Shown one piece after another: positions 1-64,000 of a DNA stretch of 64,000 nucleotides (its first letter is position 1; each line of letters starts with the position of its first letter). Where the stretch lies: positions 1,364,001 through 1,428,000 of the forward strand of contig NZ_JANHDH010000001.1 in the NCBI RefSeq assembly GCF_026616195.1, given 5' to 3'. The notes below the pieces were generated by a model, which made no database searches, had not been told where the DNA came from, and was given only the letters and a program-made list of their open reading frames with translations. Origin of the DNA: Haloarchaeobius amylolyticus. Its GTDB lineage: Archaea; Halobacteriota; Halobacteria; Halobacteriales; Natrialbaceae. Made by a program: the position numbers and the translations under genes.

Positions 1-632
1 TCGCGGGCGACCTCCAGTTTCTCCTCGGTGATCTCGCCGATGACGCGCACGGCGAGGCCGGGGCCGGGGAACGGCATGCGCTCGGAGACGACCTCCTCGA
101 GGCCCATCGCGCGGGCGACCTCGCGGACCTCGTCCTTGTAGAGGTCGCGGACCGGCTCGACGATGCCCTCGAAGTCCATGACCTCGGGCAGCCCGCCGAC
201 GTTGTGGTGGGACTTGATGCCGCCCTCGGACTCGATACGGTCGGGGTAGATGGTCCCCTGCACGAGGTACTCCGCGTCGACCGCCTTCGCCTCGCGCTCG
301 AACTCGCGGATGAACTGCTCGCCGATGATCTCGCGCTTCTCCTCGGGGTCGGTGACGCCCTCCAGCGCGTCGAGGAAGCGGTCCTGTGCCTCGACGATGT
401 CCAGCGAGTGCATGTAGTCGAACGTCTCGCGGATCTGCTCGGTCTCGCCCTTGCGCATCAGGCCCGTGTCCACGTAGATGGGCACGAGGTTGTCGCCGAT
501 GGCCTCGTAGGCCAGCGCGGCCGCGACCGAGGAGTCCACACCGCCCGAGAGGGCGATGATGGCCTTCGAATCGCCGATTTCCTCCTGTATCTCTGCGACT
601 GCTTCGGGGATGAACTCGTCTGTGTCTACCAT
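1..632 (-). CDS. guaAB: GMP synthase (glutamine-hydrolysing), ATP-pyrophosphatase subunit B, C-terminus off the window
   Basis: Converts XMP to GMP using ammonia delivered by a separate glutaminase subunit; last step of de novo GMP synthesis. The visible 210 residues begin [12 protein letters not shown] and hold the PP-loop motif [15 protein letters not shown] near residue 25, followed by the GMP synthase dimerisation region. There is no glutaminase domain at the N-terminus, so this is the archaeal split form. The ATG (630-632) overlaps the TAA of pyrG by one base (TAATG), so the two genes are translationally coupled. The 3' end lies beyond position 1. Confidence 0.93.
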
Positions 633-2311
633 TATGCTTCGACCTCTTCGGTCTCCTCTGTCTCGTCGTCCGCACGCTGTTGCTCGACGACGGCCTCGAC
701 GAGGCCGACGAACGGGGGCGATGCTCGACCGGGGCGGCTCCGGAACTCGGGGTGGAACTGGGTGCCGACGAAGTACGGGTGGCCGTCGAGTTCCAGTATC
801 TCCATCCGGTTGCCCGCGGTGCCCGAGAACACCATCGCGGAGTCCTCGAAGTCCTCGAAGTACTCGGGGTTGACCTCGTAGCGGTGGCGGTGGCGCTCCG
901 TGCAGGAGTCGCCGCCGTAGAGGTCGGCCGCGAGGGTGCCGGGTTCGATGTCGGTCTCGTGGGCACCGAGGCGCATCGTCCCGCCCATGTCCTCGACCTC
1001 GTACTGCTCGGGCAGGATGTCGATGACCGGGTGCGGGGTGTCCTCGTCCATCTCGGCGGAGTGTGCGCCCTCGAAGCCCAGCACGTTCCGGGCGTACTCG
1101 ACGACCGCCATCTGGAAGCCCAGACAGAGGCCGAGGAAGGGTACGTCGTGCTCGCGGGCGTACTCGATGGCCGCGATCTTGCCCTCGGTCCCGCGGGCAC
1201 CGAACCCGCCGGGGACGACCACGCCGTCCGCCTCGCGGAGCCGCCGGTAGTGGACGCTATCCTCGCCGTCGGCGGCGAGTTCGTCCGCGTCGACCCACAC
1301 CACGTTCACGTCGACGCGCTGGTCCAGCCCGGCGTGTTTGAGCGACTCGTGGACCGACATGTAGGCGTCCTCGAGGTCGTACTTGCCGACCAGTGCGATG
1401 TCGACCTCGCCCTCGCGCTCGCGGGTGACGATGTTCCGCCAGGTGTTGTCGCGCTCGCGCTTCGGGAGCGCCCGGGAGAAGAGCCCGAGCTGGTCCATCA
1501 CGTACTCGTCGAGGCCCTCCTCCTCGACCATCAGCGGGACGTGGTAGATGTCCTCGACGTCGGGGTTCGAGAAGACGGCCTTCGTCGGCACGTCACAGAA
1601 CAGCGCGATCTTCTCCTTCGTCTCGGCGTCGAGCTTGTCGTCGGCGCGCCCGACGAGCACGTCGGGCTGGAGGCCGATGCTGCGCAGCTCCTTCACGGAG
1701 TGCTGGGTCGGCTTCGTCTTCTGCTCGCCGTTCTTGGAGTACGGGACCAGCGTGACGTGGACGAACAGCAGGTCGTCCTCGGACTCCTCGTGGGCGAACT
1801 GGCGCAGGGCCTCGAGGTAGGGCATGCCCTCGATGTCGCCGACGGTCCCGCCGATCTCGACGATGCACACGTCGGTTCCGCGGGCGGCCTCGCGGATGCG
1901 TCGCTTGATGTCGTCGGTGATGTGCGGGATGACCTGGACCGTCTTCCCGAGGTAGTCGCCGGCACGCTCCTTCTCGATGACGTGCTTGTACGTCTTCCCC
2001 GTGGTGATGTTGTGGTCCGAGGTCATGTCGACGTCGAGGAAGCGCTCGTAGTTCCCCAGGTCGAGGTCGACCTCGCCACCGTCTTTCAGCACGTACACCT
2101 CGCCGTGCTGGAACGGGTTCATCGTCCCGGCGTCGACGTTGAGATACGGGTCGACCTTGACCGCGGTCACGTCGAAGCCGGCGTTCTTGAGAAGACGCCC
2201 TGTACTCGCGGCCGTGATACCCTTGCCCAGTCCGGACATCACGCCGCCTGTCACGAAGATGAATTTGTTCCCGAGTGTGGGGTCGTACCCCGTTTCGGAA
2301 TCGGTCGGCAT
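632..2311 (-). CDS. pyrG: CTP synthase
   Basis: Amidates UTP to CTP with glutamine and ATP. The 559 residues are the usual length. The N-terminal amidoligase domain carries the glycine-rich nucleotide loop [13 protein letters not shown] (residues about 19-31) and the metal/CTP site region [11 protein letters not shown]. The C-terminal class I glutaminase domain has the nucleophile motif FLGLCLGFQ and the partner HPEF near the end. It is first in a two-gene operon with the GMP synthase subunit, joining purine and pyrimidine amidation steps. A long open frame on the other strand across this gene is a G+C artefact. Confidence 0.97.
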
Positions 2312-2465
2312 ACTGACTGTGCGCGAGAGTCCCCCTAAACGGTTTCGGAGCAGGCGCGACGTGTCACGCCGTGTCTTTCAGTCCGGCGAAAGGAACCGGG
2401 GGCGTCGTCGCAGCGACCGAAACGCCACCCGTAGTTTTTCGGTCGCGGCCCCGGAACTCCCGCGA

Positions 2466-2966
2466 GTGTCCGACCCTGTCACCCTCCGCGAAACGACCGA
2501 AGCCGACGCCCGGGCCGTCCAGCGCGTCGCCGACGCCGCCTGCCACGCAGTGTACGACGACATCCTCGGCGAGGGCGTCACCGACGACATCGTCCGGAAC
2601 TGGTACGACCCCGAGCGCCTCGTCGCGGACGACATCGAACCGGAGGGGCGCCCCTTCTTCGTCGCCGCGGTCGACGGGACCGTCGTCGGCTTCGCCGAGG
2701 GCATCCGCGAGGACGCCCGGACCGCCGACCTCTACCGCATCTACGTCCACCCCGACCACTGGGGCGACGGCGTCGGGAGCGCCCTGCTCGACCGACTGGA
2801 ACGCCACTTCGCCGACGCGGGCGTCGAGCGTCTGTTCGTCTCCGTCCTCGCGGACAACGACGTGGGCGTGGCCTTCTACGAGTCGGTCGGGTTCGAGCAC
2901 GTCGAGACGACCACGGACGAGCAGTTCGACGTGCCCCGGGCCGAGTACGTGAAGGACCTCGACTGA
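2466..2966 (+). CDS. GNAT family N-acetyltransferase
   Basis: Predicted acetyl-CoA-dependent acyltransferase of about 166 residues; the acceptor is unknown. The body matches the GNAT fold: VTLRETTEADARAVQRVAD at the N-terminus, the core strand LYRIYVHPDHWGDGVGSALL with the pyrophosphate-binding loop, and the C-terminal ADNDVGVAFYESVGFE. I chose the GTG at 2466 because it places the fold start directly after the initiator; the open frame continues further upstream but that part overlaps the pyrG promoter region and looks non-coding. The next gene follows after 3 bases, suggesting cotranscription. Confidence 0.85.
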   Translation: MSDPVTLRETTEADARAVQRVADAACHAVYDDILGEGVTDDIVRNWYDPERLVADDIEPEGRPFFVAAVDGTVVGFAEGIREDARTADLYRIYVHPDHWGDGVGSALLDRLERHFADAGVERLFVSVLADNDVGVAFYESVGFEHVETTTDEQFDVPRAEYVKDLD

Positions 2967-2969
2967 GCC

Positions 2970-3776
2970 GTGCCCCCGCACGAACTCCTCGCGCCATCGG
3001 TCCTCCGACAGGGCGTCGTCAGCTCCCTCGCGGGGTCGGTCCGGCCCGCCCTCGCCGACCGCCTCCGGACCCGGCTGCTCCGCCACCCGCCCATCCCCAT
3101 CGCCGACCAGTTCGAACTGTACACCCACCTCCACGGCCTGCGCAACCGGCTGCTGTCCGACGCCCCGACCGACCCCTGGTCGTTCGTCCACGTCGACCCC
3201 GCCGAGGTCGAGCGGTTCACCACCGGCCTCGAACTCCCGTGGGGGCTCGGACGCGTCCAGACCGGCGACTGGGACCGCGACCGCCACTGCCAGGCCATCC
3301 GCGACAACACGAAATTCCGAGGACTCCACCAGCGGTTCGAGGAGGGCCGCGACTGGGTAGCCACCGACTACTACGAGGACGTGCAAGCGCGGTTCGAGGC
3401 GGGCGAGAACCCACGGGGCTACCCCGACTTCGAGACGTTCGAGAACGAGCGACTGGCCGATGTGGACGCCCTCGCCCGGTCCATCGAGGACGACGGCTGG
3501 CAGCCGAACGTCGAGACGGACCACGACCCAGAGGACTGGACCGAGTACGCCAGCAGCCTCGACCCACTGGTGGCCATCGGCCGCGACGGCGAGGTTCTCT
3601 GGTACGAGGGCTACACGCGGTTCATGCTGGCGGACATCCTGGGTGTCGACGAGATTCCGGTCCTCGTGCTCTGCCGGCACGAGCAGTGGCAGGCGAGGCG
3701 GGAGCAGGTCGCCGCGGGGGACTCGGCGGGTAGCGACCATCCGGACCTGCGAGCAGTCCCCACCGGGCAGGCCTGA
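2970..3776 (+). CDS. Uncharacterised protein with a ParB-like C-terminal segment
   Basis: I do not recognise the full-length family (268 residues, GTG start 3 bases after the acetyltransferase gene). Residues about 170-245 read like the ParB/sulfiredoxin fold: DPLVAIGRDGEVLWYEGYTR, then an alanine/leucine helix and DEIPVLVLCRH. The N-terminal 150 residues are rich in Arg, Trp and Tyr, have no signal peptide or membrane segment, and are not clearly assignable. Similar ParB-like domains occur in proteins of haloviruses and in haloarchaeal genes of unknown role. Chromosome partitioning is not implied: there is no partner parA and no parS-like repeat nearby. Function unknown. Confidence 0.7.
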   Translation: MPPHELLAPSVLRQGVVSSLAGSVRPALADRLRTRLLRHPPIPIADQFELYTHLHGLRNRLLSDAPTDPWSFVHVDPAEVERFTTGLELPWGLGRVQTGDWDRDRHCQAIRDNTKFRGLHQRFEEGRDWVATDYYEDVQARFEAGENPRGYPDFETFENERLADVDALARSIEDDGWQPNVETDHDPEDWTEYASSLDPLVAIGRDGEVLWYEGYTRFMLADILGVDEIPVLVLCRHEQWQARREQVAAGDSAGSDHPDLRAVPTGQA

Positions 3777-3935
3777 CCCGACAGCGGTGGAACCGTCGTC
3801 CGGGTCTTCATCGCCCACGAGGAGTAGGACGGACGCCCCGTGTCTTCCACGAACCAATCCCTGTCGTGTCCCCGGGTACTGGACCCTGAATTATTAGGAC
3901 GGAAAGTTATGCGCCTTGCTACCGTACCGCGTATT

Positions 3936-4166
3936 ATGCCCACAGTCCGTGCGGACTCACACCGGGGTAGAGTATGCGGCGCACTCGCCACAGACGACTG
4001 GATGGACTGTCACGACGTGGCCAGTCTGACCGAGTACTCCGCCGAGAGCGCCTCCAGCATGCTCGCCGACGTGAACCGGGCGGGCTACGTCGAGCGAAAG
4101 CGGGTCGGGCAGGACTACGGCGTCGAGTTCGAGTACCGCCTGAAAGAGACCGTCCGGGTGCAGTGA
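3936..4166 (+). CDS. Small winged-helix DNA-binding protein
   Basis: A 76-residue protein with a compact MarR-like winged helix: DCHDVASLTEYSAESASSML forms the helix-turn-helix and NRAGYVERKRVGQDYG the wing, followed by a short strand. Small stand-alone wHTH proteins of this sort are common in Halobacteria and usually of unknown target. The ATG at 3936 is favoured because it starts just before the domain; an in-frame ATG at 3909 would add 9 residues. The gene ends 2 bases before the convergent dppF stop. Confidence 0.65.
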   Translation: MPTVRADSHRGRVCGALATDDWMDCHDVASLTEYSAESASSMLADVNRAGYVERKRVGQDYGVEFEYRLKETVRVQ

Positions 4167-4167
4167 G

Positions 4168-5235
4168 TCAGTCGTCGGTGCGCACCGCCGACTCTTCTGG
4201 CACCGATTCCGCGGCGTGTGAGAGCGGGTCGCTGTCCCAGTAGTCGTGGTCGCCGTCGAGCCGGAAGCACGTCGCCTCGTGCTGGGGGCCGTGCTCGTAG
4301 GCCGGCGGCGTCTCCATCTTGCAGGCCTCGGTGGCGTACGGGCACCGGGTGTGGAACCGGCAGCCCGAGGGCGGGTTCCGCGGCGAGGGCACGTCGCCCC
4401 TGAGGACGTCGCCCCGGCGGCCGTACTCGTCGGTCGAGGGCCGCGGGACGCTCTCCAGCAGCGCCTCGGTGTAGGGGTGCTGGGGGTTCTCGAATATCTC
4501 GTCGACCGGCCCCGTCTCCACGATCTCGCCGAGGTACATCACGGCGACGCGGTCGGAGATGTGCCGGACCACGGAGAGGTCGTGGGCGACGAACAGGTAG
4601 GTCAGGCCGAACTCCTCCTGCAGGTCCGCGAGCAGGTTGAGCACCTGCGCCTGCACGGAGACGTCCAGCGCCGACACCGGTTCGTCCAGCACGATGAACT
4701 CGGGGTCGAGCGCGATGGCGCGGGCGATGCCGACGCGCTGGCGCTGACCGCCCGAGAACTCGTGGGGGTACCGGTCGACGTGATTCGGCGAGAGGCCGAC
4801 GCGGTCGAGCAGTTCCGCGGCGCGGTCCATGCGCTCCTCGCGCCCCGCGATACCGTGGATGCGCAGGCTCTCGGTGACGATGTCCCCGATGGTCATCCGG
4901 GGGTCGAGACTGGAGAAGGGGTCCTGGAAGACGATCTGGGCGTCCCGGCGGAACGCCTTCAGTTCCTCCCTGTCCATCGAGAAGACGTCGTCGCCGTCGA
5001 ACTCCACGGTGCCGCCGGTGGCCTCGCGGAGCCGGAGGACCGTCTCGCTGGTCGTGGACTTCCCGCAGCCGGACTCGCCGACGAGCCCGAGCGTCTCGCC
5101 CTCGTGGACCTCGAAGGAAACCCCGTCGACGGCCTTGACGCTCTGGCGCTCCTTGCCGAGCACGCGGTCGAGGAACGTGTCGTTCTCGTAGTAGTACTTC
5201 TCCAGGTCGGTCACGCGCAGCAGTGGCTCACTCAT
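4168..5235 (-). CDS. dppF: Peptide ABC transporter ATP-binding protein (DppF/OppF type)
   Basis: Cytoplasmic ATPase that powers the importer encoded upstream. Walker A is [12 protein letters not shown], the signature is [15 protein letters not shown] and Walker B ends [11 protein letters not shown]. The oligopeptide-transporter C-terminal extension carries a cysteine set ([14 protein letters not shown] plus a later Cys) of the kind that may hold a metal or Fe-S cluster in this family. ATG 5233-5235 overlaps the dppD stop (ATGAGTGA); a GTG nine bases upstream is an alternative. Last gene of the five-gene operon. Confidence 0.93.
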
Positions 5236-6421
5236 CGGTCTCACCTCGCTCGAAGTAGTCCTCGGGCAGGGCCTGTCCGGGGTCGAACTCGCCGTCTGCG
5301 AGCACGCACCGGGCCTCGTGGTCCGGGTCGTCGCCGACCCGTCGGTGGGCCGGATGGGAGAGACAGGACTCCATGGCCTTCGGACAGCGCTCGGCGAAGT
5401 AACACCGGTCGCCCATCTCGCTGTCGAGCAGGCTCGGGACGTTCCCCTCGATGGGGTCGAGGCGCGGTTCGGGGTCGTCGAGGTCCGGCAGCGAGCCGAG
5501 CAGCCCCTGCGTGTAGGGGTGCGTCGGGCTGTCGAAGACGGCGTCGAGCGACCCGCGCTCGACCACCTCGCCCGCGTACATGACCGCGACGCGCTCGCAC
5601 ATCCGCGCGACGACGCCGAGGTCGTGCGTGATGAGCACGATGCTCATCCCGCGCTCCTCCTGGATGTCACGCAGCAGGTCCAGAATCTGGGCCTGGATGG
5701 TCACGTCCAGCGCGGTCGTCGGCTCGTCCGCGATGAGCACGTCCGGTTCGCCGGCGAGTGCCTGGGCGACCATGGCGCGCTGGAGCATCCCCCCGGAGAA
5801 CTCGTGGGGGTGCTGGTCGGCGCGCTCGGCCGCGTCCGGGATGCCGACCTGGTCGAGCAGTTCGACCGCCCGGGCGTGGCTCTCCTCGCTGGTGTAGTCC
5901 CGGTCCGGGACGAGGCTGTCCACGATGAGGTTCCCGAGACCGTACCCCTGGCTCCGCGACCGCGTCTTCCGGGGGTTGGCGGTGGTCCGGCGCTGGACCT
6001 CGACCGCCTCGGCGATCTGCTCGCCGACGGTGAGCGACGGGTTGAAGCTCGACATCGGGTCCTGGAAGATGGTGCTGAACGTCGGCCCGCGCAGGGACCG
6101 GCGCACCCCCTTCGGGAGCTGCCGGAGGTCGACGAAGTCGCCGTCGACCGCGGCGGGCTTCTTCGACCGGAACTCCTCGGCGAGTTCGTCGTCGCGCAGC
6201 CACACCTCGCCGTCGGTCACCCGGCCCGGCGACTCCACCAGGTCGATGACCGACAGCGCGGTGACGGACTTGCCCGAGCCGGACTCGCCGACGATGCCGA
6301 GGATCTCGTTCTCGCGCACGTCGAACGAGACGCGCTCGCAGGCGTTGACCTGCCCCTCCTCGGTGAAGAAGCGCGTCGAGAGGTCCTCGACGCGGAGCAG
6401 GTCCTCGCGTGCCCGGCTCAT
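5228..6421 (-). CDS. dppD: Peptide ABC transporter ATP-binding protein (DppD/OppD type)
   Basis: Second ATPase of the importer, 397 residues. Walker [12 protein letters not shown] lies near residue 44, the signature is [14 protein letters not shown] and Walker B ends [11 protein letters not shown]. It is longer than bacterial DppD because of an insertion between Walker A and the signature (region [13 protein letters not shown] and [12 protein letters not shown]). The C-terminal extension again has clustered cysteines ([14 protein letters not shown]). The start overlaps the dppC stop as TGATG, indicating coupled translation. Confidence 0.93.
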
Positions 6422-7527
6422 CAGACACCACCCTCCCCCTCGATACCGGGGTCGAGAGCGTCCCTGAGCCAGTCACCGACGAGGTTCAACCCGACGACGG
6501 TGACGACGATGGCCAGGCCGGGCATGGCGGCGATCCACCACGCCGTGGTCTGGTACTCGCGTCCCAGGGCGATGTCGAAGCCCCAGGAGACGTTCGCGGC
6601 CGAGAAGCCGAGGAACGACAGTGCGCTCTCCAGCAGGATGATGGCCGCGACCTGGATGGTCGCCAGCACGAGGATGGGCGTCACGGCGTTGGGCAGGATG
6701 TGCCGGAGCAGGATGGTCGCGTCGCTCGCGCCCATCGACCGGGCCGCCTTGACGTAGGACTCCTCGCGCAGGCTGAGTGCCTCCCCGCGGGCGACGCGGG
6801 CGAACCACACCCAGTTGACGAGCGCGACGACCACGATGACCGTCCCCGGGAGCACCGTCTTCTCGGGCATCGGCCCGGGGAGACCGACCGCGCCGCGGAA
6901 GGCTCCCGCCAGCCCCGTCTGGACGAACGGGTCGGGGATGGGCAGTTTGGCCTGTCCCCAGACGCCGACCAGCGCGATGGCCAGCACGAGCGACGGGAAC
7001 GCCAGCATCACGTCGGCCGCACGCATCAGCGCGTCGTCGACCTTCCCGCGGTAGTAGCCCGCCGAGAGGCCGACGGTGACGCCGATGAGCGTCGCCAGCG
7101 ACGTGCCGAGGACGCCGACGAGCAGCGACACCCGTGCCCCGTATATCAGCCGGGAGAGGATGTCGCGACCGTTCCCGTCGGTCCCCAGCGGATGCGACCA
7201 GGTCGCGTTCTCGTAGACGGTCCGGTTCTCGGTCACGATCTCGCCGTCCTCGAAGACGACGCTGCCGTTCTCCTTCTTCGTCACCTCCTGGACCGACTGC
7301 GTGGAGAACCCGATGGGGGGCGAGCGTGCCTCCTCCAGGTTCTGCTTGGTCGGTCGGTCCGGGGCGACGAACGGCGCGAACACCGCGACGAGGACGACCA
7401 GCACCACGATGCCGATGCCGATCTTCGCCAGCCAGTTGCGCCGCAGTTCCTTCTTCAGGTTCCGGAGCGTTCGCGGCGAGAGCGTCACACCACGCAACAG
7501 TTTCAACAGTGAATCGAGCAATGGCAT
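6421..7527 (-). CDS. dppC: Peptide ABC transporter permease (DppC type)
   Basis: Integral membrane half of the translocation pore, 368 residues. One N-terminal membrane helix (IGIGIVVLVVLVAVFAPFVA) is followed by a long extracellular loop of about 90 residues, then five core helices with the permease EAA-loop region (ARGEALSLREESYVKAARSMGAS). The extracellular loop is longer than in typical bacterial DppC. It couples at both ends through one-base TGATG overlaps with dppB and dppD. Confidence 0.92.
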   Translation of the reverse strand: MPLLDSLLKLLRGVTLSPRTLRNLKKELRRNWLAKIGIGIVVLVVLVAVFAPFVAPDRPTKQNLEEARSPPIGFSTQSVQEVTKKENGSVVFEDGEIVTENRTVYENATWSHPLGTDGNGRDILSRLIYGARVSLLVGVLGTSLATLIGVTVGLSAGYYRGKVDDALMRAADVMLAFPSLVLAIALVGVWGQAKLPIPDPFVQTGLAGAFRGAVGLPGPMPEKTVLPGTVIVVVALVNWVWFARVARGEALSLREESYVKAARSMGASDATILLRHILPNAVTPILVLATIQVAAIILLESALSFLGFSAANVSWGFDIALGREYQTTAWWIAAMPGLAIVVTVVGLNLVGDWLRDALDPGIEGEGGV

Positions 7528-8525
7528 CAGTCGAATCCCACCCGTGGGTTGATGTAGGCGTACAGCGTGTCGACGAGGATGTTCACGACGACGAAGCCGA
7601 CGGCGATGACGATGAGCGAGCCCTGCACGACCGGCCAGTCACGCGCCCGGATGCTGCTGATGAGCAGCTGTCCGAGGCCGGGCCAGTCGAAGACGGCCTC
7701 CGTGATGACCGCCCCACCGATGAGGGTGCCGAGCTGGAGCCCGACGACCGTCACGATGGGGATGAGCGTGTTCCGCAGGACGTGCCGGTAGCGCACCAGC
7801 ACCTCCGGGAGCCCCTTCGCCCGCGAGGCGCGGACGTAGGACTTCCCGAGCTCGTCGAGCATCCCGCTTCTGGTCAGCCGCGTGATGAGCGCCGTGAAGT
7901 ACGTCCCCAGCGTGATGGCGGGGAGCGTGATGTAGCTCAGCCACGTGACGAACCCGTCGGTCGCCGCCTCGAACTGCCCGCTGAACAGGAGTTCGACGAC
8001 GGCCGGGAAGCCGATGCCACGCTGGCTCGTCGGGAACAGGTTGAACTCGACGGCCATCACGATGACCAGCATCACGCCGAGCCAGAAGTTCGGCGTCGAG
8101 ATGCCCGCCAGCGAGAACAGCGTCGCGGCGTAGTCCGGCGGCTCGTGCCGGCGGGTCGCGCTGATGACGCCGAGCGGGATGGCGAGGACGACCGCGACGA
8201 ACGTCGCGGCGATGGCCAGCTCGAGCGTCGCGGGCAGCGTCCGCGCCACGCGTGACGTGACGGCGGTGTTGTTCGTGAGCGACGTGCCGAGGTCGCCGAA
8301 GGGGATTCCTGCGAGGAACTCGAGGTACTGGATGTGTATCGGCTGGTCCAGCCCGAGCTCGCGGACGACCTGCTGGCGGACCTCCGGCGCGACGTCCGGG
8401 GGCAACAGGACGTTCGCCGGGTTCCCGGGTGCGATGACCCGGAGCCCGAAGACGACCGTCACGACCCCCCAGACGACGAGCAGGCCCTGCAGTATTCGTT
8501 TGACGAGGAACCGGGCGAGGGACAT
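7527..8525 (-). CDS. dppB: Peptide ABC transporter permease (DppB type)
   Basis: First permease subunit, 332 residues with six predicted membrane helices: one at the N-terminus (LQGLLVVWGVVTVVFGLRVI), then a periplasm-equivalent loop and five core helices. The EAA-type cytoplasmic loop reads RLTRSGMLDELGKSYVRASRAKGL. The start lies 7 bases after the binding-protein stop, so it belongs to the same transcript. Confidence 0.93.
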   Translation of the reverse strand: MSLARFLVKRILQGLLVVWGVVTVVFGLRVIAPGNPANVLLPPDVAPEVRQQVVRELGLDQPIHIQYLEFLAGIPFGDLGTSLTNNTAVTSRVARTLPATLELAIAATFVAVVLAIPLGVISATRRHEPPDYAATLFSLAGISTPNFWLGVMLVIVMAVEFNLFPTSQRGIGFPAVVELLFSGQFEAATDGFVTWLSYITLPAITLGTYFTALITRLTRSGMLDELGKSYVRASRAKGLPEVLVRYRHVLRNTLIPIVTVVGLQLGTLIGGAVITEAVFDWPGLGQLLISSIRARDWPVVQGSLIVIAVGFVVVNILVDTLYAYINPRVGFD

Positions 8526-8532
8526 GTGGAGT

Positions 8533-10167
8533 CTACTTCGGGCTCATCGCGTAGGCGTCGATGCGCTCGTCGGAGCGGGGCTGCCAGTCGACGCGGTCGG
8601 CCACGCCGTAGACGCTGAACTGCCGGTTGAGGAAGATCCACGGCGCCTCCTCGTGGGCGAGGGCGTTCGCCTCCTGCAGCGTCTGCACGCGGGCGTCGCC
8701 GGTCTGGTTGGCCGCCTTGTCGAGCAGCGAGTCGAACTCGTCGTTGCTCCAGGTGGTGAGTGCGCCGTTGGTGGCGAGCAGCGCCCGCATGACGAGCGCG
8801 CCCTCGAAGGTCGCCTCACCCCAGCCGATGAGGTACCACTTCGGCTTGTCCTCGATGTTGCCGGTGAGCAGTTCGTCGACGAGCGACCCGAAGTCCCGCT
8901 GTCTGACCGTCGCGGAGACGTTCGGGAGTTCGTCGATGTAGCCGGCGACCGCCTGGGCGATCTCGAGGTCCTTCAGGTAGCGTCCCGCGGGCGTGTGGAG
9001 TTCGATCTCCACGCCGGCGTGGCCACTCTCGTCGACCAGCGTCTCGGCCTGGTCGGGGTCGTAGGGGTACGGCTCGACGTCGGGGTTGTGCCCGACGAAG
9101 TTCTCGAGGGTCGGCTGCCCGGTCGGGGCACCGAAGCCGCCGAGGACGTTCGAGACGATGCTCTCCAGGTCGATGGCGTAGTTCAGCGCCTGCCGGAACT
9201 TCTTGGAGGAGAACGGTTCCACGTCGTAGCGAAGCGCGTTGTAGATGATACGCGTACTCGGCGAGGCCTTGATGGAGGTGCCGTCGTTGTTGTTGACCTT
9301 CGAGACCTGCTGTGGCGGGACGTTGACGACGATGTCGGTCTCGCCCGCGACGAGCTGGTTGACGCGCGTACTGGACTCGCTGGCCGCGGTGAACGTCAGT
9401 TTCGACACCGCGGCGGGGTCGTTCCAGTAGTCCTCGTTACGGACGAGGACGACGGACTGGTCCTCGGTGTAGTCCTCGAGCTTGAACGGGCCGGTCCCGT
9501 TCATGTCCTGGGCGATCTCCTGCTTCGAGCGCGCCTCGATCCAGGACTTCTGGACGATGTCGCAGTAGGTCGCGAACTCGGAGAAGACGATGGGGTTGAC
9601 CCCGTCGGTGTTGACCCGGACCGTCCCGTCGCCGGCCTCCGCGCCGGTGACGCCCGCGAGCTGGTCGCTCTGCGGGCTGGCGAAGCCGACCTCCTCGTCG
9701 ACGATGCGGTTGATGCTGTAGGCCGCGTCCTCGGCGGTGAAGTCGTCGCCGTTGTGGAACGTCACGTCCGAGCGCAGCTCGAACTCGACGGCGGGTTCGC
9801 CGTCGACGCGGGAGTAGCCCGTCGCGAGCCCCTCGACCATCTTCCCGCTGGCGTCGCGGGTGAGCAGGCCCTCGTAGGCGTGCAGCATGACGACGTCGGT
9901 CGGCGTCTCACGGTGGTCGTGGGGGTCGAGGCCGGACGGCATGTTCCCCTGCGTGATGGACACCTCGAAGGTCCCCATCGAGTCGTCGCCGCCGTCGGTG
10001 TCGGTCTCGGTGCCGCCCCCGTCACCGTTCCCGTCGCCGCCCCCGTCGGTCGGCTCGTCGGTCCCCTCTCCGTCCCCGCCGCCGATACAGCCGGCGGCGG
10101 AGGCCGCGATCGCAGTCGCACCAGCATACTTCAAGAATCCACGTCGGTCGGTGGTCTTCCGTGACAT
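8533..10167 (-). CDS. dppA: Peptide/solute-binding lipoprotein (family 5 extracellular binding protein)
   Basis: Captures the substrate outside the cell and delivers it to DppBC. The N-terminus has a twin-arginine motif (TDRRGFLKYAGA) followed by a lipobox ending AAGC, as expected for Tat-exported haloarchaeal lipoproteins. A Gly/Asp/Thr-rich linker (residues about 30-62) joins the anchor to a 480-residue SBP_bac_5 domain (TFHNGDDFTAEDAAYSINRI). The substrate is not set by sequence: dipeptides, oligopeptides or nickel are all possible in this family. First gene of the operon, with its own TATA box. Confidence 0.93.
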   Translation of the reverse strand: MSRKTTDRRGFLKYAGATAIAASAAGCIGGGDGEGTDEPTDGGGDGNGDGGGTETDTDGGDDSMGTFEVSITQGNMPSGLDPHDHRETPTDVVMLHAYEGLLTRDASGKMVEGLATGYSRVDGEPAVEFELRSDVTFHNGDDFTAEDAAYSINRIVDEEVGFASPQSDQLAGVTGAEAGDGTVRVNTDGVNPIVFSEFATYCDIVQKSWIEARSKQEIAQDMNGTGPFKLEDYTEDQSVVLVRNEDYWNDPAAVSKLTFTAASESSTRVNQLVAGETDIVVNVPPQQVSKVNNNDGTSIKASPSTRIIYNALRYDVEPFSSKKFRQALNYAIDLESIVSNVLGGFGAPTGQPTLENFVGHNPDVEPYPYDPDQAETLVDESGHAGVEIELHTPAGRYLKDLEIAQAVAGYIDELPNVSATVRQRDFGSLVDELLTGNIEDKPKWYLIGWGEATFEGALVMRALLATNGALTTWSNDEFDSLLDKAANQTGDARVQTLQEANALAHEEAPWIFLNRQFSVYGVADRVDWQPRSDERIDAYAMSPK

Positions 10168-10190
10168 GGGACGGTATTACCCATCACGAC

Positions 10191-10200
10191 CATATAAAAC
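10191..10200 (-). promoter_or_regulatory. TATA box of the dpp operon
   Basis: Read on the minus strand the site is GTTTTATATG, centred 28 bases before the dppA ATG. That spacing puts the transcript start at or next to the start codon, so the operon mRNA is probably leaderless. Confidence 0.75.
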
Positions 10201-10310
10201 CCCCCTACAGGCGGCCACAAATCATGCGGTATCCGTACGAAATATTATGCTATCAGGGCGTCTGAAGGCGGTTCACCCGGAACCCCGGCCGACCCCGGGA
10301 GCACAAAGCG

Positions 10311-10320
10311 AATTATTTAT
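10311..10320 (+). promoter_or_regulatory. TATA box of the first aspartoacylase-family gene
   Basis: AATTATTTAT is centred about 31 bases before the ATG at 10346. It argues against the in-frame ATG at 10319, which overlaps the box itself. Confidence 0.65.
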
Positions 10321-10345
10321 GACAGATGAGAGCCCGGGAGGTGCC

Positions 10346-11137
10346 ATGCGCGTCGTCTCGCTCGGCACGGGAGACCCCGAGGTGGCGGTCGTGGTCTGCA
10401 TCCACGGCGACGAACTCTGTGGAAAGCGGGCACTCGACCGGTTTCTGGACGCCGACCCGACCGTCGAGGCCCCCGTGAAGTTCGTCGTCGCGAACGAACG
10501 GGCGCTCGATGCGGGCAGCCGGTTCGTCGACGAGGACCTGAACCGGGCGTTCCCCGGCGACCCCGACGCCGACACCCACGAGGGGCGACTGGCCGCCGAA
10601 CTCCTGGAGGAACTCGCGGGGCTGCGCGTCCTCGACCTGCACTCGACGCACTCCTCGCCCGAGCCGTTCGCGCTCTACCAGCGGGCCACGCCCGGGACGT
10701 TCCACGTCCTCGCGCGGGCCGGCGTCGACCGGGCCGTCGACATCAGTCACGTCCCCGGCGGCCTCGTCGGCTACTGCGACGGTGCGGCGGTCGAGTGCGG
10801 GCTCAAGGGCAGCGAGGCCGCGGTCGACGCCGCCGAGCGCATCCTCCGCGGGTTCCTCGCCGGCAACGGCGTCATCGACGCCCCCGCCTCGCTGCGCGAC
10901 CCGGAGGTATTCGCGGTCACAGAACGCGTCGAGGGCGCGGGCTACGAGTTCCTCGGGGAGAACTTCGCGGCGGTCCCGCCCGGCCAACCCTTCGCCCGCC
11001 GGGGCGACGAGGAGCTCACCCGGCCCGACTGCTTCTACCCGGTCCTCATGTCGACCGACGGGTACGACGACATCGTGGGCTTCGCCGCGAGACGGGTCGG
11101 CCGTCTCTCCGACCTCGACCCCGACTCCGGTCGCTGA
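10346..11137 (+). CDS. Succinylglutamate desuccinylase/aspartoacylase family zinc hydrolase, copy 1
   Basis: Predicted zinc amidohydrolase that removes an acyl group from an N-acylated amino acid, in the M14-like AstE/AspA family; 263 residues. Zinc ligands are visible in CIHGDELCGKRA (His and Glu) and DLHSTHSSP (His). The catalytic glutamate is probably the one in VECGLKGSEAA. It shares fold and motifs with the gene immediately downstream (72-base gap), so the pair arose by tandem duplication. It is divergent from the peptide-uptake operon, which hints at processing of imported substrates. The substrate cannot be told from sequence. Confidence 0.85.
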   Translation: MRVVSLGTGDPEVAVVVCIHGDELCGKRALDRFLDADPTVEAPVKFVVANERALDAGSRFVDEDLNRAFPGDPDADTHEGRLAAELLEELAGLRVLDLHSTHSSPEPFALYQRATPGTFHVLARAGVDRAVDISHVPGGLVGYCDGAAVECGLKGSEAAVDAAERILRGFLAGNGVIDAPASLRDPEVFAVTERVEGAGYEFLGENFAAVPPGQPFARRGDEELTRPDCFYPVLMSTDGYDDIVGFAARRVGRLSDLDPDSGR

Positions 11138-11176
11138 GTCGACACGCGACGGCTCCGCGGGTTGGTGAATCGCATC

Positions 11177-11184
11177 GTTTTTGC
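11177..11184 (+). promoter_or_regulatory. TATA-like box of the second aspartoacylase-family gene
   Basis: GTTTTTGC centred about 29 bases before the ATG at 11210. The second copy therefore seems to have its own promoter rather than rely on read-through. Confidence 0.5.
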
Positions 11185-11209
11185 GCCCAGGACGGGTGGT
11201 GTCTGACGA

Positions 11210-11998
11210 ATGCTCGTCGAACAGTTGGGCGATGGCGACCCCGAGATCGCCGTCGTCGCAGGCATCCACGGCGACGAGCCGTGTGGCGTCCGTGCCGTCG
11301 AACGGTTGCTCGACGACGAGCCGACCGTCCGTCGGCCCGTCAAGCTCGTCGTCGCCAACGAGGAGGCGCTGGAACAGGGCGTGCGCTACCTCGAGGCGGA
11401 CATGAACCGCGTCTTCCCCGGCGACCCCGACGCCGACACCCACGAGGAACGACTCGCCGCGGCAGTACAGGCCGAGGTCGAGGATTGTCTCACCTTCTCC
11501 ATCCACTCGACGCGCTCGTACGACGACCCTTTCGCCGTCTACGACGTGCTGACCGAGTACGTCAGGCAGATCATCCCGCGGCTCCCGGTCGCCGCCGTCG
11601 TCGAGACCGGCGACTCCGTCGAGGGGCGGCTCCAGACCTCGGTCGACGTCATCGAGGTCGAGGCCGGCCTGCAGGGGTCCGAGGCCGCCGCCGAGAACGC
11701 CGACCGGCTGACGCGGGCGTTCCTCACGGCGACCGGCGTCCTCCCCGGGAACGTGCCGGCGAACGCCATCCCGCGCTTCCGGCTCCACGAACGCATCCCG
11801 AAGGCACCCGCCGAGCGCTACGAGGTCTTCGTCGAGAACTTCCAGCGGGTCGACTCCGGGACGGCGTACGCGGCCGTCGACGGCCACGAACAGGTCGCCG
11901 AGGGCGACTTCTACCCCGTACTCCTCTCGACCGACGGCTACGAGGACGTCTTCGGCTACACCGCGTCCCGGCTCGACGACCTGACCGTCACGACCTGA
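11210..11998 (+). CDS. Succinylglutamate desuccinylase/aspartoacylase family zinc hydrolase, copy 2
   Basis: Paralog of the preceding gene, 262 residues, with the same order of motifs: GIHGDEPCGVRA (zinc His and Glu), a long shared block beginning VVANEEAL and ending FPGDPDADTHEE, SIHSTRS (zinc His), and VEAGLQGSEAA with the likely catalytic Glu. Both copies keep all ligands, so both are probably active. Divergence in the segment after SIHSTRS suggests different substrates. It ends 18 bases before the convergent gene at 12017. Confidence 0.85.
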   Translation: MLVEQLGDGDPEIAVVAGIHGDEPCGVRAVERLLDDEPTVRRPVKLVVANEEALEQGVRYLEADMNRVFPGDPDADTHEERLAAAVQAEVEDCLTFSIHSTRSYDDPFAVYDVLTEYVRQIIPRLPVAAVVETGDSVEGRLQTSVDVIEVEAGLQGSEAAAENADRLTRAFLTATGVLPGNVPANAIPRFRLHERIPKAPAERYEVFVENFQRVDSGTAYAAVDGHEQVAEGDFYPVLLSTDGYEDVFGYTASRLDDLTVTT

Positions 11999-12016
11999 CC
12001 GGAACGCACCACCCGA

Positions 12017-12349
12017 CTACGCGTCCTCGAAGACGCGCTCGCGGTCGATACTGAACTCCAGCCCTGCCTTCCCGACCCGCCGAGAGGCCGGTACGTCCCG
12101 CCCCACGAGGTCGTCGAGGTCGTCGGGCGCGACGCCCATCGCGTCGAGGAAGCGCTTCAGGTCGCAGTTCGCGCCCCAGACCGGCGGGCGGTCGAAGGTG
12201 TCGGTGAACTCGTTGCCCGACGGGAGCCCGATGGTGACCTCGACTGTCGTCGGCGTCTCCGTGACCGCGACGATGGGGACCGAATCGAGGTCGCGGCCGG
12301 CCGTGACGTCGGCGAGTTCGTTCACCGCGTCGTCGATATCTCTGGCCAT
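12017..12349 (-). CDS. Uncharacterised haloarchaeal protein
   Basis: A 110-residue acidic soluble protein (MARDIDDAVNELADVTAG). It alternates predicted strands with polar loops (VPIVAVTETPTTVEVTIGLP, EFSIDRERVFED) and has no signal peptide, metal motif or membrane segment. I do not recognise the family. Codon use is like the neighbours and it reads as a genuine gene in a run of four minus-strand genes. Confidence 0.7.
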   Translation of the reverse strand: MARDIDDAVNELADVTAGRDLDSVPIVAVTETPTTVEVTIGLPSGNEFTDTFDRPPVWGANCDLKRFLDAMGVAPDDLDDLVGRDVPASRRVGKAGLEFSIDRERVFEDA

Positions 12350-12394
12350 CCGTCGAAGGTTCGGGCCGGAGCGGCCTAACGGTTGCTGTCCGTG

Positions 12395-12670
12395 CTACAG
12401 CCGGCGTGCCAGCAGCACCAGCAGGGTGCCGAGGACGAGGAGGCCGAGGCCGCCGGCGACGAGCCGCAGGTCGAGGGTCCACGGCTGGGAGCCACACCGC
12501 AGGAGCAGCAGGTCGGTCCCGGAGACGGCGAAGCGACCTTGCCACGACCCGAGCGCGTGCTGCCGACAGCCGACGCCGGGGGCGAACACCGCCCAGAGCG
12601 AGACGACGACGCCCACGAGGAGCGCCGACCAGCCCAGTTCGGGCGTCCATCGGCGAACGAGTCCGGACAT
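12395..12670 (-). CDS. Small two-helix membrane protein
   Basis: A 91-residue protein with two hydrophobic helices: LGWSALLVGVVVSLWAVFAP near the N-terminus and LVAGGLGLLVLGTLLVLLAR at the C-terminus. The loop between them has two cysteines (GVGCRQHAL and LLRCGSQP) that could form a disulfide outside the membrane. The start at 12670 (MSGLVRRW) directly precedes the first helix; the frame continues upstream without coding character. Function unknown. Confidence 0.65.
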   Translation of the reverse strand: MSGLVRRWTPELGWSALLVGVVVSLWAVFAPGVGCRQHALGSWQGRFAVSGTDLLLLRCGSQPWTLDLRLVAGGLGLLVLGTLLVLLARRL

Positions 12671-12752
12671 GGCCGGCGGTTCTCGGGGGGCCGGGAAAGG
12701 CGTTGCTACTGTCGCCGGGGCGAACCGGGTGCGGGCCGGGGACGCCGACACC

Positions 12753-13586
12753 TCAACGTGGCCGACTCCGGTTCGCCGCGCCGTCGAGCGCGGTCGCCAC
12801 CCAGTCGGGGCGCTCCACGACGGTACTGCCGACCGCCCCCACCGACCAGTCCTGCTCGCGGAGGAATCGTTCGTCCCCGCGGACGAACGGGTACCGGAAG
12901 GTCAGGCGCGCGACGGCCCCGCTGTTGACCACGTTCGCGGAGAGCCGGTACAGGTCGGGGTCGGCGAAGCCGCTGATGTCGCCGGGTGCGACCGTCGCCT
13001 CGACCCGGTAGTAGGTGTCGCCGTTCCAGTACCGGGTGGTGACGTTCTGGACGGTGGCCCGTTCGAACAGGACCCGGACGCGCTCGGCGCCGGTCGAATC
13101 GGCGGGGAGGCGACGCCGTCCATCCAGCACCTCGTACGCGACGCCCGTCGCTCGCTGGACCCGGACCACCGTCACGGAGCCGTTGGTCCAGACCGAGTAG
13201 TTCGTCGCCCGGAGGCCGAACACACCGAGGTTCGCGCCGCTGGACCGGAATGTGTAGACGACCTGTCCGTCCTCGCCGACCCGGAGCACGCCGACCGCCC
13301 GGGCGCGAACCGACCCGTCGTCGGTCCGGACGACGTGTTCCCGCCGGAGGACGCGGGACTCGCCCGCGACGACCGAGCGATGGCTCTCCGCGAGCGCCTC
13401 GGCGTCTGTCACGGCGCGCCAGGTCAGGCCGGGGACGACCTCGGGACCCGACTGCGGGCCGTCCCGCACCGTCTCCTCGACCGCGAAGGGCTCGCGCGTG
13501 GTCGCGTCGGGAGCCTCGACGAGCGACCCGCACCCGGCGGTGGCGAGCAACAGCGCGACCGCCAGCACGCCGACCCCCCGATGCAT
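12753..13586 (-). CDS. Predicted lipoprotein of unknown function
   Basis: A 277-residue exported protein: MHRGVGVLAVALLLATAGC is a short signal sequence ending in a lipobox (TAGC), so Cys19 is the likely lipid anchor. There is no RR pair, hence Sec export. The mature part is beta-rich with two similar halves (strand patterns around VVYTFRSSGANLGVF and TYYRVEATVAPGDIS), resembling lipid-binding LolA/LppX-like lipoproteins that are common in Halobacteria. Start at 13586 is chosen for the signal peptide. No operon partner with a telling function. Confidence 0.75.
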   Translation of the reverse strand: MHRGVGVLAVALLLATAGCGSLVEAPDATTREPFAVEETVRDGPQSGPEVVPGLTWRAVTDAEALAESHRSVVAGESRVLRREHVVRTDDGSVRARAVGVLRVGEDGQVVYTFRSSGANLGVFGLRATNYSVWTNGSVTVVRVQRATGVAYEVLDGRRRLPADSTGAERVRVLFERATVQNVTTRYWNGDTYYRVEATVAPGDISGFADPDLYRLSANVVNSGAVARLTFRYPFVRGDERFLREQDWSVGAVGSTVVERPDWVATALDGAANRSRPR

Positions 13587-13674
13587 ACGCGGGACGTGGG
13601 CGGCCACCGTGAAAGAGTTTGGTTCGCGGTAGCACGCACCTCGGGGGCGGGTGGCCGCCGGACCCGCCGACGCC

Positions 13675-14274
13675 CTACAGCCGGCCCACGAGGAACGAGC
13701 CGACCGCGTTCGCGACCTTCTCGTGCTGGCCGACGAAGTGGTGGTCGGCGCCGTAGGCGACCGTCTCGTGGCCCAGTTCCTCGGCGCGCTCGACGACCGG
13801 CGCCCAGTTCACGAGGTCGTCGCGCTCGCCGTAGCACACCTGCACCGGGCAGTCGATGTCCTCGAGGGCGGCGACCGCATCGAGGTCGTCGGCCAGCCGG
13901 TCGGCCGGCGCGAGCACCGACACGGCGGCGACGGGCACGTCGACGGTGGCCGCCGCCAGCAGCGCCTCGCAGCCGCCGAAACTGTAGCCGAACAGGCCGA
14001 CCGACTCGTACTCGTCGGCGGCCCAGCGCAAGGCGTTGCGGACGTCCTCGCGCTCGCCGTAGCCCTCGTCCCAGTCGCCGTAGTCGATGCGCAGGCAGTC
14101 GATACCGTGGTGCGTCAGGACCTCGCCGACCGCCACGAGCCGGCGGTCGCTCCGGTTCCCGCCGTGCTGTGGGTGGGGTGGACAGGCGACGACGCAGGTG
14201 GTCGCGTCCGCACCGGCCGAGTCGAGTGTCGCCCGGACGTCACGTGCGCCAGGTACCAGCAGTTCGTCGGACAT
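13675..14274 (-). CDS. Alpha/beta hydrolase, small dienelactone-hydrolase-like
   Basis: Serine hydrolase of about 199 residues; substrate unknown. The nucleophile elbow is GLFGYSFGGCEA (consensus GxSxG), the acid is likely the Asp in CYGERDDLV, and the His lies in ADHHFVGQHEK. CPPHPQHGG forms the usual oxyanion strand-loop. It lacks a signal peptide and so acts in the cytoplasm. It is transcribed away from pspA from a shared TATA site. Confidence 0.85.
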   Translation of the reverse strand: MSDELLVPGARDVRATLDSAGADATTCVVACPPHPQHGGNRSDRRLVAVGEVLTHHGIDCLRIDYGDWDEGYGEREDVRNALRWAADEYESVGLFGYSFGGCEALLAAATVDVPVAAVSVLAPADRLADDLDAVAALEDIDCPVQVCYGERDDLVNWAPVVERAEELGHETVAYGADHHFVGQHEKVANAVGSFLVGRL

Positions 14275-14297
14275 GTAGATACATTCGCACAGTGACG

Positions 14298-14305
14298 TTT
14301 TTAAG
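14298..14305. promoter_or_regulatory. Single TATA box serving divergent genes
   Basis: TTTTTAAG reads as a TATA box on both strands (CTTAAAAA on the minus strand). It is centred 27 bases from the ATG of pspA (14329) and 27 bases from the ATG of the alpha/beta hydrolase (14274). No other AT-rich box sits at the right distance for either gene. Confidence 0.65.
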
Positions 14306-14328
14306 TTCGTGGGATGAAATAAACGGGT

Positions 14329-15216
14329 ATGGGAATACTCTCGCGCGCCTCCTACGTCATCAAGTCCAAGATCAACTCCATACTGAACCGGGCCGAGGAC
14401 CCGACGGAGACGCTCGATTACTCGTACGAGCAGATGCGAGACCAGCTCCAGCAGGTCAAGCGCGGCATCGCGGACCTCACCACGCAGAAGAAGCGTCTGG
14501 AGATGCAGAAGCGACGCCTCGAGGAGGACGTCGAGAAGCACAACCGCCAGGCGCGCGAGGCCGTCCGCCAGGACCGCGAGGACCTCGCCCGGCGCGCCCT
14601 GGAGAAGAAGAAGACGAAGATGACCCAGATGGAGCAACTCGAGGGCCAGATCGAGCAGCTCCAGAACACACAGGACCAGCTCTTAGAGAAGAAGGAGAAG
14701 CTCCAGAACCGCATCGAGGAGTTCCGGACGAAGAAGGAGACGATGAAGGCGCGCTACGAGGCGGCCGAGGCGAGCAACCGCGTCTCCGAGGCGATGACCG
14801 GCGTCGGCGACGAGATGGAGGACGTCGGCATGGCCATCGAGCGCGCCGAGGAGCGCACCGAGGACATGGAGGCCCGCGCGGCCGCCATGGACGAACTGTA
14901 CGACGAGGGTGCGTTCGACGACGCGCTCAGTGACAAGGACTCCATCGACCGCGAACTCGAACAGCTCGGCTCCTCCAGCGAGGTCGACGCCGAGCTCGAC
15001 ACGCTCAAGGCCGAGATGGGCAAGGGCGGCTCCGGTGGCGGCGGCGAGGACGTCGAGGCCGACGTGAGCGACGAGGACGTCTCGGCCGAACTCGACGAAC
15101 TCGAACAGGAGATGGAGGCGGCCGAGGCGGCGAACGCCGGCGGCTCGGGCGGTGGCAGCACCGACGTCGAAGCGGAACTCGACGAGGTCGAAGAGGAGCA
15201 GGAATCGGAGAAGTAA
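14329..15216 (+). CDS. pspA: PspA/IM30 (ESCRT-III-like) membrane-stress protein
   Basis: Membrane-remodelling and membrane-protecting protein that forms helical or ring polymers on the inner face of the membrane. The 295 residues start MGILSRASYVIKSKIN, the amphipathic anchor typical of PspA, followed by a nearly continuous coiled coil (residues about 25-185) rich in Glu, Lys and Arg. The C-terminal 90 residues are an acidic low-complexity tail with Gly/Ser linkers (GKGGSGGGGED, NAGGSGGGS), an extension beyond the family core. No pspB/pspC partners are nearby. Confidence 0.92.
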   Translation: MGILSRASYVIKSKINSILNRAEDPTETLDYSYEQMRDQLQQVKRGIADLTTQKKRLEMQKRRLEEDVEKHNRQAREAVRQDREDLARRALEKKKTKMTQMEQLEGQIEQLQNTQDQLLEKKEKLQNRIEEFRTKKETMKARYEAAEASNRVSEAMTGVGDEMEDVGMAIERAEERTEDMEARAAAMDELYDEGAFDDALSDKDSIDRELEQLGSSSEVDAELDTLKAEMGKGGSGGGGEDVEADVSDEDVSAELDELEQEMEAAEAANAGGSGGGSTDVEAELDEVEEEQESEK

Positions 15217-15346
15217 CGACCCGTTCGTCCCCGCCCACCACCCGTTACGGCCGTTTTCTCGCTCGTTTCCGTACCTGTCTCCTCAATCACACCTGTCGTC
15301 CCCCGCTAGAAACAATCATCCTACCTGCCCACGTACATGGAGTATT

Positions 15347-16813
15347 ATGGCAGCGCGGGTCTCGACAGGAATCCAGGGTCTCGACGAGGTCCTGCACGGG
15401 GGGTACATCAGGAACCGGAGCTACCTGGTCCGGGGAGAACCGGGGGTCGGGAAGACCTTGCTCGGGCTCCACTTCCTGATAGAGGGCGTGACCCAGGGCG
15501 AGAACGCCCTCTTCATCAACCTGGGCGCGCCGGAGGCCGACATCCGGGCCGACGCCGAGGGACTGGGCCTGGACCTCGACGGCGTCGACATCCTCGACCT
15601 GAGCCCCGCCTCGGACTTCTTCGTCGAGAACAAGATGTACGACATCTTCACCTCCCCGGAGGTCGAACGCGGCGAGTTCACCGCCGTCATCTCCGACGCG
15701 GTCGAGCGGTACGCGCCGGAGCGCGTCTTCGTCGACCCCCTGACGCAGTTCCGCTATCTCTCGCCCGACGAGTTCCAGTTCCGCGAGGAGGTGCTGTCGT
15801 TCCTGCAGTACCTCAAGGAGAACGGGTGTACGACCCTGTTCAGCTCGCAGTCGACCCAGCACTTCCCCGACGACGACCTCCAGTTCGTCAGCGACGGGAA
15901 CGTCCACCTCTACTACGGCCGCGTCCTGCACCACGTCGAGGTGACGAAGATGCGCGGCAGCGAGTTCGAGAAGGGCCCCCAGACCGTCGAGATCCGCAAT
16001 GGCGGCATGCAGGTCTTCCCCCTGTTGCGCCCCGGCCGGTTCAAGCTCGACTACGAGCCGGTCCCCATCTCCTCGGGCAACGAGAACCTCGACGCGTTGC
16101 TCAACGGCGGCGTCGAGCGCGGGACGACGACGCTCATCAGCGGTCCGACCGGCGTCGGGAAGACCACCGTCGCCATGCAGTTCCTGCTGTCGGCGGCCGA
16201 ACGCGGCGAGCGCGGCGTCATCTACCTCTTCGAGGAGTCAGAGAACACGTTCGTCCTCCGGGCGGAGTCGCTGGGGATGCCCATCAAGGCGCTCGCCGAG
16301 CAGGACATGATCTCGGTGATGCAGGTCGACGCCCACGAACACTCCGCCGAGCAGTTCTCCCGGCAGGTCCGCCGGGAGGTCGAGGACGGCGACACCCGGC
16401 ACGTCCTCATCGACGGCATCGACGGCTACGTCGCCTCCATCAGCGGGGAGGAACGCGACCTCATCTCCCGGCTGCACGCGGTCGTCGCCTACCTGCGCAA
16501 CGTGGGCGTGACGACGTTCCTGACCAGCGAGATGGAGACCATCACCGGCCAGTTCCGGCCGACCTCGCGGCGGGCGAGCTACCTCGCGGACAACATCATC
16601 TTCCTAGGCTACTTCGAACTGGGGTCGCGCCTGCACCGCTCCATCGGCGTCCTGAAGAAGCGCGCCAGCGGGTTCGACCACGCCATCCACGCGTTCTCCA
16701 TCGGCGACGACGGCATCACGGTCGGGAAGGAACTGGACAACCTCCACGGCATCCTCAGCGGGACGCCGATGTGGTACGAGCGTGACATCCCGAGCCTGGA
16801 GGAACTCGACTGA
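15347..16813 (+). CDS. KaiC-like double RecA-domain ATPase
   Basis: KaiC-family protein of 488 residues with two tandem RecA/KaiC domains. Walker A motifs are GEPGVGKTLL (about residue 30) and GPTGVGKTTV (about residue 265), each with conserved acidic positions after it (DAVERYAPERVFVDPLTQF; RHVLIDGIDGYVAS). Without KaiA or KaiB it is unlikely to be a full oscillator; archaeal KaiC homologs are thought to act as ATP-driven signalling switches. The stop overlaps the start of the histidine kinase (TGATG), a strong sign that the two form one signalling unit. ATG 15347 is chosen because the KaiC domain begins immediately after it. Confidence 0.9.
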   Translation: MAARVSTGIQGLDEVLHGGYIRNRSYLVRGEPGVGKTLLGLHFLIEGVTQGENALFINLGAPEADIRADAEGLGLDLDGVDILDLSPASDFFVENKMYDIFTSPEVERGEFTAVISDAVERYAPERVFVDPLTQFRYLSPDEFQFREEVLSFLQYLKENGCTTLFSSQSTQHFPDDDLQFVSDGNVHLYYGRVLHHVEVTKMRGSEFEKGPQTVEIRNGGMQVFPLLRPGRFKLDYEPVPISSGNENLDALLNGGVERGTTTLISGPTGVGKTTVAMQFLLSAAERGERGVIYLFEESENTFVLRAESLGMPIKALAEQDMISVMQVDAHEHSAEQFSRQVRREVEDGDTRHVLIDGIDGYVASISGEERDLISRLHAVVAYLRNVGVTTFLTSEMETITGQFRPTSRRASYLADNIIFLGYFELGSRLHRSIGVLKKRASGFDHAIHAFSIGDDGITVGKELDNLHGILSGTPMWYERDIPSLEELD

Positions 16814-18408
16814 TGTCGCCGGTCCTCTCCGAGGCGGACCAGAAGGGCGAGACGGTCGTCCTGTTGCTGGTCCACCAGCGAAACCGCGAACTGCTGTCCG
16901 AGTGGCTCTCCCGGCACTTCACGGTCGAGACCCCGACCGACGGCGCCCTCCCGGACTCGTTCGACCTCTGCCTGTTCGACCTCGTCACGCTCCGGAAGTA
17001 CCACGGCGAACTCGAACGCCGCAAGGCAGAGTCGACGCCCGTCTTCCTCCCGTACCTGATGGTGATGCGAGAGCGCGAACGCTCGCAACTCTCCGACGAC
17101 ATCTGGGACCTCATCGACGACCGGGTCATCATCCCCACGAGCCAGGCCGAACTCGGCGCGCGGGTGAGCACGCTGTTGACCGCCCGCTGGCAGTCGCTCG
17201 AACTGCAGGAACTCCGCGAGCACGAGGTCGGCACGGCCCACGCGTTCACCGAGAGCGCCCTGCGGGCCATGCCGGACATCTTCTACGTGTTCGACACCGA
17301 CCTCGAACTCATGCGGTGGAACGACCGGCTGGCGGCCGTGGCCGGCCACTCCAGCGACGAACTCGACGGGTTCGACCTGACCGACCTCGTCGTCGAGGAC
17401 GACCGTGAAGCGCTGGAGAACGCGTTCGAGACGGTCCTCGTCGGCGGCGGCACCGTCCGCGTCGAGTCGACGCTGGTGACCGAGGACGGGAGCGAGGTCC
17501 CCTACGAGTTCACCGCGGCCCGGCTCACCGACCCGGACGGCGAGTGCCTGGGCATCGTCGGGGTCGGGCGGGACGTGACCGACCGGGCGGTCCGACGCGA
17601 ACTGGCCCGCCAGAACGAGCGCCTCGAACGCTTCGCCAGCATCGTCAGTCACGACCTCCGGAACCCGCTGACGGTCGCGAACCTCAACCTCGACCTGGGG
17701 CGCGAGACGGGCGACGACGAGTACTTCGAGAAGGTCGAACGCGCCCTCACCCGGATGAACGACCTCATCGAGGACGTGCTCGCGCTCGCCCGGAAAGGGC
17801 AGGTCGTCGGCGAGGCCGAGCCGGTGTCGCTCCGGACCGCCGCCGAGACCGCCTGGTCGAGCGTGCAGACCGACGGGGCCACCCTGGAGGTCGCCGACGG
17901 CCAGTTGCTCCTCATGGCGGACGACTCCCGGCTGCACGACATGCTGATGAACCTGTTCCGGAACTCGGTCGAGCACGGCGACGGGACCGTGACGGTCACG
18001 GTCGGCCCCATCGACAGGTTCGGCTTCTACGTCGCGGACGACGGCCAGGGCATCCCCGAGAAGGAGCGCGAGAAGGTCTTCGAGTACGGGTACAGCACCT
18101 CCGAGGAGGGGACCGGCTTCGGGCTCGCCATCGTCCGGTCCATCGCCGAGGCACACGGCTGGCAGGTCGACCTCGGCGAGAGCGAGACGGGTGGCGTCCG
18201 GTTCGAGGTGACGGACGTGGAGTTCGCGAACGGGGGCGACCTCCCGTCGGCCGACGACGTCGAGGGCGAGCCGGGTGACGACGAACCAGAGGAGACGGCA
18301 CCTCGCGACATCCGGCACGCAAGCGACGGCGGCGACGACGAGGAAGGCGACGACGGAGCCGACGCGACCGGGGACGACGCCCCGGTCGAGGACGCGGCCG
18401 GCCCGTGA
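16813..18408 (+). CDS. PAS-domain sensor histidine kinase with degenerate receiver-like N-terminus
   Basis: Soluble 531-residue kinase. Residues 1-125 resemble a receiver fold without a clear phosphate-accepting Asp (VVLLLVHQRNRELLSEWL, FDLCLFDLVTL). Residues about 145-260 are a PAS domain (MPDIFYVFDTDLELMRWND). The dimerisation helix carries the phosphate-accepting His in IVSHDLRNPLT, and the ATPase domain has NLFRNSVEHG, DDGQGIPE and GTGFGLAIV. The last 65 residues are an acidic disordered tail. No response regulator is adjacent. One-base overlap with the KaiC gene suggests KaiC modulates this kinase or the reverse. Confidence 0.92.
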   Translation: MSPVLSEADQKGETVVLLLVHQRNRELLSEWLSRHFTVETPTDGALPDSFDLCLFDLVTLRKYHGELERRKAESTPVFLPYLMVMRERERSQLSDDIWDLIDDRVIIPTSQAELGARVSTLLTARWQSLELQELREHEVGTAHAFTESALRAMPDIFYVFDTDLELMRWNDRLAAVAGHSSDELDGFDLTDLVVEDDREALENAFETVLVGGGTVRVESTLVTEDGSEVPYEFTAARLTDPDGECLGIVGVGRDVTDRAVRRELARQNERLERFASIVSHDLRNPLTVANLNLDLGRETGDDEYFEKVERALTRMNDLIEDVLALARKGQVVGEAEPVSLRTAAETAWSSVQTDGATLEVADGQLLLMADDSRLHDMLMNLFRNSVEHGDGTVTVTVGPIDRFGFYVADDGQGIPEKEREKVFEYGYSTSEEGTGFGLAIVRSIAEAHGWQVDLGESETGGVRFEVTDVEFANGGDLPSADDVEGEPGDDEPEETAPRDIRHASDGGDDEEGDDGADATGDDAPVEDAAGP

Positions 18409-18460
18409 CCGCACCCGGTTAGCCCCCCGATTTTTCCCGCCGGCTGCCCCACTGCCGGTC

Positions 18461-19522
18461 GTGTCTGGCACAGACGACGGAGACAGCGACCCGCAGCCGA
18501 GTGACAAACTTCGCCGCCGCGTCGACGAGAGCACCCTGAAGCTCCGGTTGCTCATGGACGCCGACCGGCTGGTCGTCGCCGCCGGGCTCGTCGGCTTCGT
18601 CTTCGTGTCCATCGTGGTCGTCGGTATCGCACATCCGACAGACGCCGCCGCGTTGCTCTCCGACGGCGACCCCACCGAGACACTGTTCCAGGCGTTCGTC
18701 ACCGCCATCATCACCGGCGTCACCCTGGTGCTGACGCTCAACCAGCTGGTCCTCTCGCAGGAACTCGGGGCGGTGGGTGACCAGCGCGACCGGATGGAGG
18801 GCGCGATGACCTTCCGCGAGGACGTCCGCGAGGTCGTCACGGAGCCGGTCGCGCCGGCCGAGCCATCGGCACTCCTCCGGACGCTGGTGCTGACCTCGCG
18901 CGACCACGCCCAGGACCTCCGGGACGCCATCGCGGACGACGACGAGGAGGCGGTGCGCGACATGGTCGACGAACTCACCGACAGCCTCATCCAGAACGCA
19001 GAGGACGTCGCGAGCGACCTCGAAGGGTCGACCTTCGGCGAGTTCGACGTGGTGTTCGCGGCGCTCGACTACAACTACTCGTGGAAGATCCACGTCGCAC
19101 GGCGCCTCCGTGCCGAACACGGCGACGAACTCTCCGAGGAGGCACTGGAGCGGCTCGACGCCCTGGAGAACGTGCTCTCGCTGTACGGTCCCGCCCGCGA
19201 GCACGTGAAGACGCTCTACTTCCAGTGGGAGCTGGTCGACCTCTCGCGGGCCATCACGTACGCCGCCATCCCCGCGCTGGTCAACACGACCGCGATGCTC
19301 GTCTTCTTCGACGCCGACGCGGCGCTGTTCGCGGGCCAGACCCTCGGCGTGAGCAACGTCCTGCTCGTGCTGGCGGTGGCGGTGGCCATCTCGGTGGTCC
19401 CGTTCGCGCTCATGCTCTCGTACGTGGCCCGCATCGCGACGGTGACGAAGCGGACGCTCTCCATCGGTCCGTTCATCCTGCGCGAGACCGACCGGTCGAC
19501 CGAACCGGACACCGACAAGTAG
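18461..19522 (+). CDS. Uncharacterised four-helix membrane protein
   Basis: A 353-residue haloarchaeal membrane protein of unknown role. Two helices lie near the N-terminus (VVAAGLVGFVFVSIVVVGIA and FVTAIITGVTLVLTLNQLVL), then an acidic cytoplasmic domain of about 180 residues with helical pairs, then two more helices (TYAAIPALVNTTAMLVFF and NVLLVLAVAVAISVVPFALM). This layout resembles a sensory or channel-like scaffold, but no family motif is visible. Start is GTG at 18461, with a T-rich box about 30 bases upstream. Confidence 0.75.
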   Translation: MSGTDDGDSDPQPSDKLRRRVDESTLKLRLLMDADRLVVAAGLVGFVFVSIVVVGIAHPTDAAALLSDGDPTETLFQAFVTAIITGVTLVLTLNQLVLSQELGAVGDQRDRMEGAMTFREDVREVVTEPVAPAEPSALLRTLVLTSRDHAQDLRDAIADDDEEAVRDMVDELTDSLIQNAEDVASDLEGSTFGEFDVVFAALDYNYSWKIHVARRLRAEHGDELSEEALERLDALENVLSLYGPAREHVKTLYFQWELVDLSRAITYAAIPALVNTTAMLVFFDADAALFAGQTLGVSNVLLVLAVAVAISVVPFALMLSYVARIATVTKRTLSIGPFILRETDRSTEPDTDK

Positions 19523-19525
19523 CCC

Positions 19526-19984
19526 TCAGGCGCTCGCGCGCCGCACCGCCCGCCGGAGTTCGTTCGCCCGCTCTCTTGTACACGAGCCACGGGCGCGCCA
19601 CCGGACCGTCCCGTCGGGGGCGAGCAACAGCGCGTGGACGGTGTCGACGCTCCGGATGCCGAGTGCCTGCCGGAAGCGCGACACGTCGACGTAGAGGCGG
19701 ATGGTGCGGGCGCGCTGGGTGGCGTCGGGGACGCCCTCCGAGAGCCCGCCCGGCAGGACCGACTTCACCAGCCGGTGCCGGTGCGAGAGCGTGGGCAGTT
19801 CGTAGTACTCGAACCCGGGATACCGCCCCTGGAGCTGTTTCGCCGCCCGCAGCCACGACTCGACGGCGGGCTGGTGCCAGCGCTGGAAGGAGACGACGGC
19901 GAGCGTCGGGTCCCCCGCGAAGTCCGCCGGTAGCTCGAAGTGGTCCCCCTCCAGGTTCTCGCCCGACACCGACGGGAAGCGCAT
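19526..19984 (-). CDS. Thioredoxin-fold-like protein resembling ATP10
   Basis: A 152-residue cytoplasmic protein (MRFPSVSGENLEGDHFELP). The pattern LAVVSFQRWHQPAVESWLRA, then FEYYELPTLSHRHRLVKS, then a final strand with HALLLAPDGTVRWRARG is that of peroxiredoxin/thioredoxin-like folds, most like the ATP10 family of ATP-synthase assembly factors. The catalytic CxxC is absent; the equivalent place reads QRWHQ. So any redox role is unlikely, and the assignment is a fold guess. It ends 3 bases from the convergent membrane-protein gene. Confidence 0.6.
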   Translation of the reverse strand: MRFPSVSGENLEGDHFELPADFAGDPTLAVVSFQRWHQPAVESWLRAAKQLQGRYPGFEYYELPTLSHRHRLVKSVLPGGLSEGVPDATQRARTIRLYVDVSRFRQALGIRSVDTVHALLLAPDGTVRWRARGSCTRERANELRRAVRRASA

Positions 19985-20057
19985 GTACCCGGTACGCGCC
20001 CGAGCCTCCAAAACCCGTCGTCGGCACCCTTTTGCCCCGGCCCGGCAAGGTGTCGAC

Positions 20058-21752
20058 ATGCGCCTGCTGTGCATCCACGCCGCCCGCCTCGGGTTCGAGG
20101 GGGGCGCGCCGGCCACCGAGGCCGCGAAGGCCCGCGGGCCGCCGGCGCCCGCCGACCTGTCGGACTGTCTCGTCGTCTCCCTGACCGTCGAACCCGGCGA
20201 CGAGGCCGTAGGGGTGGCCGCCGAGGCCGCCGCCGAGATACGGCAGACGGCCGCCCGGCTGAACACGGACTCCCTCGCCCTCCTCCCGACCGAGCACCTG
20301 AGCGACGCGCCGGCCGCCGGCGAGGCCGTCGACGAGGTGCTGGCCGCCGTGGCGGACGCCCTCGCCACCGACCACTCGGTCACCCGCGCCCCGACCGACT
20401 GGTTCCTCGCGCTCGACCTGGCGTCGAAGGGCCACCCCCACGCAGTCCGGTCGGTCCACGTCACGCCGGCCGACGTGCCCCCCGACGCCGGCCGGGGCGA
20501 GCGCGAGTGGACCGTGCTGACGCCCGACGGCCAGCGACTCGACCCGGTGGGCGACCAGAATCAGCTCCCGGCATCGCTGGCCGCACTCGTCCGACACGAT
20601 ATCGAGGGCGAGGAACCGGCCGCCGCCGGGGAGCCGTCCCTCGACGACCTCCTGCGCGACCGGGGGTTCGCGGCGGGAGACACCGCCGGGGAGGAGCCGG
20701 AATCGCTCCACTACTCGCCGGCCGGCACCCTCGTCAGGGAGTCGATCCGCGCCGTCGTCGACGACCTCGCGGCGGCCGTCGGTGCGACCCCGGTCGAGTC
20801 GGCCGGTGGGAGTGCGACCCCAGCCGGTTCCGGGGACCGAGCCGCCGCCGCGGCCCTTCGGAACTGGACGCCGGGTCCGGAGCCCCGGCACCTGTTCGAG
20901 ACGCGGACCGACGAGCCGGCGGCGGCCAGCCACCGGCCCTTCCGCGGCCAGCGTGGCGCGACGATACCGACGCTCACCAGCGCGACCAGCGACGACGCCG
21001 CGGCCAGAGACGTGTTCGTCGCACACGCCGGCCGCGCCGTCGCGGCCCACGAGAGCCTCGACCTCGCGCCGGTCGCCACGGTCCGCACCAGCCGGACCGT
21101 TCACGACGCCCACGCGGACTGGTTCGGCTCCCTCGCGGCGAGCCTCGACCAGCCCGTCCTCCTCGACCTGCACGACGGCGACGGGCCCGGGTGGCTGGTG
21201 CGCCTCGACCTCGCGGTCGTGGCGGGGGAGCGCGCACCGGTCCCGACGGGGTCGGTGAAACTCGAATCGCTGTCGGAGGACGAGGCCGACGGCGAATCCA
21301 CCGTGGTTCACTGCGAGCCGGTCGGGAGCCTCGACGCCGCGATGGCCGCCCTGCTGGCGCGTGGTGCGGCGAGGGCCCACCCACGGCTCCCGACGTGGCT
21401 CTCGCCCACGCAGGTCCGGTTCGTCCCCATCGAGGGCGAGCACGTCGCGTACTGCGTGGAACTGGCGGACCGGGTCGCCGCCGGTGGCGGCCGGGTCGAC
21501 GTCGACGACCGGACCGCCGATACGGTCGGGCGTCGCCTCGCCGACGCGGAGGCGGACTGGGTCCCCTACGTCGTGGTCGTCGGGGACCGCGAGGTCGACG
21601 GTGCGCCGCTGAAGGTGCAGGTTCGGGCGACCGGCCGCGAGACGGTGTTGACCGTCAGTGAACTGGCCGGGCGCGTCCGTGACGAACTCGCGGACGTGCC
21701 GGCGGTCGACTGGTCGTTGCCCCGGTTCGTCTCGCGGCAGGGCCTACCGTAG
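20058..21752 (+). CDS. Threonyl-tRNA synthetase-like protein with editing-type and anticodon-binding domains but no catalytic core
   Basis: The 564 residues start MRLLCIHAARLGFEGG like the archaeal ThrRS N-terminal editing domain, which hydrolyses Ser-tRNA(Thr). Domain landmarks include TEHLSD (His80) and KGHP (124-127). The invariant lysine of the APFGWYK motif is replaced (APTDWFL, Leu117). Residues about 445-564 match the class II anticodon-binding domain (PTWLSPTQVRFVPIEG, DDRTADTVGRRLADAEADW, VPYVVVVGD). Between them, the class II motifs 2 and 3 needed for aminoacylation are not recognisable. It is not a normal ThrRS; it may bind tRNA as a factor or be a decayed paralog. It overlaps the convergent gene by nine bases. 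Confidence 0.8.
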   Translation: MRLLCIHAARLGFEGGAPATEAAKARGPPAPADLSDCLVVSLTVEPGDEAVGVAAEAAAEIRQTAARLNTDSLALLPTEHLSDAPAAGEAVDEVLAAVADALATDHSVTRAPTDWFLALDLASKGHPHAVRSVHVTPADVPPDAGRGEREWTVLTPDGQRLDPVGDQNQLPASLAALVRHDIEGEEPAAAGEPSLDDLLRDRGFAAGDTAGEEPESLHYSPAGTLVRESIRAVVDDLAAAVGATPVESAGGSATPAGSGDRAAAAALRNWTPGPEPRHLFETRTDEPAAASHRPFRGQRGATIPTLTSATSDDAAARDVFVAHAGRAVAAHESLDLAPVATVRTSRTVHDAHADWFGSLAASLDQPVLLDLHDGDGPGWLVRLDLAVVAGERAPVPTGSVKLESLSEDEADGESTVVHCEPVGSLDAAMAALLARGAARAHPRLPTWLSPTQVRFVPIEGEHVAYCVELADRVAAGGGRVDVDDRTADTVGRRLADAEADWVPYVVVVGDREVDGAPLKVQVRATGRETVLTVSELAGRVRDELADVPAVDWSLPRFVSRQGLP

Positions 21753-22769
21753 CCCGATTCCGGGCTGGTCGTCGAGGTCGATGGTGCCACCGGCGCGGAC
21801 CGGCCCGTCGTAGGGGTCGGCGTCGTCGGCGAGCAGGAGGGAACCGTCGAGGTCCACGTAGTCACAGAGTGGCGCGAGCTGGCCGCCCGCGGAGATGGCC
21901 GCGTCCGACTCGATCATGCAGCCGAGCATGACCTCGAGGCCGTGAGCGCGGGCGGTGTGGATCATCCGCTTCGCCTCGACCAGCCCGCCGCACTTCATCA
22001 GTTTGAGGACGACCACGTCGGCACGGTCCGCGACCTGTGGTACGTCGGCGAGGTCGACACAGGACTCGTCGACCGCGATGGGCAGGGGCGAGTGCTCGTA
22101 GACGTAGCGCAGGCCCTCGGGGTCCTCGGCGGGGACCGGCTGCTCGACGAACTCCACGTCGTAGTCGGCGAGCCAGCCGGCGTTCTCGACCGCCTCCTTC
22201 GGCGTCCACGCCTCGTTCGCGTCCACCCGGATGGTCGCCTCGGGCGCGGCATCGGCCACGGCGGCGATGCGGGCGCGGTCGTCGTCGGTCCCGACCTTCA
22301 CCTTCAGGATGCCGTACCCCGAATCGGCGGCCCTGGCTGCCTTCTCCCCCATCGTCTCGGGGTCGGCGATACCGACCGTGTAGGAGGTCTCGGGTGCGGC
22401 GGCCGGGTCGAGGCCCCAGTAGCGCCACAGGGGCAGGTCGGTCTGCTTGCCGACGAGGTCGTGCAGCGCGATGGAGACGGCGGTCCGGGCGGCGGGGTTC
22501 CCCCGGATGGCCTCGCGGAGGTCGCGCTCGATGGCCGCGACCCGGAACGGGTCGTCGATGGCTTCGAGGTCGGGTCGCAGGCCCGAGAGCACCGCCTCGA
22601 CCGTGTCGGCCGTCTCGCCGTAGTGGCGCGAGGGGGCGGCCGCGCCGACCCCTTCGTGTTCCCCGTCAGAGAGCCGGACGACCACGTTCTCGGCTTCGTC
22701 CTGCGAGCCACGGGAGATGGTGAACGTCTCCGCGAGTGGCAGGGAGACGCGCTCGATGGCGACGTTCAT
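21744..22769 (-). CDS. dgcA: Enolase-superfamily epimerase/racemase, probable N-acetyl-D-glutamate racemase DgcA
   Basis: A 341-residue mandelate-racemase/dipeptide-epimerase type enzyme. The two catalytic lysines fall in LKVKVG (second K) and VVLKLMKCGG. Metal ligands are in IRVDANEAW (Asp), VEFVEQPV (Glu) and IAVDESC (Asp). On its own it would be called an L-Ala-D/L-Glu epimerase. The ATGA overlap with a dgcN-type gene makes the published DgcN-DgcA D-glutamate pathway more likely, in which it turns N-acetyl-D-glutamate into the L form. The stop shares the palindrome CTACCGTAG with the convergent gene. Confidence 0.85.
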   Translation of the reverse strand: MNVAIERVSLPLAETFTISRGSQDEAENVVVRLSDGEHEGVGAAAPSRHYGETADTVEAVLSGLRPDLEAIDDPFRVAAIERDLREAIRGNPAARTAVSIALHDLVGKQTDLPLWRYWGLDPAAAPETSYTVGIADPETMGEKAARAADSGYGILKVKVGTDDDRARIAAVADAAPEATIRVDANEAWTPKEAVENAGWLADYDVEFVEQPVPAEDPEGLRYVYEHSPLPIAVDESCVDLADVPQVADRADVVVLKLMKCGGLVEAKRMIHTARAHGLEVMLGCMIESDAAISAGGQLAPLCDYVDLDGSLLLADDADPYDGPVRAGGTIDLDDQPGIGLR

Positions 22770-23779
22770 AGAATCGCCTCCAGCAGGTCGTCGGCGTCGA
22801 ACCGGACGAGGTCGGCCGCGGGCGCGTCGATGGCGTCGGCGAAGTCGGCGAGGGCCTCGCTGGCGTCCTCGTCGGAGTCGATGCTCGACGTGTTGAGTGC
22901 GCCACCGACGACCTCGGTCTCGTGGACCGGCGCGGCGAGCGACTCGTAGAGGTCGACGTAGGTGTCGAGGGCCTGCAGGGGATAGTCCTCGTAGCCGTGG
23001 ACGACCTCGCGCCCGGCGTCGTGACAGAGGACGAGTTTGTCGGCCTGCGCGCCGTGGAGGATGCCGCAGGTGACGGCGGAGTACGCCGGGTGCGTGATGG
23101 CGCCCTGGCCCTCGACGAACAGGTAGTCGTGGTCGTCGCCCTTCTCGAGTATCATCTCCTCGACCGCGCCCGCGGTGAAGTCGCTGACGACGCGGTCGAC
23201 GGGGTTGCCCCACCCCTCGATCATGATGCCGGTCTGACCCGTCGGGATGACGGCCGCGTCGTGACCGGCCGCGCGGGCGGCCTCGCAGAGTTCCATCGTC
23301 GCGGTCATCTTCCCGACCGAGCAGTCCGAGCCGACCGTGAGGACGACCTCGGCGTCGACCTCGCCGGCGACGCCCTGGGCGACCGTCAGGTCCGGGTCGG
23401 GCTTGCGCACGTCCCAGATGTCACAGTCGTGTTCGGCCGCGAGGCTCGCGAACTCCTCGTCGTTTTCGAGGAAGTAGTGCAGGCCCGAGACGAGGTCGCA
23501 GCCACGCGAGAGCGCGGTCCGGACGTCGTCGCGCCACGTCTCGTCGAAGCCACCGCCGATGGGGGCGATACCGATGACCAGCGCGTCGCAGTCGGGTGCG
23601 TCGGCCATCGAGGCGACGATGGGGGCGTCCTGGACGTCGTCGACGAAGTCAGAGACCCGCGAGCCGGCCTCGTCGCGGTCGAGGACGGCGACGACCTCGT
23701 CGTCCGAATAGCGCAACAGCCCGAGTGCGGTCTTCGCGCGGTCGGGGAACTTCTCGTGGGCGAGGATGGCGATACGCAT
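22766..23779 (-). CDS. dgcN: DUF1611-family protein, probable D-glutamate N-acetyltransferase DgcN
   Basis: A 337-residue protein with a Rossmann-like N-terminal half (MRIAILAHEKFPDRAKTALG, ALVIGIAPIGGGF) and a P-loop-like C-terminal half (LTVGSDCSVGKMTATMELCE, then PTGQTGIMIEGWG). This is the DUF1611 architecture. Members named DgcN acetylate D-glutamate with acetyl-CoA in marine bacteria and halophilic archaea. The last four bases overlap the start of the epimerase gene (ATGA). Together they should feed D-glutamate, by way of N-acetyl-L-glutamate, into central metabolism. Confidence 0.82.
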   Translation of the reverse strand: MRIAILAHEKFPDRAKTALGLLRYSDDEVVAVLDRDEAGSRVSDFVDDVQDAPIVASMADAPDCDALVIGIAPIGGGFDETWRDDVRTALSRGCDLVSGLHYFLENDEEFASLAAEHDCDIWDVRKPDPDLTVAQGVAGEVDAEVVLTVGSDCSVGKMTATMELCEAARAAGHDAAVIPTGQTGIMIEGWGNPVDRVVSDFTAGAVEEMILEKGDDHDYLFVEGQGAITHPAYSAVTCGILHGAQADKLVLCHDAGREVVHGYEDYPLQALDTYVDLYESLAAPVHETEVVGGALNTSSIDSDEDASEALADFADAIDAPAADLVRFDADDLLEAIL

Positions 23780-23810
23780 GCCCGCCGGTTCCCCGTGCGG
23801 GGAAAAAAGG

Positions 23811-24110
23811 CTACCTCCTCCGGGCCGCCTCGTAGCTCCGCCGCAGGTACGGCTCGGCCACGTCGAGGTCGGCCAGCGAGACGACCGCCCACCGGGCCAC
23901 GGTGAGGCCGTCGGTGACGAAGGGTTCGACCGGCGCCCGCGAGGCGAGTTCCTCGCGCCCGGCCTCGGTGAGGTTCGTGATGACGAGGCGGTCCGCGTCG
24001 ACGAGCGCGAACAGGCGGTCCTCGACCGTGAAGGAGGGCAACCCGAACATCCGCCCGGATTCGACACCGTCCCAGGACCCGACCACCGACTCGACGACCT
24101 CGATGGTCAT
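23811..24110 (-). CDS. Small TfoX-N-like protein
   Basis: A 99-residue single-domain protein. The segment GRMFGLPSFTVEDRLFALVD matches the core strand pair of TfoX N-terminal/YjbR-like domains, and the C-terminal helix (YLRRSYEAARRR) is strongly basic, unusual for this proteome. In bacteria TfoX affects competence gene expression, but stand-alone archaeal copies have no known role. It lies 31 bases downstream of dgcN and may share no transcript with it. Confidence 0.6.
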   Translation of the reverse strand: MTIEVVESVVGSWDGVESGRMFGLPSFTVEDRLFALVDADRLVITNLTEAGREELASRAPVEPFVTDGLTVARWAVVSLADLDVAEPYLRRSYEAARRR

Positions 24111-24194
24111 CGTCCCCCTCCCGTGGCACTACGACCCATACTACCCCTACGGGTCGATTCCTCTTGGCTGTTTCAGGGGGGAGGGATGGCCGAA

Positions 24195-24203
24195 AGAAAT
24201 TAA
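24195..24203 (+). promoter_or_regulatory. TATA box of the 7TM histidine kinase gene
   Basis: AGAAATTAA centred about 29 bases before the ATG at 24228, in a 117-base divergent intergenic region. The region also holds a 6-base inverted repeat CGACCC/GGGTCG at 24132-24137 and 24151-24156. Confidence 0.6.
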
Positions 24204-24227
24204 CCAGCGGGCCTGACAGATACTGGC

Positions 24228-25925
24228 ATGCTCCCGGGTGCCCTCTTCGCCGCGCCAGTGACGATTCTCGGCGGCTGTGCCGTGGCGATGGTCGCACTCG
24301 GGGCCCTCGCCTTCCGGCGCCGGGACGCCCCGGGAACGGCCGCCTTCGGCGCCCTCACGCTCGCTATCGCCTTCTACACCGCGACGTACGCCGTCGCCCT
24401 CTCGACGCCGGTGACGGCCCCGACCGCCCGCGTGTTCTGGGAGCGCGTCATGTGGTTCGGTATCGCGGTCATCCCCGTCACATGGTTCGTCTTCGCGGTC
24501 GAGTACACCGGGCACGAACGGTGGCTGGACCGGCGCCTCCTCGCGGTGGTCTGCATCGTCCCGGTCGCGGGCCTCCTCGTCCTCTGGGTGGACCCGGTCC
24601 CGACGCTCTGGCGCAGCTACGACGTCGTCAGCCGGAACGGCCTCACACTCGTCGACCAGGAGTACACGCCACTGTTCTGGACGATGTACGTCTACGAACT
24701 CGTCCTCATGCTCACCGGCACCGGCCTGCTCGTCCGCCACGGCATCGTCGCCGACGAGGTCTACCGGGACCAGACCGCCGCGTTCGTCGTCGGTGCCGGC
24801 GTCCCCGCCGCGGCCAACCTGCTCTCGATATTCGGGTACGCCCCCTACCAGGGGCTCGACCTGACGCCGTACGCCTTCGCGGTCACCGGGCTGGCGTTCG
24901 GCGTCGCCATCTTCCGCCACGAGGGCTTCGAGTGGGTCCCGGCCTCGCGCCGGCTCGGCCAGCAGGCGATGGTCGAGAACATGACCGAGGCCGTCGTCCT
25001 CGTCGACCACGACGACCGCGTCGTCGACGTGAACCCGGCGGCTCGCGAGCGACTCTTCTCCGGCGGGCGGGACGTGACCGGCGAACAGCTCCGCGACGTG
25101 CTCCCCGCCGTCGCCGCCCGCCCCGACGGTGGGACCACCCAGCACCAGACCGAGGTCGACGACCGGGTGTACGAGGTGAAGGCCTCCCCGGTGACCGACC
25201 ACCGGGACCGGGAACTCGGCCGGGTGCTCGTGCTGACCGACGTGACCGAGCGCCACCGCCGCGACAAGCGCCTGTCGGTGCTCAACCGCGTCCTCCGGCA
25301 CAACGTCCGCAACGACGTGACCATCGTCGACGGCTACGCCCAGCTCATCGCGGACCAGGCCGGCGACGAGGACCTCTCGGCGGTCGCGAACGACATCCGC
25401 GACGTGGCGACGGACATCGTCGGTATCTCCAGGCGGGCGCGGGAGCTCCAGCTCGTCCTCGACGCGGACGGGGAGCGCGTGGGCGACCTCGCCAGCAGGC
25501 TGACGACGACCGTCTCGGGGGTCAGGTCCCGGTACCCCGCGGTGGCCATCGACACCGACCTGCCGGCGCGCGCGGTGGTCCCCCGTCCCGGCGTCTGCGA
25601 GACGGTCGTCGAGAACCTGCTCGTCAACGCCGCCGAACACAACGAGGGCGAGGACCAGCGCATCTCCCTGACCGCCGAACACGACGGCGAGGACCTGCTC
25701 GTCGTCGTCGCCGACGACGGGCCCGGCATCCCGGACTCCGAGCGCGCGCCCCTCTCGAACGAGGCGGAGACGCCACTGGACCACGGGAGCGGGCTCGGGC
25801 TGTGGGTCGTCAACTGGGGGACCCAGTCGGTCGGCGGGGACGTGACCTTCGACACCGACGACGACGGGACGGTCGTCACGGTCACCGTCCCCTGCGCCGA
25901 CGGGTGCGAGGCCCCCGAAAAGTGA
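24228..25925 (+). CDS. Sensor histidine kinase with N-terminal 7TM domain
   Basis: A 565-residue membrane kinase. Seven hydrophobic segments fill residues 1-225 (for example TILGGCAVAMVALGALAF and FGIAVIPVTWFVFAVEYTG), matching the HisKA_7TM input module. A PAS-like domain follows (MTEAVVLVDHDDRVVDVNPA). The dimerisation helix is the haloarchaeal variant LNRVLRHNVRNDVTIVDGYA with the phospho-accepting His. ATPase motifs are ENLLVNAAEHNEG, DDGPGIPDSE and GSGLGLWVV. No cognate response regulator is adjacent. The ligand or stimulus is unknown. Confidence 0.92.
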   Translation: MLPGALFAAPVTILGGCAVAMVALGALAFRRRDAPGTAAFGALTLAIAFYTATYAVALSTPVTAPTARVFWERVMWFGIAVIPVTWFVFAVEYTGHERWLDRRLLAVVCIVPVAGLLVLWVDPVPTLWRSYDVVSRNGLTLVDQEYTPLFWTMYVYELVLMLTGTGLLVRHGIVADEVYRDQTAAFVVGAGVPAAANLLSIFGYAPYQGLDLTPYAFAVTGLAFGVAIFRHEGFEWVPASRRLGQQAMVENMTEAVVLVDHDDRVVDVNPAARERLFSGGRDVTGEQLRDVLPAVAARPDGGTTQHQTEVDDRVYEVKASPVTDHRDRELGRVLVLTDVTERHRRDKRLSVLNRVLRHNVRNDVTIVDGYAQLIADQAGDEDLSAVANDIRDVATDIVGISRRARELQLVLDADGERVGDLASRLTTTVSGVRSRYPAVAIDTDLPARAVVPRPGVCETVVENLLVNAAEHNEGEDQRISLTAEHDGEDLLVVVADDGPGIPDSERAPLSNEAETPLDHGSGLGLWVVNWGTQSVGGDVTFDTDDDGTVVTVTVPCADGCEAPEK

Positions 25926-25945
25926 CCGCGCGGCCCGGAGACGAC

Positions 25946-26833
25946 CTACAGCAGGTGTAGGCGGATGGTGAAGAACTCGCGGAAGGCGTCCGCGAGCGCC
26001 TCCTCTGGGTCGCCCGTGGCGTCGACCGCCGCGGTCGCGACCGCCTCGTCGGCGAACTCCCGGACGAGCCGGCGGTCACCGACGACGACGAGCCGGTCCG
26101 CGTCGCGGTCGGCGATGGCGGCCCGACAGTCGTCGAGGTGGTTCTCGATCTGTTCGTCGCGGATGCGCTCGAAGCGCGACTGCGAGAAGCCACCCTTCGA
26201 GTGCTTGCCCTTCACGTCGCTCTCGAACCCGGAGACGGCGACGCGCTCGTCGCCCTCGTAGGTGCCGAGCGCGAACAGGTCGGCGCGGACGAGCGCCAGC
26301 GAGAACCGGCCCGTGGGCTCGAACCACGCGCGGTCGAGCCGGAAGGCGTCGTCCCACTCGCAGAACGCGTCGGGGGCGACGGTGGGCTCGATGGCGGCCT
26401 GCACCAGCCCGGCGTCGTCGGCGTAGCAGAGGCAGGGGGCGGCGCGTTCGAGCAGGGCCGCGCGCTGGCCGAGCTGGTCCGCGGCGGGCTCGGGGACGTC
26501 GTCGGTCACCATCGCCGAGAGCGCGCCCTCGGGGCCGGCCGCGACGCTCTCGAGCCGGGAGAGGACGGCCGAGAGGCGGTCCCCGCGGAGGTCCTCCTGG
26601 CCCCGGTACTCGAGGGCGGCCTCTTCGCCCTCGACCCGGTCGAGTTCGCCCTCCAGCTGGGCGATGCGGTCCTCCAGGCGGTTCACCCGCTCTTCGGCGT
26701 CCTGTCTCGCGGTCGCGGCGTCGGCGCGTCGCTCCTGTTCGGCCTCGAGCTGGTTCTGGAGGCTCTCCTTCTCCGCCTCCAGCTCCTCGATGCGCGTCTT
26801 CAGTTCGGCGCGGCCGAGCAACTCGTCGAGCAT
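25946..26833 (-). CDS. Vms1/VLRF1-like peptidyl-tRNA release factor
   Basis: A 295-residue protein with a coiled-coil N-terminus (residues about 8-75, RIEELEAEKESLQNQLEAEQ) and a C-terminal release-factor fold. The motif KGKHSKGGFSQSRFERIRDE corresponds to the Vms1/ANKZF1 catalytic loop, where a conserved Gln frees nascent chains from peptidyl-tRNA; here the Gln is in GGFSQSR. This matches the archaeal Vms1-like family proposed for ribosome quality control. The start at 26833 (MLDELLGRAE) begins just before the coiled coil; the frame remains open upstream but overlaps low-complexity sequence. Confidence 0.75.
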   Translation of the reverse strand: MLDELLGRAELKTRIEELEAEKESLQNQLEAEQERRADAATARQDAEERVNRLEDRIAQLEGELDRVEGEEAALEYRGQEDLRGDRLSAVLSRLESVAAGPEGALSAMVTDDVPEPAADQLGQRAALLERAAPCLCYADDAGLVQAAIEPTVAPDAFCEWDDAFRLDRAWFEPTGRFSLALVRADLFALGTYEGDERVAVSGFESDVKGKHSKGGFSQSRFERIRDEQIENHLDDCRAAIADRDADRLVVVGDRRLVREFADEAVATAAVDATGDPEEALADAFREFFTIRLHLL

Positions 26834-26861
26834 CGAATAGAAGCGGGCGAGCCGGCCACTT

Positions 26862-27299
26862 CTACGTTCCGGCGCCGGGACCGCCGGGACCGAGCGACCA
26901 GCCGGCGCTGGGGCCGCCACCGTCGCCGGGGTCGTCCCCGTCGTCACCGAACAGGTCCTCGCCGTAGCCGGTGAACTGGAGGAGCTGGCTGGCGCGGTCG
27001 GCCTTCGCCAGGAAGACCTCCGTGAGGGCGGGCGGGCTGTCGAGGTCGAGCCGGTCGAACAGGCGGCCCGGGACCGCGAGTGTATCCGAGGGGACGCCGT
27101 CGTCGCCGTGGACGGCGAGGTGTGCCGTGTCGAGTTTCATCACGAGCGGGCTGTCGAGTCGCGTGATGCCGGACCCGTCGTGGTAGAGTTGTTCGGTGAC
27201 GCGCTCGTGCTGGTCGCGCGCCATGACTGCACCGTCCTGGTCGGCCGGGGTGACGTAGAGTCGACCGAGATAGTAGCTGCGAGAGAATTCCTCGAACAT
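26862..27299 (-). CDS. DUF5802-like haloarchaeal protein
   Basis: A 145-residue acidic protein beginning MFEEFSRSYYLGRLYVTP, with QHERVTEQLY and SPLVMKLDTAHL, a pattern I associate with the haloarchaeal family DUF5802. There is no membrane segment. The C-terminal 30 residues are Gly/Asp/Pro-rich and disordered. ATG at 27299 fits the family start; an upstream in-frame ATG at 27329 has poor spacing to the T-rich box at 27332-27341. It lies 28 bases upstream of the Vms1-like gene on the same strand and may be cotranscribed. Function unknown. Confidence 0.7.
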   Translation of the reverse strand: MFEEFSRSYYLGRLYVTPADQDGAVMARDQHERVTEQLYHDGSGITRLDSPLVMKLDTAHLAVHGDDGVPSDTLAVPGRLFDRLDLDSPPALTEVFLAKADRASQLLQFTGYGEDLFGDDGDDPGDGGGPSAGWSLGPGGPGAGT

Positions 27300-27453
27300 G
27301 CTGTACGCCTGTGTGCATGTCATTGACACTCAAAAGGGTTGTCCAGAGTACTTATATCGACCCACAATTCGACCGTGAAACGGCGTGAAAAACGGTTCTG
27401 AACGGATTCGAAACCGACGTGAAGACCCACCTGAACGGTCCGAACGGTGTCCC

Positions 27454-27463
27454 GACTTTTTAG
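27454..27463 (+). promoter_or_regulatory. TATA box of the secreted Asn/Gly-rich protein gene
   Basis: GACTTTTTAG centred about 28 bases before the ATG at 27488. The spacing supports the ATG at 27488 over the GTG at 27485 and a leaderless message. Confidence 0.7.
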
Positions 27464-27487
27464 TGGTGGGTGGTCTATCAGTAGGTG

Positions 27488-28342
27488 ATGCGGAGCATAC
27501 TCGCCGTGGTGCTCAGTCTCTCGCTCATCACAGGGGCGGTCTCCGTCGCGGCGACGGGGACCGGGCCGGGGATCTCCCTGGCATCGGGTGACGCAGACGG
27601 GGACGTGCAGCTACAGGAGAACAACACGACAGCGAACTCGTCGATGGGCTCGCAGATATCGACGTTCATGCAGTCGAGCGCGACAGAGGCCAACGCGTCG
27701 GTCGAATCCGGCATGTGGAACGCGGCCTGGAACGGCTCGGCGAACGAATCGAAGGCGAAACTGGTCGACCAGCGCGTGAACTCCATCGACGCGCGGCTGA
27801 CCGCGCTCGAGAAGAAGAAGGCGCGCCTGAAAGAGCGCAAGGACGAGATGAACCCGGTCGCGTACCGGGCACAGCTCGCGGCCATCACGAGCCAGCTGAT
27901 GGCGCTCTCGGACGCCATCAACGAGACCGAGACGCGGGCGACCGAGGCCGGCGTGAACACGACCCGGCTCGACGAACTCCGGGCGAACGCCAGTAACCTG
28001 ACCGGCCCCGAGGTCGCCGAGATGGCGCGCGAACTCGCCGGTGGCGGCCCGCCCGAGGACGTCCCCGGACTGGGCCCGGACAAGGGCAACGACAACGAGA
28101 CGAACGGCAACGGGAGCGGTAACGGGAACGGCGGCCCGCCGGAGGAGACCCCGGGAAACTCCAACAAGACCGCCACGGGGAACGAGACTGGCGGCAACAA
28201 CGGTCCGCCGGACGACCCCGGTAACGACGGCGGGAGCGGCGGCGGCAACGGCAACGACGGCGGGAACGGCGGCAACGGCGGCGACAAGGGCGGCGGCAAC
28301 GCTCCCTCGGTCGTCACGGACCACATCGCGGCACGGCGGTAA
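27488..28342 (+). CDS. Secreted protein with coiled coil and Asn/Gly-rich tail
   Basis: About 284 residues. A Sec signal (MRSILAVVLSLSLITGAVSVAA) is followed by a Thr/Ser/Asn-rich segment with many N-glycosylation sequons (NNTT, NSS, NAS, NGS, NES). A coiled coil follows (residues about 95-170, ALEKKKARLKERKDEMNP). The last 95 residues are repetitive, built from Gly-Asn-Asp-Pro runs such as NGNGSGNGNGGPPEET. No C-terminal membrane anchor is visible, so it may be released or wall-associated. I do not recognise the family. Confidence 0.75.
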   Translation: MRSILAVVLSLSLITGAVSVAATGTGPGISLASGDADGDVQLQENNTTANSSMGSQISTFMQSSATEANASVESGMWNAAWNGSANESKAKLVDQRVNSIDARLTALEKKKARLKERKDEMNPVAYRAQLAAITSQLMALSDAINETETRATEAGVNTTRLDELRANASNLTGPEVAEMARELAGGGPPEDVPGLGPDKGNDNETNGNGSGNGNGGPPEETPGNSNKTATGNETGGNNGPPDDPGNDGGSGGGNGNDGGNGGNGGDKGGGNAPSVVTDHIAARR

Positions 28343-28350
28343 GCACAGAC

Positions 28351-28360
28351 ATTCTTTTAC
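28351..28360 (+). promoter_or_regulatory. TATA box of the HTH regulator gene
   Basis: ATTCTTTTAC centred about 29 bases before the ATG at 28386; it begins 8 bases after the stop of the secreted-protein gene. Confidence 0.65.
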
Positions 28361-28385
28361 GCACCCCTCGCCAAGGTTGTGACAG

Positions 28386-29042
28386 ATGGATTCAGCGGCG
28401 CTGCTAGACCTGCTCGGGAACGAGAACCGCAGGCGGATACTCCGTCTGCTGGCACGCAAACCGTGTTACGTGACCGAGATCAGCGAGTACCTCGGTGTCA
28501 GCCCGAAGGCGGTCATCGAACACCTCCGCAAACTGGAGGACGCGGGGCTCATCGAGAGCCACACCGACGACCAGCGTCGCAAGTACTTCCACATCGCCCG
28601 GAACCTCCGCCTGGAGGTGAACGTCTCACCGTACGGGTTCGCCACCAAGAGCGCCTACCCGGCGTCGAAGAGCCTCGACATGACGACGTGTCGCCACCTC
28701 AAGCTCGACGTGCAGTACTCCGAGGACGAGCACGAGCCCAAGGACCTCATCGCGGACCTCTCCCGGCTCGAGGAGCTGGAGAACGAACTCTCGATGGCCC
28801 AGCGATGGGTCCAGGGCCGGATGACGGACGTGCTCGACCGCATCACGGAGACGGTCGGTGCGGGCTCCGACTCGCGGCTCTACGCGGACATCCTGCTCGC
28901 GGTGCGCTCGGAGCCGAAGTCGGTCGTCGAGATCGCGAACTCGGTGGACGCGCCGCCCGCGATGGTCGAGGAGGTGCTGGCGGACCTACAGGAGAACGGT
29001 CTGGTGCGGTACACGGGCGAGGGCTGGTCGCTGGGCGACTGA
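28386..29042 (+). CDS. ArsR-type winged-helix transcriptional regulator
   Basis: A 218-residue regulator. The N-terminal winged helix reads LLGNENRRRILRLLARKPCY, then EYLGVSPKAVIEHLRKLEDA with the wing LIESHTDDQRRKYF. A linker with a cysteine (MTTCRHLKLDVQY) and a helical segment lead to a second, C-terminal winged helix (SRLYADILLAVRSEPKSVVE, DLQENGLVRYTGEGW). The two-wHTH arrangement is typical of haloarchaeal ArsR-like proteins with unknown inducers. It sits directly downstream of the secreted-protein gene but has its own promoter. Confidence 0.85.
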   Translation: MDSAALLDLLGNENRRRILRLLARKPCYVTEISEYLGVSPKAVIEHLRKLEDAGLIESHTDDQRRKYFHIARNLRLEVNVSPYGFATKSAYPASKSLDMTTCRHLKLDVQYSEDEHEPKDLIADLSRLEELENELSMAQRWVQGRMTDVLDRITETVGAGSDSRLYADILLAVRSEPKSVVEIANSVDAPPAMVEEVLADLQENGLVRYTGEGWSLGD

Positions 29043-29054
29043 CCGCGCGGATTC

Positions 29055-29687
29055 TCACCAGGACAGGTCGTCCTCGAAGTCGTCCGGGTCGGCGGTGAGC
29101 CCGTTCCGGAGGTCGCGGCCGAAGTAGTACCCGACGAGCGCGCCGACCAGCCCGAGGCCCGCGCCGAAGGCGAGCAGCCACTCGCCGCCGGGGAGGAACG
29201 CGAACCGGACGTTGCTGAGCAGCGAGGTGCCGAGGCCGACGCCGAGGCCGGCGAGGGCGGTCTCTGCGTAGCGCCGGGTCGAGGTCCCGAGGCCGTAGAC
29301 GAAGGCCGCGGCGACCATCCCGACGAAGCTCGCGATACCGCCGAGCAGCGGGGTGAACCCCGCGGCGACGAACCCGACGGTCAGGAGGACGCTGACGAGC
29401 AGGAACGACTTCGGGTTGAAGTACCGCGTCCAGCCCTCGTCGCCGCTGCCGGCCGACTGCTGGGGCGCGGCGGGCTCGTCGTCGAGGCCGAGGTCGAGGT
29501 CCATGTTGGCCTCCTCGGAGCTGGCGCGACGGTCGCGCTTCTGGCGGTCGCGGCCGCCCTCCCCGCCGGCGCCGTCGCTCTCGCCGCCCTCGAGGTTCGA
29601 GAGCAGTTCGTCGGTCTCGGCGAGGAGGTCCTCGGTGGACTTCTCCGGGGGTTTCTCGACCGTCTTCTCGTCACCGCGGTCGGACAT
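29055..29687 (-). CDS. Haloarchaeal membrane protein with long acidic cytoplasmic N-terminus
   Basis: A 210-residue protein. Residues 1-90 are acidic and low in complexity (KPPEKSTEDLLAETDELLSN). Four hydrophobic segments follow (FLLVSVLLTVGFVAAGFTPL, IASFVGMVAAAFVYGLG, TALAGLGVGLGTSLLS, LLAFGAGLGLVGALVGYYFG). The start at 29687 (MSDRGDEKT) is the first plausible one after a short intergenic region. Function unknown. Confidence 0.75.
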   Translation of the reverse strand: MSDRGDEKTVEKPPEKSTEDLLAETDELLSNLEGGESDGAGGEGGRDRQKRDRRASSEEANMDLDLGLDDEPAAPQQSAGSGDEGWTRYFNPKSFLLVSVLLTVGFVAAGFTPLLGGIASFVGMVAAAFVYGLGTSTRRYAETALAGLGVGLGTSLLSNVRFAFLPGGEWLLAFGAGLGLVGALVGYYFGRDLRNGLTADPDDFEDDLSW

Positions 29688-29780
29688 ATCCAGAAGTAGT
29701 GCTGGAACTGACAAGAGCCTTTTCGTGGGTCCAGTGACGACTTCACCGACCGTCGATTCGCGCGGGAGTGGCCCAGAAGG

Positions 29781-29790
29781 ATGCCTTTAG
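29781..29790 (+). promoter_or_regulatory. TATA-like box of gatD
   Basis: ATGCCTTTAG centred about 29 bases before the ATG at 29816, supporting that start over the ATG at 29768. Confidence 0.55.
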
Positions 29791-29815
29791 GTGCAGGCGT
29801 AGCGAAGCGCCTCGC

Positions 29816-31072
29816 ATGAACCCAGGCGACCGCGTCCGTGTCACGCGGGCGGACAGCGAGTACGAGGGCGTCCTGCTCCCCTCCTCGACAGCCGAGCAGC
29901 TCGTGGTCAAGCTCGACGGTGGCTACAACGTCGGCATCGACCGCGAGGACAGCGACGTCGAGGTGCTGGAGTCCGACGTCTACCAGATAGAGAGCGCACA
30001 GAAGGACGACGGCGACACCTCCACCGTGGAGTTCGACGAGGACCTCCCGACCATCGCGCTCATCTCGACCGGGGGCACCATCGCCTCGACCGTCGACTAC
30101 CGCACCGGCGCCGTCACGGCCCAGTTCGACGCCGAGGACGTGCTCCGGGCGGTCCCGGACCTCGCGGGCCGGGCGAACTACCGCGGCCGCGTCGTCGCGA
30201 ACATCCTCTCGGAGAACATGGAGGTCCCCATCTGGCAGGACCTCGCCGAGGCCGTCCACGAGGAGATCGAGAACGGGGCCGACGGCGTCGTCGTCATGCA
30301 CGGCACCGACACGATGCAGTACTCCGCCTCCGCGCTCTCGTTCATGCTCGACTCGCCGGTCCCCATCGTCTTCACCGGCAGCCAGCGCTCGGCGGACCGC
30401 CCCTCCTCGGACAACGTCATGAACGCGGTCTGTGCGGTCGAGGCCGCGAAGGCCGACGCCGCCGAGGTCATGGTCTGCATGCACGGCTCCGAGAGCGACG
30501 ACTTCTGTGCGCTCCACCGCGGCACCCGCGTCCGCAAGAACCACACCTCCCGGCGTGACGCCTTCGAGACCATCGGCGGCGAACCCCTCGGCATCGTCGA
30601 CTACGACGCCGAGAGCGTCGAGTTCCACGGCGAGTACGAACCGCGCGGCGAGGCCGACCTCGCCATCCACCCGGACCTCGAGTCCGAGGTCGAACTCGTG
30701 AAGTTCACGCCCGGCATGGACCCCGGCTTCTTCGAGGTCTGTGCGGGCAAGGCGGGCGTCATCATCGAGGGGACCGGCCTCGGTCACGTCCACACCGACT
30801 TCATCCCGACCATCGAGGAACTGGTCGAGGACGGCACCCACGTCGTCATGACCAGCCAGTGCCTCGAGGGCCGGGTCTGCGACCGCGTATACGACACCGG
30901 CCGCGACCTGCTCGACGCCGGCGTCGTCGAGGGCGAGGACATGCTCCCCGCCGTCGCGAAGGTCAAGCTCATGTGGACGCTCGCGAACCGCGACGACGCC
31001 GAAGTCGCAAAGACCATGCGCGAACCGCTGGCCGGCGAGATAACCGAGCAGTCCCGCCCCTGGGACGCGTAG
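29816..31072 (+). CDS. gatD: Glutamyl-tRNA(Gln) amidotransferase subunit D
   Basis: Glutaminase subunit of the archaeal GatDE complex, which converts Glu-tRNA(Gln) to Gln-tRNA(Gln). The 418 residues begin with a small beta-barrel domain (MNPGDRVRVTRADSEYEGVL), followed by the asparaginase-like domain with both threonine motifs (ALISTGGTIAST and VVMHGTDTMQYS) and the catalytic Lys region (HRGTRVRKNHTSRRDAF). The partner gatE is not in the window. The next gene starts on the base after the stop. Confidence 0.95.
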   Translation: MNPGDRVRVTRADSEYEGVLLPSSTAEQLVVKLDGGYNVGIDREDSDVEVLESDVYQIESAQKDDGDTSTVEFDEDLPTIALISTGGTIASTVDYRTGAVTAQFDAEDVLRAVPDLAGRANYRGRVVANILSENMEVPIWQDLAEAVHEEIENGADGVVVMHGTDTMQYSASALSFMLDSPVPIVFTGSQRSADRPSSDNVMNAVCAVEAAKADAAEVMVCMHGSESDDFCALHRGTRVRKNHTSRRDAFETIGGEPLGIVDYDAESVEFHGEYEPRGEADLAIHPDLESEVELVKFTPGMDPGFFEVCAGKAGVIIEGTGLGHVHTDFIPTIEELVEDGTHVVMTSQCLEGRVCDRVYDTGRDLLDAGVVEGEDMLPAVAKVKLMWTLANRDDAEVAKTMREPLAGEITEQSRPWDA

Positions 31073-32023
31073 ATGGCAGGCGAGATGAGCGGGGACGTGA
31101 CCTACCGGCGCGCGACCCACGACGACTACGACGACGTGGTCGCGTTCACCAGCGACACCTGGGCGGACCGCGACGGGAGCGACTACATCCCGCGGGTCTA
31201 CCACGACTGGCTGGAAGACGAGGACGAGTACGACCAGCAGTACACCTGCGTCGCCGAGGTCGACGGGACGGTCGTCTCCATCGCCCAGACCGTCCTGCTC
31301 TCCGGGCGAGAAGCCTGGTGCCAGGGCATGCGCACCGACCCCGACTACCGGGGCATGAACATCGGCCTGGAGCTCACCCACGAGATGTGGGACTGGGCCC
31401 GCGAGCAGGGCGCCACCGTCGCCCGGAACATGGTGTTCTCGTGGAACACGATGGGGCTGGGCCACTCCCGCGGCGTCGGCTTCGGCCCCGCGACCGAGTT
31501 CCGCTGGATGCACCCCGACCCGGACCCGGCGGCCGAGGGGCCCCTCGCGACAACCGCCGACCCGAACGTCGCGTGGAACTACTGGACCGACTGCGACGCC
31601 CGCGACCACCTCCGCGGCCTCGGCCTCGCCATGGACGAGTCCTGGGCCGTCGTCGAGCTGCGCCCCGAGCTGTTCGAGCGCGCCGCCGAGAACACGATGC
31701 TCGCCGCCGTCACGAGCGATTCGGGCGTTCGCGGCGTCACGTACCGGGTGCGGGACTACGAGCGCGAGAACGAGGAAGGCGAGGAGAAGACGTGGGTCGA
31801 GTACGGCGTCGCCGGCTGGGACGACCTCGACGCGGCCCGCGAACTGGTCGCGACCATCCAGCGCGATGCCGCCTCGCTCGACGCCGACCACGTCCGCGTC
31901 CTCATCCCCGAGACAGTGGCGTACGTGTCGGATGCATCGTTGCTCCGGGCCGGCATCTCGGACGAACCCGACTTCGTGATGGCTGCGGATCTGACGGCCG
32001 ATTACCGGGAGAAGTTCGGATAG
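31073..32023 (+). CDS. GNAT family N-acetyltransferase, long form
   Basis: A 316-residue protein. The N-terminal GNAT domain has VTYRRATHDDYDDVVAFTSD, the acetyl-CoA loop GMRTDPDYRGMNIGLELTHE and VFSWNTMGLGHSRGVGF. The C-terminal 140 residues are a second degenerate GNAT-like half (SWAVVELRPELFERAAENTM). The acceptor is unknown. It abuts gatD with no gap, so it is probably cotranscribed; an in-frame ATG at 31085 is an alternative start. Confidence 0.85.
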   Translation: MAGEMSGDVTYRRATHDDYDDVVAFTSDTWADRDGSDYIPRVYHDWLEDEDEYDQQYTCVAEVDGTVVSIAQTVLLSGREAWCQGMRTDPDYRGMNIGLELTHEMWDWAREQGATVARNMVFSWNTMGLGHSRGVGFGPATEFRWMHPDPDPAAEGPLATTADPNVAWNYWTDCDARDHLRGLGLAMDESWAVVELRPELFERAAENTMLAAVTSDSGVRGVTYRVRDYERENEEGEEKTWVEYGVAGWDDLDAARELVATIQRDAASLDADHVRVLIPETVAYVSDASLLRAGISDEPDFVMAADLTADYREKFG

Positions 32024-32136
32024 GAGACTGTAGAGATATTGTGGGTTTCGCTACATTCCCAACACCCAACAGATAATTTCACATCATATGTATATTCAAG
32101 CCAATGAAAAATCCACCATGGGAAAATATTCTAACT

Positions 32137-33177
32137 ATGGACAGACGCCGCTACCTGATACTCGGAAGCGGGCTGCTCAGCACCATCGCAGGGTGTAGTG
32201 AAACCGAAACACCACAGAAGGTTACGAGCTCCAACGGGCAAGCAACCCAGGGAGGAACCGATACGGCTGCCGGTGATACCGACACGGGTGACTCTACAGA
32301 ACAAGAAACGACGAACGAGGAAACCGGAGGAACTGGCGAATTCATCGTCGGTGAGGAGATTACCGGTAAGCAACTCTCCATGGTCGTTCGATCAAAGACG
32401 ACGACCAAGGAACTCGACCAATTCCAGGAGGCAGATTCTGGGAACGAATTCGTCGTCGTGGAACTTGCAATCAAGAACACGAGCAGCGACGAGTTCGTGG
32501 GATTCAGTGGACTTCTGCAGACTCGTCTCAAAGATTCCGAGGGGTACACCTACCAACAGGCGTTCGCATCGACTGGCCAGAATCTTCGAGGAGGACAGAT
32601 AGCGCCTGGTGAAGTCGCCCGCGGTGACATGGTGTACGAGGTCCCGACAGACGCAGATGGGCTCACACTGCAGTTCGACTTTTCAGGAATCTCACTCTTC
32701 AATCTCGAGCGAGCAATCGTGAACCTCGACTCGGAAGCATCGTCCGTCGCAAATCTGGAACAGAATCTCAAGGTGGAAACATACGCAGTCGGCGACACGG
32801 TCGAGTACAAGGGAACCAAAGTGGCGGTCAACGACGTAAGTACGACCGAGAGCCTCGGGGAGTTCACAGAGGCAGATTCCGGGAAGGAGTTCGTCGTCAT
32901 CGATATCTCGACTACGAACGAGACCGGGGAGAAGCAGACAATCTCGACCATCGTACAGATGCTGTTGAAAGACGGAGAGGGATTCAGTTACCAGGAGGAC
33001 CTGATGGCCACATCTTCTCTGGACCGGAACTACGAACAGGGAAGTCCCTTGGCCGACGGTGAGACCAGACGGGGACGCCTCGCGTACGAGGTGGAGGCTG
33101 GGCTGTCTCCACTGTACTGGATATTCGATTTCTCGCTGTGGACAGAGCAGGACAAAACGTTCTGGAAAATCCGATAA
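32137..33177 (+). CDS. Lipoprotein with two DUF4352-like domains, atypical base composition
   Basis: About 346 residues. MDRRRYLILGSGLLSTIAGCSETE is a Tat-like signal with lipobox IAGC. A Thr/Gly/Asp-rich linker follows, then two repeats of one Ig-like fold: SGNEFVVVELAIKNTSSDEF and, about 155 residues later, SGKEFVVIDISTTNETGEK. This is the DUF4352 (telokin-like) pattern of exported lipoproteins. The gene and its AT-rich upstream region (32024-32136) are visibly poorer in G+C than all neighbours and use A/T-ending codons more freely, which points to recent transfer. The ATG at 32104 is a weaker alternative start. Confidence 0.8.
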   Translation: MDRRRYLILGSGLLSTIAGCSETETPQKVTSSNGQATQGGTDTAAGDTDTGDSTEQETTNEETGGTGEFIVGEEITGKQLSMVVRSKTTTKELDQFQEADSGNEFVVVELAIKNTSSDEFVGFSGLLQTRLKDSEGYTYQQAFASTGQNLRGGQIAPGEVARGDMVYEVPTDADGLTLQFDFSGISLFNLERAIVNLDSEASSVANLEQNLKVETYAVGDTVEYKGTKVAVNDVSTTESLGEFTEADSGKEFVVIDISTTNETGEKQTISTIVQMLLKDGEGFSYQEDLMATSSLDRNYEQGSPLADGETRRGRLAYEVEAGLSPLYWIFDFSLWTEQDKTFWKIR

Positions 33178-33194
33178 CGTCGGTCAGCGAGCCT

Positions 33195-33476
33195 TCAGCC
33201 ACCACTCACGGGCGGGAACAGTGCCAACTCGTCCGTCTCGTCCACGGGTTCGGCCAGCCCGTCGCCCTCCATCTGGACGTTCGAGCCGTTCTTGAGGATG
33301 TTTATCTGCGGGGCGACGTCGCCCGCGTCGTCGAGGACGCGGTCGCGGAGGCCGGGGTGGGCGTCGAAGAGCGCGTCGAGTGCGTCACCCACCGTGGGCT
33401 CGGCGGCCGCGACCGCGACGTCGACCTCCTTCGACCCGGCGACCTCGGCGAGGTCGGCGAAGAGCTTCCAGTGCAT
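33195..33476 (-). CDS. MoaD/ThiS-family ubiquitin-like protein (SAMP-type)
   Basis: A 93-residue beta-grasp protein starting MHWKLFADLAEVAGSKEVDV and ending LALFPPVSGG. The exposed C-terminal Gly-Gly is needed for adenylation by an E1-like enzyme. The protein then acts either as sulfur carrier for molybdopterin synthesis (MoaD) or as a small archaeal modifier attached to lysines. Halobacteria use the same protein for both, so the two cannot be separated here. No moaE or uba gene is nearby. Confidence 0.85.
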   Translation of the reverse strand: MHWKLFADLAEVAGSKEVDVAVAAAEPTVGDALDALFDAHPGLRDRVLDDAGDVAPQINILKNGSNVQMEGDGLAEPVDETDELALFPPVSGG

Positions 33477-33496
33477 ACCGGAACTCACCGACGGAG

Positions 33497-34690
33497 TCAC
33501 GAAAGCGTTTCTGCCTCGGCAGCGACCGCGGCGGCGTCGGCGTCACCCCGCGCGGCGGCCTCGAAGGTCCGGAGGGCGTCGGGCCGGGCGATGACGTAGA
33601 CCGTCGTCCCGGCCGGGAGCGGCGTGGTCCGCGGGGGCGTGGCCGTGACGGCGCCGTCGGGACTGCGGATGGCGGCGACGGTGACGTCGAGCGCGCCGAC
33701 GGTGAGGCCGGCGAGCGCGGAGCCCTCGTCGATGGCGACCGCGCCCATGGTCTCGTCGGCGACCCGGAGCAGGGAGGCGAACTCGCGGTCGGCGCTGGGT
33801 TCGGCCGGCAGGGTGACGAGGCGGTACTCGGTCGTGTCCGAGAGCGCCTCGGCGTCGGTCTCGTCGACCGCGAGGGTGACCACGTCGCCCTGGGTGGCCC
33901 GGAGTTCGCCGGTCGCGCGGCGCTGGAGGCCCTCCTCGGTGCGCTCCCAGACCTGCACCACGTCGCCGGGGCTGGCCGCGTTCGCGGGGTCGGCTTTGAT
34001 GGCGACGGCGACGGTTCCGGGCGCGAGGGTGGGCCCGAGGCCGGCGGCGCGCGACCCCACCGCGAGGTAGGGGACGCTCCCGTCCTCGGCAATCTCGATG
34101 TCGACGTGGCCGACGCCGTAGTCGTCCTTCAGCCGGCCGACCACGCGGTCGCGCAGTTCCGCGACGGTGATGCGCCGCGGGAAGACGAACGTGGTCTCGG
34201 CGAGGGCCTCCTTCGTCTTCGGGTCGACCGGGTCGTAGCCGTCGATGTCCTCGATGTCCTCGGGGAGGGTGACGGTGACCACGCGGCCGACCGCCCGGAC
34301 GAACTGGGAGACCTCGCGGTCGAGCCTGGCCGTGCCGGTGACCGCGAAGGCGCTGGCTGCGAAGGCGTCGCCGCCCCTGCGGCCGAGGTCCGAGCCGATG
34401 CCACTGACGACGATGCTGGCGATGGTCGTCGCGGCCGCGACCTCCTCGAAGGTGGTGGTCGACAGCGCCTCCTCGGTGTTGAGCAGGAGCGCGACGACCC
34501 CGATGCCGAGCAGGATGGCGACCCCGTCGGGGACCGCCTCACGGGTGTACCAGCGGTAGAGGACCGCGACGCCGGCACCCACGGCCGCCGCCAGGACACC
34601 GAGGCCGAGCACCTCGATGACGGCGACGAACAGCTCGCTGGTGGTGACGCCGGGAACGACGACCTGGGCGGCGCTGGGGGCGTCCAGCAT
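33497..34690 (-). CDS. Membrane-anchored TrkA-C domain protein, K+ channel accessory, copy 1
   Basis: A 397-residue protein with three N-terminal membrane helices (SELFVAVIEVLGLGVLAAAV, GVAILLGIGVVALLLNTEEA, EEVAAATTIASIVVSGIGSD). Two cytoplasmic RCK_C/TrkA-C-like regulatory domains follow; the last ends with LAGLTVGALDVTVAAIRSPD and PLPAGTTVYVIARPDALRTF, the classic TrkA-C pair. It lacks an RCK_N NAD-binding half. The TGATG overlap with the upstream paralog and the nearby divergent Kch gene suggest a split gating apparatus for potassium flux. Confidence 0.8.
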   Translation of the reverse strand: MLDAPSAAQVVVPGVTTSELFVAVIEVLGLGVLAAAVGAGVAVLYRWYTREAVPDGVAILLGIGVVALLLNTEEALSTTTFEEVAAATTIASIVVSGIGSDLGRRGGDAFAASAFAVTGTARLDREVSQFVRAVGRVVTVTLPEDIEDIDGYDPVDPKTKEALAETTFVFPRRITVAELRDRVVGRLKDDYGVGHVDIEIAEDGSVPYLAVGSRAAGLGPTLAPGTVAVAIKADPANAASPGDVVQVWERTEEGLQRRATGELRATQGDVVTLAVDETDAEALSDTTEYRLVTLPAEPSADREFASLLRVADETMGAVAIDEGSALAGLTVGALDVTVAAIRSPDGAVTATPPRTTPLPAGTTVYVIARPDALRTFEAAARGDADAAAVAAEAETLS

Positions 34691-35952
34691 CACGCGACCG
34701 CCTCCGTGAACGAGTCGAGGGCCTGGCGACGCCCGACGACGAACAGTTCGTCGCCGGCGCGCAGCCCCGTGGTACCGCGGGGGGCGAACACCCACCGACG
34801 CTCCTGCTCGGACACGTCGTCACCGGGTGCCCGACGGACCGCCATCACGGCCACCTCGTAGCTGTCGCGGATACTCGCCTCGCCGATGGTCACGCCGTCG
34901 AGGGGGCCGTCGGCCCGGGCCGTGAGCTTCCGGAACCGCTTGCCCGAGCGCCGCAGGAGCGAGACGAGTTCGAACTCGCGGCGGGTCCCGCGCGACCGGA
35001 TGGCCACGCGGGCACGGTCGACACCGAGCAGGTCGGCGGCGGCTGTCCGGGGGACGGCGGCGGTCAGCCGGCCCTCGCCACCGGTCGTGGTCGGGGCGGT
35101 CGTCGGTGCCGCCGGGGTGTCCTCGTCGGTCCCGCCGTCGGTCGCGGCCGGCTTGTCGTCCGCTTTCGCCTTGCCGTCGTCCTTCGTCTTCCCGGCGCCC
35201 GAGGCCGCGCTGAGGAGCGTGCCCGTCGTGGTGCCGGCCTCGGTGTGCAGGGTCAGGTCGTCGCCGCGGGCACAGCCGGTCGGCACGAGCGTCTGGACCG
35301 ACACGGCGCGTCTGCCCGTCGGCACGCGCCGCGAGAGCCCGCTGGACGGGGGTGCCGCCGTGATGGTCGCGCGGGCCCGCGAGTCGAGCGAGACCGCCAC
35401 GTCGGCGAGGTCGTACTCGGTCTTGAGGCGCTCGGTGAGTCGCGCCTCGAGTTCCGAGAGCGGGAGGTCCGCCGGCAGCGCCCACGACCCCTCCGAGAGC
35501 GTCTGGCGGAGGTCCGCCGGCAGCGCCGGGTAGCCCTCCATGTCGCGGATGGGCCCCGAGGGTTCGATGGTGACCTTGCCGACGCCGCCGACGAAGTCGA
35601 CCACGTCCGCCGAGAGGGTCCGCTTTCTGAGCCCGGAGAGCGAGAACCGCCGCGGCAGGTTCGCCCCGAGCTTGTCGCCCTGGCTGTGCGCCCACAGCGA
35701 GAGCATCATCACGACCACGGCGGCGGTCAGGATGCGGGGCGAGCTCTTCACGCTCTCGTCGAGCAGGCCCATCAGGCCGCCGTTGATGCCGGCGATGGCA
35801 GTCGCGAGGACGACGACCCCGAGCCCGGGGACCGTCACCCCTGTGAAGTACTTGAAGATGAAGCCGAGGCTTCCCGAGACGAGCGCGGGGATGATGCCCG
35901 CGAGCAACCCGAGGTAGACCCCGAAGAGGATCTCGACCGGAAGTGACGCCAT
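34690..35952 (-). CDS. Membrane-anchored TrkA-C domain protein, K+ channel accessory, copy 2
   Basis: A 420-residue paralog of the downstream gene. It has three N-terminal membrane helices (ILFGVYLGLLAGIIPALVSG, GLGVVVLATAIAGINGGLMG, LTAAVVVMMLSLWAH). Then comes a paired regulatory region with a charged low-complexity insert at about residues 255-305 (KTKDDGKAKADDKPAATDGG), and a C-terminal TrkA-C domain (DGVTIGEASIRDSYEVAVMA, TGLRAGDELFVVGRRQALD). The start is 101 bases from the divergent channel gene, so expression is probably coordinated. Confidence 0.8.
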   Translation of the reverse strand: MASLPVEILFGVYLGLLAGIIPALVSGSLGFIFKYFTGVTVPGLGVVVLATAIAGINGGLMGLLDESVKSSPRILTAAVVVMMLSLWAHSQGDKLGANLPRRFSLSGLRKRTLSADVVDFVGGVGKVTIEPSGPIRDMEGYPALPADLRQTLSEGSWALPADLPLSELEARLTERLKTEYDLADVAVSLDSRARATITAAPPSSGLSRRVPTGRRAVSVQTLVPTGCARGDDLTLHTEAGTTTGTLLSAASGAGKTKDDGKAKADDKPAATDGGTDEDTPAAPTTAPTTTGGEGRLTAAVPRTAAADLLGVDRARVAIRSRGTRREFELVSLLRRSGKRFRKLTARADGPLDGVTIGEASIRDSYEVAVMAVRRAPGDDVSEQERRWVFAPRGTTGLRAGDELFVVGRRQALDSFTEAVA

Positions 35953-36016
35953 GGCGGACGAATCAGCCGCCGACGATAAACCAGTATCGCCGCCCCCGTC
36001 CCTGTCCGGGATAGCG

Positions 36017-36025
36017 TTCTTTATC
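36017..36025 (+). promoter_or_regulatory. TATA box of the potassium channel gene
   Basis: TTCTTTATC centred about 32 bases before the ATG at 36054, within the 101-base divergent region. Confidence 0.6.
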
Positions 36026-36053
36026 AGACCGGCCGAACGAGACACGAGGGAGT

Positions 36054-37256
36054 ATGGTGTCGACGAAGCGGCTGTTCGGTGCCCGCGCCCCCGTCCTGCT
36101 GACGATGGCGGTCGCGGTGCTCTCCATCGTCACGGGACTCACCAACATCGGGGTGGACACGACGCCCGTCTTCCTGGGCACGTTCTTCCCCGAAGCGGTC
36201 CAGGAGACCGCCGGCTTCACCGGGGCACTCACCGGGTTCGTCATGCTGGTGAGCGCCTGGGGACTCCGGCGCGGGCTCCGGGTCTCGTGGTACATCTCGC
36301 TGGTCCTGTTCCCGGTGACGGCCGCCCAGGGCGTCATCCAGGGGAGCCAGTACTCCTACCCCCTCATCGTCCTCTCGCTGCTGAGCATGCCGGCGCTCTT
36401 CCTGAACCGGCGGCGGTTCGACCGCGAGGTCGAACTCAACGCGACCCAGAAGGCCGCCGGACTGGCCCTCGTCGGCGTCCAGCTGTACGGGACCATCGGG
36501 GCGTTCGCGCTCCGCGACGAGTTCCCCGCCGTCGCCGAGGGCTCGGAGGGCCTCATCGACGCCTTCTACTTCACCATCGTCACCGCCAGCACCGTCGGCT
36601 ACGGCGACGTCACACCCGGTACCTTCCGGGGCGAACTGTTCGCCATCTCGGTCGTCGTCCTCGGCACCGCGAGCTTCGCGGTCGCCCTCGGTGCCCTGTT
36701 CTCACCCATCATCGAAGCACGGTTCGCACGCGCACTCGGTAGAATGACTGAAACACAGCTCGAACTCCTCGAAGACCACGTCATCGTGCTCGGCTACGGT
36801 GACCTGACGGAACCGATCCTCGAAGAACTCACCGCCAGCAACGTCCCGTTCGTCGTCATCACGCCGGACCCGTCGCGGGCGGCCGAACTCTCGGAGCGGG
36901 ACATGAACGTCCTCACGGCCGACCCGAGCGACGAGGAACCGCTCCAGCGCGCCCAGTTGAAGGACGCGACGGCGGTCGTCGCCGCGACCAACAACGACGC
37001 GGAGGACGCCCTGGCGGTCCTGACCGCCCGCCAGCTCCGGCCAGACGTGCGCATCGTCGCCGCGGCGACCGACGACGAGAACGCGGGCAAGCTCCGGCGC
37101 GCCGGCGCGGACACCGTCATCAGCCCGGCGAGCATCGGCGGCCACCTGCTCGTCGAGTCCGCCCTCAGCGGGAAGGACACGGAGCGCATCGCCGACGAGA
37201 TACTGGAGACGAAAGAGAAAGACGACGTCGAACAGGAGTCCGGACCCGGGGCCTAG
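36054..37256 (+). CDS. Kch-type potassium channel with RCK (TrkA-N) domain
   Basis: A 400-residue channel subunit. Hydrophobic helices lie at residues about 12-30, 52-70, 78-92, 100-116 and 135-152. A pore loop with the selectivity filter TVGYGD (180-185) and a last helix (FAISVVVLGTASFAVALGAL) follow. The cytoplasmic part has the nucleotide-binding motif HVIVLGYGDLTEPILEEL and a full RCK_N domain, but only a very short RCK_C. The missing RCK_C could be supplied by the two divergently encoded TrkA-C membrane proteins. The stop overlaps that of the convergent gene at CTAG. Confidence 0.9.
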   Translation: MVSTKRLFGARAPVLLTMAVAVLSIVTGLTNIGVDTTPVFLGTFFPEAVQETAGFTGALTGFVMLVSAWGLRRGLRVSWYISLVLFPVTAAQGVIQGSQYSYPLIVLSLLSMPALFLNRRRFDREVELNATQKAAGLALVGVQLYGTIGAFALRDEFPAVAEGSEGLIDAFYFTIVTASTVGYGDVTPGTFRGELFAISVVVLGTASFAVALGALFSPIIEARFARALGRMTETQLELLEDHVIVLGYGDLTEPILEELTASNVPFVVITPDPSRAAELSERDMNVLTADPSDEEPLQRAQLKDATAVVAATNNDAEDALAVLTARQLRPDVRIVAAATDDENAGKLRRAGADTVISPASIGGHLLVESALSGKDTERIADEILETKEKDDVEQESGPGA

Positions 37257-37657
37257 GCCGCGAGCAGTTTGCCGACGGTCCGCTCGATGTCCTCGAAGGC
37301 GTCGATGTTCATCTCGTCGGTCGTCACGACGACGCCGCGGTCGCCGACGATGACCCGGCCGAGGTAGCCGTGGTCGAAGACGCGGATGGTGAGCCGGTAC
37401 CCGCCGAGCGAACTGCTCGGGCCCTCGCGTCGGGCGAGGGAGTCGTACGTCTCCTGTGAGGTGAACCCCATACGTTCGTTCGCCACCATGAGTGCCTTGA
37501 CCTCGCGAAGTTCCGATTCGTCGGCTTCGAGGTCCTTCCGGATGTACGAGACCTCCCAGTCGTCGGGGGTGAACGTGATGACCGACCGGAGGGTGTCGCC
37601 GAGCCCGGTTCGGCAGGCAGCGACGATCTCCTCGTCGAGTGTGGTGGGCGTCTTCAT
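37253..37657 (-). CDS. Uncharacterised haloarchaeal protein next to the channel gene
   Basis: A 134-residue soluble protein (MKTPTTLDEEIVAACRTGLG) with a helix-rich first half including DDWEVSYIRKDLEADESELR and a beta-rich second half (YRLTIRVFDHGYLGRVIVGD). Families of this pattern are widespread in Halobacteria without an assigned role. Its TAG shares the CTAG tetramer with the stop of the channel gene, a 4-base convergent overlap. Confidence 0.7.
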   Translation of the reverse strand: MKTPTTLDEEIVAACRTGLGDTLRSVITFTPDDWEVSYIRKDLEADESELREVKALMVANERMGFTSQETYDSLARREGPSSSLGGYRLTIRVFDHGYLGRVIVGDRGVVVTTDEMNIDAFEDIERTVGKLLAA

Positions 37658-37734
37658 GGGAGTACTACGCCCCGCACGGATATGAGCACGACCCTGTCAG
37701 GTGCGGGGCCGAGAAGGTTCCCGGACGGGGGGGG

Positions 37735-39318
37735 TCACGAGCCCCGGTGGACGATGGCCACGTCGCAGTCGATGTCGCGGATCTTCTCGAACGTCGGCGG
37801 GGCGATGAAGCGCGAGGCGGCGGTCCGGTCGGTGCTCGCGCCGACGACGACGAGGTCGTACTGGGGCGCGTTCGCGGTGAGGAACCGGCGGATGGACGAC
37901 CGCGAGACGCGCGTCTCGAACGTCGCGTCGAAGGGGTCGACGAGGTCGAGCAGCATCGACTCGGCGCTGCGACGCTGGCTCTCGTGGTCGATACAGGTAC
38001 AGACGCTCAACTCGCCCGCCCGCCCCGTGACGCGCTGGGCGAAGTCGAGCATCGCGTGGGCGTTCTGTCCCGCCCGGGCGACCGCGACGAGCGCCCGCCG
38101 CCAGCGGGTCTGCTCGGAGCACGACCGGAACGCGATGACGTCCAGCGGGTCGTCGAACAGCTGCTTGACGAACGGGGAGAGGCTCCCGTGTTCCTCCTCG
38201 TAGGGCGTGACGACGAGGTCGCAGTTCACCTCGCGGGCGGTCCGGAGCGTGACCGCCGAGGGGCTGCCCGTCTCCGAGGCGACGACCACCTCGCAGGGGA
38301 CGCCGAGCTTGGTCCGGATGCGCCCGGCGAGGCGCTCCAGTCGCATCGCAGCCTGCCCGGCGACCCGGTCCTCGGCCTCGCTCTCGACCGCCGCCTCGTT
38401 CCCGGCCATCCCCTCGGCCTCGCCCAGCACGTCGCCCTCGACTGCCACCTCGCGGTCGGCCGGGTCCGCAGACTCGGCCAGTGGGGCGGCCGCCTCGCGC
38501 TCCAGGATGGCGTCGGCCGCCGACGCGATCGCCTCGTCGCTGACGATGTCCAGCAGGACCACCTTCCCGGCGTCGTGCGCCCCCGCGATGCGGCCGGCGA
38601 ACATCGCCGTCTCCTCGGGCGACTCGCCGCGGACCGGCACCAGCACGTGGTCGTCGCCCTTCGTGGTCTGATAGAGGTACCGGGCACGCTGCTGGTAGAA
38701 GTTCCGCTTCCAGAGGTAGAAGGCGCCCGCGACCAGCCCCGAGGCGGCGAACACCGACCCGGCGTACTGCAACAGGAAGGTGACGACGCTCTGCGTGTCG
38801 GTGAACGCCGGCGCGATGAGCGCCAGCAGGGCCGTCGAGAACGCCGAAGGCTGCTCGACGCCCCCGGCCCACGTCACCGCGCTGGTCAGGAAGACCGCGA
38901 TGGCGGCCGTCACCGGCGAGACGACGAACGCCTCGGCGGTCAGGGGGTTCATCAGCCCGGTGTTGGCCGCGACGAAGATGGCCGCGGTCCCACAGAGCGC
39001 CCCCGCGGTGAGTCCGCCGACGAACGTCGCCGGTGAGGCGTACTTCCCCTCGGGGTCGGCGAACAGCGAGTACGTCCCCGACGCGAGGGGTGGGAACAGC
39101 ACGAAGGGGAGGAGGTCCTCGGCGTTCGCGATGGCGGTCACGCCCGCGATGAGCAGCGGGACGAAGACGAGCACGGAGAGGTGGACGAGGTTGCCCGTGT
39201 CCTCGACCCACCGGCGGAACTCCCGCCATTCGCGCCGCTCGGCCCGGCGAAGCCGGCTGACGATGGCGTGATAGCGCGCCCGCAACTCCTCGAACACGTC
39301 CCCCGGTTCCCCCGCCAC
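37735..39318 (-). CDS. HPP-family membrane protein fused to tandem universal-stress domains
   Basis: A 527-residue protein. The N-terminal half has about five membrane helices with the HPP-type signature LFPPLASGTYSLFADP and KYASPATFVGGLTAGALCG. The C-terminal half carries two UspA-like domains (DHVLVPVRGESPEETAMFAG and RRALVAVARAGQNAHAMLD), the second ending in NAPQYDLVVVGAST. HPP proteins have been linked to nitrite or anion transport; UspA domains often gate transporters by binding nucleotide. An Ala/Glu-rich linker (residues about 290-325) splits the first UspA domain. Confidence 0.85.
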   Translation of the reverse strand: MAGEPGDVFEELRARYHAIVSRLRRAERREWREFRRWVEDTGNLVHLSVLVFVPLLIAGVTAIANAEDLLPFVLFPPLASGTYSLFADPEGKYASPATFVGGLTAGALCGTAAIFVAANTGLMNPLTAEAFVVSPVTAAIAVFLTSAVTWAGGVEQPSAFSTALLALIAPAFTDTQSVVTFLLQYAGSVFAASGLVAGAFYLWKRNFYQQRARYLYQTTKGDDHVLVPVRGESPEETAMFAGRIAGAHDAGKVVLLDIVSDEAIASAADAILEREAAAPLAESADPADREVAVEGDVLGEAEGMAGNEAAVESEAEDRVAGQAAMRLERLAGRIRTKLGVPCEVVVASETGSPSAVTLRTAREVNCDLVVTPYEEEHGSLSPFVKQLFDDPLDVIAFRSCSEQTRWRRALVAVARAGQNAHAMLDFAQRVTGRAGELSVCTCIDHESQRRSAESMLLDLVDPFDATFETRVSRSSIRRFLTANAPQYDLVVVGASTDRTAASRFIAPPTFEKIRDIDCDVAIVHRGS

Positions 39319-39420
39319 GCAGTAAAGCGGTTCGCTCGTCCCACAACGCGACGAATCGCCGCCTGCGCCGGGTTCCCGCTCCGGAAGGAGGTTTCTCCCG
39401 GTTACCGACTGGTTGCCTGC

Positions 39421-39429
39421 GGTTTATGC
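39421..39429 (+). promoter_or_regulatory. TATA box of the DUF547 gene
   Basis: GGTTTATGC centred about 28 bases before the ATG at 39453. It overlaps the in-frame ATG at 39426, which is therefore unlikely to be used. Confidence 0.65.
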
Positions 39430-39452
39430 AGATACGGTCGCTAGGATGGCCC

Positions 39453-40187
39453 ATGAGTACCCGCGCGGCACCGGACCCGGTCGCCCTCTCCGGGCGGTTC
39501 CTCCGGGCGGTCAGGACCGGCGAGGACGAGAGCGAGTACCGCCGCGACCTCGCCCGGCTGGACCGGCGCGTCCTGCGCCAGCAGGTCTCCGACGACGACG
39601 CGAAGCGGGCGTTCTGGCTGAACGTCTACAACGGCTTCGCCCAGCACCTGCTGCAGGCGGACCCGTCGCTCTGGCAGAAGGGTACCATCCTGCCGACCCG
39701 GCCCATCTTCACCGACGACCTCGTGACCGTCGCCGGCCACGAGTTGAGTCTCGACGACATCGAACACGGCCTCCTCCGGCGGTCGAAGACCACGTGGGGG
39801 CTCGGGTACGTCCCCCGGCTGACCGCCGGGTCGTTCGAGCGCATGCACCGCGTCGAATCGGTGGACCCGCGCATCCACTTCGCGCTGAACTGCGGGGCCG
39901 CGTCCTGCCCGCCAGTGGCGGAGTACACCGCGCAGGGTATCGACGCGGAGCTGGACCTCGCGACCGAGTCGTTCCTCCAGACCGAGTGCGAGTACGACCC
40001 GGCGGAGCGCGTGGTCCACGTGCCGAAACTGTTCTCGTGGTACCGGGGCGACTTCGGCGGGAAGACCGGCATCGTGCGGTTCCTGCAGGAGTACGACGTG
40101 GTGCCGGCCGACGCGAGCCCGAAGGTCGCGTATTCGGAGTACGACTGGTCTCTGAAGCTCGGGGCCTACACCGACCTGGAGGCGTGA
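39453..40187 (+). CDS. DUF547 domain protein
   Basis: A 244-residue protein of the DUF547 family, which has a circularly permuted papain-like (transglutaminase-related) fold with unknown activity. Landmarks are AFWLNVYNGFAQHLL and the conserved block PRIHFALNCGAASCPPV, whose Cys residues and His are the supposed catalytic or structural site. The C-terminal YDWSLKLGAY is also conserved. There is no signal peptide, so it is cytoplasmic, unlike many bacterial members. Confidence 0.88.
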   Translation: MSTRAAPDPVALSGRFLRAVRTGEDESEYRRDLARLDRRVLRQQVSDDDAKRAFWLNVYNGFAQHLLQADPSLWQKGTILPTRPIFTDDLVTVAGHELSLDDIEHGLLRRSKTTWGLGYVPRLTAGSFERMHRVESVDPRIHFALNCGAASCPPVAEYTAQGIDAELDLATESFLQTECEYDPAERVVHVPKLFSWYRGDFGGKTGIVRFLQEYDVVPADASPKVAYSEYDWSLKLGAYTDLEA

Positions 40188-40551
40188 GGCGGGGCGATAG
40201 GCGGTCGTAGTGCCGCGTTCGTCGACGAGTAGGTGACTCACGCTGGCGTCCATGACCGCACCACAGCCTCCCCAGCCGATTTCGATGCTCGGCTTCGCCT
40301 GCGCTTCTCATCCCTCGCGCGGTGTCGTCGGTGGCCTCGCTTCGCTCGGACCACCAACCGCGCACGCCACGGTGGAGAGTCAGTTGCCTGGCGCGCGCTG
40401 ACTCGCGTGCCGAGCACGAGGCGACTCTGTCGCCTCGCAATGCGAGGCCGCGAGTCGGCTGCCCGTCACCACGAACAGCAGAAACGACGGACTCACCACT
40501 CAGAACGGTCTCGAACGCCCAGCAACACGAGAACGAAGACCCGAAATCCGG
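40188..40551. other. Gene-free region with short inverted repeats
   Basis: No convincing gene or RNA gene in these 364 bases. The strongest structure is the perfect hairpin at 40417-40437. Around it are several G+C-rich partial palindromes such as GGTGGCCTCGCTTCGCTC and its imperfect complement. Composition and dinucleotide pattern resemble degenerate intergenic repeats seen in other haloarchaeal chromosomes (my recollection, not a search). Confidence 0.6.
40417..40437. repeat. Perfect 9-bp inverted repeat
   Basis: CGAGGCGAC at 40417-40425 and GTCGCCTCG at 40429-40437 around a TCT loop. It is about 115 bases after the stop of the convergent nucleoside phosphorylase gene and 230 after the DUF547 stop, so a bidirectional transcript end is possible, but there is no T-run. 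Confidence 0.6.
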
Positions 40552-41283
40552 TTATTCGGCCAGCGCTCGCACCGCTTCCAGCGAGATGTCGATGGCGCGG
40601 CCGACGTTGTTCTTCGCCTTCTCCGGCAGTTCGTCGTCCTCGGTGTCGGTGCCCTTCTGCGTGCCGAGCACGAGGTTCCCGTCGACGGTGCAGATGGCGC
40701 CCGCGGCGAGGCCCTTGCGCCGGGCCAGCGTGAACACGGTCGCGGCCTCCATCTCGACGCTCAGGATGCCGGCGTCGTTCCAGTCCTCGACGTACTCGTC
40801 GGTCTCGGCGTAGTAGGCGTCGTCGGAGGCGATGGGGCCGACGTGGATGTCCTCGTCGTTGGCCTCGGCGCCGGCGACCAGCGCGTTCATCACGTCGAAG
40901 TCCGGGACGGCGGGGTACTCGACGGCCTCGTACCGTTTGCTGGTGCCCTCGTTCTTGGCCGCGCCGGTCGCGACGATCATGTCGCCGATCTCGACGTCCT
41001 CCTGCAGCGCGCCGGTGGTGCCGACGCGGATGAACGTCTCGACGCCGACGTTCGAGAGTTCCTCGACCGCGATGGCGGCGGAGGGACAGCCGATGCCGGT
41101 CGAGCAGATGGTCAGGTCGACACCCTCGTAGGTGGCGTTGACGACCTTGTACTCGCGGTTCTCCGCGACGACCTCGCTATCGTCGCAGTGGCCGGCGATG
41201 CGGTCGACGCGGCCCGGGTCGCCCGGAATCAGCGCGATGTCGTTCACGTCGCCCTCGTCCACGAGGAGATGCGGTTGCGTCAT
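40552..41283 (-). CDS. Nucleoside phosphorylase (uridine/purine nucleoside phosphorylase family)
   Basis: Cleaves a nucleoside with phosphate to base and (deoxy)ribose-1-phosphate. The 243 residues carry LIPGDPGRVDRIAG, the family signature STGIGCPSAAIAVEEL, FIRVGTTGALQEDVEIGD and the ribose-binding VEMEAATVF. The base preference cannot be assigned. With the neighbouring PfkB kinase, ribose-1,5-bisphosphate isomerase and deoC, it would start nucleoside ribose catabolism. Confidence 0.9.
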   Translation of the reverse strand: MTQPHLLVDEGDVNDIALIPGDPGRVDRIAGHCDDSEVVAENREYKVVNATYEGVDLTICSTGIGCPSAAIAVEELSNVGVETFIRVGTTGALQEDVEIGDMIVATGAAKNEGTSKRYEAVEYPAVPDFDVMNALVAGAEANDEDIHVGPIASDDAYYAETDEYVEDWNDAGILSVEMEAATVFTLARRKGLAAGAICTVDGNLVLGTQKGTDTEDDELPEKAKNNVGRAIDISLEAVRALAE

Positions 41284-41307
41284 GTGGGCGGCTTCGCGCA
41301 AGCACAG

Positions 41308-41316
41308 CAAAAAAGG
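41308..41316 (-). promoter_or_regulatory. TATA box of the nucleoside phosphorylase gene
   Basis: CCTTTTTTG on the minus strand, centred about 28 bases before the ATG at 41283. Confidence 0.65.
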
Positions 41317-41342
41317 ACCGTTCTCCGGTGGACGTCCCGCTC

Positions 41343-41780
41343 TCACGAGGGGAGCAAGAGGAGCGTGACGGCGGCGACGACGACGCCGTACACCACCGCG
41401 GAGAACAGCCACTGCTGGAAGACGGTCTCGCGGCGCTCGGCGTCGAACCCGGCCCGTGGGAGCACCACGAACCCGAAGAAGTTGATGATGAAGACGGTGA
41501 GGACCGTGGTCGCGAGGATGACCGTCGACCAGAGCCCGAGCTGGGGTTCGAGGACGACCACGGCGGCACCGAGGCCGAGTCCGCCCACGAGGCCGGTGCC
41601 GTGGTGGACGACCTGCGCCGCGACCTGCGACACCGCCTCGATGGGCTGGCGGGTGAGCTTCGCGGCGGCGACGGAGGCCGGCGTGAACCCCTCCGGCATG
41701 AGGAACATCGGGAGGTCCATCACGACCGCAGCGACGAGGCCGGCCAGCGCACAGACGAGCAGCGTATCGACCGCGGACAT
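41343..41780 (-). CDS. Uncharacterised four-helix membrane protein
   Basis: A 145-residue protein with four predicted membrane helices: TLLVCALAGLVAAVVMDLPM, a central pair around TGLVGGLGLGAAVVVLEP and ATTVLTVFIINFFGFVVLP, and SAVVYGVVVAAVTLLLLPS at the end. Small haloarchaeal proteins with this layout (DLPMFLMPEGFTP near the N-terminus) are of unknown role. It lies between the phosphorylase and PfkB genes on the same strand but about 60-80 bases from each. Confidence 0.7.
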   Translation of the reverse strand: MSAVDTLLVCALAGLVAAVVMDLPMFLMPEGFTPASVAAAKLTRQPIEAVSQVAAQVVHHGTGLVGGLGLGAAVVVLEPQLGLWSTVILATTVLTVFIINFFGFVVLPRAGFDAERRETVFQQWLFSAVVYGVVVAAVTLLLLPS

Positions 41781-41859
41781 ACCCGCACGATGGGACGACG
41801 CCGAGAAAAGTCATCGGGTGGCGGCGGTGGCCAGGGGCCCCCACCGAGTACCGACCGGT

Positions 41860-42741
41860 TCAGAACTGCTCGTCGAGGAACGCCTCGACCGCTTCGACCG
41901 ACGGGGCGGCACGGGCGCCCTCCTCGGCGGCCGTGATGGCGCCGCAGGCGTTCCCACGCTCCAGGGCGCGCTCGTGGTCGTCGGTCGTCAGGAGCGCCGA
42001 GAGGAAGCCCGCGGCGAAGGCGTCGCCGGCCCCGGTCGTGTCGACCGGGTCGATGCCGAAGCCGGGGTGTTCGTAGGTCGCGTCGGGGGTGTGGACGACC
42101 GCGCCGTCGGCGCCGCGCTTGATGACCAGAGTGCGGTCCGCGAACGCGGACTCGGTGTACTCGTCCTCCAGCACCGTCCGGGCCTCCCTGTCGTTCAGGA
42201 AGACGATGTCCGAGTCAGCGAGGGCATCGGAGAAGTCACGGTCGGCCAGTCGCCGGCCCGGGTCGAAACTGACGGAGATGCCCGCCTCGGCCGCCACCTC
42301 GGCGATCCTGGCCGCGGTGTCGGGGCGCTGGCTGGTCAGGTGGACGTGGTCGGCCGCCCGGACCGCCTCCGGGTCCACGTCGTCGGGGGAGACGGCCTCG
42401 TTCGCGCCGTCGTTGCCGAGCACCGCGACCTCGCCCTCCTGGTCGACGAGCAGGTACTTGACGGTGGTCTCGGCGTCCTCGGCGACGAGCAGGGACCCGA
42501 GGTCCACGTCGGCGGCCTCGAGTTCGCGGCGGGCGAGCAGGCCGTGTTCGTCGTCGCCGACGCTGCCGAGCAACTCGGCGTCGACGGCCAGGTTCGAGAG
42601 CGCGACCGCGACGTTGGCGGCACTCCCGCCGCCGGAGGCCTGCTGGGAGTCGATGCGTGACTCGCCGTCGGGTTCGGGGAGCCGGTCCACGCGGAGGGTC
42701 ACGTCCCAGTTGACGTGGCCCGCGGTGAGGACGCGCACCAT
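41860..42741 (-). CDS. PfkB-family sugar kinase, candidate ribose-1-phosphate kinase
   Basis: A 293-residue ribokinase-fold enzyme. The N-terminal signature is QQASGGGSAANVAVALSNL and the C-terminal one DTTGAGDAFAAGFLSAL with the catalytic Asp. By family alone it could use ribose, nucleosides or sugar phosphates. Its position in a cluster with nucleoside phosphorylase and ribose-1,5-bisphosphate isomerase supports the ribose-1-phosphate kinase of the halophile pentose bisphosphate pathway. It starts one base before the end of the DUF63 gene's stop region, so the two are cotranscribed. Confidence 0.85.
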   Translation of the reverse strand: MVRVLTAGHVNWDVTLRVDRLPEPDGESRIDSQQASGGGSAANVAVALSNLAVDAELLGSVGDDEHGLLARRELEAADVDLGSLLVAEDAETTVKYLLVDQEGEVAVLGNDGANEAVSPDDVDPEAVRAADHVHLTSQRPDTAARIAEVAAEAGISVSFDPGRRLADRDFSDALADSDIVFLNDREARTVLEDEYTESAFADRTLVIKRGADGAVVHTPDATYEHPGFGIDPVDTTGAGDAFAAGFLSALLTTDDHERALERGNACGAITAAEEGARAAPSVEAVEAFLDEQF

Positions 42742-42742
42742 C

Positions 42743-43618
42743 TCAGGCCACCACCGGGAGGAGCGTCATCACGAACGGGAGGCTCGAAACCGCCCCCTGC
42801 CCGGAGACGGTGAACAACACGAGGTTGTGGACGCCGGGGCCGAAGCCGACCGCGGCAACGAACGTGAGCAGGAGCCGTGCCTGGCGGGGCTCCTCGTCGA
42901 CGTACTCCTTGAACGCCGCCACGATGACGAGCGCGAGGACTATCTTCACGAGGACGAACAGCCAGCCGGCGCCGATGACCTCGGCGGTCGGCAGGCGGTC
43001 GCCGGCCTCCAGCACGTACCGCGAGAGCGCGACGCGCTCTTCGCTCCCGAGCACGTCGTAGCCGATGGCGGTCGTGATGCCGTCGAGGGTGTGTGCGAAG
43101 ACGACGAAGGCGCCGGTCTTGCCCACGTGGGCGGCGACCTCGGTCCACTTCAGGCTGAACAGCAACCAGGCGACCGCCGTCACGATGCCGGCGATGACGC
43201 CGCCGATGACCGACCAGAACGGGGTGAAGTTGCCGGCGTCGACCGCGAGCAAGATCGCGAAGATGAGGAACATGACGCCGAAGCCGGTCCCGGCGGTGCC
43301 GACGGCCCGGTCGACGTGGAAGTGCTGGCGGATGGCCGCCAGGAACGTCATCAGTATCCAGACGAGCCCGGTGAAGGTCGCGACGGTGATGTAGACGGTG
43401 ATGGTGCCGAACAGGGGCGCGATGGCGTCGGGATAGGCATCGAGCTGGTAGAGCACGTGGAGGACTGCCCCGGTCAGCATCCACGGGGCGAACGCCACCG
43501 GTGTCCAGTCGGTGACCGGCGGGTGGACCGCCCAGGTCAGGGCGGCCACCCCGACGAACGCCAGTACCAGCGGGACGAGATAGACGAGCGGGGGGAGTTC
43601 TGCCCCTACAGGTAACAT
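42743..43618 (-). CDS. DUF63 family integral membrane protein
   Basis: A 291-residue protein with about eight hydrophobic helices (for example LPPLVYLVPLVLAFVGVAAL, ITVYITVATFTGLVWILMTF, IGGVIAGIVTAVAWLLF). The block KTGAFVVFAHTLDGITTAIG is the DUF63 hallmark. DUF63 proteins are archaeal, and their function is unknown. It sits between ribose-1,5-bisphosphate isomerase and the PfkB kinase in one minus-strand run, so a link to nucleoside or sugar handling is possible. Confidence 0.8.
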   Translation of the reverse strand: MLPVGAELPPLVYLVPLVLAFVGVAALTWAVHPPVTDWTPVAFAPWMLTGAVLHVLYQLDAYPDAIAPLFGTITVYITVATFTGLVWILMTFLAAIRQHFHVDRAVGTAGTGFGVMFLIFAILLAVDAGNFTPFWSVIGGVIAGIVTAVAWLLFSLKWTEVAAHVGKTGAFVVFAHTLDGITTAIGYDVLGSEERVALSRYVLEAGDRLPTAEVIGAGWLFVLVKIVLALVIVAAFKEYVDEEPRQARLLLTFVAAVGFGPGVHNLVLFTVSGQGAVSSLPFVMTLLPVVA

Positions 43619-43665
43619 GTCCGATATCGTGAGGGCGAACAGAAAGAAGGTTCCGGTACCGAGTG

Positions 43666-44631
43666 TCAGGCCTCCCACGGGCGCTTGGTTTCCGAGCCGA
43701 ACAGCTCACGCATCAGCACGACGACACTCTCCGGCGGGAACTGGCCACGCTCGGTGACGATGGCGTCGACGTATCGCGGCGGCGTCACGTCGAACGCCGG
43801 GTTGACCACGTCGAACCCGTCGGGGTCACCCTGTATCTCGGCGCGCTCCTCGTCGGTGATGACCTCCGTCTCGTCGCGCATCTCTATCTCGACGGTGTGC
43901 CCGGTGAGGGTGTCGGGGTGGAGCTTCAGCGTCTGGGCCGCGACCATCACCGGCGTCCCGCGGTCGCGGGCGTTGACCGCCAGCCCGGACGTGCCGATCT
44001 TGTTGATGACGCTCCCGTCGGCCGCGATGGAGTCCGCCCCGACGAGCACGTGGTCCACGTCGTTGAGGTAGCGCCGGGCCGCGCTGTCGACGACGAGGGT
44101 GACCGGGACGTCCCACTCGCGGAGCTGTTCGGCGGTGATGTGACCCTGCTTGCGCGGGCGGGTCTCTTTGACGATGGCCTCGATGTGCTTGCCCTGGTCG
44201 AGCGCCGCCTTCACGCAGGAGAGCGCGTCGGTCGAGTGACAGTGCGTCATCACGGTGTCGCCGTCGCGCAGGCGGTTCGCGCCGATCTCGCCGAGGCGGC
44301 CCTGGGCCTGGTCGAGGTCGCGCTGGAAGGATTCGGCGCTGGCAAGCACCGACTGGCGCAGGTCCTCCACGTCGTCCCCCTCGACGTCGGCCATCACGAA
44401 CCGGAGGGCGTTCGGCAGGCTGACCGCGGTCGGGCGGGTCTCGTAGAGGACCCGCGCCGCCTCGCGAAGTTCCGCCCTGAGGGCTTCCGGCGTGTCCGCG
44501 TCGCTCTCTCTGGCCTGCGCCGCGAGCGCGCCGGCAGCCGCGTCGGCGATGGCCGCCGCCCCGCGGATCTCCATGGTGGCGATGGCGTCGGCCGTCTCGG
44601 CTACGTCGGGATGGACGGATGTGGAGGTCAT
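43666..44631 (-). CDS. e2b2: Ribose-1,5-bisphosphate isomerase (eIF2B-related)
   Basis: Converts ribose-1,5-bisphosphate to ribulose-1,5-bisphosphate. The 321 residues are of the archaeal eIF2B-like family, often mislabelled as a translation initiation factor. The isomerase residues are visible: Cys131 in MTHCHSTDALSCV and Asp200 in LVGADSIAAD, matching Cys135 and Asp204 of the Thermococcus kodakarensis enzyme. RGAAAIADAA and NKIGTSGLAV are further family motifs. The promoter faces that of deoC across 102 bases. Confidence 0.9.
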   Translation of the reverse strand: MTSTSVHPDVAETADAIATMEIRGAAAIADAAAGALAAQARESDADTPEALRAELREAARVLYETRPTAVSLPNALRFVMADVEGDDVEDLRQSVLASAESFQRDLDQAQGRLGEIGANRLRDGDTVMTHCHSTDALSCVKAALDQGKHIEAIVKETRPRKQGHITAEQLREWDVPVTLVVDSAARRYLNDVDHVLVGADSIAADGSVINKIGTSGLAVNARDRGTPVMVAAQTLKLHPDTLTGHTVEIEMRDETEVITDEERAEIQGDPDGFDVVNPAFDVTPPRYVDAIVTERGQFPPESVVVLMRELFGSETKRPWEA

Positions 44632-44652
44632 AGCTACAACTCTATCCGCACC

Positions 44653-44663
44653 GGATAAAAAGT
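44653..44663 (-). promoter_or_regulatory. TATA box of the ribose-1,5-bisphosphate isomerase gene
   Basis: ACTTTTTATCC on the minus strand, centred about 27 bases before the ATG at 44631; leaderless start expected. Confidence 0.7.
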
Positions 44664-44702
44664 GCCCGACAGCCGACCCAGGCGCCGACGGCGGAACGCC
44701 CC

Positions 44703-44712
44703 GTATTTTAAT
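44703..44712 (+). promoter_or_regulatory. TATA box of deoC
   Basis: GTATTTTAAT centred about 27 bases before the ATG at 44734. It lies about 45 bases from the divergent isomerase TATA box, so one regulator could control both. Confidence 0.7.
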
Positions 44713-44733
44713 CCGGCGCGACAACACCGGGCC

Positions 44734-45378
44734 ATGAACCGCGAGGAACTCGCCGCGAGCATCGACCACACCGTCCTCGGCCCGGAGACCACCCTCGACG
44801 ACGTGAAGACAGTCCTCGACGAGGCCGCCGAGTACGGCATGAACGCCTGCATCCCGCCGTGTTACGTCGCCGAGGCCGCCGAGTACGCCCCCGACGTGAC
44901 GCTGGCGACCGTCGTCGGCTTCCCCCACGGCCAGCACGCCCCCGAACTCAAGCGCGAGGAGGGCGTCAAGGCGTGGGACGACGGCGCCGACGAACTCGAC
45001 GTGGTCATCAACATCGGGCGGCTGAAGGCCGGCGACGCCACCGCGGTCGAGGAGGAACTCGCCGACCTCGTCGCCGCGGTCCCCATCCCGGTGAAGGTCA
45101 TCATCGAGACCGCCCTGCTCACCGAGCCGGAGAAACACGCCGCCTGCGAGGCCGCGAAGAACGCGGACGCGGACATGGTCAAGACCTCGACCGGCTTCGC
45201 CGACGGCGGGGCCGTGGTCGCGGACGTCGAACTCATGAGCGAGTACCTCCCCGTCAAGGCCAGCGGCGGTGTCGGCTCGTGGGCCGACGCGGCGGCGATG
45301 TTCGACGCCGGTGCGGTCCGCATCGGCGCGTCCAGTGGCGTCGCGATCGTCGAGGACTACGTCGCGAACGAGGAGTAG
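44734..45378 (+). CDS. deoC: Deoxyribose-phosphate aldolase
   Basis: Splits 2-deoxyribose-5-phosphate into glyceraldehyde-3-phosphate and acetaldehyde. The 214 residues form a TIM barrel with the start [39 protein letters not shown] and the Schiff-base lysine in [12 protein letters not shown]. It is divergent from the ribose-1,5-bisphosphate isomerase gene, placing ribose and deoxyribose catabolism from nucleosides side by side. Confidence 0.95.
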
Positions 45379-45426
45379 TCCGAAAAACGGGGTTTCGTCG
45401 GCTGACAGCCCGGTCAGACAGGCCGG

Positions 45427-47439
45427 TCAGAACCGGTATCTGCGTGCGAGCAGCGCCGCCCCGAGGAGGGCGACGAGTGCCAGACCGACGGTGCTGCCGG
45501 AGACGCCGGCCGCGATGGGCTCGGGCTGTTCCTCGCCGGCGACTGGCAGGTCGTCGTCACCGGCCGGGGCGGGGTCGTCCGCCGTCTCCTCCTCGAGGAA
45601 CGCGGTCGTCTCGATGACGTCCATCTCGGGGAAGGTGGTGGTCATCGGGTCCCACTCGCCCGGCATGTGGACGACGGTGTCCACGCCGACCTCGGGCAGG
45701 AGCTGGACGTCGTCGATGGTCGGGTCCGCGGTCGTGGCACCGACGACCTTCACGTAGGTCGTGGTCTCGCCCGCGTCGAGTTCGCTGTAGAGCGCCTGGA
45801 CGTGCAGGCCCTGGAACTCCTCGTCGAGCAGGGCACCGAGCTTCGAGAGGTCCGCGAACTTCGCGGCCGCCTCCACGGTGATGGTCCCCTCCTGCATGTT
45901 CGCCGTGAGCTTGGCCTTCTCGAAGTCGCCCTGCTTCAGCGCGTCCACGAGCTTCGCGGACTTCGGGTCCATCTCGTCGGCCAACTTCTGTTGCGTGAGC
46001 TGGGCCACCGCCATGTCGACGAGGTCCTTCTGGCTCACCGTCACGGCGATGTCGGTCGAGAGGACGCCGTCCTCGATGCCGGCGGCGATGTCGACGGTCG
46101 AGGTCCCGACGTCGATGTCACGCGCGTCGAGTTCCGTCACGAACGCGTCCCAGTTCTCGGTCGCCATGGCCGCCTCGAGCTGGAGCCGGTTCGTCAGGGT
46201 GTCCGCCTCGGCGGCCGAGACCAGCCCGCGCCAGGTCAGCGTGGTCGACAGGTCCGCGGTCTGCTTGGCCGCGAGCTTCGACGTGGCGGTGTCGATGGTC
46301 GCCTCGTCCTGGCCCGCGAGGGCCATCAGCTCGATGTTGGCGGTCATCAGCTCGTCGATGCCGTCGAGCTGGACGTTCCAGACGAAGACGGTCGACTGCT
46401 CGGTCTTCTCGTAGGCGACCGAGAGGTCGGACAGCGTCGCCGCGGCGATGTGCCCGGCGATGATCTCGCGCTCCTCGTCGGTCAACTCGACGTCCTGGCT
46501 GTCGGCCATGGCGTCGGCGAGCATGTTCGAGAGGGCCGGCTCGACGTCGGTGAACAGCACCGTGTAGGCCATCGTGAGCTGGCCGGTCTCCTCGTCGAAG
46601 ACGTGTTCGTCGACCGTGACGGTCGCCTCGCCCTCGAGCATCTCCGCGACGCTACCGACGGTCATCAGGAGCGTCTCCTCGGCGGCCTCGCTGGTCTTCC
46701 AGCTGTCGGTGGCGAACTCGCTCACCTGCATGGACTGGTAGCCGGTGAGGACGAAGCCGTCGTCGGTCTCCACGAGGGAGAGCTCGTAGAGTTCGCGCTC
46801 GACGTCGGTCACGTCGGGTTCGGCGGGCGCGTCGGCGTTCTCCGCCTCGCTCGCCGGCTCGCCGACCTCACCCACGAACACGTACCCCTGCATGGCGAGC
46901 GACGAGCCGACCGTGACGATGCCCTCGGTCGCGAGGATCTCCTCGGTCGACTGCACCGGGAGGTCACCGGTCATCGCCGGGTCGGCCGCGAACGTCGCGT
47001 CGATGGCGAGCGAGCCGGTGCTCTCGGTCTCGTCGGTGGTCGTGCTGAGGTCGACCGTCAGGTCGGTCAGCGACTCGGGCGCCGGCACCGCCACCGCGCC
47101 CGTCGCGTCGAGCATGTCGGGGGTCAGGACCACCGTCCCCTGCCCGCTGACCTCGGGGTCGATGGCATCGGTCAGGAAGATGGCCGCGAGGCCGTTCGCC
47201 ACGTCGATGGCGGCGTGCCCGGAGGCGGTCGCTGCCTCGCTCGTGCCGTGATAGACGAGGACGGCGTCACCGTTCTCGAATACCCATATCTCGTCGGCCG
47301 CCTCGACCGACGCCTCGTGCATGTCCGGGCTCGTCGCGTCCCCGAACGCCGCCCCCGCGACGCCCGGGCTCGTGACGAGCATGAGTGTGACAGCGACGAC
47401 GAGCGCTGTCGCGAACTTGGAAGGCATTACGAGTGACAT
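45427..47439 (-). CDS. Large cell-surface protein with C-terminal membrane anchor, copy 1
   Basis: A 670-residue exported protein. A Sec signal (FATALVVAVTLMLVTSPGVA) precedes a long beta- and helix-mixed ectodomain beginning ADEIWVFENGDAVLVYHG. The C-terminal end is a Pro/Asp/Glu spacer, a membrane helix (STVGLALVALLGAALLA) and the basic tail RRYRF, but no PGF motif, so it should be anchored by the helix itself. The ectodomain aligns along its length with the next gene (shared blocks NGDAVLVY, GDFEKAKL or FEKAKM, TVVHMPG.W.P). ATG 47427 is an alternative start. Function unknown. Confidence 0.8.
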   Translation of the reverse strand: MSLVMPSKFATALVVAVTLMLVTSPGVAGAAFGDATSPDMHEASVEAADEIWVFENGDAVLVYHGTSEAATASGHAAIDVANGLAAIFLTDAIDPEVSGQGTVVLTPDMLDATGAVAVPAPESLTDLTVDLSTTTDETESTGSLAIDATFAADPAMTGDLPVQSTEEILATEGIVTVGSSLAMQGYVFVGEVGEPASEAENADAPAEPDVTDVERELYELSLVETDDGFVLTGYQSMQVSEFATDSWKTSEAAEETLLMTVGSVAEMLEGEATVTVDEHVFDEETGQLTMAYTVLFTDVEPALSNMLADAMADSQDVELTDEEREIIAGHIAAATLSDLSVAYEKTEQSTVFVWNVQLDGIDELMTANIELMALAGQDEATIDTATSKLAAKQTADLSTTLTWRGLVSAAEADTLTNRLQLEAAMATENWDAFVTELDARDIDVGTSTVDIAAGIEDGVLSTDIAVTVSQKDLVDMAVAQLTQQKLADEMDPKSAKLVDALKQGDFEKAKLTANMQEGTITVEAAAKFADLSKLGALLDEEFQGLHVQALYSELDAGETTTYVKVVGATTADPTIDDVQLLPEVGVDTVVHMPGEWDPMTTTFPEMDVIETTAFLEEETADDPAPAGDDDLPVAGEEQPEPIAAGVSGSTVGLALVALLGAALLARRYRF

Positions 47440-47675
47440 TGGGCGCTCGGTTCGATAAGACTCTCGTATAATCTGACACTATTTGGGAGTCTCCAGCACG
47501 GTGAGCCAGCGGTAACGAACACGACGACTCGGCCGGGCTAACAACGAGTTCGGGGAGCCACGTCCCTCTCTACAGACCAGAACCGGTCAGAAAGATTATG
47601 ATATCGTCGGCCACGGCGGTCGCTCGTCGGTGGGGGTCGCGAAAGAATGGAGGGCGGTCGTCGGTGCGTGGGCCG
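47440..47675. other. Intergenic region upstream of surface-protein copy 1
   Basis: No gene seen. Two minus-strand TATA candidates are present, TCTTATCGAA (47451-47460) and GATTATACGA (47464-47473), which would serve the starts at 47427 and 47439 respectively. The rest has no repeat or clear terminator. Confidence 0.5.
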
Positions 47676-49616
47676 TCAGTCGTGCCGGCGGAGCGCGACG
47701 AGGCTCAGCCCGAGGACGGCGGCGATGGCGGTGCCGACACCGAAGCCGGGCATGCCGCCGAGGACGCCGCCACTGTTCGCCTGCACGTCGACGAAGTCAC
47801 GGACCTCCTCCTCGTCCATCTCGGGGAAGGTCTTCTCGTCGGGGTTCCAGTCGCCGGGCATGTGGACCGTCGTCTCGCTGTCCACGACGGCCAGCTCCCG
47901 GACCTCGGACTCGCTCGCGCCCTCGGAGACGGCGCCCTTCAGGCGGACGTAGGTCTTGCCGTCCTCGCCGAGGTTGCCGTAGGCGCTCGTGACGGAGAGG
48001 TCACCGTACTCCTCTTCCATCACGTCCTCGAACGCCGAGAGGTTCTCGAAGGAGGCACCGGCCTCCATCGAGACGGTCCCCTCCTGCATCGAGACGTCCA
48101 TCTTGGCCTTCTCGAAGCCCGAGCGCTTGAACGCCTCGAGGAACTTCCTGGCCTGCGGGTCCATCTCGCTGCCCTGGGCCGACTCGATGATGCTGTCGAC
48201 GCTGCTCTTGAGGAAGTCCTGCTGTTCCATCTCGGCCGACATCGTCGTCTCGAGCTGGCCGTCGTTCGTCTCCGCGTGGAACTCCGCCGTGAACGAGCCG
48301 AAGTTCTTGTCGGTCCGGGACTGCATCTCGGAGACGAACGCGCCCCAGTTCTTCGTCTCGTAGTTCGCGTCGAACTTGAGACGGGCGCTGTTCTGGTCCG
48401 GCGAGGTCAGCTCGCCGCTCCAGCTGACCGTCTGCTGGAGGTCGGCTGCCTGCTGGGCCTCGAACGCGGCCCGTGCCTGTTCGAGCGCCTCGGCGTCCTC
48501 GTCCTGCATCTCCGAGGCCGCGGCGACGTCGAACATCGCGGTCACCGCCTCGTCGTACTGGTCGAGCTCGACGTCCCACGACGCCTTCGCGTTCGTGTCG
48601 GTCACGTCGACGGTCGCGGAGACCTTGCTGACCTCCAGTTTCTGGATGCGCTGGGCGAGTTCCTCGGCCTCGCTCTGGGAGAGGTCGAGCTGCTGGGAGG
48701 ACGCCATCGCGCTCGCCAGCTGCGTCGAGATGGCCTCGTCGACGCCGGTGAGCTCGACGCTGTAGGCGATGTCCAGCCGGTACGTCGAGGAGTCGAAGGA
48801 GTACGAGTCGATGGTCACCGTGGCCTCACCGTCGAGCTGCCGGGTGAGGGCGCCGACCTGTGCCTCGAGCTGCTGTTTCGCCTTGGCACGCGTGCTCCAG
48901 GCGTCGGCCGAGTACTGGCTGACCTCGTAGTCCTGGGCCGCGGTCAGGGTGTAACCGTCCTCGGTCTCCTCCAGCGTGAACTCGTGGTGCTGGTTGGCGA
49001 GGGTGCCGGGCTTCTGCTCGAAGGCGACGTCGACCGAGCCGCTCGTCGTGAACGTGCTGGCCGTCGTCGTCATCGTCCCCTCGGTGGAGACGGATTCGAG
49101 CATTGAGGTGCCCTGCCCGACGGTGCCGGACTCGCTGGTGAAGGTGCCGTCGAAGGAGGCCGACGCCTTCGCGTTCTGCTTGTTCTGGGTGACGGAGGCG
49201 TCGAAGGTCAGGTCCTCCACCGAGTCGGGCGTCGGCATCTGGAAGTCGCCCTCTCCGGAGAGGGAGTCGGGCGTCATCGCCAGCGTCCCGTTGCCGGTGA
49301 CGTTGGTCTGGCCGGTCATCTCGTCCTCGACCATCATGTGCATCAGTCCCTTCGAGAGGTCGATGCCGTAGTGGCCGGTGGTCGACGAGGAGGCCGACGG
49401 GCTGGCTGTGTCGTAGACGAGGACGGCGTCACCGTTCTCCTTGACGTATATCTCGTCTGCCGGTTCGAGCGAATCGTCCTGGGCGAGTGACCCGACGGCG
49501 GCTGCCGAGTCCTCACCAGCGGGGGCCGCTCCCACCGTCGCCACACTCCCGACGGAACTCACGAGGAGGAGTGCGGTGACGGCGAGAACGAACACTGTCT
49601 GTTTTGTCGAACGCAT
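47676..49616 (-). CDS. Large cell-surface protein with PGF-CTERM, copy 2
   Basis: A 646-residue paralog of the preceding entry. The Sec signal is QTVFVLAVTALLLVSSVGSV. The ectodomain starts ADEIYVKENGDAVLVYDTA and is unusually rich in Ser, Thr and Gln, with few N-glycosylation sequons. It ends GGMPGFGVGTAIAAVLGLSL followed by VALRRHD: PGF, a hydrophobic helix and basic residues, the substrate signal of archaeosortase A, which exchanges the helix for a lipid anchor. Its function is unknown; the repeated charged and amphipathic segments suggest an extended surface or binding protein. Confidence 0.85.
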   Translation of the reverse strand: MRSTKQTVFVLAVTALLLVSSVGSVATVGAAPAGEDSAAAVGSLAQDDSLEPADEIYVKENGDAVLVYDTASPSASSSTTGHYGIDLSKGLMHMMVEDEMTGQTNVTGNGTLAMTPDSLSGEGDFQMPTPDSVEDLTFDASVTQNKQNAKASASFDGTFTSESGTVGQGTSMLESVSTEGTMTTTASTFTTSGSVDVAFEQKPGTLANQHHEFTLEETEDGYTLTAAQDYEVSQYSADAWSTRAKAKQQLEAQVGALTRQLDGEATVTIDSYSFDSSTYRLDIAYSVELTGVDEAISTQLASAMASSQQLDLSQSEAEELAQRIQKLEVSKVSATVDVTDTNAKASWDVELDQYDEAVTAMFDVAAASEMQDEDAEALEQARAAFEAQQAADLQQTVSWSGELTSPDQNSARLKFDANYETKNWGAFVSEMQSRTDKNFGSFTAEFHAETNDGQLETTMSAEMEQQDFLKSSVDSIIESAQGSEMDPQARKFLEAFKRSGFEKAKMDVSMQEGTVSMEAGASFENLSAFEDVMEEEYGDLSVTSAYGNLGEDGKTYVRLKGAVSEGASESEVRELAVVDSETTVHMPGDWNPDEKTFPEMDEEEVRDFVDVQANSGGVLGGMPGFGVGTAIAAVLGLSLVALRRHD

Positions 49617-49640
49617 TCGGTGGTGTATCTTCTAGCCAAC

Positions 49641-49650
49641 CTAATAATTC
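49641..49650 (-). promoter_or_regulatory. TATA box of surface-protein copy 2
   Basis: GAATTATTAG on the minus strand, centred about 30 bases before the ATG at 49616. Confidence 0.65.
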
Positions 49651-49862
49651 TCCCGCTTCCGTTGAAATCGGAATTATATTTCTCTGCTGGATAGGGGTCC
49701 GGCCGAGGGCCCGCATGGTCGTGGTAGACCGTCCCTCCGGCCCGAACGCTGGTAGAAGTCGCGGCAGCCCTGCGGCCACGCGAGTTAGTGCCACACATAT
49801 TATAGAACGCCGACCGGCGACCCGGTGCCGACGGCTCGCACGGTGACTCGCTTTCGTGGCGC

Positions 49863-49884
49863 TTTTGCCCGCGCACGGGCAAAG
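49863..49884 (+). promoter_or_regulatory. Palindrome covering the promoter of the methylthiotransferase gene
   Basis: TTTGCCCG (49864-49871) and CGGGCAAA (49876-49883) form a perfect 8-base inverted repeat around CGCA. The left arm overlaps the TATA-like TTTTGCC and the right arm ends 11 bases before the ATG at 49894. The placement is that of an operator overlapping TATA and transcript start. In the remaining 49617-49860 stretch I see no gene or tRNA. Confidence 0.5.
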
Positions 49885-49893
49885 ACCGATAGC

Positions 49894-51150
49894 ATGGCCC
49901 GGTATCACATCGAAACCTACGGCTGTACCTCCAACCGCGGGGAGAGCCGGCAGATCGAGTCGGCGCTCCGGGACGCCGGCCACTACCGCGTCGACGGTCC
50001 CGAGGCAGCAGACGTCGCCATCATGAACAGCTGTACCGTCGTCGAGAAGACGGAGCGCAACATGCTCCGCCGGGCCAAGGAACTGGAGGCCGAGACGGCC
50101 GACCTCATCATCACCGGCTGCATGGCCCTCGCACAGAGCGAGGAGTTCGAGGACGAGGACATCGACGCCCAGATACTCCACTGGGACGACGTGCCCCAGG
50201 CCGTCACGAACGGCGAGTGCCCGACCCCCGGCCCGGGCGTCGAACCCGTGCTGGACGGCGTCGTCGGCATCCTCCCCATCGCCCGTGGCTGCATGAGCGA
50301 CTGCTCGTACTGCATCACGAAGCACGCCACCGGGAAGATCGACAGCCCGTCGGTCGAGGAGAACCTGGAGAAGGCCCGCGCACTCGTCCACGCGGGGGCG
50401 AAGGAGATTCGCATCACCGGGCAGGACACCGGCGTCTACGGCTGGGAGCAGGGCGAGCGCAAACTCCACACGCTGCTCGACCGCATCTGTACCGAGATAG
50501 AGGGCGACTTCCGCGTGCGCGTTGGCATGGCGAACCCGAAGGGCGTCCACGGCATCCGCGACGACCTCGCGGCCGTGTTCGCGAAGCACGACGAACTCTA
50601 CAACTTCCTGCACGCGCCGGTCCAGTCCGGCTCGAACGACGTGCTGGGGGACATGCGCCGCCAGCACCAGGTCTCGGAGTACGTCGAGGTCGTCGAGGCG
50701 TTCGACGACGCGCTCGACTACTGGACCCTGAGCACCGACTTCATCGTCGGCTTCCCGACCGAGACCGACGAGGACCACCAGCAGAGCCTCGCACTCCTGC
50801 GGGAGACGCGCCCCGAGAAGATCAACGTCACCCGGTTCTCGAAGCGCCCCGGCACCGACGCCGCCGACATGAAGGGCCTCGGTGGCACCCTGAAGAAGGA
50901 GCGCTCGAAGGAGATGTCCGAACTGAAGATGGACGTCGTCGGCGAGGCCTACGAGGCGATGGTCGGCGAGACGATGGCGGACGCGCTCGTCGTCCAGGAG
51001 GGGACCGGGGACTCCGTGAAGTGCCGCGACGCGGCCTACCGACAGATCATCGTCCAGAACGCCTCCGAGCACGGGCTCGAACCCGGTGACTTCGTCGACC
51101 TCGAAGTGACCGGGCAGAACACGGTGTACGCGTTCGGCGAGCCGGTCTGA
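49894..51150 (+). CDS. tRNA t6A37 methylthiotransferase (MtaB/e-MtaB type)
   Basis: Radical-SAM enzyme that adds a methylthio group to N6-threonylcarbamoyladenosine at tRNA position 37. The 418 residues show the UPF0004 cysteines (ETYGCTSN, MNSCTVV, ITGCMA), the radical-SAM motif RGCMSDCSYCITKHATG (CxxxCxxC) and a C-terminal TRAM domain (LEPGDFVDLEVTGQNTVYAF). Archaeal members group with CDKAL1/MtaB rather than MiaB. Start is set at 49894, immediately before the UPF0004 domain. Confidence 0.93.
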   Translation: MARYHIETYGCTSNRGESRQIESALRDAGHYRVDGPEAADVAIMNSCTVVEKTERNMLRRAKELEAETADLIITGCMALAQSEEFEDEDIDAQILHWDDVPQAVTNGECPTPGPGVEPVLDGVVGILPIARGCMSDCSYCITKHATGKIDSPSVEENLEKARALVHAGAKEIRITGQDTGVYGWEQGERKLHTLLDRICTEIEGDFRVRVGMANPKGVHGIRDDLAAVFAKHDELYNFLHAPVQSGSNDVLGDMRRQHQVSEYVEVVEAFDDALDYWTLSTDFIVGFPTETDEDHQQSLALLRETRPEKINVTRFSKRPGTDAADMKGLGGTLKKERSKEMSELKMDVVGEAYEAMVGETMADALVVQEGTGDSVKCRDAAYRQIIVQNASEHGLEPGDFVDLEVTGQNTVYAFGEPV

Positions 51151-51174
51151 CCGGCCCGGCGAACGACGACGCTT

Positions 51175-51507
51175 CTACTCGCCGTCGACGAGGTCGTTGA
51201 TCGGCGGCTGGATGACGAACGCGCCGAGTATCGGGACGAGGACTCCGATGGCTGTGAGTCCCGTCGAGAGGTCGTCGGTCACCTCGGTCGCCGTCTGGCC
51301 GACCTGCCAGGCCGCATAGAGGTTCACGAACGGGACGAGGAACATGAGGGTTCGGACCAGCGGGTTGTACCCCGCGTCGAGGTACTGTTTGAACGACGTG
51401 TTCAGGCTGTGGACGTAGTACAGCCAGTAGAGGCCGAGCGTGACGATGGTGAACAGGAGAATCTTCGGCGGGCTACGCTTGCTGAGTGCTGCGGTATCGT
51501 GTGACAT
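51175..51507 (-). CDS. Small DUF4234-like membrane protein
   Basis: A 110-residue protein. SPPKILLFTIVTLGLYWLYYVH at the N-terminus has the aromatic signature of DUF4234-like proteins. Two more helices follow (VRTLMFLVPFVNLYAAWQVG and GLTAIGVLVPILGAFVIQPP). Role unknown. Its stop is 25 bases from the convergent methylthiotransferase stop. Confidence 0.7.
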   Translation of the reverse strand: MSHDTAALSKRSPPKILLFTIVTLGLYWLYYVHSLNTSFKQYLDAGYNPLVRTLMFLVPFVNLYAAWQVGQTATEVTDDLSTGLTAIGVLVPILGAFVIQPPINDLVDGE

Positions 51508-51530
51508 GCGGTTTCGAATGTCCGGCGACC

Positions 51531-51540
51531 TGTTATAACT
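51531..51540 (-). promoter_or_regulatory. TATA box of the DUF4234-like gene
   Basis: AGTTATAACA on the minus strand, centred about 28 bases before the ATG at 51507. Confidence 0.65.
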
Positions 51541-51573
51541 ATTCGCAGACGTGTGGAAGTGAAAGGAAGTCGC

Positions 51574-52497
51574 TCACTCCCCGCCGGACTTCCGTAACAG
51601 CTCCTCGGTCTCCCGGTCCTCCTTCCACTCGCCGAGTTCCTTCGGGTCGACGTGGACGAACACGTCGTCGACCTCGGGGATGGCGCGGATGGCCTGGACC
51701 ACGTCGGACTCGATGTCGTGGGCCTCGAACAGCGTGTGGTCGCCCTCGACCTCGATGTGCAACGAGACGTCGATCTCCGGGCCGACGTAGTGGGCGACCA
51801 CGTCGTGGACCCCGTGGACCTCCGGGTGGTCGAGGGCGCGCGCGACGATCTCGGCGCGCAGGTCCTCCGGCGGCGCGGCGCCGACGAGGTAGTTCACGTT
51901 GTCGCGGACGATCTCCACGCCGGTCCAGAGGATGGCCAGCGAGACGACCCCGGCCGCGAGTGGGTCCAGCACCGGGAATCCGACGCCGGAGCCGACGACG
52001 CCGACGAGGGCGGCCACGGCGGTGAGGACGTCGTTGCGGTTGTCGAGCGCGGTCGCGACCAGCGCCGGCGAGTTGTTGACCTCGCCCTCACGCAGGCAGT
52101 AGCGGTAGAGGGCGAGTTTCACGGCCGCGGAGCCGACGAGGACGGCGACCGCCGAGAGCGAGTAGCGGACGACGAACTCGCCCGCCAGCAGCGTCGTCAC
52201 CGACTGCCAGAGGACGAACCCGCCGGCGGCGAAGACGCCGACGGCGACGAACAGCGAGACGAACGGTTCGATGCGCTCGTGCCCGTGGGGATGCTCGAAG
52301 TCCGGCGGTTGCGTGGTGAGATAGAGCCCGAGGAAGACGATGAGGCTGTACGCGGAGTCCGAGAGGCTGTTGACGGCCTCGGAGCCGACCGCCAGGCTGC
52401 CGGACTGCCAGTAGACGGCCCCCTTCGTCACCGCGAGCAGGACGTTGGCGGCCACGATGATGGCACCGACCCGCCGGACGGTACTCCCGCGTCCCAT
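51574..52497 (-). CDS. Cation diffusion facilitator family metal exporter
   Basis: A 307-residue Zn/Mn/Fe-type antiporter that moves divalent metal out of the cytoplasm. Six membrane helices are predicted. Metal-site landmarks are the GSEAVNSLSDSAYS segment in helix 2 and the FEHPHGHERIEPF loop; helix 5 carries the second acidic pair region (TALDNRNDVLTAV). The C-terminal cytoplasmic domain (VHGVHDVVAHYVGPEIDVSL) binds metal and dimerises. In helix 2 the usual HxxxD is NSLSDS, so metal choice may differ from zinc. Confidence 0.9.
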   Translation of the reverse strand: MGRGSTVRRVGAIIVAANVLLAVTKGAVYWQSGSLAVGSEAVNSLSDSAYSLIVFLGLYLTTQPPDFEHPHGHERIEPFVSLFVAVGVFAAGGFVLWQSVTTLLAGEFVVRYSLSAVAVLVGSAAVKLALYRYCLREGEVNNSPALVATALDNRNDVLTAVAALVGVVGSGVGFPVLDPLAAGVVSLAILWTGVEIVRDNVNYLVGAAPPEDLRAEIVARALDHPEVHGVHDVVAHYVGPEIDVSLHIEVEGDHTLFEAHDIESDVVQAIRAIPEVDDVFVHVDPKELGEWKEDRETEELLRKSGGE

Positions 52498-52544
52498 TCG
52501 TGTGCCGAATACGAGAGGGGAGTAAAAGGGCTTGTCGTGTCCCC

Positions 52545-53351
52545 TCAGATGAACGCGAGCGGGAGCATCACGGCGAAGCCGAGGGCGACGCCGGAGACGA
52601 GTTCGAGCCGGCCGCCACCCTCGACGTGCTCGCCGAGTTCAAGCGCCTCCGGGATGAACTCCGTCGCGACGAGGAAGATCATCGCGCCGGCCGCGAAGCC
52701 GTACCCGTAGGGCAGGAACTCCTGTGCGTACCGGACGAACGCGAAGGCGACGACCGCCCCGATGGGCTGGGGGAGACTGGAGAAAATCGCCCACCAGACC
52801 ATCTTGAACTCGCTGACGCCCATCGTCCGCAGCGGGATGGAGATGGCCACGCCCTCGGGGACGTTGTGGATGGCGATGGCGACCGTGATGAACACGGCGA
52901 CGACCGGGACGCCGAAGCCGAGGAACGAGATGCCGTCCTGGAGCCCGGGGAGGTTCAACTCGGCGAAGGAGACGCCGACGGCGACGCCCTCCGGGAACGA
53001 GTGGACGGTGAGGATGCCGAGGATGAGCAGGAGCTTCTTGAAGTCCGCCTCGGCGTACTCGCCGGGGTCCGGCTCGTAGTCCTCGATGAGTTCGTGGGCG
53101 ACGACGACGAGGACGACGCCCGCGAGCATGCCGACGCCGACGGCGACGAGTCGCCCCGCTGCGGCCCCCTCGAAGATGAGGCCGAACACCGACGCGGAGA
53201 CCATGATACCCGAGGCGAGCCCCCAGAGCACGACGTTCCAGCGGTCGCTGATGTCGTCGAGGACGAAGAACGGCAGTGCCCCGACGCCGGTCGCCAGCGC
53301 GGTGATGAGCCCGGCCACGAACACCAGCACCAGGTTCTCCAGTAGTGCCAT
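52545..53351 (-). CDS. ZIP family metal transporter
   Basis: A 268-residue divalent-metal importer of the ZIP/ZupT type with eight predicted helices. Helix 4 holds the metal site HSFPEGVAVGVSF and helix 5 the second site HNVPEGVAIS. Metal preference (Zn, Fe or Mn) is not resolvable. It sits 47 bases upstream of the CDF exporter on the same strand, giving opposite-direction metal transport side by side. Confidence 0.9.
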   Translation of the reverse strand: MALLENLVLVFVAGLITALATGVGALPFFVLDDISDRWNVVLWGLASGIMVSASVFGLIFEGAAAGRLVAVGVGMLAGVVLVVVAHELIEDYEPDPGEYAEADFKKLLLILGILTVHSFPEGVAVGVSFAELNLPGLQDGISFLGFGVPVVAVFITVAIAIHNVPEGVAISIPLRTMGVSEFKMVWWAIFSSLPQPIGAVVAFAFVRYAQEFLPYGYGFAAGAMIFLVATEFIPEALELGEHVEGGGRLELVSGVALGFAVMLPLAFI

Positions 53352-53364
53352 CGCTTGGTAGAGA

Positions 53365-53383
53365 ATTGCTGGAGCAGTGCAAT
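53365..53383 (-). promoter_or_regulatory. Candidate operator overlapping the ZIP gene promoter
   Basis: ATTGC (53365-53369) and GCAAT (53379-53383) are inverted around 9 bases, 14-32 bases before the ATG at 53351. The right arm overlaps the minus-strand TATA-like GCGTTATTGC (53379-53388). A metalloregulator of the DtxR/SirR kind would be expected to bind such a position. Confidence 0.35.
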
Positions 53384-53504
53384 AACGCTTGTCATTCAGA
53401 AAATAGATTTTTGGTTTCCCTAAAACGAGTTGCCGGTCGTGTGTAGGGCCCCGCGACCCGGACGGGCCGTGGCGCGCGCGGCGGCGACCGCGACCACCCG
53501 TCTG

Positions 53505-54053
53505 TCAGTCGAACGAGAGCCGAACCGCGGTGTCCGAATCGACCGCCGTCGCGCCGTCCTGGGCCGCGAACGCCTCGTGGAGACGGTCGTAGGTGTCCGC
53601 GAGCGCCTCGACGATGACCTTCGTGTCGGAGACGACGGGCATGAAGTTCGTGTCACCGTTCCAACGGGGAACGACGTGCGTGTGGAGATGGTCGTCGATG
53701 GACCCCCCTGCGGCCCCGCCACCCAGGTTCAAGCCGGCATTGAAACCGTCTGGCCCCATCGCCTCGCGGAGTGCGGCGAAGGTCCGTTGCTTCAGTCTTG
53801 CGTGGTCGAGCAGCGTCTCGTCGGTGAGCTCACCGTAGTCGCCGGTGTGCTGGTTCGGGATGACCATCGCGTGGCCCGGGTTGTACGGGTAGTTGTTCAG
53901 CATCACGAACGCGTGGTCGCTCCGGGCGACGATGCGGTACTCGCGGTCCGACTCCCGCGTCGGGAGTTCACAGAAGACACACCCCTCGATGTCCTCGTTC
54001 TTGTCGTCGCGTTCCACCCACTCGATGCGCCACGGCGCGAACACCTGGTCCAT
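53505..54053 (-). CDS. HIT-family nucleotide hydrolase/transferase
   Basis: A 182-residue histidine-triad protein, related to diadenosine tetraphosphate hydrolases/phosphorylases and galactose-1-phosphate uridylyltransferase. The triad is HLHTHVVPRW. The N-terminal CVFCELPTRES is a typical zinc-type CxxC, paired with a later His. Length and the APWRIEWV start agree with the archaeal branch of this family. The substrate is likely ApnA-type, but not proven. Confidence 0.9.
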   Translation of the reverse strand: MDQVFAPWRIEWVERDDKNEDIEGCVFCELPTRESDREYRIVARSDHAFVMLNNYPYNPGHAMVIPNQHTGDYGELTDETLLDHARLKQRTFAALREAMGPDGFNAGLNLGGGAAGGSIDDHLHTHVVPRWNGDTNFMPVVSDTKVIVEALADTYDRLHEAFAAQDGATAVDSDTAVRLSFD

Positions 54054-54119
54054 ACCTGCACTCGGGGGGCCGATGATTTCAATCCCACGTCACAGAACCC
54101 CTCCAGAATCAGATACGAA

Positions 54120-54170
54120 AGGGGTGCTATCCCTGTTTCAAGAGGCAACATCCCTGTTACAAGCACCCCT
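54120..54170. repeat. Inverted repeat enclosing two direct repeats
   Basis: AGGGGTGCT (54120-54128) and AGCACCCCT (54162-54170) are perfect 9-base inverted arms. Inside, ATCCCTGTTTCAAG (54129-54142) is repeated as ATCCCTGTTACAAG (54150-54163). The two copies are spaced exactly 21 bases apart, two turns of the helix, placing them on one face of the DNA. This looks like a protein-binding array rather than a terminator. Confidence 0.65.
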
Positions 54171-54271
54171 CATTCAGGATGTAGACGTTTCGAAACCGCA
54201 GAAAACGGCACATCGGTCATATTTTGCTAGAGAATGCCACGAACAGTCCATTCAACCGATTAAACGGTCTG

Positions 54272-54282
54272 TTCTTTTTATG
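54272..54282 (+). promoter_or_regulatory. TATA box of the 66-residue zinc-ribbon gene
   Basis: TTCTTTTTATG centred about 31 bases before the ATG at 54309; one of the strongest TATA boxes in the window. Confidence 0.75.
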
Positions 54283-54308
54283 CTGGTATCCCTCATCTAA
54301 CCGAGTGG

Positions 54309-54509
54309 ATGGCGACGACTGACAACTCGATCAATGGGCGAAACGAACACTGTGACAACTGTGGGACGGACACGCTGCACAGCGTGTCGGTGCAGCTGGT
54401 GACCGAGAGCACCAAGCAGGAGAACTCCCAGTTCTCGCGCGAACCCTACCGGGTGACGGAGTGCCAGCGGTGTGGGGAGCGGGCGAGCCAGCGCATGAAC
54501 AACGCGTAG
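54309..54509 (+). CDS. Small zinc-ribbon protein (66 residues)
   Basis: Two CxxC pairs (HCDNCGTD and ECQRCGER) about 34 residues apart make a single zinc ribbon. Between them lies a polar beta segment (LHSVSVQLVTESTKQENSQF). Such small zinc-finger proteins are frequent in Halobacteria, where several affect stress or biofilm phenotypes when deleted; the target of this one is unknown. The strong TATA box suggests high expression. Confidence 0.8.
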   Translation: MATTDNSINGRNEHCDNCGTDTLHSVSVQLVTESTKQENSQFSREPYRVTECQRCGERASQRMNNA

Positions 54510-54592
54510 GTGGGGGATTCAGCAGGGTTCACGCACGTACCGGCACAGAACCAAGGGAAAGGCAGTTCCGCGATTTGCTTGCACGAAGGCGG

Positions 54593-55495
54593 TCAGCGTG
54601 ACCGAGTGGTCACTTCACAGCCGTCCTCCGTGACGATGATGGTGTGTTCCTTCTGACTGACGAGTTTCCCGTCGTCCTCCTTGAGGACCGGGTAGCCGTG
54701 GACGATGTCGTTCATCTTGAGCCGGCGCAGTGCCATCTCCGGGCGGGCGATGTCCAGCCAGCGGGTCGCGAAGGGGAGCGTCCGGAACTCCTCCGTGATC
54801 TGCTCGAGGGCCTGCCGGGCGTTGCGGTCCCGGACCGACGCCTCGCGCTCCAGCGCGAAGATCTCCTCGTCGGCGCCCTCGGAGACCTTCCCGCTCCCGT
54901 CGGTCGCGAAGGGCTCGATGGCGACCACGTCGCCGACCTCGAGCGTCGTCCCCTGCGAGACGGCGCGGTTCGGGATGTTCGGTTCGGTGTGCTGCTCCCA
55001 GTGGCCCAGGCCGTGCCCGGAGAGGTTGACGACCGGGTTGAAGCCGTAGCCCTTGATGACGTCCTCGATCTCGGCACCGATGGTGCCGGTGTCGACGCCC
55101 GGTTCGACGACGTCCAGGGCCGCCTCCAGCGCCTGCTCGGACGCCTCCGCGAGTTCCGGGTTCCCCGAGAGGTCGACCGTGACGGCGGTGTCGGCCAGCC
55201 AGCCGTCGATGCAGACCCCGATGTCGAGGTTGACCATCTCCTCGCCGAAGACCGCGTCGTCGTCGATGCTCGGCGTCGCATGGGCGGCCTCCTCGTCGAT
55301 GGAGATGTTGACGGGGAACGCGGGCTGGCCGCCGAGTTCGCGGATGCGCTCTTCGGCCCACTCGGCGACCTCGAGGTGGCTGGTGCCGACCTCGACCATC
55401 TCTGCGGCCTCGTCGCGGACCTCGGCGAGGATGCGACCGGCCTCACGGTGTTTCTCGTACTTCTCTGCGTCCAGGTCGACCTCGGTCTCGCTCAT
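54593..55495 (-). CDS. map: Methionine aminopeptidase, type II
   Basis: Removes the initiator methionine from nascent proteins. The 300 residues are of archaeal type II, with the helical insert characteristic of that type. Metal ligands are in NLDIGVCIDGWLADTAVTVD (two Asp), LSGHGLGHWEQH (His), PFATDGSG (Glu side) and the final EHTIIVTEDGCEV (Glu). The start at 55495 (MSETEVDL) is followed at once by the family N-terminus (KYEKHREAGRILAEVRDEAA). Essential housekeeping gene. Confidence 0.94.
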   Translation of the reverse strand: MSETEVDLDAEKYEKHREAGRILAEVRDEAAEMVEVGTSHLEVAEWAEERIRELGGQPAFPVNISIDEEAAHATPSIDDDAVFGEEMVNLDIGVCIDGWLADTAVTVDLSGNPELAEASEQALEAALDVVEPGVDTGTIGAEIEDVIKGYGFNPVVNLSGHGLGHWEQHTEPNIPNRAVSQGTTLEVGDVVAIEPFATDGSGKVSEGADEEIFALEREASVRDRNARQALEQITEEFRTLPFATRWLDIARPEMALRRLKMNDIVHGYPVLKEDDGKLVSQKEHTIIVTEDGCEVTTRSR

Positions 55496-55646
55496 GGCAG
55501 GTGGTTCGCCCACGGTGGAAAAAGAGGTTGCGCATGGCGGACGTGCGAGCGAGTGGCGTACGCGAGGAATTGGCGTACATTGGGCTATATAGCTATCTTA
55601 GAAACTGTTTATGCCGGTGACTGCCTGGCTATCGTAAGTCACTCCG

Positions 55647-56354
55647 ATGAGCGCACCAGAACCATCCTTCTCCGAGACACCGGCCGCCTGGCATCAGACC
55701 GTCGACGCGGACGACTGGGACGACATCTACGTCGTCGGCGACGTGCACGGGTGCTTCGACGCGCTGCAGCGACTCCTCCAGCGAATCGACCCGGGCGAGG
55801 ACGACCTCGTCGTCTTCGTCGGTGACCTCGTCCGCAAGGGCCCGAACAGCCGCGGCGTGGTCCAGCTGGTCCGCGAGTCGCCCAACATGCTGTCGGTCCG
55901 TGGGAACAACGAGGAGAAACTGCTCCGCGGCGAGAAGGAGCTCGACGAGCTGAGCGCGGTCGACATGGAGTACATCGCCTCGATGCCGGTCGCCATCTCC
56001 TTCGACGAGGCGCTGGTCGTCCACGGCGGCATCGACCCGCGCAAGCCGCTCGCCGACCACAGCGTCGACGACGTCCAGAACATGCGCTCGCTCGCCCCCG
56101 ACGGGAGCTACGACCGCCCCTTCTGGTTCGAACGGCACGCCGAGACGCCGACCGTCTTCTTCGGCCACACCGTCCTCGCCGAGCCGGTCGACCGCGAGTA
56201 CGCCATCGGCCTCGACACCGGCTGCGTCTACGGCGGGGAGCTGACCGCCTACGACTACTGGGCCGACGAGTACATCACCGTCCCCCTCGACCGCGAGGGT
56301 AAGGGCCGCAAGTCGTCGAAAATCGTCACCCCGCCCGAGCCTAACACCGCATAA
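55647..56354 (+). CDS. Metallophosphoesterase (PP/ApaH-like)
   Basis: A 235-residue calcineurin-fold phosphatase. All five metal motifs are present: GDVHG, GDLVRKGPNS, RGNNE, the His in VVHGGIDP, and FGHT, ending with GLDTGCVYGG. The closest families are PrpE/ApaH-type bis(5'-nucleosyl)tetraphosphatases and PPP Ser/Thr phosphatases; motif GDLVRKG favours the bacterial-type PPP branch. It stands alone, 151 bases divergent from map. Confidence 0.9.
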   Translation: MSAPEPSFSETPAAWHQTVDADDWDDIYVVGDVHGCFDALQRLLQRIDPGEDDLVVFVGDLVRKGPNSRGVVQLVRESPNMLSVRGNNEEKLLRGEKELDELSAVDMEYIASMPVAISFDEALVVHGGIDPRKPLADHSVDDVQNMRSLAPDGSYDRPFWFERHAETPTVFFGHTVLAEPVDREYAIGLDTGCVYGGELTAYDYWADEYITVPLDREGKGRKSSKIVTPPEPNTA

Positions 56355-56406
56355 GAAGCAGTTCCGGCCGCCCGGTTCCACACCGCCCGACTCTCGGCCT
56401 CGCGGG

Positions 56407-56535
56407 TCAGTTCGGGGCGTCGCGGCCGTCGACCCACGCACACTGCGGGCAGGCGTCGACACCCTGGACGTTCACGGTCTCTTCCTCGCACTCGGGGCAC
56501 CGGCGTGTGTCACCGTGCTGGGTCTGCTCGAGCAT
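56407..56535 (-). CDS. Very small zinc-finger protein (42 residues)
   Basis: Found by direct reading: ATG at 56533-56535 to TGA at 56407-56409. The protein begins [20 protein letters not shown] and ends [16 protein letters not shown], with CPEC and CPQC forming one zinc finger. It belongs to the class of haloarchaeal CPxCG micro-proteins. The high-quality TATA box at the right distance and intact coding strongly support it as a real gene although it is so short. Confidence 0.85.
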
Positions 56536-56560
56536 AGGTGAACCGAGGATTTCGACGGCA

Positions 56561-56570
56561 TTAAATATTC
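56561..56570 (-). promoter_or_regulatory. TATA box of the 42-residue zinc-finger gene
   Basis: GAATATTTAA on the minus strand, centred about 30 bases before the ATG at 56535. Confidence 0.75.
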
Positions 56571-56597
56571 ACTTCGACATATGTCGTAAATTTCGTG

Positions 56598-57092
56598 CTA
56601 CCGCGTCCCACGCCAGCGCAGCGACAGCACCCCGATGACCCCCGGCCCGACGAGCGCGATGGCGACCACGAAACCGAGGGCAAGCAGGCCGACCAGCTGG
56701 TCGAGGAACGTGACGTTGTACCGGGAGAGCCCGCCCGGCAGGAAGAACACCAGGGCACTCGCCAGCAGGGCGACCGGCCACGCGAGGGCGACGCGGCGCA
56801 GCGCTAACGGGACGTTCCCATCGGCACGCGTCGAAACCAGTGCGACGCCCACGAGGAGCGGGCCCACGACGAGGACCAGCGCGGTCGCCGCGACGACGAG
56901 CGCCGCGACCGGGCCGCCGAGGACCAGCACGCCGAGGATACCGGCGAGGACGGCCCCACCGACCACGAGCGAGAGCGCTCGCTGGAACGGGAGCCACCGC
57001 GCCAGCAGGAACGCCAGCCCGACCGCGGGGGCGGCACCGGCGACGATGGCCACGTAGCTCAACAGCGAGAGCAGCGGGAGGAACGATTCCAC
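56598..57092 (-). CDS. Uncharacterised membrane protein, about five helices
   Basis: A 164-residue highly hydrophobic protein: FLPLLSLLSYVAIVAGAAPA, ALSLVVGGAVLAGILGVLVL, AALVVAATALVLVVGPLLVG, VALAWPVALLASALVFFLPG and QLVGLLALGFVVAIALVGPG. Short basic loops (STRADGNVPLALRRV) separate them. No family recognised. It lies 29 bases upstream (genomic) of the convergent-side stop of the isoaspartyl peptidase gene, on the same strand. Confidence 0.7.
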   Translation of the reverse strand: MESFLPLLSLLSYVAIVAGAAPAVGLAFLLARWLPFQRALSLVVGGAVLAGILGVLVLGGPVAALVVAATALVLVVGPLLVGVALVSTRADGNVPLALRRVALAWPVALLASALVFFLPGGLSRYNVTFLDQLVGLLALGFVVAIALVGPGVIGVLSLRWRGTR

Positions 57093-57121
57093 GCAGATAC
57101 TACGGCGGGTCGAGGGAAAAG

Positions 57122-58003
57122 CTAGCGCGAGACGGCAGTCTGCATCGCGTCGGAGTTGAACGCGCTGCCGGCACTCCCGTCGCGGTCGAGGACGATGATG
57201 CCCGCGTTCGAGCCGGTGAGTTCGCCGAACTCGTCGATGGCGAGGTCGGCCGCGGCCTGTGCGGAGTGGCCCGATTCGAGGTGGCGGACCGCCCGCCGGG
57301 AGAGGGTGACCCGGGCGATGTCCTCGCCGGCGCCCGTGGCGGAGGCGCCGCCGGCCGGGGAGCAGTAGAAGCCGTTACCGACCTGGGGCACGTCGCCGAC
57401 CCGGCCCGCGAGCGCGAGCCAGCGCCCGCCGGTCGAGGTCGCGGCGGCGAAGGAGTCGCCGTCGAAGGCGACCGCGCCGACCGTGTCGTGATCGAACTCC
57501 GCCGGGTTGCCGTCCGGGTCCGTCGTCCCGAACCGCTCTTCCAGGTAGGCGAGGTGCTCTTTGGCCCCGCCCTCCGGGACGTCCTCCTCGGCCCAGCGCT
57601 CCCGGGTGCGGTCGCTGAACAGGTCGACGCCGGTCTCGACGCCGAAGTCCTCGGCGAGGGCGACGGCGTGCTCGCCCGAGACGCAGATGTGCGGCGTCTC
57701 CTCCATGACGGTGCGGGCGACGCTGACGGCGTGTTCGACGCCCGGCATGGAGCAGGCCGCGCCGGTCTCGCGGTCGTCGGTCATGACGCCCGCGTCGGTG
57801 CGGACCACGCCGTCGGACTGCACGGCCCCGCCGAAGCCCGCGTTGAACCGGGGCGACGACTCGAGGACGTGGATGGCCTGTTCGACCGCGTCGACCGGCG
57901 TCTCGGCGGCGGCACCGGCCCCGGCGGCCTCGTCGAGTACTCCCTGTCGTGTCTCCGGGTCGTCGGGGTTCGCACCCGCGCCCCCGTGGACGATGACGTG
58001 CAT
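57122..58003 (-). CDS. Isoaspartyl peptidase/L-asparaginase, plant-type Ntn hydrolase
   Basis: Autoproteolytic enzyme that cleaves isoaspartyl dipeptides and asparagine. The 293 residues start MHVIVHGGAGANPDD; NAGFGGAVQSDG is a conserved loop. The nucleophile is Thr174 in FDHDTVGAVAFDGD, which becomes N-terminal after self-cleavage. The first part (1-173) would be the alpha chain. It could recycle damaged isoaspartyl peptides, for example those imported by the dpp system, but the two loci are far apart. Confidence 0.92.
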   Translation of the reverse strand: MHVIVHGGAGANPDDPETRQGVLDEAAGAGAAAETPVDAVEQAIHVLESSPRFNAGFGGAVQSDGVVRTDAGVMTDDRETGAACSMPGVEHAVSVARTVMEETPHICVSGEHAVALAEDFGVETGVDLFSDRTRERWAEEDVPEGGAKEHLAYLEERFGTTDPDGNPAEFDHDTVGAVAFDGDSFAAATSTGGRWLALAGRVGDVPQVGNGFYCSPAGGASATGAGEDIARVTLSRRAVRHLESGHSAQAAADLAIDEFGELTGSNAGIIVLDRDGSAGSAFNSDAMQTAVSR

Positions 58004-58025
58004 GGGTCGGTCGTCGGCACCGCTC

Positions 58026-58035
58026 CAATTAAAGG
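58026..58035 (-). promoter_or_regulatory. TATA box of the isoaspartyl peptidase gene
   Basis: CCTTTAATTG on the minus strand, centred about 28 bases before the ATG at 58003. Confidence 0.7.
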
Positions 58036-58084
58036 TCGCGACCGCGGCCCGTCCCGGGAACCCATGGGAATCACCAACACGGTC

Positions 58085-58105
58085 GCCAGCAGTATAGCTG
58101 CTGGC
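58085..58105. repeat. Perfect 8-bp inverted repeat upstream of the two-gene cassette
   Basis: GCCAGCAG (58085-58092) and CTGCTGGC (58098-58105) with loop TATAG. It lies 133-153 bases before the ATG at 58238. Confidence 0.65.
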
Positions 58106-58154
58106 ATGACCAGTAAAGATTCAGTAAGCTCTTTCATTACCGATTGCGATATAT

Positions 58155-58168
58155 GGCGCTTTAGCGCC
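58155..58168. repeat. Perfect 6-bp inverted repeat upstream of the two-gene cassette
   Basis: GGCGCT (58155-58160) and AGCGCC (58163-58168) with loop TT. It lies 70-83 bases before the ATG at 58238. Confidence 0.55.
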
Positions 58169-58237
58169 CAGAGACAGAGTTCTAGCGCATTTACACTTGC
58201 ATAAAGATTGTAGTAATATCAGATTAATTCTCACTAT

Positions 58238-60085
58238 ATGAGTGGTGAAGACCCACTCGTGCAGTACGAGTCCGGCGGCCAGGCATCGGTCATCAACTAC
58301 AACATCCCACTGCCCACGTCCTACGGGTGTCGCAGCATCGTCGAACTCGACTTCCCGTCGTCGTACTTCCGCTCGCACGCCGACGAGAAACCGGGCAGCA
58401 CCATCCGCGACGACCTCGCGGACCGACCCATCGAGGACATCCGCGACCGGGTCGCACAGGCGATGCGAGAGGGGTTCTACGACCCGATCCTGTTCGAGCA
58501 CATCGACATCGGACAGGAGTCCCCGGTCCAGCCCGGCGGCCCGCAGCCCGTCGACCCCGCCCCGTGGGGCGGCGACGGTGCCCGCGGCGGGGCCATCGAC
58601 CGGTCGGAGATGAGCGACACGGTCCGGGAGATCGTCGAGTCCCCGGCGGCCATGGACGCGCTCGCCGAACACATCAGACTGCGCGACCTCCAGAACGTAC
58701 GGACCGACGGGGGCGCGGCCGCGGCGGCCGCAGGCGCCATCGAGCAGGAGTCCCTCGGCGAGTTCGACTACGACGACTACCTCTCCGTGAAGAACTACTT
58801 CCGGCCGGTCGCCTCCCTGACACCGGAGCAGGTCGCCCGACGGGTGAAGGACGGCCAGTTCATGTACCTCCGGTCGACGCTCCACGGCGACGTGGTGCCG
58901 GGGTTCGCCCCGGAGCCGGTCGAGCCCGAGCCGCAGTTCGCCATCGTCGAGCGCTACCGCATCTCGAACTTCCTCGGGAACTACGGCGCCGGGCGGACGC
59001 TGAAGACGTTCTCGCTGTTCCCCGGCGAGGAGACCACCATCACCCTGAAGACGTACCGCAACGAGAAACGCTCCCGGCAGGAGGCCGCGAGCATCTTCGA
59101 GTCGAGTTCGCGCGAGGCCGCCTACGAGTTCGAGCGCGAGCTCCAGACCGAGACCACCTCCAGCGTCAAGGAGACGAAGAAACGCAACTGGAAGGCCGGC
59201 GGCAAGGCCGAACTCAACCTCGGCATCTTCAAGGTCGGTGGCGGCGGCGGCGGTGGCGGGAGTTCGACCGCCGTGCGCGAGCACACGGCCCGGTCGGTCG
59301 CAAGCGCCTCCTCGCGGCACGCCGCGAAGGCCTCCGCCAAGCGCGAGGTCGAGGTCAACAGCGAGGCGAAGGAGTCCGTCGAGACGGGCGAGGAGCGGCT
59401 CATCGAGCGCAAGATCGAGAACATCAACGTGAGCCGGACGCTCAACCTCGTCTTCCGGCAGCTGAACCAGCAGTACCTCACGCTGTTCCACCTCACCGAC
59501 GTTCGCATCGCGTTCTCGAACGGCTTCCCCGGCAGCTACCGGGAGGCACCGCTGTACGAACTCGACCAGCTGGTCGACGACGTGGTGACCGACGACGACC
59601 AGGCCGCGGTCAAGCAGGGCATCCTCGAGGAGCTCTCGCGCATCTACGACTACCGCGGCGAGGCCCACGACGACTTCGTCGAACAGGTCGAGCGCGGCGA
59701 CCACAGCTACTGGCGGGTCAACGAGGACCTGGAGACGACGTTCGAGGACGAGGCGACCGGACTGAGCAAGACGGTCCCCGGCGTCGTGCTCTCGGGCACG
59801 GTCAACGCCATCCGGACCGACGGCGTCATCGTGGAGGCCCTGCTCGGCCGCGGCGAGGCGCTGGACGACTACTCGCAGGCGCTCCAGTCCGAGGCCGTCC
59901 GGGCGCGCGACCTGAACAACGACCTGCTCGCGACCGAGATCGACCGGGCCGAACTCGGCATGGAACTCGTCGAGAACGACGACAACGAGGGCGCGGCCGT
60001 CTACCACAAGGTGTTCGCCGAGGAGGAAGAGGACGAGGACGAGGCCGAGGCGGAGCCGATAGAGCGGCGCACGGACGATGACTGA
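58238..60085 (+). CDS. Unrecognised 615-residue protein with long charged helical hairpin, cassette gene 1
   Basis: I do not recognise a characterised family. There is no signal peptide or membrane helix. Residues 17-45 are beta-like (ASVINYNIPLPTSYGCRSIV). After a disordered linker (95-170), a beta segment ends in KTFSLFPGEETTITLKTYRN (257-274). A charged helix (275-318) and a turn with nine glycines (334-341 region) lead into a second charged, Ala/Ser-rich helix (344-420) that ends SRTLNLVFRQLNQQYLTLFH. The C-terminus (590-615) is acidic. The helix-glycine-helix layout suggests a hairpin or coiled-coil assembly, perhaps membrane-active. I recall similar unannotated bacterial proteins but cannot name them. 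Confidence 0.8.
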   Translation: MSGEDPLVQYESGGQASVINYNIPLPTSYGCRSIVELDFPSSYFRSHADEKPGSTIRDDLADRPIEDIRDRVAQAMREGFYDPILFEHIDIGQESPVQPGGPQPVDPAPWGGDGARGGAIDRSEMSDTVREIVESPAAMDALAEHIRLRDLQNVRTDGGAAAAAAGAIEQESLGEFDYDDYLSVKNYFRPVASLTPEQVARRVKDGQFMYLRSTLHGDVVPGFAPEPVEPEPQFAIVERYRISNFLGNYGAGRTLKTFSLFPGEETTITLKTYRNEKRSRQEAASIFESSSREAAYEFERELQTETTSSVKETKKRNWKAGGKAELNLGIFKVGGGGGGGGSSTAVREHTARSVASASSRHAAKASAKREVEVNSEAKESVETGEERLIERKIENINVSRTLNLVFRQLNQQYLTLFHLTDVRIAFSNGFPGSYREAPLYELDQLVDDVVTDDDQAAVKQGILEELSRIYDYRGEAHDDFVEQVERGDHSYWRVNEDLETTFEDEATGLSKTVPGVVLSGTVNAIRTDGVIVEALLGRGEALDDYSQALQSEAVRARDLNNDLLATEIDRAELGMELVENDDNEGAAVYHKVFAEEEEDEDEAEAEPIERRTDDD

Positions 60086-60983
60086 CGGCCTCTTCGGCAA
60101 CCGGCGCCGACTCCTCGCCCAGAACGCTCGCCGGAACGAGGACGCGGTGACCCACGACGACGCCACGAGCGACACCGGGTTCACCCCCTACACCGGCGAC
60201 ACCGGGACCGCCGACGCCGGTTCTGCGGACGCGTCGGCGTCGACCGCGAGCACGAAGCAACGCGTGGAACGCGTCCGCCAGAAGGTCGAGGCGCTCATCG
60301 AGGGCGGCCGCGCGAACGGTTACGACCTCGCCGCCCAGAACCTCGAGGACTGGCTCGAAGAGACCTACGCGAACGGGACGAAGACGGTCCCCGCGGCACA
60401 TTTCAAGACCTCCCCGGACATCCAGCAGGCGCTCGTCTCGGAACACCGACCCAAGATCGTCGAGGGTGCCCGGAAGCGCCTCCACGGCAGCGTGGACGAG
60501 AAGTTCCCGAAACAGCGGTTCGACCTGCTCTGTGGCGACATGCAGGTCGGGCCAGCCCCGAACACGCTGAAGACGACGAAGCCCGCGAACGTCGGGCGGG
60601 CGACGCTGTACTGGGACGAATCCGTCACCCTGAGCGACGAGCTGTTCTACGCCTTCGGCGGCGTCACGGTCCACTCCGAGGTCGAGCTACGCGCCCAGCT
60701 GGCCGGCCAGGACCTCGCCGACGGCTGGACCGTCGAGGTGCTCTCGTGGACCTGCCAGGTCTGTGACCGCTACAACTGGGACGCGAACAAGGCCACGCTG
60801 ATTCCCGGCTTCGGCAACGTCTCCGACGCGGAGCTGAAGATCCTGGAGGAACACGGGCAGGCGGCTCCCTACGACGTTCGCTCCGAGGAGTGGTCGGTGT
60901 CGGACCCACGCGTCGTCGGGACGTTCGACGTGGCTGGCCCGCCAGGCGCGACGCAGGAGTCGCAGTCGCAGGGACAGCAGTAG
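60078..60983 (+). CDS. Unrecognised 301-residue protein with CxxC motif, cassette gene 2
   Basis: Its ATG overlaps the stop of cassette gene 1 (ATGACTGA), so the two are translationally coupled. Residues 28-60 are a Thr/Asp/Ala-rich disordered linker, and 60-140 are helical (VERVRQKVEALIEGGRANGY). Residues 175-275 are beta-rich with WTVEVLSWTCQVCDRYNWDA (217-236) followed by LIPGFGNVSDAELKILEEHG and PYDVRSEEW. That last block is like the C-terminal block of some uncharacterised bacterial proteins (typically with DxYDWH and a final AKPF-type motif), by my recollection. The Gln/Ser tail is disordered. No signal peptide. Function unknown. Confidence 0.78.
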   Translation: MTDGLFGNRRRLLAQNARRNEDAVTHDDATSDTGFTPYTGDTGTADAGSADASASTASTKQRVERVRQKVEALIEGGRANGYDLAAQNLEDWLEETYANGTKTVPAAHFKTSPDIQQALVSEHRPKIVEGARKRLHGSVDEKFPKQRFDLLCGDMQVGPAPNTLKTTKPANVGRATLYWDESVTLSDELFYAFGGVTVHSEVELRAQLAGQDLADGWTVEVLSWTCQVCDRYNWDANKATLIPGFGNVSDAELKILEEHGQAAPYDVRSEEWSVSDPRVVGTFDVAGPPGATQESQSQGQQ

Positions 60984-61004
60984 CCCCGCAACCGAACGGG
61001 AACC

Positions 61005-61014
61005 TCTTTTTTGC
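61005..61014 (+). promoter_or_regulatory. TATA box of the MBL-like gene
   Basis: TCTTTTTTGC centred about 25 bases before the ATG at 61035, supporting that start over an upstream in-frame one at 61011. Confidence 0.6.
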
Positions 61015-61034
61015 GGCTCGCTGACAGTCCTCGT

Positions 61035-61742
61035 ATGCCGGTGTACGACCGAGGCCACGCGACCGACTACGCGGTCGTCGACGAGTTCGACGGCGGCGTC
61101 GGCTGGCTCGCCCACCCCGACGAAGAAGGCAAACGTACCAGCCACGCGATCCGCGGCGACGACGGGCGCGTCTGGCTGTTCGACCCCATCGACGCCGAGG
61201 GTATCGAGGACGTGTACGCCGACCTCGGCGAGGTGGCGGGCGTCGCCGTCTGCTCGAGCTGGCACGCCCGCGACGCCGCCACCTTCGCCCGACGCCACGA
61301 CGTGCCGGTGTACGCCCCGACGTGGCTGGGGCGGGTGGGCGACCTGCTCGACGCGCCCATCGAACGCTACGAGGGCGAACTCGGCACCTCGGGCTTCGCG
61401 GTCCGCCGGGTCGACCCCCTCCCGGGCTGGCAGGAGGCCGTCTGCTTCCGAGCGTCGGACCGGACCCTCTACGTCCCGGACGTGCTGAGCACGGCGATGA
61501 AGTCCTGCGTCGGCGACGAGCGCATCGGCCTCTTCCTGTTCGCGCGGTTCTTCCCGCCCCGGGCGGCGTTCGCCGACTGGCACCCCGACCGCATCCTCGT
61601 CGGCCACGGGACCGGCGTGTTCGAGGACGCCGACGCCGCCCTGCAGGACGCCCTCGCCGGTGCCCGCCGCCGCCTCCCGCGCGGACTACTCACGCGCGGG
61701 CCGGCACAGGTACGCGCGATGCTCGGGGCGGTGCGGGACTGA
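61035..61742 (+). CDS. Degenerate metallo-beta-lactamase-like protein
   Basis: A 235-residue cytoplasmic protein. The order of elements follows the metallo-beta-lactamase fold: VWLFDPIDAEGIEDVYADLG, then SSWHARDAATFARRHDVPVY where the HxHxDH metal motif should be, TLYVPDVLST for the later Asp, and ILVGHGTGVFED for the final His. Of the first motif only one His and one Asp remain (S-W-H-A-R-D), so a normal two-metal site is unlikely. It may have one metal or be non-enzymatic. Role unknown. Confidence 0.65.
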   Translation: MPVYDRGHATDYAVVDEFDGGVGWLAHPDEEGKRTSHAIRGDDGRVWLFDPIDAEGIEDVYADLGEVAGVAVCSSWHARDAATFARRHDVPVYAPTWLGRVGDLLDAPIERYEGELGTSGFAVRRVDPLPGWQEAVCFRASDRTLYVPDVLSTAMKSCVGDERIGLFLFARFFPPRAAFADWHPDRILVGHGTGVFEDADAALQDALAGARRRLPRGLLTRGPAQVRAMLGAVRD

Positions 61743-61840
61743 CAAACCGTCGGAAACTCCCCGAGCGTTCCCAGTTTGTGCCTCGTCAGCATACAGCAGT
61801 CGAGATGCTGCAAAAATTGCCACGAGCGGCGAATGGCAGG

Positions 61841-61850
61841 TCTTTTAGGC
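61841..61850 (+). promoter_or_regulatory. TATA box of the isocitrate dehydrogenase gene
   Basis: TCTTTTAGGC centred about 29 bases before the ATG at 61875, supporting this start rather than the in-frame ATG at 61776. Confidence 0.65.
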
Positions 61851-61874
61851 ACCTCTGCCGAGGCTCTAGACGAC

Positions 61875-63155
61875 ATGAGCTACGACTACGACAAAGTGGA
61901 CGTCCCGGCCGATGGTGAGCCGGTCCAGGTCGTCGACGAGGAGAACGACGAACTCGACATCCCCGAGACACCCATCGTCCCCATCATCCACGGGGACGGT
62001 ATCGGCAAGGACGTCGGCCCGGCCGCCCAGAAGGTCCTGAGCGCGGCCGCCGAGGCCACCGGACGCGACATCGCGTGGATGCGTGTCTACGCCGGTGAGT
62101 CCGCTCGCGAGCGATACGACGGCGAGAACCTGCCGGACGACACCGTCAACGCCATCGACGAGTTCCGCGTCGCCATCAAGGGCCCGCTCACGACGCCCGT
62201 CGGCGCCGGCTTCCGCAGCCTCAACGTCGCCCTCCGCCAGACGCTCGACTTCTACGCGAACGTCCGCCCGACCTACTACCTCGACGGCGTCCCGTCCCCC
62301 ATGAAGAAGCCCGAGGACATGAACATGGTCACCTTCCGTGAGAACACGGAGGACGTCTACGCCGGCATCGAGTGGGAGCAGGGCACCGAGGACGTCGAGA
62401 AGGTCCGCAACTTCGTCGAGGAGGAGATGGGCTTCGACGAGACGATGCACGATGGTCCCATCGGCATCGGCATCAAGCCCATCACCGAGAAGGGCAGCAA
62501 GCGCCTCGTCCGCAAGGCCATCGACTACGCCATCGAGCACGACCGCGACAAGGTCACGCTCGTCCACAAGGGGAACATCATGAAGTTCACCGAGGGGCAG
62601 TTCTCGGAGTGGGGCATGGAGGTCGCCGAGGAGGAGTACCCCGACGACGAGGTCTTCGCCGCACCCGACTCCCTCTGGGAGACCCAGGACGACATCGACA
62701 TCCCCGAGGGCGCCGTCATGGTCGAGGAGCGCCTCGCCGACGCGATGCTCCAGTGGATGCAGCTGCGCACCGACGAGTTCGACGTGCTCGCCATGCCGAA
62801 CCTCAACGGTGACTACCTCTCCGACGCCGCCGGCGCCCAGATCGGTGGCCTCGGCATCGCGCCCGGCGCGAACTTCGGTGACGCCCGCGTGCTCGCCGAG
62901 CCGGTCCACGGCTCCGCGCCCAAGCGCGCCGGCCAGGACCAGGCGAACCCGACCGCACTCATCCTCTCCGGCCGCCTGATGTTCGACTACATGGGCTGGA
63001 AGGACGCCGCCGAGCTCGTCCGTGACGCCGTCGAGGAGACCATCTCCTCCGGCACCGTCACCTACGACCTCGAGCGCAACCTCGAGGACGCCGAGAAGGT
63101 CTCCACGACCGAGTTCGCCGACACCGTCATCGAGAACATTCACGACCTCGCGTAA
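61875..63155 (+). CDS. icd: Isocitrate dehydrogenase (NADP-type)
   Basis: Oxidises isocitrate to 2-oxoglutarate in the citric acid cycle. The 426 residues show IPIIHGDGIGKDVGPA-like entry (here VPIIHGDGIGKDVG), the substrate site MVTFRENTEDVYAGIEW, the catalytic Lys in LVHKGNIMKFTEG and the metal-site NLNGDYLSDAAGAQIGGLG. GSAPKRAGQDQANPTA lies in the cofactor region. The length matches other haloarchaeal enzymes. The stop codon lies in the loop of a small hairpin. Confidence 0.95.
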   Translation: MSYDYDKVDVPADGEPVQVVDEENDELDIPETPIVPIIHGDGIGKDVGPAAQKVLSAAAEATGRDIAWMRVYAGESARERYDGENLPDDTVNAIDEFRVAIKGPLTTPVGAGFRSLNVALRQTLDFYANVRPTYYLDGVPSPMKKPEDMNMVTFRENTEDVYAGIEWEQGTEDVEKVRNFVEEEMGFDETMHDGPIGIGIKPITEKGSKRLVRKAIDYAIEHDRDKVTLVHKGNIMKFTEGQFSEWGMEVAEEEYPDDEVFAAPDSLWETQDDIDIPEGAVMVEERLADAMLQWMQLRTDEFDVLAMPNLNGDYLSDAAGAQIGGLGIAPGANFGDARVLAEPVHGSAPKRAGQDQANPTALILSGRLMFDYMGWKDAAELVRDAVEETISSGTVTYDLERNLEDAEKVSTTEFADTVIENIHDLA

Positions 63156-63214
63156 AGCGAGTCGTGGGTCTGCCGGGCTTCGCCCGGCAACATCGAAAAG
63201 CTCGCGTAAGCGAG
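63147..63214. repeat. Repeated stop-codon hairpin flanking a GC-rich hairpin
   Basis: CTCGC-GTAAA-GCGAG at 63147-63161 contains the icd stop in its loop. CTCGC-GTAA-GCGAG recurs at 63201-63214. Between them is the perfect 7-base hairpin GCCGGGC-TTC-GCCCGGC at 63172-63188. Three hairpins in 68 bases just after a highly expressed gene may act as a 3' end or mRNA-stability element. The remaining bases to 63350 hold only a TATA-like AGAGTTATCG (63317-63326) for the next gene. Confidence 0.6.
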
Positions 63215-63350
63215 TCCTCGAACCACCACGTTCCGTTCTTCTTTCGCGCGCGTCGTCGCGACCACGCGCCCGTCCACTCCGTAGTCGTCCCGACCCCTCC
63301 AGCGCCGGGTCGTACGTAGAGTTATCGTGGTAGCAGCCCTCTCTCCGGGC

Positions 63351-64000
63351 ATGGCGATCATCGCGGAGGTGACGATCGCCTCGGATGCGTTCCCGCTGGG
63401 GCAGCTGACGCTGGAGGAACCAGGGATGCGGATCGAACTCGAACGGGTAGTGCCGACCGACGACACGGTCATCCCGTTCTTCTGGGCGCAGGGGGGCGAC
63501 TTCGAGGCGTTCGAACGACGGGCGGGCGAACTCGAATCGGTCGACAGGTTGACCGTACTGGACAGGCTGGACGACGCGGTGCTGTACCGCGTCACGTGGG
63601 GCGAGGACGTGGTGAGCTTCGTCTCGGTCATCGCCGACCTCGGGGCGACCATCCTCGAGGCACACGGCAACCACAAGTGGCTGTTCCGGTTGCGGTTCCG
63701 TGACCACGGCGACCTCTCGGCGTTCAGCAGCTGGTGTGCCGAGAACGAGGTCCCGTTCGAGCTGCGGCGCCTGCACTCCCTCGCGGACGTGCAGGGCCAG
63801 TCGTACGACTTCGGGCTCACCGACGAACAGCGCGAGGCGCTGGAGATCGCGGTGCGCCTCGGCTACTACAAGGTCCCGAAACGGGCGACGCTGGCGGACG
63901 TCTCGGCGAAGCTCGACATCAGCGAGCAGGCCACCGGGGAGCGCCTGCGGCGGGCGATGGACAAGCTCGCGAACGTGGTCGTGCTGGCCGACGAGGCGGC
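63351..64000 (+). CDS. Bacterio-opsin-activator (Bat) type HTH regulator, truncated by the window
   Basis: Predicted transcription factor; 216 residues visible, 3' end missing. The N-terminal domain (MAIIAEVTIASDAFPLGQLT) is the sensor-like half common to this family. The C-terminal part is the HTH_10 domain of Bat proteins: GLTDEQREALEIAVRLGYYK, PKRATLADVSAKLDISEQAT and GERLRRAMDKLANVV. Such regulators are abundant in Halobacteria, and only a few have known targets (bacterio-opsin genes, DMSO reductase). The targets of this one are unknown. Confidence 0.9.
   Translation, partial: MAIIAEVTIASDAFPLGQLTLEEPGMRIELERVVPTDDTVIPFFWAQGGDFEAFERRAGELESVDRLTVLDRLDDAVLYRVTWGEDVVSFVSVIADLGATILEAHGNHKWLFRLRFRDHGDLSAFSSWCAENEVPFELRRLHSLADVQGQSYDFGLTDEQREALEIAVRLGYYKVPKRATLADVSAKLDISEQATGERLRRAMDKLANVVVLADEA

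What the first reader, a model, noticed from the sequence alone, without database searches (positions are those of the whole stretch)
58238..60983. Overlapping two-gene cassette of unrecognised proteins, a candidate undescribed system
Two genes overlap by 8 bases and encode a 615-residue protein with a helix-(Gly)9-helix core and a 301-residue protein with a CxxC-containing beta domain. Neither has a signal peptide or belongs to a family I can name, and both look well conserved rather than decayed. They share an AT-rich upstream region with two hairpins. I recall remotely similar bacterial proteins (PGE..T strand before charged helices; DxYDWH-like block). This raises the possibility of a cross-domain transferred module such as a toxin, pore-former, phage-tail-like particle or membrane-repair system. 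Any function is inference.
Basis: partly seen in the sequence, partly recalled or inferred. Interest (0 to 1): 0.75.

Follow-up and report, generated by a model that had tools for sequence, protein, structure and literature searches.

The report
Carrier protein with swappable toxin gene
A salt-loving archaeon carries a two-gene cassette in which the first gene belongs to an undescribed protein family found across Bacteria and Archaea and the second gene is a swappable 'cargo', in relatives often a bacterial-cell-wall enzyme or toxin, so the pair is probably a compact antagonistic weapon that works without a secretion machine.

Summary
In detail: two ORFs overlap by 8 nt; neither has a signal peptide or a Pfam/NCBIfam match. 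Gene 1 (615 aa) belongs to an undescribed family with 88 tblastn-confirmed loci in GTDB contigs (many bacterial phyla, Lokiarchaeota, haloarchaea). Directly downstream lies nearly always one gene (74 of 81 loci, gap -60 to +100 nt), unrelated from locus to locus: Tae4 amidase, Ntox44, M15/VanY/M74/M23 peptidases, Fic, OmpA, GH5, even a Hedgehog domain. Carriers 84-98% identical carry unrelated cargo. Many Bacteroidota loci add an exported third gene (candidate immunity); haloarchaeal loci do not. The window's own cargo has one known relative, in a Cohnella carrier locus. The window's genome lacks a contractile sheath; 28 carrier genomes searched lack a T6SS sheath. Five congeners have the empty site, and haloarchaeal carriers are not one clade (AU p=0.008). 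Best reading: a carrier-cargo antagonistic system whose carrier is probably a beta-hairpin membrane-inserting protein. The carrier-cargo architecture is well supported; the toxin role is likely; pore formation is inferred, because the fold match to aerolysin-type toxins is weak. The activity of the window's cargo is unknown.

The parts
58080..58237 (+). AT-rich upstream region (42% GC), presumed promoter region of the cassette
   Evidence: composition; promoter role inferred
58085..58105 (.). perfect hairpin GCCAGCAG-5 nt-CTGCTGGC
   Evidence: inverted-repeat scan; function unknown
58155..58168 (.). perfect hairpin GGCGCT-TT-AGCGCC
   Evidence: inverted-repeat scan; function unknown
58238..60085 (+). 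gene 1, 'carrier', 615 aa, conserved member of an undescribed family
   Evidence: ORF; homologs; no Pfam/NCBIfam; model
58250..58378 (+). carrier N-terminal conserved segment, residues 5-47 (PLVQY..GG.A..NYN.P.PTSY), followed by a region of variable length that in about ten other carriers holds Ig-like and in two LamG-like domains
   Evidence: alignments, Pfam scan of the family
58934..59845 (+). carrier beta core, residues 233-536, with very long strands (233-260, 402-427, 516-536)
   Evidence: AlphaFold2 models
59060..59407 (+). core insertion, residues 275-390 (116 aa; the same length in 26 of 57 aligned members), polar and Ser/Thr-rich
   Evidence: alignment A2
59180..59260 (+). tip of the insertion, residues 315-341: candidate membrane-inserting amphipathic beta-hairpin, with Gly8 in this member
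   Evidence: hydrophobic-moment analysis; low pLDDT in the models
60078..60983 (+). gene 2, 'cargo', 301 aa, presumed effector; 38% identical to the cargo of a Cohnella carrier locus
60078..60257 (+). cargo N-terminal region, residues 1-60 (RRRLLAQNARRNEDAV...), presumed docking segment, not alignable to the Cohnella protein
   Evidence: by analogy with cargo N-termini in other loci; inferred
60255..60938 (+). cargo effector domain, residues 60-287, with the DRYNWD...IP.FG block
   Evidence: conserved with L038; activity unknown

Best explanation
The cassette is one member of a two-gene antagonistic 'carrier plus cargo' system. Gene 1 is a conserved carrier and gene 2 an interchangeable effector. 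Most likely mechanism: (1) both are made in the cytoplasm without signal peptides and released by lysis or an unknown route (inferred); (2) the cargo's variable, probably disordered N-terminus binds the carrier (inferred from short recurring N-terminal motifs and one case of a shared N-terminus with different C-termini); (3) the carrier binds a target surface through its variable N-terminal region (inferred from Ig-like and lectin-like domains in relatives); (4) it oligomerises and refolds its 116-residue insertion into a membrane-inserting beta-hairpin (inferred); (5) the cargo thereby reaches the target's envelope or interior, where in many relatives it would cut peptidoglycan and in others act as another toxin (inferred from cargo families). 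Shown: the carrier-cargo gene pair, cargo turnover under near-constant carriers, absence of signal peptides and of a contractile sheath in the window's genome, horizontal spread. The target of this particular cargo is unknown; rival bacteria are the likeliest guess because many identifiable cargoes in relatives attack peptidoglycan, which haloarchaea lack.
For: Conserved gene 1, adjacent downstream gene in 74/81 loci, with unrelated cargo even under carriers 98% (L074/L077), 88% (L065/L084), 85% (L072/L073) and 84% identical (L065/L069, which share only 45 N-terminal cargo residues). Cargo families: Ntox44, M74, OmpA; Tae4, M23, M15, PG_binding_1, Fic, GH5, Hedgehog; VanY, M15, LysM, weak YkuD. 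Window cargo shares a family with a Cohnella carrier's cargo (E=4e-48). Exported +2 gene in 12 of 23 Bacteroidota loci against 0 of 42 elsewhere. No contractile sheath in the window's genome or in 17 of 28 carrier genomes, no VipB in any. Amphipathic beta tip (23 of 26 members p<0.05). Top Foldseek rows are mostly beta pore-forming toxins, all insignificant. Ig-like and LamG domains in carriers. A distant haloarchaeal relative of the carrier core is fused to OmpA.
Against: No pore, killing or binding has been measured. Fold matches are statistically weak: Foldseek best E 0.049 and 0.092, VIA Z at most 5.0, with unrelated ferredoxin-like and coiled-coil rows close behind. The window's cargo matches no known toxin. 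Some cargoes are not obviously antibacterial (GH5, Hedgehog-like). Outside Bacteroidota no immunity-like gene is seen although most of those bacteria have peptidoglycan. The cargo N-terminal motif is found in only about half of the cargoes, was defined after looking, and is absent from this cargo by the strict pattern. The exported +2 count uses a crude predictor and favours exported candidates where several ORFs compete.
Confidence: 0.62

Rival explanations
1. Gene 1 is a non-pore-forming adaptor or scaffold that displays or loads the effector onto another export route (vesicles, cell surface, unknown secretion), like the adaptor and LXG-type carriers of other effector systems.
For: Fold match to pore-formers is weak; no signal peptides; short recurring N-terminal motifs in cargo suggest docking.
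Against: No common secretion machine: no VipB in any of 28 genomes, sheath in only 10-11 of 28; carriers with Ig-like and LamG domains look extracellular; the insertion tip is amphipathic and alternating.
Confidence: 0.25
2. The pair delivers hydrolytic enzymes for nutrition or envelope remodelling rather than for antagonism: a general extracellular enzyme-anchoring system.
For: Cargo includes a GH5 cellulase, metalloproteases and Hedgehog/DD-peptidase-like domains.
Against: Tae4, Ntox44 and Fic are toxin families; cargo turnover is extreme; exported third genes in Bacteroidota look like immunity; peptidoglycan enzymes occur next to carriers in archaea that have no peptidoglycan.
Confidence: 0.12
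3. The system is aimed at eukaryotes (protists, invertebrates) as a binary pore-forming toxin, not at prokaryotes.
For: Nearest folds, all weak, are aerolysin-type toxins that mostly act on animal cells; Paenibacillus and Cohnella loci share a conserved helical cargo family and about ten carriers of the family have Ig-like domains.
Against: Many cargoes attack peptidoglycan.
Confidence: 0.1

Closest known systems
Polymorphic toxin systems (PMC3482391)
   Same: Conserved delivery part with a variable, recombining effector part; effector families Ntox44, Fic and similar; downstream immunity-like genes in Bacteroidota.
   Different: Carrier and effector are separate genes; carrier family is undescribed; no signal peptide or dedicated secretion system; many identified cargoes are peptidoglycan enzymes; no immunity-like gene in the haloarchaeal loci.
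Aerolysin-type beta pore-forming toxins and binary toxins
   Same: Predicted long beta strands, a polar Ser/Thr-rich insertion with an alternating amphipathic tip, no TM helix; two-gene binder/effector layout as in binary toxins.
   Different: No sequence-family match; fold similarity below significance; insertion flanks predicted helical; cargo slot is open to unrelated enzymes.
T6SS (VgrG/PAAR) and eCIS effector delivery
   Same: Shared effector families (Tae4, peptidoglycan hydrolases); effector gene lies directly beside its carrier.
   Different: No contractile sheath in the window's genome and no VipB in any of 28 carrier genomes; carrier unrelated by sequence.
Archaeal peptidoglycan hydrolases that kill bacteria (PMC12352652)
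   Same: Archaea using bacterial-type wall hydrolases; patchy, probably transferred genes; that paper reports signal peptides in only 32% of archaeal homologs.
   Different: Those tested (Woldo, Danwoldo) carry Tat signals and act alone; here cargo has no signal and comes with a conserved carrier, and the window's own cargo is not a recognised hydrolase.
VARTIG modules of Thermococcales (PMC8416519)
   Same: Archaeal module with a large upstream gene and variable downstream genes, with conflict as one proposed role.
   Different: Hypervariable Ig protein, no counterpart found outside Thermococcales by its authors; homology to the present family was not tested here.

Membership tests
Polymorphic toxin system | Constant delivery region and variable toxin domain within one polypeptide | tested here: not met
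   Carrier and cargo are separate genes in the window and in nearly all loci; one distant haloarchaeal relative is fused to OmpA
Polymorphic toxin system | Toxin swapping between near-identical backbones | tested here: met
   Carriers 84-98% identical with unrelated cargo, in relatives
Polymorphic toxin system | Recognised toxin domain in this member | tested here: not met
   Window cargo has no Pfam, NCBIfam or significant PDB sequence match; relatives do
Polymorphic toxin system | Immunity gene directly downstream | tested here: not met
   Not in the window: the next gene belongs to the flank conserved in G001. Exported +2 genes in 12 of 23 Bacteroidota loci
Aerolysin-type beta pore-forming toxin | Aerolysin fold | tested here: inconclusive
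   Top Foldseek and VIA rows are largely this class but best E 0.05-0.09 and Z at most 5.0
Aerolysin-type beta pore-forming toxin | Amphipathic insertion hairpin between core strands | tested here: met
   Beta moment 0.41 against alpha 0.09 for residues 315-336; 23 of 26 members p<0.05. Sequence pattern only
Aerolysin-type beta pore-forming toxin | Sequence profile of a known pore-forming-toxin family | tested here: not met
   No Pfam pore-forming-toxin family in any of 57 carriers
Aerolysin-type beta pore-forming toxin | Oligomeric pore formation | not testable with these tools
   needs an experiment
T6SS or eCIS effector module | Contractile sheath in the genome | tested here: not met
   No PF04984 or PF05943 in the window's genome
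Secreted archaeal peptidoglycan hydrolase | Peptidoglycan-hydrolase catalytic domain | tested here: not met
   None recognised in the window's cargo; met in haloarchaeon G410, M74
Secreted archaeal peptidoglycan hydrolase | Signal peptide | tested here: not met
   crude predictor; many archaeal homologs in PMC12352652 also lack one
Binary (A/B) toxin | Carrier translocates the enzyme component into a target cell | not testable with these tools
   layout fits; needs an experiment

The most novel reading that the evidence does not exclude
A categorically new, machine-free protein-delivery system: a single carrier family, shared by Bacteria, haloarchaea, Lokiarchaeota and probably at least one giant virus, that docks interchangeable effectors and inserts them through target envelopes, giving archaea a weapon against bacteria and perhaps other cells.
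Probability: 0.3. Interest if true: 0.92.

Novelty: new variant of a known kind. Interest (0 to 1): 0.78.

Why it matters
If right, it adds an undescribed delivery family to microbial warfare that needs no syringe-like machine. It offers a route by which archaeal wall hydrolases without signal peptides could reach bacteria, and a ready-made list of toxin candidates (the +1 genes) and immunity candidates (the +2 genes in Bacteroidota). It also shows a Hedgehog signalling domain as cargo in Paenibacillus, which bears on where animal Hedgehog came from.

Tried and rejected
Single-sequence scans of genome contigs and viral contigs found nothing; the 5-sequence profile succeeded in genome contigs but not in viral contigs. 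Phages: no match. Plasmids: only S. meliloti pAK76. PADLOC: one Cas2-like chance hit. PDB sequence searches: only insignificant matches. An 11-residue EM motif search on cargo N-termini was over-fitted: shuffled sets scored nearly as high; a simpler, post-hoc pattern was tested instead. Gene-2 relatives: none in 125 family genomes beyond a chance-level hit, in viral contigs, in 298 genomes of the Cohnella order other than the Cohnella itself, or in plasmids. Some automatic +1 calls are false (L062 helicase, L041 nitroreductase, very short or poor-scoring ORFs); they were left out of the motif and +2 analyses but are within the 81 loci. Phage-tail and membrane-repair readings were rejected for lack of any supporting gene.

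Full report
Observation. The window is haloarchaeal (genome G000, C1:1364001-1428000). Two ORFs, 58238-60085 (615 aa) and 60078-60983 (301 aa), overlap by 8 nt. Neither matches Pfam or NCBIfam at E up to 10. GC (0.68) and GC3 (0.94, 0.91) fit the genome, whereas the 158 nt upstream are 42% GC and hold two perfect hairpins. The glycine run is 8 long and the CxxC is not conserved.

Gene 1 is a widespread undescribed family. In 391 genomes drawn from the class, strong profile hits occur in four (G000, G030, G294, G410), plus one distant hit, G364. One plasmid, S. meliloti pAK76, has a homolog (E 2e-19). With a 5-sequence profile, 88 loci in GTDB contigs encode relatives, 80 kept: Bacteroidota, Bacillota (Paenibacillus, Cohnella and others), Actinomycetota, Pseudomonadota, Acidobacteriota, Planctomycetota, Cyanobacteriota, Gemmatimonadota, Zixiibacteriota, Lokiarchaeota and two haloarchaeal records (Salinigranum; Halorubrum sp. 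CSM-61, which is the same locus as G294). A structural neighbour with 24% identity over the aligned part exists in a giant virus, Yasminevirus (E 3e-10). None was found in phages or in viral contigs by these scans.

Gene 2 is a cargo slot. In 81 loci with a callable next gene, 74 have it on the same strand within -60 to +100 nt, median gap 11. All-against-all BLAST puts these genes into about 60 unrelated clusters; the largest, 13 members, is a helical family of Paenibacillus, Cohnella and Bacillus. Pfam identifies Ntox44, M74, OmpA; Tae4, M23, M15 with SH3_3 and PG_binding_1, Fic, GH5 and a Hedgehog signalling domain at 3e-50; VanY, M15, LysM, weak YkuD and weak M43. Cargo changes while carriers stay: L074/L077 carriers (same MAG) are 98% identical with unrelated cargo, L065/L084 88%, Lokiarchaeota L072/L073 85%; L065 (Tae4) and L069 carriers are 84% identical and their cargoes share only 45 N-terminal residues, at 80% identity. 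The window's cargo is 38% identical over 235 residues to the cargo of a Cohnella carrier locus, L038 (E 4e-48), whose carrier is 68% identical to that of a Hedgehog-cargo locus (L038/L039). So this cargo family also crosses domains, though carrier and cargo histories need not coincide.

Possible docking signal. The first 60 residues of 51 non-redundant cargoes contain a [polar][VI]L[small/polar] pattern in 27 cases, against a mean of 7.1 and a maximum of 15 in 500 shuffles, and 23% of windows elsewhere. The pattern was chosen after inspection, and the window's cargo has only a related RRRLLAQNARR segment. A second form, NP[WY]...W, occurs in five cargoes. Docking is inferred.

Third gene. An exported-protein ORF starts within -25 to +60 nt of the cargo's end in 12 of 23 Bacteroidota loci and 0 of 42 others (Fisher p 3e-7); against other genes in the same Bacteroidota loci (52 of 181 by the same crude predictor) p is 0.03 for 12/23 and 0.0004 for 12/16. 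These proteins look like immunity proteins for envelope-acting toxins. The window has none: the next gene, 61035-61742, belongs to the flank (below). Haloarchaea have no peptidoglycan (established knowledge) and would not need immunity to wall hydrolases. Bacillota and Actinomycetota loci also lack such a gene, which this reading does not explain.

Carrier anatomy. AlphaFold2 gave pLDDT 75, pTM 0.68 for the full protein and 77, 0.66 for residues 204-598: long strands 233-260, 402-427 and 516-536, with an insertion (275-390) that is exactly 116 residues in 26 members. Its tip (315-336) has a strong beta periodicity (moment 0.41 against 0.09 at the alpha angle; 23 of 26 members p<0.05), for example FEYHAEAEASASWGWGSAKVSGGI (L032). 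Foldseek's top rows are mostly aerolysin-class and MACPF pore-forming toxins, but with E 0.05-0.1 or worse, and VIA Z does not exceed 5.0 with unrelated folds nearby. This is suggestive, not proof. About ten of 57 carriers have Ig-like domains and two a LamG domain, as extracellular binders do. The distant relative in G364 is a 1490-residue protein with a C-terminal OmpA domain, a fusion that supports a functional link between a carrier-type core and such cargo.

No machine. The window's genome has no contractile sheath (PF04984) and no VipB; 11 of 28 carrier genomes have a PF04984 match at E<=0.001 (10 over the cut-off; PF04984 also rings for prophages) and none has VipB. The genome of the Tae4 locus (G429) has neither.

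Mobility. The cassette sits between an asparaginase-2 family gene (57122-58003) and 61035. In G001 the same two flanks are about 210 nt apart; in G005 and G002-G004 the asparaginase gene is followed, after a short gap, by the segment that starts downstream of 61742. All five congeners thus lack the cassette at this place; gain in this lineage is the simplest reading. In a 75-sequence tree the five haloarchaeal carriers need 4 label changes, at least 3 forced by well-supported branches, and holding them together is rejected (AU p 0.008). The window pairs with G410 (SH-aLRT 95).

Mechanism and novelty. The carrier-cargo architecture is well supported. Antagonism is the likeliest use. Pore or hairpin insertion as the delivery step is inferred. 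Literature searches found no description of this family, but only open-licence PMC text was searched. The nearest published context is the finding that archaeal peptidoglycan hydrolases kill bacteria, in which only 32% of archaeal homologs had signal peptides (PMC12352652).

Noticed in passing
L039:10543-11106 and L043:2198-2815 (Paenibacillus): Cargo proteins match the animal Hedgehog amino-terminal signalling domain (PF01085, best E 1.8e-51) directly downstream of carriers; bacterial Hedgehog/DD-peptidase relatives are known (PMC6027127), but as carrier cargo this looks unreported.
   Followed up: partly
L129:7272-11744 (haloarchaeon G364): 1490-aa protein with a distant carrier-like core (profile E 9.6e-9), a glycine-rich hydrophobic insertion and a C-terminal OmpA domain: a possible one-gene version.
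   Followed up: partly
BFVD A0A5K0U6Q4 (Yasminevirus): A giant virus encodes a protein structurally similar to the carrier (24% identity in the aligned part, E 3e-10).
   Followed up: no
L031:9824-10084 (Salinigranum salinum): The gene after this carrier is only 87 aa, arginine-rich at its N-terminus like the window's cargo; it may be a cargo reduced to its N-terminal part.
   Followed up: no
L028, L040, L042, L046-L050, L053, L054, L058, L060, L088: A helical ~240-aa cargo family is stably kept by Paenibacillus and Cohnella carriers, unlike the rapid turnover elsewhere.
   Followed up: no
window 56337-56427 against L125:3137-5330: Congener G005 has about 2.2 kb extra DNA at this point of the otherwise collinear region.
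   Followed up: no
L020:16966-18162 (S. meliloti pAK76): A 398-aa ORF follows the Ntox44 cargo on this conjugative plasmid; no Pfam match.
   Followed up: no
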